This document shows, piece by piece, positions 1 through 32,405 of a stretch of DNA of 32,405 bases. Source of the stretch: Bryobacterales bacterium (GTDB lineage Bacteria; Acidobacteriota; Terriglobia; Bryobacterales; UBA6623); the NCBI GenBank assembly GCA_022823865.1, contig JAJEHF010000043.1, forward strand, positions 1 to 32,405, in the 5' to 3' direction. Numbering within the stretch: the first letter of the stretch is position 1; each line of letters starts with the position of its first letter. The notes under the pieces were generated by a model, which was not told the DNA's origin, made no database searches, and saw nothing but the letters and a program-made list of their open reading frames with translations. The position numbers and the translations under genes were made by a program.

Positions 1-74
1 GTGGGGGCTTGGGGCAGTTGGTCCGGTGCGAGGAACATCGGGATCTGCCCGGGCTTGCGGGTACCCATCGCCAT
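1..74 (-). CDS. Putative transposase N-terminus, cut by window edge
   Basis: Reading leftward from an ATG at 74, the first 24 residues begin MAMGTRKPGQ and continue to the window edge with no stop. Short basic N-termini starting with M(A)MG(T)R and followed by a 'P-M-(F/W)...P...AP' pattern are familiar from IS1182-like/DDE transposases of Acidobacteria and Cyanobacteria. This is recognition from memory on very few residues. The DNA just before the ATG (75-140) is more AT-rich than the rest of the window and contains a TAAAAT hexamer on the minus strand, which would fit an IS end carrying the transposase promoter. No terminal inverted repeat or target duplication can be seen because the other end is missing. 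It could equally be another gene's N-terminus. Confidence 0.35.
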   Translation of the reverse strand, partial: MAMGTRKPGQIPMFLAPDQLPQAP

Positions 75-420
75 GACTATGATTTTATCGAAGTCTGATC
101 TAGATTTGTTGGGATTTCAGTCGACTTTTACCACAGGCTGCTAAGAGGGTCCCCGGGGAGGAAATTTCTCGGGAATTCTCAAGAAAGAGCAGGTTTTGGC
201 CTTGCCAGCACGCGTCCCGGCCCTTAGGATCACGGCGGGTTCTCATGTTCGATGGTGCCTGGCCTCGGCCGTCACGCTGGAGATCCAGCGGGCGCGAGGA
301 CGGTGCCTCATGGCAGAGGGCATGGCCAGGTTGCTGGCCTGTAGGCCTGCCCGGCAAGGGTAGGGTGCGGGATGTACAAGGCCCGCAGCGGGCGCCTGCG
401 GGGTGCCCGAAGGGGGAACC
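75..420. other. Intergenic region left of the TonB receptor
   Basis: No convincing gene was found in these 346 bases. The left part (75-205) is AT-richer and may be the end of an insertion element. It includes GAAATTTC, an 8-base palindrome near 163-170, followed by a GAATTC site. Closer to the receptor, TAGGGT at 361-366 could serve as a -10 element, giving a leader of roughly 48 bases that ends in the purine-rich Shine-Dalgarno at 409-417. No -35 element is obvious. Short open frames here have no start signal or codon pattern to support them. Confidence 0.4.
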
Positions 421-3400
421 ATGAACTCAGGATCGCTCGCGTTCCGTCTCGCGCTGGCATTGTTGCTGTGCTCGACAACCGTCATTTGGGGCCAGGTAAC
501 GACGGCGACGCTGTACGGGACTGTGCAGGACTCGTCCGGTGCAGTCATTCCGGGTGGTGACGCGACTCTCACCAACGATGACACGGGCCTCGTCTATGTT
601 GCGCCGATCAGCGCGACTGGGGACTTCGTGTTTAACGTCTTGCCGGTCGGCACCTACACGCTCAAGGTCGAGTCTGATGGCTTCAAGACCTACGAGAGCA
701 CTGGGATCGCCTTGATTGCATCGCAGGTTGTGCGCCAGACGCACACCCTCGAGATCGGCAGCCTGACCGAGACCGTGACGGTCGAAGGCCGTCCACCCTT
801 GGTGAATACCCAAGCCTCCGAGCAGAGCGAGAGCTTGAACTCGATGAAGATCAGCGAGCTGCCGCTGGGGCGCCGCAACATCACGAATGTCCTCAGGCTC
901 TCCAGCGGCGTCGACGTGGGAGGCGGAAGCCTGCGGATCAACGGGCTCGGCAAGAGCGGCACGGGAGTCACCGTCAACGGAACCGACGCCAACTCCAATC
1001 CGTCCGAAGGCCGTGCGCTGCAACAGTATGGCGGCCGCAATTACATGGACGTGATGAGCATCGAGGCTGTGGACGAGGTGCAGGTCATGCGCGGAATCAT
1101 GAAGGCCGAGAACGGTGGGGTGGTTAGCGGGACCATCAATCTCATCAGCAAGCAAGGCACGAATGAACTCCACGGCAGCGTGTTCGAGAACTATCGCTCG
1201 CATGTGTTCAACGCGCGGAATCCGTTCCAGACAAACTACAACTCGGACGGCTCCCAGATTGCGAAGAACCGCGAGGTGTTCAATCAGTTCGGAGGTTCAC
1301 TGGGTGGTCCGATCAAGCAAAACAGGCTGTTCTTCTTCGCCACCTACGAGGGATATCGCGAATACGCCTCGCGGCGTGTGACGGGAACCGTTCCGACGCC
1401 GGAGTTGCGAACCACGATCCTCAACGCGCTTCCGTTCCAGGAAATCAGGATGCTGATGGACACCATTCCCGAGCCAACCTTGCTGTTCGACGAGTATCGC
1501 GGGCGAACCGAGACCGTCGGGTCTCGGGAACGGAGCGAGAACCATGTGATTGCCAGAGGGGACTATCGCGTCACCAATACCAGCAACCTGTCGTTCACCT
1601 ACACGCGCAATCGTCCGTTTGGCCTGGATCCGAGATACAACCTGAACGGAGCCAACGACCGCGAGTACAAGTACGTGCAGGACCGCTACAACCTGCAATA
1701 CACGCACACCGGCGTGACTTGGGTGTCCGAAACGCGCTTCGGCTCCAACTACGCCGACATGGAGAGGCTCGACAACATTTTCACGCTGGTCGACCCTGAC
1801 CGCGAGGAGACGATCGACTGGCAAAACCGGATCCCGAGGTTTCGGCTTCGCAATGTCGGGGGAACGCTCACGTTGGGCAGTGGCGAGGTCTGGCTGATGG
1901 AGGGCACGACGACCACGTTCGATCAGAAATTCACACTCAACCGAGGCAGCCACACCATCAAGTTCGGAGGCCGGGTCGTGAACTACGGCGGAGCGCGCAC
2001 GAATCCCGAGAATCCGCTCTATGAGTTCCTCAACATCGAGGAGATGCAGGCCAATCGAATCAACTCGGCCGTGATCTCGTTCGGCTCGAACGGGCCGCAC
2101 ACTTCCCGGATGTACGAAGTCGGCGGCTTTGTCCAGGACGACTGGCGCGCCCACGACAGGCTGACGCTGAACCTGGGCCTGCGCTACGACTTCTACTCCA
2201 ACAACACAGTGAATCCGACCGGCAAGATCGACGTCACCAACAAGAATCTGGAGCTGCCGCCGGGCGCCGACTTCACGAACTTCGCCTTCGGCCCCCGCCG
2301 CCCGCGGAGCATGCCGATCGACCATGATGGCTGGGTCAATCTCGGCCCGCGGCTTGGCTTCGCTTACCGTCTCGATGATGAGGGCAGCACCGTCATCAGA
2401 GGCGGGGCAGGAGTCATGTTCGCCGCGCAGGTGCCGGCAATCCTGAGGCAGAGCGTCGCCGGACCGGACATTCCATTCCGGGTCCGGTACAGCGCGGTCG
2501 AAGCGAACCGGCTGGGAGTGATGTACCCATTCACCAATGAAGAGATCGTGCCAATCGCACAGCAGGACATCGAACAGAGCGGAAACGAATTGGTGTTCTC
2601 GCTCATCACGCCGGACCTTCAGAACCCCTACACGATTAACTACCAGTTCAACATCCAACGCCAGCTCACACCCAACCTGATGTGGGAAATCGGCTACGTT
2701 GGGACGCGCGGCGTGAAGTTTCCGATGCATCGGCGGTTCAACCTGCCCGACCGCCAGACCGGGATCCGGCCCAATCCCACGCTCATACCCGGAGGGTATT
2801 TCGTCGACATGGGAGAGAGCGTGATCAATCACTCGATGCAGACGTCGTTGCGCAAGCGCTTCTCGCGCAACTTGTCGTTCGACTTTCACTACACCTGGGG
2901 CAAGACACTCGCGTTCACCGGCGGCGATGTCGGCGTGTACTACGGAACCGATGCGGAAAACTCCATTCAGGACTTCTTCGATCTGTCGATCGAGCGCGGC
3001 CCGCCCGACTTCGACACAGCACACCGGGCCGTGGGAGACTTGATCTACGAGCTTCCCAAGTTTTCCAATTCCAATGGGCTCGTTCGAGGCATTCTCGGGG
3101 GATGGCAGGTTTCCGGCATCTATTCCGGGACGACCGGGCGGCCCGAGGATAGGATCGATCAAGGCTGCTCGCAGTCGTGGGTCTGCCGAGCGGACTACAT
3201 CGGCGGCAACATCCATGCTCCGCCCGGCACGACTTTCGGCAGCCCGCGCGTCGGCTCGCATCAGGATGTGCAGTTTCTCAACCCGGCCGCTTTCGCTAGG
3301 GTCGAGGAGGTCCGCGGCATAGCCCAGCGGCCGGGGAATATGGGTGTCGGGAGGATCCGCGGCATGGGCCAGTGGACTGTGGATTTTTCCCTGTCGAAGA

Positions 3401-3573
3401 GCTTCGCCCTGAGCGAATCCTCGCGGCTTCAGATCCGGGCGGACATGTTCAACGCGCTGAACCACGTGAATCTCACGTCCTTGAACGGCAACGTGGAGAA
3501 CAGCGACTTCGGGACCCTCGACAATGCCGGGGCGATGCGTCAGATGCAGATGGCGGTGCGAATCACGTTCTAG
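421..3573 (+). CDS. TonB-dependent receptor with carboxypeptidase-regulatory domain (Oar-like)
   Basis: A 1050-residue outer-membrane receptor. The start at 421 is chosen over the in-frame GTG at 403 because GAAGGGGGA (409-417) lies just before it and the product opens with a clean signal peptide (hydrophobic core about residues 7-23, cleavage near WG-QV). A carboxypeptidase-regulatory-like Ig fold follows at about 25-115, with the typical pattern GTVxDSSGAVIPG. A plug-like region is at about 120-250 (NGTDANSNPSEGR, GGVVSGTINLISKQGTNELHG), then a long beta-barrel with many FxFxYTRN-like strands. The protein ends in VRITF, and the terminal Phe is typical of outer-membrane barrels. This architecture is expanded in Acidobacteriota. 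The substrate cannot be read from sequence; peptides, glycans and other large ligands are all possible. The gene precedes the DUF1592/DUF1552 operon by 116 bp, which suggests it may import or bind that operon's substrate or product. Confidence 0.9.
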   Translation: MNSGSLAFRLALALLLCSTTVIWGQVTTATLYGTVQDSSGAVIPGGDATLTNDDTGLVYVAPISATGDFVFNVLPVGTYTLKVESDGFKTYESTGIALIASQVVRQTHTLEIGSLTETVTVEGRPPLVNTQASEQSESLNSMKISELPLGRRNITNVLRLSSGVDVGGGSLRINGLGKSGTGVTVNGTDANSNPSEGRALQQYGGRNYMDVMSIEAVDEVQVMRGIMKAENGGVVSGTINLISKQGTNELHGSVFENYRSHVFNARNPFQTNYNSDGSQIAKNREVFNQFGGSLGGPIKQNRLFFFATYEGYREYASRRVTGTVPTPELRTTILNALPFQEIRMLMDTIPEPTLLFDEYRGRTETVGSRERSENHVIARGDYRVTNTSNLSFTYTRNRPFGLDPRYNLNGANDREYKYVQDRYNLQYTHTGVTWVSETRFGSNYADMERLDNIFTLVDPDREETIDWQNRIPRFRLRNVGGTLTLGSGEVWLMEGTTTTFDQKFTLNRGSHTIKFGGRVVNYGGARTNPENPLYEFLNIEEMQANRINSAVISFGSNGPHTSRMYEVGGFVQDDWRAHDRLTLNLGLRYDFYSNNTVNPTGKIDVTNKNLELPPGADFTNFAFGPRRPRSMPIDHDGWVNLGPRLGFAYRLDDEGSTVIRGGAGVMFAAQVPAILRQSVAGPDIPFRVRYSAVEANRLGVMYPFTNEEIVPIAQQDIEQSGNELVFSLITPDLQNPYTINYQFNIQRQLTPNLMWEIGYVGTRGVKFPMHRRFNLPDRQTGIRPNPTLIPGGYFVDMGESVINHSMQTSLRKRFSRNLSFDFHYTWGKTLAFTGGDVGVYYGTDAENSIQDFFDLSIERGPPDFDTAHRAVGDLIYELPKFSNSNGLVRGILGGWQVSGIYSGTTGRPEDRIDQGCSQSWVCRADYIGGNIHAPPGTTFGSPRVGSHQDVQFLNPAAFARVEEVRGIAQRPGNMGVGRIRGMGQWTVDFSLSKSFALSESSRLQIRADMFNALNHVNLTSLNGNVENSDFGTLDNAGAMRQMQMAVRITF

Positions 3574-3591
3574 CTGCGTTCGGAATTCGCG

Positions 3592-3621
3592 CGGCGGCGG
3601 GGCGTCGGCGCCCCGCCGCCG
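3592..3621 (+). terminator. Strong GC hairpin after the TonB receptor gene
   Basis: A perfect 12-bp stem (GGCGGCGGGGCG at 3593-3604 pairing with CGCCCCGCCGCC at 3609-3620) closes a TCGG tetraloop, and the outer C3592-G3621 pair makes it 13 bp. It lies 19 bases after the receptor stop codon. No T-run follows, so it is not a classic intrinsic terminator. It may terminate weakly, act with Rho, or protect the 3' end of the receptor mRNA from exonucleases and so set different levels for the receptor and the downstream operon. Confidence 0.6.
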
Positions 3622-3689
3622 TGAGCAGCGCGAGTAAGACCCTTCGGCCGGGAGCGGAGCGGCTTGTGATTGGAGCGGTGCAGAGGACA

Positions 3690-5999
3690 ATGAGTCTCGT
3701 TCCCAAGTTGGCGGCACTCTCCACCTTGGCGGCCTCGCTGTGCGCCCAAGTCGCTACGCAGTCGGTTCTAGACCGCTACTGTCTCGGGTGTCACAACTCA
3801 TCCCTTTCCAGCGGCGGGCTGGCTCTCGACCGGCTCGACGCCTCCGTCCCCGGCGAGAACCCGCAGGCGTGGGAGTCTGTGGTCCGCAAGCTGACGCACC
3901 GCCACATGCCCCCGCCAGGCATGCCGCGGCCTGACGGGGCGACCTACGATGCCTTGGTCGCTGAGCTGAGCCGGAGCCTGGACAACCACGCAGAGAGCCA
4001 CCCCAACGCGGGCCGCGAACGCGCCTTCCGCCGAATGAACCGCACCGAGTACCGCAACTCGATTCGAGACCTTCTCGCGCTTGACGTCGATGTGCGCTCG
4101 CTGCTGCCGCGAGACGAGAGCAGCCACGGCTTCGACAACATCACCGGCGAGGTCTCGCCGACTCTTCTGGAGCGCTATCTCTCCGCGGCGCGCAAGATCA
4201 GTCGGCTGGCGACCGGCACCCCTTCTGGCGCCGTCGGAGGCGAGTTGGTCGTCGCTCCGGTCGACTTGACCCAGGAAGCGCGCTTCAGCGAACTGCCGTT
4301 CGGCACCAGGGGCGGCATCGTGGCGAGACATACGTTTCCGACGGATGGCGACTACGAAATCCGCATCACGCTCAGCCGCGATCGGAACGAACAGGTCGAA
4401 GGACTCTACCAGCCACACGAGCTGGAACTGACCATGGACGGCCGCCACGTCCGACGGTTCACCGTGACTCCGCCCGAGCAGCGCGACCATCGGAATGTGG
4501 ACAGGCACTTGGTCGCGCGCGTCCCCGTCCGCGCCGGGCCTCGCGAGATCGGCGCCACGTTCTTGGCGAAGTCTTCCGCCCTCATCGAGACGCAGCGCCA
4601 GCCTTACTTGGCGCGGTTCAACATGGACCGTCATCCGCGCACCCAGCCGGCCGTCCATTCGCTTGCGATTGTCGGACCGTACCAGCCCAGCGGGCCAGGT
4701 GACACTCCCAGCCGCCGCCGGATCTTCTCGTGCCAGCCGGGCTCGGCATCCGAGGAAGAGCAGTGCGCCAAGCAAATCCTCTCGAGGCTGGCGCGCCGAG
4801 CCTACCGCCGGCCGGTCACGGCCGACGACATCGAGAAGCCGCTGGAGTTCTTCCGCCAGGGGCTGGAGCGCGACGGTTTTGAAGCCGGCATACAAACCGC
4901 GCTGCGGGCGCTGCTGGTAAGTCCGGAATTCCTCCTCCGGGGCGAGCGCGACAAGGTCGATGGCAGTGGTCGGCCGTACGAGGTCTCGCAGGTCGAACTG
5001 GCATCCAGGCTGTCGTTCTTCCTGTGGAGCAGCATTCCCGATGAAGAGTTGCTGGACGCGGCGGAACGCGGCGTCTTAAATGATCCGGACTCGCTGGAGC
5101 GCCAGGTCCGCCGCATGCTCCGGGATTCGCGCTCGCAGGCGTTGGTGGAGAGCTTTGCCGGACAGTGGCTGTACCTGCGGAACCTCGCTTCACTGACGCC
5201 GGACCGGCGCCTGTTCCCAGACTTCGACGAAAACCTGCGGAAAGCGTTTCGGAGGGAGACCGGATTGCTCTTCGAGACGGTCCTGCGCGAAGATCGCAGC
5301 GTGGTCGAGCTTCTCGCGGCGGACTACACGTTCCTGAACGAGCGCCTGGCGAAGCACTACGGCATCCCGCACGTCTACGGCGATCATTTTCGCCGGGTCG
5401 AACTGGATCCCAACGGTGCCAGAGGGGGGCTCCTCAGCCATGGGAGCATTCTGGCCGTCACCTCCTATGCCAACCGGACTTCGCCGGTATTGCGGGGGCA
5501 GTGGGTCTTGGCCAACATCCTCGGAACCCCGCCGCGCCCGCCGCCTCCCGAGGTCCCGGAGCTTGCCGAGCGAACCCGTTCGGAGAAGCCGCGCACGCTG
5601 CGCGAGCGGATCACCGAACACCGCGAAGACCCCGCCTGCGCCGCCTGCCACGACATCATCGACCCGGTCGGCTTCGCGTTCGAGAATTTCGATGCGGTCG
5701 GCCGCTGGCGGACGCACGACGAGGGAGTCCCGGTGGACGCCTCCGGCAGGCTTCCCGACGGGACCGAATTTTCCGGCCTGGGCGGTTTTCGCAAGGCCCT
5801 TCTGGACAGGCCCGAGTTATTCGTCTCGACCGTGGCGGAGAAGCTGCTGACCTATGCCTTGGGAAGGGGGCTTGAGTACTACGACGCCCCCGCCGTCCGC
5901 AAGATTGTTCGCGACTCGATGCAACAGGACTACCGGTTCTCGTCCTTGGTGCTGGGAGTCGTACGTAGTACGCCGTTCCGAATGAGGAGTCCTCGATGA
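3690..5999 (+). CDS. Exported diheme DUF1592-family (planctomycete-type) cytochrome
   Basis: A 769-residue exported protein. The ATG at 3690 follows GAGGA and begins a signal peptide (MSLVPKLAALSTLAASLCAQ). The open frame extends further upstream, but that part overlaps the receptor gene in another frame. Two c-type heme motifs are visible: C31LGCH35 in an N-terminal PSCyt1-like domain and C650AACH654 near the C-terminus. Between and after them are the blocks of the DUF1587-DUF1595-DUF1592-DUF1588-DUF1585 set: NRTEYRNSIRDLLALDVD (about 112-130), ARRAYRRPVTADD, a DUF1592 core (FFLWSSIPDEELLDAAERG), HGSILAVTSYANRTSPVLRG and LLTYALGRGLEYYDAPAVR. Hemes require periplasmic maturation. The biochemical function of this family is unknown; an extracytoplasmic oxidoreductase is an inference. 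The stop codon overlaps the next start (ATGA), so it is probably translationally coupled to the DUF1552 gene. Confidence 0.9.
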   Translation: MSLVPKLAALSTLAASLCAQVATQSVLDRYCLGCHNSSLSSGGLALDRLDASVPGENPQAWESVVRKLTHRHMPPPGMPRPDGATYDALVAELSRSLDNHAESHPNAGRERAFRRMNRTEYRNSIRDLLALDVDVRSLLPRDESSHGFDNITGEVSPTLLERYLSAARKISRLATGTPSGAVGGELVVAPVDLTQEARFSELPFGTRGGIVARHTFPTDGDYEIRITLSRDRNEQVEGLYQPHELELTMDGRHVRRFTVTPPEQRDHRNVDRHLVARVPVRAGPREIGATFLAKSSALIETQRQPYLARFNMDRHPRTQPAVHSLAIVGPYQPSGPGDTPSRRRIFSCQPGSASEEEQCAKQILSRLARRAYRRPVTADDIEKPLEFFRQGLERDGFEAGIQTALRALLVSPEFLLRGERDKVDGSGRPYEVSQVELASRLSFFLWSSIPDEELLDAAERGVLNDPDSLERQVRRMLRDSRSQALVESFAGQWLYLRNLASLTPDRRLFPDFDENLRKAFRRETGLLFETVLREDRSVVELLAADYTFLNERLAKHYGIPHVYGDHFRRVELDPNGARGGLLSHGSILAVTSYANRTSPVLRGQWVLANILGTPPRPPPPEVPELAERTRSEKPRTLRERITEHREDPACAACHDIIDPVGFAFENFDAVGRWRTHDEGVPVDASGRLPDGTEFSGLGGFRKALLDRPELFVSTVAEKLLTYALGRGLEYYDAPAVRKIVRDSMQQDYRFSSLVLGVVRSTPFRMRSPR

Positions 6000-7333
6000 T
6001 CATCGCAAAGAAATCCCTTCCGCGCCGAACGCTCCTGCGAGGTGTGGGCGTAGCGATCGGGCTGCCCCTGCTCGACGCCATGGTCCCGGCCATGACCGCC
6101 CAGCAGAAGACAGCGGCGGCCCCGGCCCGCAGGCTGGGGTTCGTCTACATTCCGATGGGGGCCAACCTCAGCCAGTGGACCCCTCCTGGCGACGACGGGC
6201 GGCTCGGCCGCATGTCCCGAATCCTCGAGCCCTTGGAGCCGTTCAAGGCCGAGGTCAACGTCATCACCAATCTCGAGAACAAGAACGCTTACTCGGCCGG
6301 GAATCATGCCACGGCCAACTCGGGCTTCCTGAGCGCCGCCAAGGCGAAGATGACCGAGGGAGCGGATTACGAGCTGGCGACCACCGTGGACCAGATCGCC
6401 GCGCAACGCATTGGCGGCCAGACCGCGTTGCCGTCGCTGGAGCTGTCGATGGACCTGCAGCAAAACGTCGGAGACTGCGACAACGGTTTCGCCTGCGTCT
6501 ACCAGAACCAACTGTCCTGGTCTTCGCCGACGACCCCGCTACCGTCAGTTGCGCACCCAAGGGTTGCGTTCGAGCGCCTCTTCGGCGATGGCGGCACGGC
6601 GGAGGAGCGCCGCGGCGAACTACAGGTGGACCGGGGCATCCTCGACTGGGTCGGCGAAGATCTCAGGCGTCTCAAGAAGGTGCTGGGCGCCGAAGACAAT
6701 CGGACCGTCGAGGGCTACCTCGAAAGCGTTCGCGAAGTCGAGCGGCGCATCCAGCGGGCGGAACAACAAACCGCGGAGGCACCGCTGCCCGACCTCGACC
6801 GCCCGACCGGAGTTCCGGCAGCCTACGCCGACCATGCGCGCCTGATGTTCGACCTCCAGGTGCTGGCGCTGCAAGGCGACATCACTCGGGTGATCACGTT
6901 TCAGCTGGCCCGGGAGACAAGCAACCGCACGTATCCCGAGATCGGGGTTCCCGACCCTCACCATCCCACCTCGCACCACGCCAACGATCCGCTCAAGCTC
7001 GAGAAGCTGGCCAAGATCAATACCTTCCATGTCTCGCTGTTTGCGTACTACTTGGATAGGCTGCGGTCAACTCCCGATGGGGACGGCACCCTGCTCGACC
7101 ATTCCGTGCTGCTTTGCGGCAGCGGAATGGGCAACCCGGACATTCACGACCACCTGAACTTGCCGATCGTGGTCGCTGGAGGAGGGGCCGGAAGCCTCGC
7201 CGGAGGCCGACACATCACGTACGACGAGCCCGCGCCGCTCGCCAACCTGCATCTGACCCTGCTGGACAGGATCGGCATCAGGCTGCCGTCGTTCGGAGAC
7301 AGCAGCGGCCGGATCGAGGAGCTTGCGATCTAG
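5996..7333 (+). CDS. Tat-exported DUF1552 protein
   Basis: A 445-residue protein overlapping the cytochrome gene by 4 bases (ATGA), with GAGGAG (5984-5989) six bases upstream. The N-terminus is a twin-arginine signal: basic residues, P9-R10-R11-T-L-L-R-G, then a hydrophobic stretch ending near MVPAMTA. The body matches the DUF1552 pattern: GFVYIPMGANLSQWTP near the start, GNHATANSGFLSA, SLELSMDLQQN, FQLARETSNRTYPEIGVPDP and a histidine-rich stretch (DPHHPTSHHANDP), then GSGMGNPDIHDHLNLPIVVAGG. These histidines and acids could bind metal, and a distant relation to the alkaline-phosphatase/sulfatase superfamily (as for DUF1501) is possible. Tat export implies folding, perhaps with a cofactor, before export. 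DUF1552 genes are regularly found next to DUF1592 genes, and the function of the pair is unknown. Confidence 0.88.
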   Translation: MIIAKKSLPRRTLLRGVGVAIGLPLLDAMVPAMTAQQKTAAAPARRLGFVYIPMGANLSQWTPPGDDGRLGRMSRILEPLEPFKAEVNVITNLENKNAYSAGNHATANSGFLSAAKAKMTEGADYELATTVDQIAAQRIGGQTALPSLELSMDLQQNVGDCDNGFACVYQNQLSWSSPTTPLPSVAHPRVAFERLFGDGGTAEERRGELQVDRGILDWVGEDLRRLKKVLGAEDNRTVEGYLESVREVERRIQRAEQQTAEAPLPDLDRPTGVPAAYADHARLMFDLQVLALQGDITRVITFQLARETSNRTYPEIGVPDPHHPTSHHANDPLKLEKLAKINTFHVSLFAYYLDRLRSTPDGDGTLLDHSVLLCGSGMGNPDIHDHLNLPIVVAGGGAGSLAGGRHITYDEPAPLANLHLTLLDRIGIRLPSFGDSSGRIEELAI

Positions 7334-7335
7334 AC

Positions 7336-8847
7336 ATGCGCGCACCCAGCCAAGTCCGGATCGCATGCCTTGCGGCGGCTGTCGCTCTCTCCTCTCAGCT
7401 GTCAGCCGGCGTCGGCGCGGAGCTCGTTGGCGCCGCGCGCTCGGGTGACTTCGCCGCGGTCAGGGCGATCCTTGACGCCGCAGGTGACGTGAACGTGCGA
7501 GCCGTCGACGGGGCAACCGCGTTGCACTGGGCGGCGCATTGGGACGATCTCGAGGCGGCGCGGGCGCTCATCGAGGCCGGGGCTGCGGCTGATCCGGCAA
7601 ATAACTATCAGGTGACTCCGCTAATGCTTGCTGCCTCGAACGGCAGCGCACCGATGATCGCTCTCCTCATCGCAGCCGGGGCCAGCGCGAACGCAGCGCT
7701 GCCCGCTGGCGAGACTCCGCTGATGAGAGCGGCGAGAACCGGCCGGGCAGAAGCGGTCCGGACACTCGTTCGTCATGGCGCTGAGGTCAATGCCAGTGAA
7801 TCATGGCGTGGGCAGACCGCGCTGATGTGGGCCGCGGGCGAGGGCCATCTCGCGGCCGTGAATGAGCTGATCCGTGCCGGGGCCGAGATCGGAGCGAAAT
7901 CGCATGGCGGATTCTCGGCCCTATTGTTCGCCGCGCGCCAAGGGCACAAGGGTGTGGCTCGGGCCCTGCTCGACGCGGGTGCCGACGTCAACGACGCGCT
8001 GCCCAAGCGACGCCGTCGGGGCTGGGCGACGGACAGCGCTCGCACGGAAGGACGCCAGGTCGGCGCGAGCGCGCTGGAAGTCGCGGTTTCTAACGCCCAC
8101 TTCGAAGTCGCTGCCCTGTTGTTGGAACGAGGCGCCGATCCCGACGCTGCCGGGCCGGGCTGGACTCCGCTGCACACCGTCAGCTGGGTTCGCAAGCCCG
8201 GCGTCGGAAGTAACGACCCCGCCCCGCAAGGCTCCGGAAGCATGGATAGCCTGGCGATCGTCCGGAAGCTCGTTGCCCACGGGGCCGATGTCAACTTTCG
8301 CATGACCTCGCCAACAAGCCCCGGCAAGCACAGCCTCGACACCGCAGGCGCGACGCCGTTCTTGGCCGCGGCTCGCACTGCCGATGCCGAACTGATGCGG
8401 CTCCTGCACGAATTGGGCGGCGATCCCACGATTCCAACCGAGAAGGGCACCACGCCCTTGATGGTTGCCGCGGGAGTCGGCGTGCGCGCCCCCGACGAGG
8501 ACGCGGGTACTGCCGAAGAGGTCGTCGAAGCCGTTGAGGTGGCGCTTCAGCTGGGGGGAGACCCGAACGCCATCGACGGGGACGGCAACACCGCCATGCA
8601 CGGCGCGGCCTACAAGCATGCCCCCGGCGCTGTCAGGGTGTTGGTCGACGCGGGTGCCCGAATCGAGGTCTGGAATCGCAAGAACGAGCTTGGCTGGACA
8701 CCGCTGCGCATCGCCACGGGCGTTCACCGCGGCATGAACTTTCGCTTTTCTCCCGAGACCGCCTCTGTCATCCGGGAAGTGATGCGGGCCGCCGGTGCGT
8801 CGACGGAGGTCGAACCGGAGGCATTCATCAGCGGTGCCACCAAGTAG
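7336..8847 (+). CDS. Exported ankyrin-repeat protein
   Basis: A 503-residue protein starting 2 bases after the DUF1552 stop. The ATG at 7336 opens a signal peptide (MRAPSQVRIACLAAAVALSSQLSAGVGA), which supports this start although the purine-rich site (GAGGAG) is rather far away. The rest is a stack of roughly ten ankyrin repeats from about residue 30 to the end, with the usual TALHWAA, TPLMLAA, TPLMRAA, TALMWAAGEGH, ALLFAARQGH, TPLHT, TPLMVAA and GNTAMHGAA helices and AGADVN-type turns. A basic insertion (PKRRRRGW) interrupts the array near residue 220, and longer loops occur around 290-340. Ankyrin stacks bind other proteins. A periplasmic one in an operon with a diheme protein and a Tat substrate suggests a scaffold or chaperone for that complex, which is an inference. 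Confidence 0.85.
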   Translation: MRAPSQVRIACLAAAVALSSQLSAGVGAELVGAARSGDFAAVRAILDAAGDVNVRAVDGATALHWAAHWDDLEAARALIEAGAAADPANNYQVTPLMLAASNGSAPMIALLIAAGASANAALPAGETPLMRAARTGRAEAVRTLVRHGAEVNASESWRGQTALMWAAGEGHLAAVNELIRAGAEIGAKSHGGFSALLFAARQGHKGVARALLDAGADVNDALPKRRRRGWATDSARTEGRQVGASALEVAVSNAHFEVAALLLERGADPDAAGPGWTPLHTVSWVRKPGVGSNDPAPQGSGSMDSLAIVRKLVAHGADVNFRMTSPTSPGKHSLDTAGATPFLAAARTADAELMRLLHELGGDPTIPTEKGTTPLMVAAGVGVRAPDEDAGTAEEVVEAVEVALQLGGDPNAIDGDGNTAMHGAAYKHAPGAVRVLVDAGARIEVWNRKNELGWTPLRIATGVHRGMNFRFSPETASVIREVMRAAGASTEVEPEAFISGATK

Positions 8848-8856
8848 CTCGGTCCA

Positions 8857-9732
8857 ATGAATCCTCGAGTCCTTTGCCTGGTTCTTGCAGCCGGCTTCGG
8901 GTGGGGACTGGCGGCCACAGCGGAACAGGCCGCGTTTCGCAAGGTCAGCGACCTGGTGTTCGCCGAAGTTGACGGGCGTGAGCTGCTGCTCGACCTCTAT
9001 CTGCCGCAAGCGTCGAAACCACCTCCGCTAATCGTGTATGTTCACGGCGGGGCCTGGCGCGCGGGGTCCAAGGACTCGATGCCGCTAGCCGCGCTGCTGG
9101 GCGAGGGATATGCGATTGCGAGCGTCGGGTACAGGCTCACTCCCGAGGCGCGTTTCCCGGCCCAGGTGCACGACATTAAGGCAGCGATTCGCTTCTTGCG
9201 CGGCAATCAGGATCGCTACCCATACGACGGCCGCAAGGTGGCAATTGCTGGCTCGTCGGCTGGCGGGCATCTAGCAGCTCTGGTCGGGGTGACAAACGGC
9301 ACCGCGGAACTTGAAGGAGCTGTCGGCGCGCATCTTGACCAGTCTTCGGAAGTGCAGGCGACCATTGCGTACTTCGGAGCGAGCAACCTGCTGACGATTC
9401 TGCACCAGTCCACTCCGCACGGGCTGAGCGTCCGGAAACCCGCCTTGGAGCTCTTGCTCGGCGGCCAGCCCGAGCAACAGCGGCAACTGGCGATGCTGGC
9501 GAGCCCGGTCTTTCATGTCGACAGGTCGGACCCGCCTTTGCTATTGCTACATGGCGATCAAGATCCGCAGATGCCCATCAACCAGGCGCATGAACTGCAC
9601 GGCAAGTTCAAGAGCCTCGGGCTTGCGGTCACTCTCCACGTATTGCACGGGGCCGCCCATGGTGGAAGGGTGTTCTACGACGAGGCGCGGACGAGAGTGG
9701 TCAGTGGTTTTCTCGCGTCATGCGGGATTTGA
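8857..9732 (+). CDS. Exported alpha/beta hydrolase (BD-FAE/esterase-lipase type)
   Basis: A 291-residue protein and the last gene of the putative operon, 9 bases after the ankyrin gene, with no clear Shine-Dalgarno. An N-terminal signal-like segment (residues 5-22) suggests export. The fold markers are complete: oxyanion loop HGGAW (63-67), nucleophile elbow GSSAGG with Ser134, acid Asp236 in HGDQDPQMP, and His268 in HGAAHGG. The region DLYLP...LIVYVHGGAW and YRLTPEARFPAQVHDIKAAIRF is typical of the COG0657/BD-FAE group of feruloyl-esterase-like and acetyl-esterase-like enzymes. It likely hydrolyses a carboxyl ester outside the cytoplasm. Its place in the operon suggests the substrate of the system is an ester or ester-decorated compound, but this is inference. 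Confidence 0.88.
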   Translation: MNPRVLCLVLAAGFGWGLAATAEQAAFRKVSDLVFAEVDGRELLLDLYLPQASKPPPLIVYVHGGAWRAGSKDSMPLAALLGEGYAIASVGYRLTPEARFPAQVHDIKAAIRFLRGNQDRYPYDGRKVAIAGSSAGGHLAALVGVTNGTAELEGAVGAHLDQSSEVQATIAYFGASNLLTILHQSTPHGLSVRKPALELLLGGQPEQQRQLAMLASPVFHVDRSDPPLLLLHGDQDPQMPINQAHELHGKFKSLGLAVTLHVLHGAAHGGRVFYDEARTRVVSGFLASCGI

Positions 9733-9809
9733 CAGGGGGCTGTTCGGGGGAACTGTTCGCTCTCACCGGGCGGCATGAGCTCGCGATTCAGGGCGCGCTG
9801 CCATTGGAT

Positions 9810-9838
9810 TTGCCCAGTTTTGGGCGCCGGGCTATGCT
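9810..9838 (+). promoter_or_regulatory. Putative sigma70-type promoter for the BNR gene
   Basis: TTGCCC (9810-9815) and TATGCT (9833-9838) are separated by 17 bases, each matching 4 of 6 consensus positions. The expected transcription start is only about 3-4 bases before the ATG at 9849, so the mRNA would be almost leaderless. No Shine-Dalgarno is present. Confidence 0.5.
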
Positions 9839-9848
9839 GGATGCTCTC

Positions 9849-11189
9849 ATGAGGCCGCTCCTGTTCACGTTGCTACTGGCTGGCTGCCCGTTGGCAGCCC
9901 AGGTCGTGCGCTTCGCCGGAGACGGGGCGCTGAAGATGCTCTATGACAACCGCATGTATCCGCAAGCGGTTGTCAGCCAGGGCCAGCTGCACATGGTCTG
10001 GCGCGGCGACAAGGGGCTGCCTTGGATTCGCTCCTACGACCTCGCCGCGCGCAAGCTCTCCGAGCCCCGCATGCTGCTGTCCGGAACCGGCATCGAGATC
10101 GATGCCCGGCGCTTCGAGCGGGACCAACACTACGCGCCGGTGGTGTGGGCCGAGCCGGACGGCCGCGTGCACGTCGCTTTCGGCTTCCATCGCACCCCGG
10201 GATACCATCTGGCGACGAAGCGGTCCGGCGCCACGGACGCATGGGAGCGGCGCGCCGAGATATCGCATTCAGTGTCCTATCCGCAAGTCCATAAACTCGC
10301 CGATGGCAGGACGCTTGTCTATTTCCGCGAGAGCGGCCACCTGGGCTTCTGGACCTATCGCACCTCCGCCGACGGGGGCCGCACCTGGGACCAGCCGACG
10401 AGCCCGGTGATCGATATGGACGCGCCCCCGCACGAGTCGCCGCTGGCGTCCCACGCCGGCTCGTATCAGACGACACGGGTCAGCGCGGACGGGAGCGCGC
10501 TGCACATCGCCTTCATTTGGAAGGTCGAGGAGCCCATCTCGAGCCAGCGCTACGGGTCAGTGCTGCATGACTACACCCGGCGCCACAACCTCTACTATGT
10601 CCGGGCCGACCTCGCCAGCGGGAAGGTATTCAACGCGCACGGCAAGGAACTCGCCAGGCCTGTGAACTTTGCGAGCGCCCAGCGCGACTGCTTGGTACTG
10701 GACACAGAAGGCGGCAGCGCGTCCGTGGGCCCCTCGATCGCGCTCGGTCCGGGCGGCGAGCCGAGCTTCCTGCTGCCGGTATCGGGCGAGACGCCCTACG
10801 CTTCGACGTTCTATTTCGTCCGCCTGCGCGCGGGCAAGTGGGAGAAGACGCCCCTGACGGGAACCGGGCATCCGTTCAACTCGACTCACTTGGTAGCGCG
10901 CCCGGACGGGTCCTTCCAAGCCTTCTTGATCGCCGGCGACGGCGAGGCCAACGAGGACACGCTGATGAACAGCTACGGCTGGGGCGACCGCGTCGAGGAA
11001 TGGGTCTCTGACGTTTCGGGCACCCGCTGGAAGCGCTCCCGCGACCTGACGCCCAAGCACGGATTGCGCTACCAGAGCGTCAAGTTCGTGCGCGGCGAGG
11101 ACGGCCAGAGCGTGGACGACCTGCTCCTGTTCTACGCCTGGCAGGGTGCCGGCAAGGGCTCGGCATACTTGCTGGACGAGCGCGACTAG
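9849..11189 (+). CDS. Secreted BNR-repeat beta-propeller protein (BNR_4-like; sialidase or ulvan-lyase fold)
   Basis: A 446-residue exported protein. Starts at 9834 and 9849 are both possible; 9849 is preferred because it gives a compact signal peptide (MRPLLFTLLLAGCPLAAQ). LAGC is also a good lipobox, so it could be a lipoprotein or a soluble secreted protein. The body carries repeated beta-propeller strands with Asp-box-like elements (SADGGRTWDQP, residues about 176-186) and blocks such as HVAFGFHRTPGYHLATKRSG, SYPQVHKLADGRTLVYFRESG and YTRRHNLYYVRADL. This resembles the BNR_4 family, which includes ulvan-lyase-type polysaccharide lyases as well as uncharacterised glycan-active proteins. 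Catalytic residues cannot be assigned by eye. It faces nrdR convergently and has its own promoter. From here on G+C looks higher than in the preceding genes. Confidence 0.75.
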   Translation: MRPLLFTLLLAGCPLAAQVVRFAGDGALKMLYDNRMYPQAVVSQGQLHMVWRGDKGLPWIRSYDLAARKLSEPRMLLSGTGIEIDARRFERDQHYAPVVWAEPDGRVHVAFGFHRTPGYHLATKRSGATDAWERRAEISHSVSYPQVHKLADGRTLVYFRESGHLGFWTYRTSADGGRTWDQPTSPVIDMDAPPHESPLASHAGSYQTTRVSADGSALHIAFIWKVEEPISSQRYGSVLHDYTRRHNLYYVRADLASGKVFNAHGKELARPVNFASAQRDCLVLDTEGGSASVGPSIALGPGGEPSFLLPVSGETPYASTFYFVRLRAGKWEKTPLTGTGHPFNSTHLVARPDGSFQAFLIAGDGEANEDTLMNSYGWGDRVEEWVSDVSGTRWKRSRDLTPKHGLRYQSVKFVRGEDGQSVDDLLLFYAWQGAGKGSAYLLDERD

Positions 11190-11207
11190 CCTGGGCACCG
11201 AACGCGC

Positions 11208-11223
11208 CGCCCGCGGACGGGCG
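11208..11223. terminator. Small hairpin between convergent genes
   Basis: CGCCCG-CGGA-CGGGCG is a perfect 6-bp stem with a 4-base loop, in the 52-base gap between the convergent BNR and nrdR genes. There is no T-run on either strand, so its role as a two-way terminator is tentative. Confidence 0.3.
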
Positions 11224-11241
11224 CCACGGGAGCGGCATCCG

Positions 11242-11697
11242 CTACGGCTCCAACTGGAGCGAGTGGATCTCCTTCACGAATTGATGCTCGTCCTGGAAGT
11301 CCCGGTAGACCGAGGCGAAGCGCACATAGGCCACCCGGTCGACCCGCTTGAGCTCCTGCATCAGCAACTCGCCGATCCTGCTCGTGGGGCACTCGCCTTC
11401 GGGCGATCCCATCACTTCGGACTCGGCGGCGCTCACCATGGCTTCGATTGCCGCCATCGAGACGGGCCGCTTCTCGCATGCCCGCATCAGCCCTTGCAGC
11501 ACCTTCTTGCGGTCGAAGCGCTCGCGGTGCTGATCCTTCTTCACGACCATGACGGGCAGTTCTTCGACCCGCTCGTAGGTGGTGAAGCGGCGCTTGCATA
11601 ACAAGCAGTCGCGACGGCGCCGGATCACCTCCTCCCCCTTGGTAGTGCGGGAGTCGATCACTTTGTTCTTCAGGTGGCCGCAGTAGGGGCAGAGCAC
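11242..11697 (-). CDS. nrdR: Transcriptional repressor NrdR
   Basis: A 151-residue protein of normal NrdR length. It has the N-terminal zinc ribbon (CPYC at residues 3-6 and CLLC at 31-34) with the conserved spacing segment VIDSR...GEEVIRRRRDC and RRFTTYER. An ATP-cone follows (VMVVKKDQHRERFDRKKVLQGLMRACEKRPV, about 49-80) and then the C-terminal helical part ending HSLQLEP. NrdR senses ATP/dATP and represses ribonucleotide reductase genes by binding NrdR boxes; no nrd genes are in this window. The start is GTG at 11697, giving MLCPYC, which aligns with the usual M-[KR]-CP-[YF]-C. On the minus strand TAGAAT lies 31 bases upstream as a possible -10. It is divergent from sulfatase 1 (66 bp between the start codons). 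Confidence 0.95.
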   Translation of the reverse strand: MLCPYCGHLKNKVIDSRTTKGEEVIRRRRDCLLCKRRFTTYERVEELPVMVVKKDQHRERFDRKKVLQGLMRACEKRPVSMAAIEAMVSAAESEVMGSPEGECPTSRIGELLMQELKRVDRVAYVRFASVYRDFQDEHQFVKEIHSLQLEP

Positions 11698-11748
11698 GGT
11701 CGGGTCGGCGGCTGGCGCCGGACCTACGATTCTAACCGTAAGCGCCTC

Positions 11749-11756
11749 GCTATACT
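11749..11756 (+). promoter_or_regulatory. -10 element (GC-TATACT) of sulfatase 1, leaderless
   Basis: TATACT (11751-11756) matches 5 of 6 -10 positions and ends 7 bases before the ATG at 11764, so transcription should begin at or one base before the start codon. No good -35 and no Shine-Dalgarno are visible. Confidence 0.55.
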
Positions 11757-11763
11757 TTGGGGC

Positions 11764-13605
11764 ATGCTCTCAAGGATCGCGCTACTGGCCGCCCTAGCCG
11801 CGACGGCTGCCGTCGCCGAAAGCCCCAACATCTTGTGGATCAGCTCCGAGGACAACGGCCCGCACCTGGGGGCTTACGGGGACTCCTACGCGGACACGCC
11901 CAATCTCGATGCCCTCGGCGCCAAGGGCATGATTTACCGCCGCGCTTGGTCGACCGCGCCGGTTTGCGCCCCTGCGCGCACCACCATCATCAGCGGGATG
12001 TACCCCCCGTCGACCGGCGCCCAGCACATGCGCTCGATGACGCGGCTGCCCTCTTCGATGCGCATGTTCCCGCAATACCTCAGAGACGCCGGCTATTACG
12101 TCTCGAACAACGCCAAGGAAGACTACAACCTGAAGAAGCCCGGCCAGGTCTGGGACGAGTCGAGCCGCCAGGCGCACTGGCGCAAGCGCGCGCCGGGCCA
12201 GCCGTTCTTCGCGGTGTTCAATTTCACGGTCACCCACGAATCCCAGATCCGCCGCCGGCCGCACACGCCGGTCCACGATCCGGCGGAGGTACGGGTGCCG
12301 GCCTACCATCCCGACACCGAGGAAAGCCGCAGGGACTGGGCCCAGTATCACGACAAGATCAGCGAGATGGACGCGATGGCGGGCAAGGTGCTGGCCGAGC
12401 TGCGCGAGGACGGGCTCGAAGAGGACACGATCGTGTTCTACTGGGCCGATCACGGGCCGGGCATGCCGCGCGGCAAGCGCTGGACGTACAACTCCGGCCT
12501 CCACGTCCCGCTGATCCTGCACATACCGGAGAAGTTCAAGCACCTCCGTCCGGCCGAGTACGCGGCCGGCGGCGCGAGCGAGCGCTTGGTCGGGTTCGTT
12601 GACCTCGCGCCGACTGTCCTGAGCCTGGCCGGCGTCGAGCCGCCCGACCACTTCCAGGGCTACGCCTTCGCCGGTGAGTTCGAAGCGCCGCCCCAGCCGT
12701 ACATCTACGCCTTTCGCGGCCGGATGGACGAACGCTACGACATGGTTCGCAGCGTGACCGACGGCCGCTTCATCTACATCCGCAACTTCATGCCGCACCG
12801 TATCTACGGGCAGTACATCCAGTACATGTTCCAGACCCCGACCACCGCCGTGTGGCACCGCCTGTACCACGCCGGCAAGCTCCAGCGGCCCCGGACGCAT
12901 TTCTGGGAGACCAAGCCCGCCGAGGAGCTCTACGATCTGGAGCGAGACCCCGACGAGACGCAGAACTTGGCTTCCAGTCCCGAGCACCGCAAGGATCTCG
13001 AGCGCTTGCGGGCGGCCCGCCGCGAGTGGTCGCTGTCGATCCGCGACCTTGGCTTTCTGCCCGAGAATGCGATTCACGAGCGCGCCGGAGATGACGCGCC
13101 GCATTCGATGGGTGCCAACCCCATGCGCTTTCCGATCGGGCGCATCATGCGCATGGCGGAGCTGGCATCCTCCATGGATGCCGGGGCGGAGGCCGACTTG
13201 CGCCAGGGCTTCGACGACCCCGACAGCGCAGTGCGCTATTGGGCGGCCCTAGGCGCCCTGATGCGCGGCCGCGAGGGCGTCCAGGCGTTGGCTGGCCCCT
13301 TGCGGAAGGCGCTGGGCGACGCGGATCCGACCGTGCGGATCGCCGCGGGCGAGGCGCTGGGGCGTTATGGCAGCGATGCCGAGGCCGGGCGTGCGCTCGA
13401 GGTGCTAGTGCAGCATGCCGATACGAGCGAGAACGGCTTGTTCGTTGCCATGGCCGCGCTGAACGCGCTGGACTACATGGACGAGCGAGCCGACCCTGCC
13501 CTTGAGAGGATCTTGGCCGTGCCGCAGAATGATCCGCGCTACGACCGGCGCTTCGGCGCCTACCTGCCGAACTTGGTCGGCAAGATCCGGGCTGATGCAG
13601 AGTAG
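11764..13605 (+). CDS. Exported sulfatase (FGly type) with C-terminal repeat domain
   Basis: A 613-residue protein. The ATG at 11764 starts a signal peptide (MLSRIALLAALAATAAVAES), and the frame upstream lacks any such feature. The sulfatase domain spans about residues 20-400. The metal-binding start is NILWISSEDNGPHLGAYGD, and the formylglycine motif C68-A-P-A-R72 is intact and of the Cys type that requires an aerobic formylglycine-generating enzyme. YWADHGPGMPRGKRW supplies further active-site metal/sulfate ligands. The C-terminal 130 residues (about 475-605) are helical and contain HEAT-like repeats (DDPDSAVRYWAALGAL, GDADPTVRIAAGEALGRYG), a fusion seen in some Acidobacteria and Planctomycetes sulfatases, perhaps for protein binding. 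It likely removes sulfate from a glycan or other sulfate ester in the periplasm. The substrate is unknown. Confidence 0.9.
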   Translation: MLSRIALLAALAATAAVAESPNILWISSEDNGPHLGAYGDSYADTPNLDALGAKGMIYRRAWSTAPVCAPARTTIISGMYPPSTGAQHMRSMTRLPSSMRMFPQYLRDAGYYVSNNAKEDYNLKKPGQVWDESSRQAHWRKRAPGQPFFAVFNFTVTHESQIRRRPHTPVHDPAEVRVPAYHPDTEESRRDWAQYHDKISEMDAMAGKVLAELREDGLEEDTIVFYWADHGPGMPRGKRWTYNSGLHVPLILHIPEKFKHLRPAEYAAGGASERLVGFVDLAPTVLSLAGVEPPDHFQGYAFAGEFEAPPQPYIYAFRGRMDERYDMVRSVTDGRFIYIRNFMPHRIYGQYIQYMFQTPTTAVWHRLYHAGKLQRPRTHFWETKPAEELYDLERDPDETQNLASSPEHRKDLERLRAARREWSLSIRDLGFLPENAIHERAGDDAPHSMGANPMRFPIGRIMRMAELASSMDAGAEADLRQGFDDPDSAVRYWAALGALMRGREGVQALAGPLRKALGDADPTVRIAAGEALGRYGSDAEAGRALEVLVQHADTSENGLFVAMAALNALDYMDERADPALERILAVPQNDPRYDRRFGAYLPNLVGKIRADAE

Positions 13606-13631
13606 GCCGCGCCGCAGGCTTGCGGTCCTTT

Positions 13632-13639
13632 GCTAGGAT
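13632..13639 (+). promoter_or_regulatory. Extended -10 (TGC-TAGGAT) of beta-lactamase-family gene
   Basis: TAGGAT (13634-13639) is preceded by TGC (13631-13633), the extended -10 arrangement, and ends 9 bases before the ATG at 13649. The leader would be about 2-3 bases. No -35 or Shine-Dalgarno is seen. Confidence 0.5.
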
Positions 13640-13648
13640 TTTCCGCGG

Positions 13649-14737
13649 ATGAGGCGCAGGACTTTCTTGACTGCGGCGCTGGCGGGCTCGATTGCGAGCG
13701 CCGCTCGCCGCGACGATCTCGAGGCGGCCGCGAGCTTGGTCGCCGCGCAGGTTGCCGGCGGTGCGGTAAAGGGCGCCGTGCTTGACGTCCGCCTCGGCGG
13801 GGACGTGTTTCAGCGCCACTACGGCAGTGCCTTGACAGCGGACGCGATATTCTTGCTGGCGTCGATTACCAAGCCGATGACCGCCGCCGGCGCGATGCTG
13901 CTGGCCGACCGCGGGGAGTTAAAACTGGCCGATCCGGTCAGGCGCTTCGTCCCGGAGTTCAGCGGAGGGGCGCGCTCCCGCGTGACCGTCAAGCACTTGC
14001 TGACGCACGCGTCCGGCCTGCCGGACCAGCTCCCCGAGAACGTCGAGTTGCGCAAGCGAAACGCTCCCTTGAGCGAATTCGTCGAGCGGACGATCCGCAC
14101 GCCCCTGCTGTTCGAGCCGGGCACGCGCTACTCCTACCAGAGCATGGGCATCCTGCTGCTGGCCGAGATTTGCGAGCGCATCACCGGCACGGCGTTTCCC
14201 GATTACTTGGACCAGAGCCTGTTCCGGCCGCTCGGCATGGAGCGCACCGCCCTGGGCCTGGGCCGAATCCGCTTGGAAGAGACGCAGCGCAGCCAAGTCG
14301 AACAAGGCCCGCCGCACGGCGGGCAAGGCAGGCCCGAGGCCGCGCACTGGGATTGGAACAGCCGCTACTGGCGCGAGCTGGCGTCCCCGTGGGGCGGGGC
14401 CCATGCCAGCGCGGGAGACGTGTCGAGGTTCTTTCTCGAGTTCCTGGCCCCGGAGCGAGCCGAGGTGCTGCGCCCGGCGACCGCGGCGCTGATGGTGCGC
14501 AACCACACGCCCAAGCTGGGCAGGCCGCGAGGCCTGGGCTTCGCGCTCGGAGGCGGAGCCGGGGCTGGCTGCTCGGAGCGGACTGCGTGGCACGGCGGCG
14601 CCACCGGGACGCTCGCCTGGGAGGATCCGCAGTCCGGGGTGCGCTTCGTGCTGTTGACCACATTGCCCAACACGGTGGCGAACAAGCTGCTGATCGGTCC
14701 CGTGTCGGACGTGGTGTCCCAGGCCAGCCAGGTCTGA
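13649..14737 (+). CDS. Serine beta-lactamase-family hydrolase (class C/EstB type)
   Basis: A 362-residue protein with a short Tat-like signal (MRRRTFLTAALAGSIASA). The serine-hydrolase motif S72-I-T-K75 is present, followed by HLLTHASGLPDQLPEN (about 116-131), which is characteristic of the 'Beta-lactamase' Pfam group. The second motif reads Y163-Q-S rather than Y-x-N, and a third motif WHGGATG sits near the C-terminus in place of K-T-G. These features fit carboxylesterases, D-aminopeptidases and other EstB/LACTB-like enzymes better than true antibiotic-hydrolysing beta-lactamases. It probably acts outside the cytoplasm on an ester or amide. It stands between the sulfatase and pyrF, all on the same strand, but each has its own -10-like element, so they may be separately transcribed. 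Confidence 0.88.
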   Translation: MRRRTFLTAALAGSIASAARRDDLEAAASLVAAQVAGGAVKGAVLDVRLGGDVFQRHYGSALTADAIFLLASITKPMTAAGAMLLADRGELKLADPVRRFVPEFSGGARSRVTVKHLLTHASGLPDQLPENVELRKRNAPLSEFVERTIRTPLLFEPGTRYSYQSMGILLLAEICERITGTAFPDYLDQSLFRPLGMERTALGLGRIRLEETQRSQVEQGPPHGGQGRPEAAHWDWNSRYWRELASPWGGAHASAGDVSRFFLEFLAPERAEVLRPATAALMVRNHTPKLGRPRGLGFALGGGAGAGCSERTAWHGGATGTLAWEDPQSGVRFVLLTTLPNTVANKLLIGPVSDVVSQASQV

Positions 14738-14785
14738 GCGCCCGGCCGCGAGGCGTGTCGCTCCCGGCCGCGCCGCCTGCTCCGC

Positions 14786-14793
14786 GCTAGCCT
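14786..14793 (+). promoter_or_regulatory. -10-like element (GC-TAGCCT) of pyrF
   Basis: TAGCCT (14788-14793) follows GC and ends 8 bases before the pyrF ATG at 14802. It keeps the key T-A-...-T positions of a -10 hexamer. No Shine-Dalgarno is present. This is the weakest member of the series. Confidence 0.4.
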
Positions 14794-14801
14794 AGACGCA
14801 G

Positions 14802-15521
14802 ATGCCTCTGTCTCGGAATGCGGTCCCGTTGCGCGAACGGCTCATCTTCGCGATGGACGTGCCTGACACGTCCTCGGCGCTTGCCTTGGCGGAGCGACTC
14901 GGCGATTCGGTCTGCTTCTACAAGCTGGGGCTCGAACTGTTCATGGACGGCGGATACTTCCAGCTCGTCGACCGGCTCACATCCTTGGGCAAGAAGGTGT
15001 TCGTGGATCTGAAGTTCTTCGACGTGCCTGAAACCGTCGGGCGGGCGGTCCGTCGTCTTGGCGGCCGGGGCGTGACGTTTTGCACGGTCCACGGCAACGA
15101 CGCGATGCTGGACGCGGCTTGCTCCAATCGCGGCGATGTCAAGGTCTTGGCAGTGACGGCGCTGACGAGCCTGGACCGGGGCGACTTGGACGATCTCGGC
15201 TTCGCCTGCGACCCTCGCGAACTCGTCCTCTCGCGGGCGCGGCGTGCGTTCGAGATCGGCTGTGACGGGGTAATATCGTCGGGCTTGGAAGCGCCGGCGC
15301 TGCGCCAGCACGTGGATAGCCGCCTGTTGGTCGTCACTCCCGGCATTCGGCCCGTGGAAAACCGGCCCGCAGACGACCAAAAGCGCACTGTCGATGTGCG
15401 CCAGGCGTTCTTGAACGGAGCCGACCACATCGTGGTGGGCCGGCCGATCCGGAACGCCGCCGACCCTGGCGCGGCCGCCGAGTCGATTCAGCGCACGATC
15501 GCCGACGTCTTCGCCGGCTGA
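14802..15521 (+). CDS. pyrF: Orotidine 5'-phosphate decarboxylase
   Basis: A 239-residue protein of normal type-1 PyrF length. It catalyses OMP to UMP plus CO2, the last step of UMP synthesis, in the cytoplasm. It is a TIM barrel with the first-strand signature FAMDVPDTSSAL (about residues 15-26), YKLGLELF, and the catalytic array DLKFFDVPETV (Asp-x-Lys-x-x-Asp, about 69-79). The phosphate-binding end follows as VVTPGIRP and HIVVGRPIRNAADP. The ATG at 14802 is the only start giving a normal N-terminus, and it has no Shine-Dalgarno. It converges with the acyl-CoA ligase gene across a 33-base gap. No other pyrimidine genes are nearby. Confidence 0.95.
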   Translation: MPLSRNAVPLRERLIFAMDVPDTSSALALAERLGDSVCFYKLGLELFMDGGYFQLVDRLTSLGKKVFVDLKFFDVPETVGRAVRRLGGRGVTFCTVHGNDAMLDAACSNRGDVKVLAVTALTSLDRGDLDDLGFACDPRELVLSRARRAFEIGCDGVISSGLEAPALRQHVDSRLLVVTPGIRPVENRPADDQKRTVDVRQAFLNGADHIVVGRPIRNAADPGAAAESIQRTIADVFAG

Positions 15522-15554
15522 GGGCGCCCCGGCAGGCCCGGTCTGCGAGCCGGC

Positions 15555-17084
15555 CTAGGCGAGGCCGAGGTCCTCGGCCAGGCCCACGCGCTTCAGCTTG
15601 CCACTGGGGCCCTTGGGGATGGCCTCGACGAAGCGCACCACGCGGGGCACCTTGTGCGCGGCCAGCCGCTCGGCGGCGAACTGGCCGAGCGCCCGCTGCG
15701 TGAGATCGGACCCTTCCTCGAGCACCACGGCGGCCGCGACTTCCTCGCCGAGCTTCGCGTGGGGCACCGCGAATGCCACGGCTTGCGCGACGGCGGGATG
15801 TTCCAGGAGCGCTTCGTCGATCTCGCGCGGGGAGATCTTCTCGCCGCCCCGGTTGATGAGTTCCTTGAGCCTGCCCGTGATCGTGAAGTAGCCATCGCTG
15901 TCGCAGATGCCTTGGTCCCCCGTGCGGAACCACTGCCCGTGGAAAGCGCTGGCATTGGCCTGCGGATTGTCCACGTAGCCGGCCATCACGTTGGCGCCGC
16001 GAATCACGACTTCGCCGGTTGCGCCGACGGGCAGCAGGCTGCCGGCGCCGTCCATGATCGCCACCTCCGGCCCGGCCGCGAGCCCGACCGTGCCGGGCTT
16101 CCGCGCGGCGGGGGGCAGGGGATTGCTAGCCATTTGGTGCGATGCCTCTGTCATGCCGTACGATTCGACCACCGGGCAGCCAAAGGCCTCCTCGAGGGCT
16201 GCGAGGACGGACGGCGGCAAGGCGGCCGACGACGAGCGGATCAGCCGCAACTGGCTCTGGCCCAGGCTGGCGGCGTTCCTGGCCGAGCGTTGCAAGATCG
16301 CCTGGTGCATGGTCGGCACGGCGCTGTACCAGGTGGGCCGCAACTCGTCCAGCCACTTGAAGAAGCGCATCGGCGCGAAGCCCGGCGTCGCTGCCACCGA
16401 CGCGCCGGCGCAAAGCGACGACAGCAAAGCCCCGATCAAGCCGTGGATGTGAAACAGCGGCATGATGTTCAGGCACGTGTCTTCAGGCCCGAGCCGCAGG
16501 GTCGATGCGATATTGGCCGCCGATGCAACCAGGTTTCCCTGCGTTAGCGGCACCAGCTTCGGCTTGGCCGTCGTGCCGGAGGTGTGCAGCAGCAGCGCGG
16601 TATCTTCCGGTCTTGCCGCGTCCGGCAGGTTTCCGGCCGCGGCGGGGCCGCCCACGAGCCGGAAGCCGCCTGCGGGATCGATCGCCTCCAACTGCAGGAT
16701 AGGGACGGACAGTTGCTGCGCCACCTTGGTTGCGGGAGTCTCGCTGCCCGCAGTCACGATCAAGGCCCGCGCCCGCAGGCTCTCCAAGCTGTCTCTGAAC
16801 TCTCGCTCGCGCAGCCCCGGGTGGAGCGGCGCTGCAGCTGCCGTGGCCGCCACTGCTACGAACGCCGCCGCCATGTGGGGGCCGTTCTCAAGGACCATGG
16901 CAACGGGGTCGCCTCGCCCGATGCCGCTGGCGGCCAGCGCAGCGGCCGTCTGCTCGGCTTGCTGGCGCAGCTCCCCGTAGGACATCCGCGCGCCAGACTC
17001 GCTGCGCAGCGCCGGCAGGGACCCGTCCCGTCGCGCCAATAGTCCCGCGATCGTGGTGGCTTGGGCGCTGGTCGGGTACGGCAT
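15555..17084 (-). CDS. Acyl-CoA ligase, oxalyl-CoA-synthetase-like (AMP-binding)
   Basis: A 509-residue ANL-superfamily enzyme forming acyl-AMP and then acyl-CoA in the cytoplasm. Motifs in order: LLLHTSGTTAKPKLVPLTQG (about 190-209, ATP/phosphate loop), IMPLFHIHGLIGALLSSLCA (about 230-250), TWYSAVPTMHQAIL, VESYGMTEASHQMASNPLP (about 310-330), GEVVIRGANVMAGY, WFRTGDQGICDSDGYFTITG with the hinge Asp, LKELINRGGEKISPREIDEAL, and the C-terminal lysine PKGPSGKLKRVG. The set HxHGL...WYSAVPTxHQ...SYxMTEAxHxMxSNPLP is close to what I recall for plant AAE3 and yeast Pcs60 oxalyl-CoA synthetases, so oxalate or another short acid is a plausible substrate. A general fatty or aromatic acyl-CoA ligase is the alternative. 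It begins 20 bases after the speA stop, so it is probably cotranscribed with speA. No Shine-Dalgarno is visible. Confidence 0.85.
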   Translation of the reverse strand: MPYPTSAQATTIAGLLARRDGSLPALRSESGARMSYGELRQQAEQTAAALAASGIGRGDPVAMVLENGPHMAAAFVAVAATAAAAPLHPGLREREFRDSLESLRARALIVTAGSETPATKVAQQLSVPILQLEAIDPAGGFRLVGGPAAAGNLPDAARPEDTALLLHTSGTTAKPKLVPLTQGNLVASAANIASTLRLGPEDTCLNIMPLFHIHGLIGALLSSLCAGASVAATPGFAPMRFFKWLDELRPTWYSAVPTMHQAILQRSARNAASLGQSQLRLIRSSSAALPPSVLAALEEAFGCPVVESYGMTEASHQMASNPLPPAARKPGTVGLAAGPEVAIMDGAGSLLPVGATGEVVIRGANVMAGYVDNPQANASAFHGQWFRTGDQGICDSDGYFTITGRLKELINRGGEKISPREIDEALLEHPAVAQAVAFAVPHAKLGEEVAAAVVLEEGSDLTQRALGQFAAERLAAHKVPRVVRFVEAIPKGPSGKLKRVGLAEDLGLA

Positions 17085-17104
17085 CGGAGAGCGATCAGAC
17101 TGCC

Positions 17105-19039
17105 CTAGACCAGGTAAGTATAGTCGTCCAAGACCCGCGACGAAGTGGCCAGCACCTCGTGCTCGTCCTGGTCGCCGATCAGCCCCGCTTGCTTGCGCTC
17201 GGCCAGCCGGCGCGCCAGCGCTTCGCGCAGGGCCTCGGGCTGGTAGCCGAAATCGCCGAGCACGTCGCGGACGTTGTCGCCCCGGATCGGCTGGCTGACG
17301 ACGCGCTGCCCGTCCGTGCCGACCTCTACGTTGAGCTCCGTGACCGTTCCGAACAGGTTGTGAATGTCCCCCAGCGTCTCTTGGTAGGCGCCCAACAGCA
17401 GGATGCCGAGATAGTACGGCTCGTCAGGCCGCGGGGCATGCAGCTCGAGCGATTCCTTGAAGTGCTTGGTATCGACGAAGCGGTCGACGGTGCCGTCGGA
17501 GTCGCAGGTGATATCGCACAGCACGCCGCGTTCGGTCGGGGTCTCGTTCAAGCGGTGTATGGGGATGATCGGGAACAGCTGGTCGAACGCCCAGAAATCC
17601 GGGATCGACTGGAACATCGAGAAGTTGCAGACGAATCTCGACGCCAGCATCTGATCCAGATCCTGCAGCTCCTTGGGGCGGTGCTTCATCTGGCGCGAAA
17701 GGCGCGCGACGCGGCGGCAGATCTTCCAGAACAGGGCCTCTCCCTTGGCCTTGTCGCGCAGGCCCAGATATCCGAGTTCGAACAGCGAGTTCATGTCGCC
17801 GCGCTGTTGCACGGCGTCGTGGTAGCGCTCGCGAAAGTTCTTGGCGTTGATGCCCTCGGCGATGTCGACCAGTTCCAGCACCGGCGGGGCGTCCGACTCG
17901 ACCTCGGCGAACTCGCCGTCGGCGACTAGGCCAGGCGTGACCACCTTGCGCACGTCGGTGACCAGCATCGAGTGATAGGCCACCATCGCCCGGCCGTGCT
18001 CGGTGACGATGGTGGGCGCGGACACTTCCTCGCCGGCGCAGACCTCGCCCAGCGTGTAGACGATGTCGTTGGCGAACTCTTGGACCGAGTAGTTCATCGA
18101 GAACTCGCTGGCAGTGCGCGAGCCGTCGTAATCGACGCCGAGGCCGCCGCCCACGTTGAGGTAGGCGATGTCGAAGCCCGCCTTGCGCGCCTTGGCGTAG
18201 ACGCGCGCGGCCTCCTTGAAGGCCTGCTTGGCCCGGCGGATGTCGTTGACCTGAGAGCCGACGTGGAAATGCAGCATCGCGAGCTGGCTCGCCGCGTCCC
18301 ATTCCTTGATCAGGTCCAAGGCCCGCACTAGGGCGATCGTGCTCATGCCGAACTTGGCGAACTCGCCGCAAGAGTCCTCCCACTTGCCGCTCCCCCGAGC
18401 GCCTAGCTTGACCCGCAGTCCGATTGGCGGCAGCAGGTCCTGGGCGCGGGCCAGCTTGAGCGTCAGCTGCAAGTCCTGGAGGTCTTCCACGACAATCACT
18501 GCCTTGCGTCCGAGCTTGGCCGCGGCCATCGCCAAGCGCAGGTACAGGTCGTCCTTGAGACCGTTGCAGATGATCAGAGACCCTTCCGCCAGAGGCATGG
18601 ACAGGGCCGCGATCAACTCGGCCTTGCTGCCGACTTCGAGGCCGTAGTCGTAGCGCTGGCCCGCTTCCACCAAGCGGCGCAGCACTTCGGGTCGCTGGTT
18701 GACCTTGACAGGGTAGGCGCCGATGTGGCGCCCGCCGTAGTCGAACTCCGCGATGGCAGTGGCGAAGGCTTGGTGCAGCGACGCCAGCCTCTCGTCCAAG
18801 ATCTGCGGGAAGCGCAGCAGGAAGGGCGGCGAGAGCTGATTGCCCACTTGGTCCCGCACGGCCTCGTAGACATCTACCGCGAGGCCGGGAATCTTGTGCG
18901 GCGTAACGCTGAGATGGCCGGACGGGTTCACGCCGAAATAGCCGAAGCCCCAGTTTTCCAAGCCATAGATCCGCGAGACGCGCTCGATGGCCGAAGGCTC
19001 GGCGGTAGCATCGATGGAAGGCTGTTCTGCCAGGGGCAT
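17105..19039 (-). CDS. speA: Biosynthetic arginine decarboxylase
   Basis: A 644-residue PLP enzyme (E. coli SpeA is similar in length) converting arginine to agmatine plus CO2, the entry to putrescine/spermidine synthesis. The N-terminal GFGYFGVNPSGHLSVTPHK and YPVKVNQRPEVLRRLVEAG contain the PLP lysine (K112). GLEVGSKAEL, LHFHVGSQVNDI and YLNVGGGLGVDYDGSRT form the alanine-racemase-like barrel, followed by AEGINAKNFRERYHDAV and the C-terminal beta domain. The ATG at 19039 is preceded by GAGGA at a 9-base spacing. It heads a likely two-gene unit with the acyl-CoA ligase. No agmatine deiminase or agmatinase is nearby. The creatininase-family gene on the other side of the 416-bp gap is a hydrolase of C-N bonds but is not an agmatinase by motif. 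Confidence 0.95.
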   Translation of the reverse strand: MPLAEQPSIDATAEPSAIERVSRIYGLENWGFGYFGVNPSGHLSVTPHKIPGLAVDVYEAVRDQVGNQLSPPFLLRFPQILDERLASLHQAFATAIAEFDYGGRHIGAYPVKVNQRPEVLRRLVEAGQRYDYGLEVGSKAELIAALSMPLAEGSLIICNGLKDDLYLRLAMAAAKLGRKAVIVVEDLQDLQLTLKLARAQDLLPPIGLRVKLGARGSGKWEDSCGEFAKFGMSTIALVRALDLIKEWDAASQLAMLHFHVGSQVNDIRRAKQAFKEAARVYAKARKAGFDIAYLNVGGGLGVDYDGSRTASEFSMNYSVQEFANDIVYTLGEVCAGEEVSAPTIVTEHGRAMVAYHSMLVTDVRKVVTPGLVADGEFAEVESDAPPVLELVDIAEGINAKNFRERYHDAVQQRGDMNSLFELGYLGLRDKAKGEALFWKICRRVARLSRQMKHRPKELQDLDQMLASRFVCNFSMFQSIPDFWAFDQLFPIIPIHRLNETPTERGVLCDITCDSDGTVDRFVDTKHFKESLELHAPRPDEPYYLGILLLGAYQETLGDIHNLFGTVTELNVEVGTDGQRVVSQPIRGDNVRDVLGDFGYQPEALREALARRLAERKQAGLIGDQDEHEVLATSSRVLDDYTYLV

Positions 19040-19455
19040 GTGGGGAGTCCTCGAACGGGTTCAGGCTCTTTCGCTTGGCGCTGCTCGCACGCGATTCTTC
19101 GGCCTTTGGGATGAGTTGCCGCTGTAGTGTGTTGGATTCATCTCGGCGCCGGGCCTATCCAAGAGCTTGCTGGGTCGCCGCCGCAACCTTAACAACCACC
19201 GCATCGATTACCACGGCCAGCTTGCTTGCGGTGCGCTCGCGGTGCTTGCGAAGGTCGGCAGATCCCGCATTTCAAAATACAGAATCCCGTCTCCCTGCCC
19301 AAGAAGCTGACCGCTCCCCAAGCATCACTTACGTTACGCCCTTTCGCGACAGAGATTCCAGGGGTGCTGTGCGGGACAGGCCTAGACGCTACCGAAGCCC
19401 TGTTGAGCTGAGCCGGCGCCGGCCGGAACGGCGGTGCTAGAATCCGGCAGCCGCC
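19040..19455. other. 416-bp divergent intergenic region speA / MFS gene
   Basis: This is the longest gene-free stretch in an otherwise compact window. No gene is supported. The right end holds the MFS -10 element. On the minus strand about 34 codons ending at TAG near 19154 read as plausible protein (SADLRKHRERTASKLAVVID...) but have no start codon after an upstream TGA, so at most this is a remnant. The speA promoter must lie here, but no clear -10/-35 pair was found. Confidence 0.4.
19436..19443 (+). promoter_or_regulatory. Extended -10 (TGC-TAGAAT) of the MFS-creatininase operon
   Basis: TAGAAT (19438-19443), preceded by TGC (19435-19437), matches 5 of 6 -10 positions and ends 12 bases before the GTG start at 19456. 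The predicted leader is about 6 bases without a Shine-Dalgarno. Confidence 0.55.
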
Positions 19456-20706
19456 GTGAGGACCGACACCAACGCCCGCAACCTCACTTTGGTATTCGCG
19501 GTCACGGTGGCGTTCGTCACCTACCTCGACCGGGTCTGCATTTCCGTTGCCGCGCCGTTCATGGTCGAGGACCTTGGACTGAGCAGCGTCCGCATGGGCT
19601 ATGTCTTCAGCGCGTTCGCCCTGGCCTACGGCCTGTTCGAGATTCCAACGGGATGGATCGGCGACCGCTTCGGCCAAAAGCGGCTGATGGGCCCGATCGT
19701 TGCCGCATGGTCGCTGCTCACGATCCTGACCGGGGCAGTGCGGGGATTCGCAACGCTGGCCGGAATTCGTTTCTTGTTTGGCGCCGCACAGGCCGGGGCT
19801 TTTCCAACCCTGACCCGGGCTCTCGCCCGGTGGTTCCCGGCCAGCGAGCGAGGCAGAACCACCGGTCTGATGTGGATGGGAGCCCGCTTGGGCGGGTCTG
19901 CGGCTCCTCCCGTCGCTGCGCTTCTGATTGCCCTGATCGGATGGCGTCCCACCTTTGCGGTGCTCGGGACGATCGGGCTGTTCTGGTGTTGGCTCTTCTG
20001 GCGATGGTACACGGACGATCCGGCCGATCACCCCGAAGTCGGGGAGTCTGAACTGGCGTACATCCGCTCGGAGGGCATTCCGCCGGCCGAGGCTCCGGCG
20101 ATCCCGTGGCGGCGCATGCTCGCCGACGGCAACCTCTGGGCCCTGTTCGGCATGTACTTCTGCTCCGCATACGGGTTCTATTTCTTCGTCACCTGGCTCC
20201 CGACGTACCTCATGGATGAGCACGGCCTGACTTTGGAGCGCTCCGGCCTCTACTCCGCGATCCCCTTGCTGGTCGGCGCGGCTGCATGCGTGGCCGGCGG
20301 TACCTTCTCCGACTGGCTGGTCGGGCGGGCGGGCCTGCGTTGGGGGCGCAGGGCGGTCGGGATCGGGGGGTTCGCCTTGGCCGCGGTGGGCTTCGCCATG
20401 GCGGCGGTTGCCGGAGAGCCTTTGGCAGCGGTGTTGTGGATGGCTTTCGCGCAAGGAGCGCAGGACCTCACGCTGCCCGTGGCGTGGGCGGTTTGCGTGG
20501 ATGTCGGCCACCGCTATGGCGGGACGGCAACCGGATTCATGAACACGGCATCGAGCGCGTCCGCTGTCATCTCGCCGATTTCGGCCGCGTGGCTCGCTTC
20601 GCGGTTCGGCTCGTTCGAGTCAATGTTCTGGGCCGCGACCGTTGTGTATGGTATTGGTGCGCTGTTGTGGTTCTTGATCGATCCGGAACGGCGCGTCCAA
20701 GGCTGA
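19456..20706 (+). CDS. MFS transporter, anion:cation symporter-like (sugar-acid permease type)
   Basis: A 416-residue inner-membrane protein with about 12 hydrophobic segments. The first membrane segment is followed by YLDRVCISVAAPFMVEDLGL and then FSAFALAYGLFEIPTGWIGDRFGQKR (about 53-78), the loop 2-3 signature of MFS permeases and of the ACS (phthalate/glucarate/hexuronate) family in particular. FGAAQAGAFPTLTRALARWFP and SERGRTTGLMWMGARLGG continue this pattern. The GTG at 19456 gives a short basic N-terminus before TM1; no ATG fits. It lies 4 bases upstream of the creatininase-family gene, so the pair probably imports and processes one small organic acid or amide. The substrate is not readable from sequence. 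G+C looks lower than in the neighbouring speA and sulfatase genes. Confidence 0.9.
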   Translation: MRTDTNARNLTLVFAVTVAFVTYLDRVCISVAAPFMVEDLGLSSVRMGYVFSAFALAYGLFEIPTGWIGDRFGQKRLMGPIVAAWSLLTILTGAVRGFATLAGIRFLFGAAQAGAFPTLTRALARWFPASERGRTTGLMWMGARLGGSAAPPVAALLIALIGWRPTFAVLGTIGLFWCWLFWRWYTDDPADHPEVGESELAYIRSEGIPPAEAPAIPWRRMLADGNLWALFGMYFCSAYGFYFFVTWLPTYLMDEHGLTLERSGLYSAIPLLVGAAACVAGGTFSDWLVGRAGLRWGRRAVGIGGFALAAVGFAMAAVAGEPLAAVLWMAFAQGAQDLTLPVAWAVCVDVGHRYGGTATGFMNTASSASAVISPISAAWLASRFGSFESMFWAATVVYGIGALLWFLIDPERRVQG

Positions 20707-20710
20707 ATCG

Positions 20711-21514
20711 ATGCCCAAGATCTCGTATCTCTACCACCACCACACGTGGCAGGAACTCGGCGCTAGGGTCAGCGGCCAGCCTGTCGTCGTGCTGCCGATC
20801 GGTTCCGTGGAGGACCACGGACACCACTTGCCTCTTGACACGGACAACTTCCTCATTTGGAGCATTTGCGAGGAGGCGGCGAAACGAGCGGATGGCGACA
20901 TCCTGCTGCTGCCGTTGATCCCGTACGGATTCGAGACGCACCACATGGACTTCACCGGCACGATTGACATCCAGCAGGAGCATCTCCTCCATTTCGTCCT
21001 GGACGTGACCAAGAGCGTTGCGCACCACGGCTTCCGGCGGATTCTGATTGCCGACGGGCACGGGTCGAACATGCCCATCTTGGACCTCGTCGCGCGGCGC
21101 ACGATCCTAGAGACCGACGCGCTTTGCGGAACGTTCATCTGGCCCAGCCTGGCCCGCGACGAGATCCGCGCGCAGCGGGAGTCCGGGCGCGGCGGAATGT
21201 CGCACGGAGGGGAACTCGAGACGTCGGTCTATCTCCACCTGGCCCCGGACAAGGTGCAGATGGAAAAGGCGGTCAAGGAGATCGGGATGCCCGAGTCCGA
21301 GTTCATCTGGATGGACCTGATGGACGGGTCGCCCGTGCACGTGATGGATGAATGGACGCGATTCAGCAAGACCGGCACATACGGGGATCCGACGATCGCC
21401 TCGGCTGCGAAGGGCAGTCCGATCTTCGAAGCCGTGGTCGACGCTTTCGTGCGGCTCGCCCGGGAGTTCAAGAACCGCCCTCGTGGCGAGCGGACCGATT
21501 ACCACGGCCGCTAG
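20711..21514 (+). CDS. Creatininase-family metal-dependent amidohydrolase
   Basis: A 267-residue cytoplasmic enzyme, 4 bases after the MFS gene. The signature GSVEDHGHHLPLDTDNF places Glu34, His36 and Asp45 at the positions of metal ligands in known creatininases. A second metal-site block is IADGHGSN (His117), and a third is SHGGELETSVYLHLAPDKV. Family members hydrolyse cyclic or linear C-N bonds (creatinine, formamidopyrimidine in riboflavin/F420 synthesis, mycofactocin precursor peptide). The neighbouring permease suggests a catabolic substrate taken up from outside rather than a cofactor pathway. The HGHHLP variant and the extended C-terminal region (HVMDEWTRFSKTGTYGDPT) resemble uncharacterised members found in Acidobacteria and Proteobacteria. 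Confidence 0.85.
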   Translation: MPKISYLYHHHTWQELGARVSGQPVVVLPIGSVEDHGHHLPLDTDNFLIWSICEEAAKRADGDILLLPLIPYGFETHHMDFTGTIDIQQEHLLHFVLDVTKSVAHHGFRRILIADGHGSNMPILDLVARRTILETDALCGTFIWPSLARDEIRAQRESGRGGMSHGGELETSVYLHLAPDKVQMEKAVKEIGMPESEFIWMDLMDGSPVHVMDEWTRFSKTGTYGDPTIASAAKGSPIFEAVVDAFVRLAREFKNRPRGERTDYHGR

Positions 21515-21727
21515 CTCCCTTGCCGGGACGAGTGTCGTTTCGTGGAAGGGCGATCCTCGGCAATGTCGAATTCCGATGCCAGCAAGCGTCCGTTGAAGTA
21601 GGCCCAAGACCCAGTGCGACATTTTGCGGCTCGCGGCCGCGCGGAGCGAGCTGCCGACCTGCGTTAGGCGCAATTCTCGTGCACCACTTGCGCCTCACGG
21701 CCGCCCAGGGCCGGTACGTGACCGACA

Positions 21728-22039
21728 CTACTTCTTGAACAAGTTGTGGAATGCCTCGCGCGCATCCGCGGCGGGGTTCCGGCCGCCGCGGGCGGTGAGG
21801 TTGACCGACGAGCGAGGCTCGAAGTAGCCGCAGAAGTTGGAGCGCTCCTTGTCGCGGACCCACTCCGCCTGAGGTTCCGAGCATTGGTTGTTGCGGCCCG
21901 GGTCGAAGAATCTGCAATGGACGCAGGAATGCAGGTCCGCGCCGCACGACGAGCAGGTCGCGTTGCGCTCGATCCTCTCGCGCGGCATCAAGCGCAGGGC
22001 GTGCCCGCAACGATAACAGGAGAGGGAAAGATCCGTCAT
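21728..22039 (-). CDS. Small zinc-ribbon protein of unknown function
   Basis: A 103-residue protein. It carries C8xxC11 near the N-terminus, then C29SSC32, C39xxC42, C53 and C70, so several cysteine pairs could hold one or two zinc ions. The middle (HCRFFDPGRNNQCSEPQAEWVRDK) and NFCGYFEPR form a recognisable conserved block of small bacterial zinc-ribbon proteins with no known function. A basic, disordered tail follows, ending in FHNLFKK. The ATG at 22039 lies just before the first CxxC. The gene is divergent from the lipoprotein gene, with only 24 bases between start codons. A -10-like TAATCT is on the minus strand at 22061-22056. It converges with the creatininase gene across 213 bases in which no gene is seen. 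Confidence 0.8.
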   Translation of the reverse strand: MTDLSLSCYRCGHALRLMPRERIERNATCSSCGADLHSCVHCRFFDPGRNNQCSEPQAEWVRDKERSNFCGYFEPRSSVNLTARGGRNPAADAREAFHNLFKK

Positions 22040-22055
22040 AATAACGGCCTGGATC

Positions 22056-22063
22056 AGATTAGC
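22056..22063 (-). promoter_or_regulatory. Extended -10 (TGC-TAATCT) of the zinc-ribbon gene
   Basis: On the minus strand TGCTAATCT runs from 22064 down to 22056, and the hexamer ends 16 bases before the ATG at 22039. It overlaps the start codon of the divergent lipoprotein gene, so the two genes probably compete for the same 24-base space. Confidence 0.45.
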
Positions 22064-22678
22064 ATGGATCTTGCCCTCCAGCGGCGGCGGTTGGGCCTGG
22101 CCTGCGTCGCCGTGGCGTGTTTGGCATGCGGCGGCGTCGTGCCGCCTACCAACTACTATGTGCTCGACCTGCCGGCCCCGCCACCGGCCCCCGCTGCTGC
22201 ACCGCTGGAACACACTGCCATCCTGATGCCCATCCGGGTGGGCGGCGTGATTCGCCAAGGTCGCATCATCTACCGCGAGTCGCCCGTGGAAGTGGGCTAC
22301 TACGAGTACCACCGCTGGGCCGAAGATCCGCAGGAAAGCGTTTCGCGCGCCCTGCGCGAGCAGGTTTTGGCATTGGGAACGTTCGCGCGCCTGGACCACT
22401 TCGATGGCCGCACGGCGGCGGACTACGTGCTGCGCGGGGAGTTGCGGCGACTCGAGGAGGTAGACCACGGCGGCGGCGTGCGGGCCGCCGTCGAAATCTC
22501 GCTCGAGCTCGTTGAATCCACGACCGCGCGTGTGGTTTGGGCCGGCACGGCCGAGAAGAACGAGCAGGTGTCCGCTAGCGAGGTGCGCTCCGTGGTTGCG
22601 GGTCTCAGCGCCGCGGCCGAGCAGGCGATCCGGCAGCTCTCCGGCGAATTGGACCGTCATCTGCGCCCTCCCGGTTAG
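22064..22678 (+). CDS. Orphan ABC-transport auxiliary-type lipoprotein (PqiC/DUF330-like)
   Basis: A 204-residue predicted lipoprotein. A basic N-terminus (MDLALQRRR) and hydrophobic stretch end in a cysteine-rich lipobox region (ACVAVACLACGG); which Cys is lipidated is uncertain. The mature part begins PPTNYYVLDLPAP, the hallmark of the ABC-type transport auxiliary lipoprotein family (PqiC-like), in which the early 'YYxL' strand is conserved. It then has ILMPIRVGGVIRQGRIIYRESPVEVGYYEYHRWAEDP and a C-terminal 'SAAAEQAIRQLSGEL' helix. Members work with MlaD/MCE-domain proteins in lipid transport between membranes. No MCE, permease or ATPase gene adjoins it here, so it is an orphan in this window. 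The upstream sequence has no Shine-Dalgarno; a CATAAT (22037-22042) could be its -10. Confidence 0.8.
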   Translation: MDLALQRRRLGLACVAVACLACGGVVPPTNYYVLDLPAPPPAPAAAPLEHTAILMPIRVGGVIRQGRIIYRESPVEVGYYEYHRWAEDPQESVSRALREQVLALGTFARLDHFDGRTAADYVLRGELRRLEEVDHGGGVRAAVEISLELVESTTARVVWAGTAEKNEQVSASEVRSVVAGLSAAAEQAIRQLSGELDRHLRPPG

Positions 22679-22789
22679 ACGTCTCGCAGGATCGCGCTGA
22701 GGGTCCGCCGAGCTGGCAGGATGCGGCGCTCCATCCCGGACCATCGGAGCGGGCGTGCTGTTCGCACGCGCAACAATAGGGGACGAACT

Positions 22790-24268
22790 ATGACATTCGC
22801 ACCCCGATTGCTGACCGCGCTCGCTGGGCTTGCTGTCGCTGCGCAGGTGCCGGTGGCGGCTGTTGATCTGCCGAATTTCGTGGTCATCATGACTGACGAC
22901 CAAGGCTACGGCGACTTGGGAGTGCAGGGCCACCCCTCGATCCGCACGCCCCGCATCGACCGCATGGCCGCCGAGGGCCTGCGCCTGACGGACTACTATG
23001 CGCAGCCGTTTTGCGGCCCGGCCCGGGCAGCCCTGATGACCGGCACCTATCCCCCGCGCAACAGCCTGATGTTCAACCACATCCCCAGAGCGCGCACGGG
23101 CATTCACCCGAACGAGGTGACCATCGCCGAACTGCTGCGCGACCGTGGCTACGCCACCGCCATGCTGGGCAAGTGGCACCTGGGCGACGCGCCAGAGTTC
23201 CTGCCGACACGCAACGGCTTCGACACCTACTATGGCCTGCCCTACTCCAATGACATGTGGCCGTTCCACCCCAAGATCGAACGGCGTCCGGACGAAGGCG
23301 AGCGCATGCGCTACACCCGCGAGCGCACCGCCTACACGGGCTATGCGCAGTCCGACGAAACCTACCCGCTGGATTGGTTCCCGCCGCTGCCGCTAATCGA
23401 GAACGGCAGCGTCATCGAGCACAACCCGCGCCAGGAACTGTTGACCGCGGCCTACACGGACCGGGCCATCGAGTTCATCCGCGCGAACCGCGAAGGGCCG
23501 TTCTTCGTCTACATCGCGCACACCATGCCGCACGTTCCGCTGTTCCGCGGCCGGGCGTTCCGCGACAAGTCGCGGCGCGGCCTGTACGGCGACGTGATCG
23601 AGGAGATCGACCACCACACCGGCCGCCTGCTCGACACGCTGGACGAGCTGGACCTTGACGAGCAAACGCTGGTCATCTTTACCTCGGACAACGGACCGTG
23701 GTCTGGCTACGGCATCGATTCGGGTTCGGCGGGCCTGCTGCGCGGTAGCAAGGGCACGGTATACGAGGGCGGCATCCGGGTCCCGGCGATCCTGCGCTGG
23801 CCCGGGCGCATCCCGGCCGGCCTGGTCTCGTCGAAGGTCGCCTCCGTGATGGACATCCTGCCGACCCTGGCGCAGCTGGCCGGCGGCGAACCGCCGCGGG
23901 ACCGCACGATCGATGGCCGCGACTTGGAGCCGCTATGGTCCTCTCCGGACAAGGCGAGCGGGCACGCGACGCTGTATTTTTTCGAGGGCGCCTTCCGCTA
24001 CCGGGCTGAAGACGGCCCCCCGGAAAACAATCCGCTCTTGCGCGCGGTGCGGGACGGCCCGTGGAAGCTGCACCTCGGGACCGAGCCTGACGGCGAGCGC
24101 GTCAAGATCGTGCCCGGCGAACTGTACCAGCTCCACTGGGATCCGAGCGAATCGCGCGACGTTGCGGACAAGCATCCGGACTTGGTCGCACGGCTCACCA
24201 GGCAGGCGCAATCCTTCAGCAACGGCCTCCGTGGCAACACCCGCCCCCTGGGCCGCTTGGCCGACTGA
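22790..24268 (+). CDS. Exported arylsulfatase-type sulfatase (FGly type)
   Basis: A 492-residue sulfatase. The ATG at 22790 is favoured over one at 22721 because AGGGGA lies about 7 bases upstream and a signal peptide follows (MTFAPRLLTALAGLAVAAQVPVAA). The sulfatase core opens with NFVVIMTDDQGYGDLGVQGH (Asp-Asp metal ligands). It has the formylglycine motif C75-G-P-A-R79 with ALMTGTYPPR, then MLGKWHLGD, AHTMPHVPLF and FTSDNGPWSGYG. This is the classic arylsulfatase A/N-acetylgalactosamine-6-sulfatase arrangement, closer to the family consensus than sulfatase 1. It probably desulfates glycans in the periplasm. It ends 17 bases from the convergent stop of the GH2 gene, which suggests a shared glycan target, although the two are on opposite strands. 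Confidence 0.92.
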   Translation: MTFAPRLLTALAGLAVAAQVPVAAVDLPNFVVIMTDDQGYGDLGVQGHPSIRTPRIDRMAAEGLRLTDYYAQPFCGPARAALMTGTYPPRNSLMFNHIPRARTGIHPNEVTIAELLRDRGYATAMLGKWHLGDAPEFLPTRNGFDTYYGLPYSNDMWPFHPKIERRPDEGERMRYTRERTAYTGYAQSDETYPLDWFPPLPLIENGSVIEHNPRQELLTAAYTDRAIEFIRANREGPFFVYIAHTMPHVPLFRGRAFRDKSRRGLYGDVIEEIDHHTGRLLDTLDELDLDEQTLVIFTSDNGPWSGYGIDSGSAGLLRGSKGTVYEGGIRVPAILRWPGRIPAGLVSSKVASVMDILPTLAQLAGGEPPRDRTIDGRDLEPLWSSPDKASGHATLYFFEGAFRYRAEDGPPENNPLLRAVRDGPWKLHLGTEPDGERVKIVPGELYQLHWDPSESRDVADKHPDLVARLTRQAQSFSNGLRGNTRPLGRLAD

Positions 24269-24285
24269 GCCCTCGACCGGCCGCC

Positions 24286-26577
24286 TTATTCGACGGCGTA
24301 CAGGCCGAAATCCAAGCCTCGCAGGTCGCCGGCGAAGTCGCCGGTGGCCGCCAGCACGTTTCGGCCGGGGCGCAGCGCGGCCGCGTGAGCGCTGAGATCC
24401 ATGTGGTGATAGTGCCTCCCGCCGGACCGCGTGCCGGCGAAATCGAGGACCAGCTGGCCGTTTAGGTAAACCTCGCCCTGATCGATCGCATGGTATGCCT
24501 CGATCCAGAGGTTTTCCGGCACCTCTTCGAGCTCGAACGATTTCCGCAACCAGATCTGGCCGCCGGACCAGACCGTTCCGGTCGGGAAATTGGCATTGTC
24601 GCCGGACTGGAACGGCGCCGTCCCATCCTGCCAGCCATCGCCGTCCTCGCCACCCGTCCAATCGTCCGGCGGCGCGTCCAGCCGGAATTCCCATTGTTGG
24701 GGAGCGTGCTCGGAGGTGGCGAGCAGCGGGCGCGCAACGCCTTCGGCCTCGTAGATGCGGCGGTGCAGCGCGTTGACGCTCTCTTCGTCGAACTTCACCA
24801 GCTCGCGGTCATACGTCATCAAGCCGTTGACTTCGCCCTCCACGTCACTCGTCTGGGTATAGATCGCGGCGGCTAGTCCCAACGCGCGCGGCCCGACGAG
24901 GTTGCCGACGACCTCCTGGTACTTGGCGTTGAGGTCCTCCCGGCTGAAATAGGTGCGGTAGCCCCAGTTGCGCTTGTCCGTCCACCACAGGTGGTCGTCG
25001 ACCGGCCAGCCCAGGCCGCCGAATTCTCCCAGCAGCGTGGCCCTGTCGGCCGGCACGCGCTCCATGCCCGGGCCCGGGTACATGTGCGCGTCGAATACAT
25101 CGCCGATGCCGCGGTCGGTCCAGCCGCTGGTGGCGTTCACCAGCCGCGTGGGGTCGCGCTCGCGGACGAACGAGTCGATGCGCTCCACGTCGTACTGGCC
25201 CCAGCCCTCGTTGAAGGGAACCCACATGACGATCGAGGGGAAGAACTTGAACGTGTCGACGAGCTCCGCCAGCTCGGCTTCGAACTGTTCCGCGGAATCG
25301 GCCGGGCGCTGCGCGTCCTCGGCATCGGTGGAGCCTACCAGCAGGCTGTTGGGGGAGCCGCGCCGCAGGTTGCCGTTGGGCATGTCCTGCCAGACCAGCA
25401 GGCCCAGCCGGTCGCAATGGTAGTACCAGCGGGCGGGCTCGACCTTGACGTGCTTGCGGGCCATGTTGAACCCGAGCATCTTGGTCACTTCGATGTCGTA
25501 TTGCAGGGCCTCGTCGGTCGGCGCGGTGTACAGGCCGTCGGGCCACCAGCCTTGGTCTAGCGGGCCGAACATGAAGATCGGCTCCCCGTTGAGGAGCAAG
25601 CGCGTGAAGCCGCGCTCGTCCTGGCCCAGCGCGATGTCCCGTATGGCGAAGTAGCTGCTGGCCCTGTCCAAGGTCTGGTCGCCTTGCAGCAGGACGATGT
25701 CGAGGTCGTAGAGTACCGGCGTGTCGGGCGTCCACAGCTGGAGATCGCTCGGCTCGATCTGGAGTGCTGTCGCGGCGTTCCCGGCGGCCTCGGCCACGGC
25801 GGTGTCGCCGAGATAGGCGGTCAGCCGGACCTCGCAATCGGCGCAGTCCCCGCGCGTGCGGACAGTCAGGGCCGCCGCGCCGGCCTCCCGGTCGGCTTCA
25901 ACTTCCAGCCCTTCGATCGAGCCGGCGCTCGGCACGGGCTCTAGCCAAACGGTCTGCCAGATGCCGGTCACGGAGGTGTACCAGATTCCGCTCGGCTCGC
26001 TCACCTGCTTGCCACGCGCCTGTGTCCAGGTGTCCGTGGGGTCCCAGACTGACACGGCCAGCTCCTGCTCTCCGCCATCGGCCAGCAAGTCGGTGACATC
26101 GAAGCTGAACGGCGTGTAGCCGCCCTTGTGCTCGCCCGCGAGCTGGCCGTTGACATACACGGAGGCGTGAAAGTCGACCGCGCCGAAGTGCAGCAATACC
26201 CGTTCGCCGCTCCACTCCGCTGGCACTTCGAACGAGCGACTGTACCAGAGCGTTTGCTCGGTCGTGGGTGTTTGGCCGACACCGGACAGCGTCGACTCGA
26301 TTGCGAACGGAACCAGGATCTGCCCGTCGAAGCTTGCCGGCTGGGCGGAGCCCCTGTCGGTGAGGGCGTAGTCCCATTGGCCGTTGAGGTTGAGCCAGCG
26401 ACTGCGGACCAGTTGCGGACGCGGATATTCCGGCCAGGGGAGTGCTTGGTCCACGTCTGCCGCGAAGCGGCTCACCATCGAGGGTTCGGGCGGCGCTTGG
26501 CCGCACCCGGCCGCAATGGCGACCGCTGCGACGAGCATGGCGGCGGAAAGGAATCTCGGACGTAGGGGCGCGAACAT
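24286..26577 (-). CDS. Glycoside hydrolase family 2 lipoprotein
   Basis: A 763-residue protein. The ATG at 26577 opens a lipoprotein signal (SAAMLVAAVAIAAGC, lipobox A-A-G-C25), so it is probably membrane-anchored. A jelly-roll sugar-binding domain (about 45-215) includes LNLNGQWDYAL, LVPFAIES, WYSRSF, GAVDFHASVYVNGQLAGEH and SEPSGIWYTSVTGIWQTVWLE, all typical of GH2. An Ig-like domain follows (about 216-315), then the TIM barrel. The acid/base is Glu457 in VPFNEGWGQYD and the probable nucleophile is Glu518 in LLGEFGGLG. A C-terminal carbohydrate-binding-like jelly roll (about 640-763) ends the protein. Known activities include beta-galactosidase, beta-glucuronidase and beta-mannosidase; the sugar cannot be decided here. 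The minus-strand TAGTCT 7 bases before the ATG suggests a leaderless mRNA. Confidence 0.9.
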   Translation of the reverse strand: MFAPLRPRFLSAAMLVAAVAIAAGCGQAPPEPSMVSRFAADVDQALPWPEYPRPQLVRSRWLNLNGQWDYALTDRGSAQPASFDGQILVPFAIESTLSGVGQTPTTEQTLWYSRSFEVPAEWSGERVLLHFGAVDFHASVYVNGQLAGEHKGGYTPFSFDVTDLLADGGEQELAVSVWDPTDTWTQARGKQVSEPSGIWYTSVTGIWQTVWLEPVPSAGSIEGLEVEADREAGAAALTVRTRGDCADCEVRLTAYLGDTAVAEAAGNAATALQIEPSDLQLWTPDTPVLYDLDIVLLQGDQTLDRASSYFAIRDIALGQDERGFTRLLLNGEPIFMFGPLDQGWWPDGLYTAPTDEALQYDIEVTKMLGFNMARKHVKVEPARWYYHCDRLGLLVWQDMPNGNLRRGSPNSLLVGSTDAEDAQRPADSAEQFEAELAELVDTFKFFPSIVMWVPFNEGWGQYDVERIDSFVRERDPTRLVNATSGWTDRGIGDVFDAHMYPGPGMERVPADRATLLGEFGGLGWPVDDHLWWTDKRNWGYRTYFSREDLNAKYQEVVGNLVGPRALGLAAAIYTQTSDVEGEVNGLMTYDRELVKFDEESVNALHRRIYEAEGVARPLLATSEHAPQQWEFRLDAPPDDWTGGEDGDGWQDGTAPFQSGDNANFPTGTVWSGGQIWLRKSFELEEVPENLWIEAYHAIDQGEVYLNGQLVLDFAGTRSGGRHYHHMDLSAHAAALRPGRNVLAATGDFAGDLRGLDFGLYAVE

Positions 26578-26584
26578 TGGTCCC

Positions 26585-26590
26585 AGACTA
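26585..26590 (-). promoter_or_regulatory. -10-like TAGTCT of the GH2 gene, leaderless
   Basis: On the minus strand TAGTCT is followed by 7 bases (GGGACCA) and then ATG at 26577. Transcription would start at or next to the start codon. No Shine-Dalgarno is present. Confidence 0.45.
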
Positions 26591-26640
26591 CCACCCGGTG
26601 CCCGGCAGTGGCCTCTCTGTTCCGCACGAATGCTGTGGGT

Positions 26641-26686
26641 CGCGCCCGCTTCGGCGCGATGACTCTGCGCGGGACGTAGCCCGCGT
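26641..26686 (-). terminator. Two tandem GC hairpins after the TPR gene
   Basis: Between the TPR stop and the GH2 start (both minus strand) lie CGCGGG-6-CCCGCG (26668-26685) and CGCGCC-6-GGCGCG (26641-26658), two perfect 6-bp stems. There is no T-run, so they are terminator-like or Rho-linked at best. Confidence 0.3.
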
Positions 26687-26690
26687 GGCG

Positions 26691-27722
26691 CTAGGGCGCT
26701 CCCGCGCCTGCCTCGGCGGCTGCCGAGTCGAGCTGGCGCAGCGCGTTCCTCGCCAATTCGGTGACGGGAGAGTCTGGGTGCAGGCGCAGCATTTCGTCCA
26801 GCTCGCTCCGCGCCTCGTCCAGCCTGCCCTGCTTGCCGTAAATCTCCGCCAGGAACAGCTGCGGGTAGCTGAAGTGCGACGGATCGGCCGCCTTGGCCCG
26901 CAGCAGAAACTCGCGCGCCTTCTGGAACTGGCCCTTGTAGAAGAAGTTTATGCCGAGCTGAGAGTTGGCCAGGGCGCTGTCGGGACGCATGCCCTGGGCC
27001 GCGAGATTGAAGTTCAATGCGTCGTCGAAACGGTCCTGCGATAGCAGGGCGCCGCCCAAGTTTACCAGCGGCTCGAACGCGAGCGGGTCGTGGCCAAGCG
27101 CCGTGCGGAAGTACTCCTCCGCCTCGACGTAGCGCCCCGCCTTGTAGGCCACCGTGCCGAGCTCGTTCCAAGCTTGCGTGAAGGAGGGCGAGATCTCCAC
27201 GGCCTTGTGCAGCAGGGCGATCCCGCCCTCCTGGTCGCCCTTGCCGAATCGCGCGTGCGCCTTGCGCACCGCCGCCCGCGCCTTAGGCGTGACCTTGAGC
27301 GCCGCGACCGAGACGGTGCCTTGGTCCTCCACGCGGCGCGCCCGGGTGACTGCCGAGCGATCCAAGTCGACCTCGACATGGACGCGGCCCCGCTTGTCTG
27401 CAAAGGACTCGGTGACTTGGACGGTCTGCCGCGTCAGCCCCCAGCTGGGATCCATTACGACGAGGGTGTAGCCGCCGGGCACTAGGGAGCGGAACGCGAA
27501 CCGGCTCTGGCGCACAGGGGACTCGATGTGGAACGGGCTTTGGACCGCCGATAGCATTGCCCGGCCGCGCTCGAGAGTTGGACTGACCGTGCCGATCAAG
27601 TCGAGCGTTTCCGCAGCTGGCGCGCTAGCCGCCAGCGGCCACAGCGCGAACGCCGCGATCAGCCCGGGCGGCACCAATGACAGGCGCTTGCGCCCCGGCG
27701 CGAGCCTGGATGTACCGGCCAT
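26691..27722 (-). CDS. Exported TPR protein with N-terminal carboxypeptidase-regulatory-like domain
   Basis: A 343-residue protein. The ATG at 27722 is preferred over an in-frame TTG two codons upstream. A signal or membrane segment lies at about residues 17-37 (VPPGLIAAFALWPLAASAPAAE). A small beta domain follows (about 40-120: IGTVSPTLERGRAML...FAFRSLVPGGYTLVVMD), with the GGYTL-type turn of carboxypeptidase-regulatory or prealbumin-like folds. The rest (about 140-330) is five or six TPRs, for example AWNELGTVAYKAGRYVEAEEY, PLVNLGGALLSQDRFDDALNF, NSQLGINFFYKGQFQKAREFL and LFLAEIYGKQGRLDEARSELD. It is probably a periplasmic scaffold. This architecture is common in Acidobacteriota, but no function is known. 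It is divergent from the PmtA-like methyltransferase gene. Confidence 0.85.
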   Translation of the reverse strand: MAGTSRLAPGRKRLSLVPPGLIAAFALWPLAASAPAAETLDLIGTVSPTLERGRAMLSAVQSPFHIESPVRQSRFAFRSLVPGGYTLVVMDPSWGLTRQTVQVTESFADKRGRVHVEVDLDRSAVTRARRVEDQGTVSVAALKVTPKARAAVRKAHARFGKGDQEGGIALLHKAVEISPSFTQAWNELGTVAYKAGRYVEAEEYFRTALGHDPLAFEPLVNLGGALLSQDRFDDALNFNLAAQGMRPDSALANSQLGINFFYKGQFQKAREFLLRAKAADPSHFSYPQLFLAEIYGKQGRLDEARSELDEMLRLHPDSPVTELARNALRQLDSAAAEAGAGAP

Positions 27723-27731
27723 GAGCAACGC

Positions 27732-27739
27732 AATATAAT
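27732..27739. promoter_or_regulatory. Overlapping divergent -10 elements (AATATAAT)
   Basis: On the plus strand TATAAT (27734-27739) is a perfect -10 for the methyltransferase gene, with a leader of about 45 bases. On the minus strand TATATT (27737-27732) overlaps it and ends 9 bases before the TPR ATG. One AT-rich core may therefore serve both genes. No clear -35 was seen on either side. Confidence 0.5.
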
Positions 27740-27790
27740 GTTAGCTCCACGCTTCGGGCAGCCCGCGTCCGCGCTTGGAACCACCGGCAC

Positions 27791-28411
27791 ATGAGCCTAG
27801 TCAGATTCGCCACGGGTGCATTGGGGAACCTGAAGCAGACCGCGGCGGTCGCGCCCAGTTCCAAGCACCTCGCCAAGGCGATGGTGGAGCCGCTGCGATC
27901 CACGGCGCGTCGCTGCGTGATCGAATTCGGGCCCGGCACGGGGGTCATGACCCGCGAAATCCTGCGGTGCATGCCCGCCGACAGCATCCTGTTGGCGTTC
28001 GAGATCAATCCCCAGTTCGTCGACTATCTGCGCTCGGAAATCCCGGACGAGCGCCTGCAGGTCGTGGCCGCCGGTGCCGAGACCGCGACCGCTGAACTGG
28101 ATCGGCGCGGCATCGCCAACGTGGATGCGGTCGTTTCCTCGCTGGGCATCGCGAACATGGATGCCGCGGCCGTCGACGCGGTCTTCCGGCCGCTGCGGCC
28201 GTACTTGAATCCGCAGGGCGCCATCACCCAGTTCCAGTACTTTTACCGAATCAAGCTCGACCAGGGCCGCGTCGAGTACTTCAACACGGGCAGCCTGATG
28301 CGGCGCTACTTTTCCAAGGTGCGCTCGACCCGCGTCTGGCTGAACTTCCCGCCGGCCTACGTGATCACTTGCCGGGGGGCATTGACGGATGTCTCGCCAG
28401 CGCATGGCTGA
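27791..28411 (+). CDS. PmtA-like phospholipid N-methyltransferase family protein
   Basis: A 206-residue SAM-dependent methyltransferase of the KsgA/phospholipid-methyltransferase fold. Motif I is VIEFGPGTGVMTREIL (about 43-58), followed by an acidic strand end LLAFEINPQFVDYL (about 67-80), a VDAVVSSLGIANM region at motif IV, and the conserved tail STRVWLNFPPAYVITCRG, which matches what is known for bacterial PmtA-like enzymes. It starts MSLVRFATGALGNLKQTAAVAPSSKHLAKAM, again typical (the 'AVxPSSxxLA' block). It may methylate phosphatidylethanolamine, but in Acidobacteriota the substrate is not established, and a different lipid or small molecule is possible. The upstream sequence has a perfect TATAAT but no strong Shine-Dalgarno. 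The CvpA gene follows after 78 bases. Confidence 0.82.
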   Translation: MSLVRFATGALGNLKQTAAVAPSSKHLAKAMVEPLRSTARRCVIEFGPGTGVMTREILRCMPADSILLAFEINPQFVDYLRSEIPDERLQVVAAGAETATAELDRRGIANVDAVVSSLGIANMDAAAVDAVFRPLRPYLNPQGAITQFQYFYRIKLDQGRVEYFNTGSLMRRYFSKVRSTRVWLNFPPAYVITCRGALTDVSPAHG

Positions 28412-28489
28412 TCCGATGCCGGCAGCGTCGGATACGCTCGCGCCGCCGAATCGAGCCAGGTGCCGTCTTTGGATGCCGGAGGCAGCCTG

Positions 28490-29104
28490 ATGGCGCTCGA
28501 TATCGTGCTGGGAGCCATCCTGCTGGCCTCCGTAATCGGCGCGACCCTCAACGGATTGACCAAGGAATTGCTCAGGATCGCCTCGCTGGTCATCGGCCTG
28601 CTCGTCGCGATGTGGGGCTACGGCCTCTTGGCCGGCTACCTGGCCCAGTGGATCTCAAATGCGAAGGTCGCCTCTGCCGCGGCCTTCGCGCTGCTCTTCA
28701 TCGGGTGTCTGATCACGGGCGCGCTGCTGGCCCGCCTGCTGGCTGGGATCTGGTCCCTGGCGGGCCTGGGCTTGCTCGACAGACTGCTCGGTGCCGCGTT
28801 CGGCGCCCTGCGCGGACTGCTCCTGGCCGCGGCGCTGTTGCTAGCGCTGGTGGCCTTTCAACCCGTCGCCGACACTGCGGGCCTAGTCGCCGATTCGCGA
28901 ATCGCCCCGTTCGTGCTCAATCTGGCCCGCACGGCTGCTGCCGTGGCCCCGGCAGCGCTGCGCGAGGCGTACCAAGACGGCCTGGACCGCGTCCGGGACC
29001 TTGCCGGAGGCGACCCCGCAACGACCCGGTCGCGTTCCTTCAACCGCGCATCCGGTGTCCCGGGGGAGAAACCGGATCACAGGGGCTTCCGTCTCTCGAT
29101 GTAG
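28490..29104 (+). CDS. CvpA-family membrane protein
   Basis: A 204-residue inner-membrane protein. The ATG at 28490 has GGAGG (28478-28482) seven bases upstream and is preferred to the in-frame GTG at 28460. Four hydrophobic segments are visible (about residues 2-20, 28-52, 60-86, 98-125). The CvpA pattern includes LDIVLGAILLASVIGATLNGLTKELLRI at the start and LDRLLGAAFGALRGLLLAAALLL in the middle. In E. coli CvpA is needed for colicin V production and affects membrane stress tolerance. The C-terminal 50 residues are polar and lack membrane segments. The stop codon is 1 base before the VWFA gene start, so the two are likely coupled. Confidence 0.88.
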   Translation: MALDIVLGAILLASVIGATLNGLTKELLRIASLVIGLLVAMWGYGLLAGYLAQWISNAKVASAAAFALLFIGCLITGALLARLLAGIWSLAGLGLLDRLLGAAFGALRGLLLAAALLLALVAFQPVADTAGLVADSRIAPFVLNLARTAAAVAPAALREAYQDGLDRVRDLAGGDPATTRSRSFNRASGVPGEKPDHRGFRLSM

Positions 29105-29105
29105 G

Positions 29106-30077
29106 ATGAGACCTCTCGCCCTGCTGCTTGCGGCCGTGCTGGCGCTGTTGCCGGTTGTTGCGCAAGACGCCGAAACTGCCGACGAGGGGCCCACGTTCTC
29201 GCTCGACGTGAAGGTGGTCAACTTGCTGGCCACGGTCAAGGATCGCAGCGGGCGCCTGCTCAGCACCCTGACCAAGGACGATTTCATCCTTTCCGAAGAC
29301 GGCGTCAGGCAGGAGATCCGCTATTTCGCGCACCAGACGGAGCTGCCGCTGACGATCGGCCTGCTGATCGACACCAGCGGCAGCCAGCGCGCGCTGATCA
29401 GAGACGAGCGCAGCGCGGGACTGATGTTCTTCCGCTCGATCCTGCGCAAGGACAAGGACCTGGCGTTCCTGATGAGCTTCGACCGCAACGTCGAGCTGCT
29501 ACAGGACTACACCGCCTCTCTGGGACTGCTCGAGCGCGGCCTGGACGAGTTGCAGGTCGAGGTTCCCACCAGCGGGTTGCATCCCGGCCCCGGCGGCGAC
29601 AAGCAGCCGACCAGCACGGCCCTCAACGATGCGCTCTACCTGGCCGCCGACGAGATGTTCCGCAATCAGGTCGGGCGCAAGGCGGTGGTCGTGATCTCCG
29701 ACGGCTATGACTACGGCAGCAAGACCAGCCTGAAGAAAGCCATCGAGGCGGCTCAGCGCGCCGACATCGTGGTGTACACCATCCAATACATGGACCGGCA
29801 CTTCGCCGGGCGGGCGTACTTCAACATCGGCTCCGGGGCAGGGACGCTCAAGAAAATGTCCGAGCAAACCGGCGGCAGCGCATTCCGGGTCTCGCGGGGG
29901 ATCCGTCTGGCGGGGATCTTCCAGCAGATCGAGGACGAACTGCGCGGCCAGTACAGCATCGGCTACACGCCCAAGCGCGGGCTTGACAGTCCCGGATTTC
30001 GCAAGATCTCGCTCAAGGCCGCTGGCAAGGGCCTCAAGATCCAAGCGCGGAACGGCTACTACGCCGACGCGATCTAG
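29106..30077 (+). CDS. Exported VWFA-related Acidobacterial domain protein
   Basis: A 323-residue protein with a signal peptide (MRPLALLLAAVLALLPVVAQ, cleavage near AQ-DA). The start at 29106 is 1 base after the CvpA stop; further upstream the frame lies inside the CvpA gene. It has the family's N-terminal block FSLDVKVVNLLATVKDRSGR and the DDFILSEDGVRQEI loop (about 58-71). A von Willebrand A domain follows with the MIDAS sequence D89-T-S91-G-S93 and a downstream VVVISDGYDYGSK (about 195-207), ending in GQYSIGYTPKRGLDSPGFRKI. This subfamily (TIGR03436-type) is strongly expanded in Acidobacteriota and is the clearest taxonomic marker in the window. It probably binds a divalent metal and a protein partner outside the cytoplasm. 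Its role is unknown. Confidence 0.9.
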   Translation: MRPLALLLAAVLALLPVVAQDAETADEGPTFSLDVKVVNLLATVKDRSGRLLSTLTKDDFILSEDGVRQEIRYFAHQTELPLTIGLLIDTSGSQRALIRDERSAGLMFFRSILRKDKDLAFLMSFDRNVELLQDYTASLGLLERGLDELQVEVPTSGLHPGPGGDKQPTSTALNDALYLAADEMFRNQVGRKAVVVISDGYDYGSKTSLKKAIEAAQRADIVVYTIQYMDRHFAGRAYFNIGSGAGTLKKMSEQTGGSAFRVSRGIRLAGIFQQIEDELRGQYSIGYTPKRGLDSPGFRKISLKAAGKGLKIQARNGYYADAI

Positions 30078-30105
30078 CAACTCCGAAGCGACGGGCGCCG
30101 CGCGT

Positions 30106-31053
30106 TCAGCGCCGCTGGTCGCTATCCGCGTAGAACCCGTACCCGGCGTGGTGCAGGAAGACGTCCTCGAGGCTGGGCCGCGAGATCTTCACCGATTCGA
30201 TCTGAGTTCCGAAGCGAGTCATCAGGCGGGCTGCCCACTTCGATCCCTCGGGATGTTCGAAGCGAACCTCGTCGCCGTTCACGTGGGCGTCTTGCACCGC
30301 GAATTCTTCGGCCAGCGCCGTCGCGACCGCGGCTGCGCCGCCGGTAGCCAGCGTGACGACTTCGCCGCCGATCTCGGACTTGAGGTCGGCGGGCGTGCCC
30401 TGGCGGATCAACTTGCCGCGATCCAGGATCGCCAGCTCGTCGCAAGCATCCGCCTCTTCCAGCAGATGCGTGGTCAGCAGCACCGTGACGCCTACGGCAG
30501 ACCGCAACTGCTCCAAGTGGCGCCAGAAGGCCAGCCGGGCCACCGGATCGACTCCGGTGCTCGGCTCGTCCAGCAGCAACAGTTTCGGGCCGTGCAGCAG
30601 GCCCTTGGCCAGATCCGCCCGGCGGCGCAGTCCGCCCGACAGGGTCTGCACGCGATCCTTGCGTCGGTCCCCCAGGCCGACCTTTTCCAGCACTTCTCCG
30701 ATGCGCTCGGCCAGATCGTGCCCGCGCAGGCCATACATGTGGCCTTGGTGCACGAGGTTTTCCTCGACGGTCAGCCGGGAGTCCAAGCTCTGGGACTGGA
30801 AGACGACGCCGACTTGGCGCCGAGCCTCGATCGGCCGCTCGGTGACATCGATCCCGAACAGCTTGGCGCTGCCGCTCTCGGGAGCGAGCAGGGTGGAGAG
30901 GATGCGGAACAGCGTGGTCTTGCCGCTGCCGTTCGGCCCGAGCAGGCCGAAGATAGACCGCGGCGCGACCTGGAAGCTGACAGCGTCAAGCGCCCGAGTC
31001 TCGCCGTAGCTGTAGGTGCATTCCGAGATTTCTACTGCAGCGGGCGCGGGCAT
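30106..31053 (-). CDS. ABC transporter ATPase, DrrA/ABC-2 export type (orphan)
   Basis: A 315-residue ATPase. The ATG at 31053 starts a normal N-terminus (VEISECTYSYGETRALDAVSF); the longer open frame upstream looks non-coding. Walker A is G39PNGSGKTT47, the Q-loop is VGVVFQSQSLD, the signature is LSGGLRRRADLAKGLLHGP (LSGGL, not LSGGQ), Walker B is LLLLDEPSTGVDP and the switch is LLTTHLLEEAD. Residues about 235-315 form a C-terminal domain typical of DrrA-like daunorubicin/multidrug and ABC-2 exporters, ending with ISRPSLEDVFLHHAGY. No permease gene lies on either side: the 3' neighbour converges 28 bases away, and the 5' side is a 361-bp gap. It must work with a permease encoded elsewhere, or the partner has been lost. 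Confidence 0.92.
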   Translation of the reverse strand: MPAPAAVEISECTYSYGETRALDAVSFQVAPRSIFGLLGPNGSGKTTLFRILSTLLAPESGSAKLFGIDVTERPIEARRQVGVVFQSQSLDSRLTVEENLVHQGHMYGLRGHDLAERIGEVLEKVGLGDRRKDRVQTLSGGLRRRADLAKGLLHGPKLLLLDEPSTGVDPVARLAFWRHLEQLRSAVGVTVLLTTHLLEEADACDELAILDRGKLIRQGTPADLKSEIGGEVVTLATGGAAAVATALAEEFAVQDAHVNGDEVRFEHPEGSKWAARLMTRFGTQIESVKISRPSLEDVFLHHAGYGFYADSDQRR

Positions 31054-31072
31054 CCAGAGGGCTATTGGTTTG

Positions 31073-31080
31073 ACGGTAGC
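31073..31080 (-). promoter_or_regulatory. -10-like element (GC-TACCGT) for the ABC ATPase
   Basis: On the minus strand TGCTACCGT precedes the ATG at 31053 by 19 bases, in the same TGC-TANNNT form as other genes here. The leader would be about 13 bases with no Shine-Dalgarno. Confidence 0.35.
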
Positions 31081-31336
31081 ACAGCGGCCAGCCGCTCCTT
31101 GTGCCGCCGTTGGCACCGGTGCGTGGTGCCATCGGCACACCTAGGAAGGCGCTGGTGGCAGGGGACACGTGCCAGGAGGCGGCCGCCCACTGGACCTATA
31201 CCGCTCGGCGCGAGCACAGGGCCGGCCGTTGCCAGTCACGAGCCGGGTCCGGTAGTCGCGCGGGGTGCTGTCTTTCGTTACCGGGAGTGAACTGCGGCCA
31301 GCTAGGACGGTCGCAGCCGTCCGCGTTTCCTGCATT

Positions 31337-31344
31337 GCTATTCT
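31337..31344 (+). promoter_or_regulatory. Extended -10 (TGC-TATTCT) of the cupin gene
   Basis: TATTCT (31339-31344), preceded by TGC (31336-31338), lies 70 bases before the cupin ATG. Unlike the leaderless cases, this leader (about 64 bases) ends in a good Shine-Dalgarno, GGGAGGA (31402-31408). Confidence 0.5.
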
Positions 31345-31349
31345 TCGAA

Positions 31350-31370
31350 GGGGCATGTTGGTGGGGCATG
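31350..31370 (+). repeat. GGGGCATG direct repeat in the cupin leader
   Basis: GGGGCATG occurs at 31350-31357 and again at 31363-31370, 13 bases apart, immediately after the predicted transcription start of the cupin gene. The position would suit a repressor site, but 8-base repeats can arise by chance. Confidence 0.35.
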
Positions 31371-31414
31371 CCGATTCCTATGCGAGCAAGTACTAGCAGT
31401 CGGGAGGAACTTCC

Positions 31415-32260
31415 ATGAGGAGAAGCATGGCCACGCTGGCCGCGACTTTGGTCGCCGTTGGCGTCTTGGGAACGGCGCAGGCCGCGGCTAGTGGGCGTCC
31501 TGAAAATGAACTCGTCAAGAGCTCGGACGTTGAGTTCATACCCCTGAATCCCGCGCGCGGCGAACTCGGCCCGAAGGCGGGAAAGCTCTGGGGCGACATC
31601 CGGGCAGACGTGCCGTCCGGGGTCCTTGTCAAGTTCGTGGACGGCTTTGAGTCGCCGCCGCATATCCACAACATCACCTACCGCGCGGTCGTGATCAGCG
31701 GTGCCGTTCACAACGACGACCCCGCTGCCGCGAAGATGTGGATGGAGTCCGGCTCGTTCTGGACGCAGCCGCCGGGGGAAAACCACATCACCTCCGCGAA
31801 TGGCGAGAACTCCATGATCTTCTTGGAGATCCTGTCGGGTCCCTATCTCGTCAAGCCTGCGGATGAAGCGTTCGACAGCGGCGAGCGCCCGATCAACGTC
31901 GCAGCGCGAAACATCATGTGGCTGCAGGCGGAGGACACAGAGTGGGTCGACGGCGAAGGCCCCGAGATGGCCTACCTCTGGGGCAGCGTCGAGGACGACG
32001 AGAAAAACGGCACCTTCGTCAAGCTGCCGTCCGGCTACGGCGGTGAACTCAGCACTAGCGCCCCTTTGATGCGTGTCGTGACGATCCAGGGCCAGGCCAG
32101 CATCCAGCTGTCGGGCGAATCCGAGACCCACAGCCTGGCCCCGGGCAGCTATTTCGGCTCGCAGGGAAAGGCGGTGCATCAGCTCTCGTGCGACTCGGAC
32201 GAGGAGTGTGTCCTGTATCTGCACACTGAAGGCAAGTATGAACTCGGCGCCTCGCCGTAG
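31415..32260 (+). CDS. Exported double-cupin protein (DUF4437-like)
   Basis: A 281-residue protein with GGGAGGA 6 bases before the ATG and a signal peptide ([25 protein letters not shown]). The mature part has two similar beta-barrel halves. The first (about 35-145) contains [27 protein letters not shown], with His-x-His as possible metal ligands, and [13 protein letters not shown]. The second (about 165-275) contains [32 protein letters not shown] and [22 protein letters not shown]. This matches the bicupin DUF4437-type family, exported proteins of unknown function found in Planctomycetes, Proteobacteria and Acidobacteria. Metal binding and a dioxygenase-like or binding role are possible. 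The gene stands alone between the ATPase and the window end. Confidence 0.8.
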
Positions 32261-32304
32261 CCTGACTCATCTTCGACAGTTTGATTTTCGCGTTTCGCTA
32301 AACC

Positions 32305-32322
32305 AAGCTATTGCAATAGCTT
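32305..32322. promoter_or_regulatory. 18-bp perfect palindrome after the cupin gene
   Basis: AAGCTATTGCAATAGCTT is a perfect inverted repeat, unusually AT-rich for this genome, 44 bases after the cupin stop. It has no spacer, so it is a better protein-binding site than a terminator. It lies upstream of the possible promoter at 32327-32355, which suggests an operator or activator site for a gene beyond the window. Confidence 0.45.
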
Positions 32323-32326
32323 AGGG

Positions 32327-32355
32327 TAGGCAGAAATCGGGCGTGGCACTACAAT
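32327..32355 (+). promoter_or_regulatory. Possible promoter for a gene beyond the right edge
   Basis: TAGGCA (32327-32332) and TACAAT (32350-32355) are 17 bases apart; the -10 matches 5 of 6 positions and the -35 matches 4 of 6. No start codon with a signal follows before the window ends. Confidence 0.4.
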
Positions 32356-32405
32356 GCCCGGATTCGGCAGCGATTTGATTGCGCAAACAGCGTCAGGCTG
32401 CCTGG

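What the first reader, a model, noticed from the sequence alone, without database searches (positions are those of the whole stretch)
3690..9732. Four-gene extracytoplasmic module: diheme DUF1592 cytochrome, Tat DUF1552, exported ankyrin protein, exported esterase
Seen: four genes with junctions of -4, +2 and +9 bases, all with export signals, and two CxxCH motifs in the first. Known: DUF1592 and DUF1552 genes recur as neighbours in Acidobacteriota, Planctomycetes and some marine Proteobacteria, but neither has an assigned reaction. Inferred: a periplasmic redox-hydrolytic complex in which the ankyrin stack scaffolds the cytochrome and the Tat substrate, the esterase prepares or finishes the substrate, and the upstream TonB receptor takes it up. 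This is the strongest candidate for an undescribed system in the window.
Basis: partly seen in the sequence, partly recalled or inferred. Interest (0 to 1): 0.72.

Follow-up and report, generated by a model that had tools for sequence, protein, structure and literature searches.

The report
Conserved exported cytochrome-DUF1552-ankyrin gene trio
Three neighbouring genes for exported proteins, a two-heme cytochrome, a DUF1552 protein and an ankyrin-repeat protein, form a conserved set in several bacterial phyla and probably work together in an unknown redox reaction outside the cell membrane; the fourth gene, an esterase, is only an occasional neighbour.

The parts
3690..5999 (+). Exported diheme c-type cytochrome of the planctomycete type (PSCyt1-PSD3-[jelly roll 180-334]-PSD5-PSD4/DUF1592-PSCyt3-PSD2), 769 aa
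5996..7333 (+). Tat-exported DUF1552 (HXXSHH) protein, 445 aa, alkaline-phosphatase/sulfatase-superfamily fold; His motif HHPTSHH at residues 322-328
7336..8847 (+). Exported ankyrin-repeat protein, 503 aa, third member of the module
   Evidence: Pfam; full-length family beside DUF1552/DUF1592 in 35 of 40 chosen loci and present in 76 of 80 DUF1552 loci
8857..9732 (+). Exported BD-FAE/Abhydrolase_3 esterase, 291 aa: occasional 3' neighbour, not a core part
   Evidence: Pfam; within 1 kb 3' of the ankyrin gene in 3 of 64 evaluable relatives and at 2 of 7 own-genome trios
421..3573 (+). Oar-type TonB-dependent receptor upstream; not shown to belong to the module
   Evidence: PF25183 464 bits; 63 distinct such receptor loci in this genome by my count of the 81 matches; within 5 kb of 3 of 21 own DUF1552 genes; mild excess in the window's class

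Best explanation
Genes 1-3 encode one extracytoplasmic oxidoreductase unit. Shown: the three genes are kept together in at least three phyla and after rearrangement. Inferred: the Tat-exported DUF1552 protein, an alkaline-phosphatase/sulfatase-fold protein in which the usual acidic metal motif is replaced and which has a conserved His-rich motif, binds and activates the substrate; the diheme DUF1592 cytochrome, which may hold a sugar-like ligand through its jelly-roll domain, takes the electrons and passes them to the respiratory chain; the ankyrin stack docks the two. The many diverged paralogues (7 trios and 21 DUF1552 genes in this genome) suggest a substrate-specialised family, as with sulfatases. 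The esterase is at most an accessory for some substrates. Confidence: three-gene functional module about 0.93; DUF1552 in the alkaline-phosphatase superfamily about 0.9; redox division of labour about 0.45; ankyrin as scaffold about 0.45.
Confidence: 0.45

Rival explanations
1. The ankyrin protein is a maturation or heme-handling factor for the cytochrome, as ankyrin proteins are for catalases, and not a scaffold of the working complex.
For: [quoted passage not shown] The ankyrin gene accompanies a c-type cytochrome gene in nearly all loci examined.
Against: 14 of 21 own DUF1552 genes, 13 of them with a DUF1592 neighbour, do without it, so the cytochrome family does not need it as such. c-type heme is attached by dedicated systems (established knowledge). 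Among the ankyrin residues conserved in at least 85% of 66 rows there is no Cys; that the conserved His (64, 255, 280, 422) are ordinary repeat positions is my reading.
Confidence: 0.2
2. DUF1552 is a hydrolase of the sulfatase/phosphatase superfamily with a changed metal site, and the cytochrome is a separate sensor, peroxidase or electron carrier; no electrons pass between them.
For: Alkaline-phosphatase-superfamily fold; sulfatases are frequent generic neighbours (13 of 80 loci).
Against: The motif that binds metal in sulfatases (ADHG in the window's own sulfatase) aligns with SGMG in DUF1552. 20 of 21 own DUF1552 genes sit next to a DUF1592-type cytochrome, which a plain hydrolase would not need.
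Confidence: 0.2
3. One reading: TonB receptor takes up, esterase prepares, trio oxidises.
For: All five genes are co-directional and close in the window. The esterase lies directly 3' at 2 of 7 own trios (expected about 0.02, Poisson 2e-4, tested after the fact) and at 3 of 64 relatives. Receptor hits above 100 bits in 10 of 40 ankyrin-first loci of the class against about 4 expected (Poisson 0.01, assuming the own genome's density). My odds were raised from 0.08 to 0.1 for this.
Against: 61 of 64 evaluable relatives and all 40 ankyrin-first loci lack the esterase nearby; no receptor of this type above 100 bits was found in the 50 verrucomicrobial and planctomycetal loci, and only 6 of 28 acidobacterial loci have one, at 6 bases to 6.7 kb.
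Confidence: 0.1
4. The linkage is hitch-hiking of genes without a shared function.
For: Paralogues are numerous and the genomes are rich in these families.
Against: Linkage survives in several phyla and through changes of order and orientation; 31 of 31 genomes with the ankyrin family have DUF1552.
Confidence: 0.03

Closest known systems
PSCyt3 gene next to a family of unknown genes (planctomycete-specific cytochromes, Ecophysiology of Freshwater Verrucomicrobia, 2017, PMC5615132)
   Same: Same cytochrome domain family; the paper says that PSCyt2 and PSCyt3 genes usually sit next to each of two families of unknown genes. The library search counts DUF1552 three times in its stored text though not in the main text, so that family is most likely DUF1552.
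   Different: The passages I read mention no ankyrin partner; Fig. S7b and Text S1 were not available to me; the study is of Verrucomicrobia MAGs.
DUF1549/DUF1553 (PSCyt2/PSD1) + DUF1501 pairs
   Same: DUF1501 is homologous to DUF1552 (probability 97, E 8e-11). Of 20 chosen DUF1501 loci, 8 have an ORF with one CxxCH directly next to them; the 2 of these 8 that I tested are PSCyt2-PSD1 proteins.
   Different: Different cytochrome type; DUF1501 has GEFG where DUF1552 has SGMG. Ankyrin partners of these pairs were not searched for. In 11 of the 20 stretches no CxxCH ORF of 300 aa was seen.
Sulfatases / nucleotide pyrophosphatases (alkaline phosphatase superfamily)
   Different: Canonical metal motif replaced; partner cytochrome.
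AnkB-KatB (Pseudomonas) and Cj1386-KatA (Campylobacter)
   Same: Ankyrin protein, periplasmic for AnkB, that serves a heme enzyme (citing passage and reference titles in PMC7567364; the original papers were not held).
   Different: Partner is catalase. Recalled, not looked up: those ankyrin proteins are much shorter.

Membership tests
DUF1592-type planctomycete cytochrome | PSCyt1, PSD3, PSD5, PSD4, PSCyt3 and PSD2 over Pfam cut-offs | tested here: met
   all six over cut-off
DUF1592-type planctomycete cytochrome | two CxxCH heme motifs | tested here: met
   conserved
DUF1552 (HXXSHH) | PF07586 over cut-off and the His motif | tested here: met
   318 bits; HHPTSHH at 322-328
Alkaline phosphatase superfamily (fold) | core fold | tested here: met
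Sulfatase family | acidic metal-binding motif (DHG/DNG) after the strand 370-375 | tested here: not met
   aligned with SGMG; S376 invariant in 82 sequences, no D/H pair; alignment of 88 columns, probability 62
Sulfatase family | Cys/Ser nucleophile (formylglycine) motif | tested here: inconclusive
   profile alignment covers only columns 339-435
AnkB/Cj1386-type catalase ankyrin | adjacent catalase gene | tested here: not met
   no catalase family among the eight Pfam-scanned window genes, 403-14734
AnkB/Cj1386-type catalase ankyrin | heme binding | not testable with these tools
   needs protein

The most novel reading that the evidence does not exclude
The trio is a new class of exported oxidoreductase: a re-tooled alkaline-phosphatase-fold protein (His-rich site, cofactor loaded before Tat export) coupled to a diheme cytochrome with a carbohydrate-binding-like domain and organised by an ankyrin scaffold, amplified into many substrate-specific versions in Acidobacteriota, Verrucomicrobiota and Planctomycetota.
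Probability: 0.3. Interest if true: 0.78.

Novelty: new variant of a known kind. Interest (0 to 1): 0.57.

Why it matters
These cytochrome and DUF families occur in many copies per genome in soil, freshwater and marine bacteria (21 DUF1552 genes here) and I found no assigned reaction. A fixed three-protein unit with a recognisable fold for DUF1552 gives a concrete object to express and assay, and a third gene that marks one clade out of many paralogues. If they oxidise glycan-derived compounds outside the cell, part of the carbon turnover by these phyla runs through an unknown enzyme class.

Tried and rejected
A fourth core gene: all-against-all comparison of neighbouring ORFs in the 80 loci gave no recurrent partner beyond sulfatases (13 loci), PSCyt2-PSD1 proteins (10) and DUF1501 (10) (family names checked on one representative each). 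TonB receptor as a general partner: not supported, with a mild excess in the window's class told above. Solved relatives by sequence: none for DUF1592 and only chance-level hits for DUF1552. NCBIfam gave no name to genes 1 and 2, and for the ankyrin protein only hits far below the cut-offs. Ankyrin-linked DUF1552 as a strict single clade: a quick tree of 87 rows needs 3 changes, which would fit one gain and losses at L086 and L089; a careful tree of 50 rows, without those two and without two long-branch own rows (L022, L028), needs 2, with 1 in 26% of bootstrap trees. The label is strongly clustered in both (0 of 500 shuffles as low), but one origin is not proven, and the careful tree of the 87 rows and the AU test did not finish. 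Fold of the helical parts of DUF1592: barely tested. Literature: no paper of the library holds DUF1592 and DUF1552 together; DUF1552 in 2, DUF1592 in 2 papers, of which I read passages and one section part; the listings (titles and starts of abstracts) showed nothing on the trio. The library holds open-licence papers only, so a description elsewhere is possible.

Full report
Observation. The four genes are present at the stated coordinates with the stated junctions, domains and heme motifs. The window lies in a 6.07 Mb draft genome of 231 contigs that is probably acidobacterial: the closest DUF1552 relative, at 80% identity, is in a Bryobacterales MAG. This is single-gene evidence.

Own genome. 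There are 21 DUF1552 genes and 21 DUF1592 matches over the cut-off. At 20 of 21 DUF1552 loci a DUF1592-type cytochrome gene lies beside it; the exceptions are a lone DUF1552 (L009, contig C49) and a lone DUF1592 (contig C72). At 7 of 21 (window, L010, L012, L013, L014, L015, L018) an ankyrin gene follows, 2 to 38 bases downstream on the same strand. The other ankyrin matches lie on nine other contigs, and no full-length match to this ankyrin family was reported outside the seven.

Relatives, starting from DUF1552. The ordered, co-directional trio is in 74 of 80. Of the six others, L045, L074 and L077 end at a contig edge at the missing gene, L089 lacks the ankyrin, L090 lacks a detected cytochrome gene directly upstream, and L086 lacks both. 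In 72 of 76 loci with an ankyrin gene its aligned part starts within 400 bases of the aligned end of DUF1552. At L057 an IS200-like transposase lies in the gap, and L052 has a fragment of similar sequence there. Because the query was built from ankyrin-linked members, this describes that clade, not DUF1552 at large.

Relatives, starting from the ankyrin. Among 121 genomes of the class, 31 hold the full-length ankyrin family at E 1e-80 and 47 hold DUF1552; all 31 are among the 47, and 16 of the 47 lack the ankyrin. From the ankyrin matches listed (the list was cut) I fetched 40 that were not from the own genome: the top 20, and 20 picked by hand down the rest of the list. At 35 of 40 DUF1552 or DUF1592 is adjacent. 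L109 and L119 stop at a contig edge, L132 has an edge on one side, and L130 and L138 have no adjacent partner. Order differs at four: ankyrin first in L131 and L133, divergent in L143 and L144. Linkage kept through rearrangement is the strongest argument for a shared function.

The esterase. It is co-directional and tight in the window. Within 1 kb 3' of the ankyrin gene an esterase of this family lies at 3 of 64 relatives with enough sequence: L043 same strand, L054 and L058 convergent (L058 confirmed as BD-FAE). None was found in the 40 ankyrin-first loci. In the own genome it is at 2 of 7 trios (window, and convergent in L014), against an expectation of about 0.02 from 17 such genes by my count. 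This is a loose, recurrent association, tested after the fact, not membership.

The receptor. The own genome holds 63 distinct receptor loci of this type by my count of the 81 matches; 3 of 21 DUF1552 genes have one within 5 kb. In the 80 loci 6 have one above 100 bits, all acidobacterial. In the 40 ankyrin-first loci 10 have one, against 4.2 expected at the own genome's density (Poisson 0.01; density in those genomes was not measured). A loose link in this group is possible; a general one is not.

Evolution. The ankyrin label is strongly clustered on the DUF1552 tree, with 3 changes in a quick tree of 87 rows, two of them at L086 and L089, and 2 in a careful tree of 50 rows. The seven own trios are spread over the quick tree, which argues for old, specialised paralogues, not recent copies. 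Distances of the three proteins correlate at 0.79 to 0.86 over 66 loci, 7 of them own, as expected for genes inherited together.

Mechanism. The best-supported reading is an exported oxidoreductase unit with DUF1552 as substrate-handling part, the cytochrome as electron acceptor and the ankyrin as scaffold. The module is shown; the division of labour is inferred. Catalase-associated ankyrin proteins (PMC7567364 passages) make a maturation role the main rival.

Known and new. The cytochrome-unknown-gene pair is known. The searches found no description of the ankyrin-containing trio in an open-licence library; this does not exclude one elsewhere. I rate it a new variant of a known kind.

Noticed in passing
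L057:10639-11091 and L052:2457-2801: An IS200-like transposase (Y1_Tnp) sits between the DUF1552 and ankyrin genes of the trio in L057; L052 has a fragment of similar sequence at the same place (by eye).
   Followed up: partly
own genome: About 62 DUF1501 genes over the cut-off and 63 Oar-type TonB receptor loci, by my count of the matches, in one 6 Mb genome: a strong expansion of both families.
   Followed up: no
L009:4387-5751 (contig C49): A lone DUF1552 gene with the highest PF07586 score of the genome and no cytochrome neighbour; close to the ankyrin-linked clade in the tree.
   Followed up: partly
L167 (contig C172): A weak but over-cut-off DUF1501 match beside a 1105-aa protein with two CxxCH and a PSCyt3 match just below the cut-off: possibly a swapped pairing of the two cytochrome systems.
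   Followed up: partly
L088:10401-11894 and L116:3509-4817: Ankyrin gene in three pieces and DUF1552 gene in two pieces: decay or sequencing error; left as they are.
   Followed up: no
window 11242-11697 (-): An NrdR-type gene (Zn ribbon and ATP cone) lies on the opposite strand between the BNR-repeat and sulfatase genes.
   Followed up: partly
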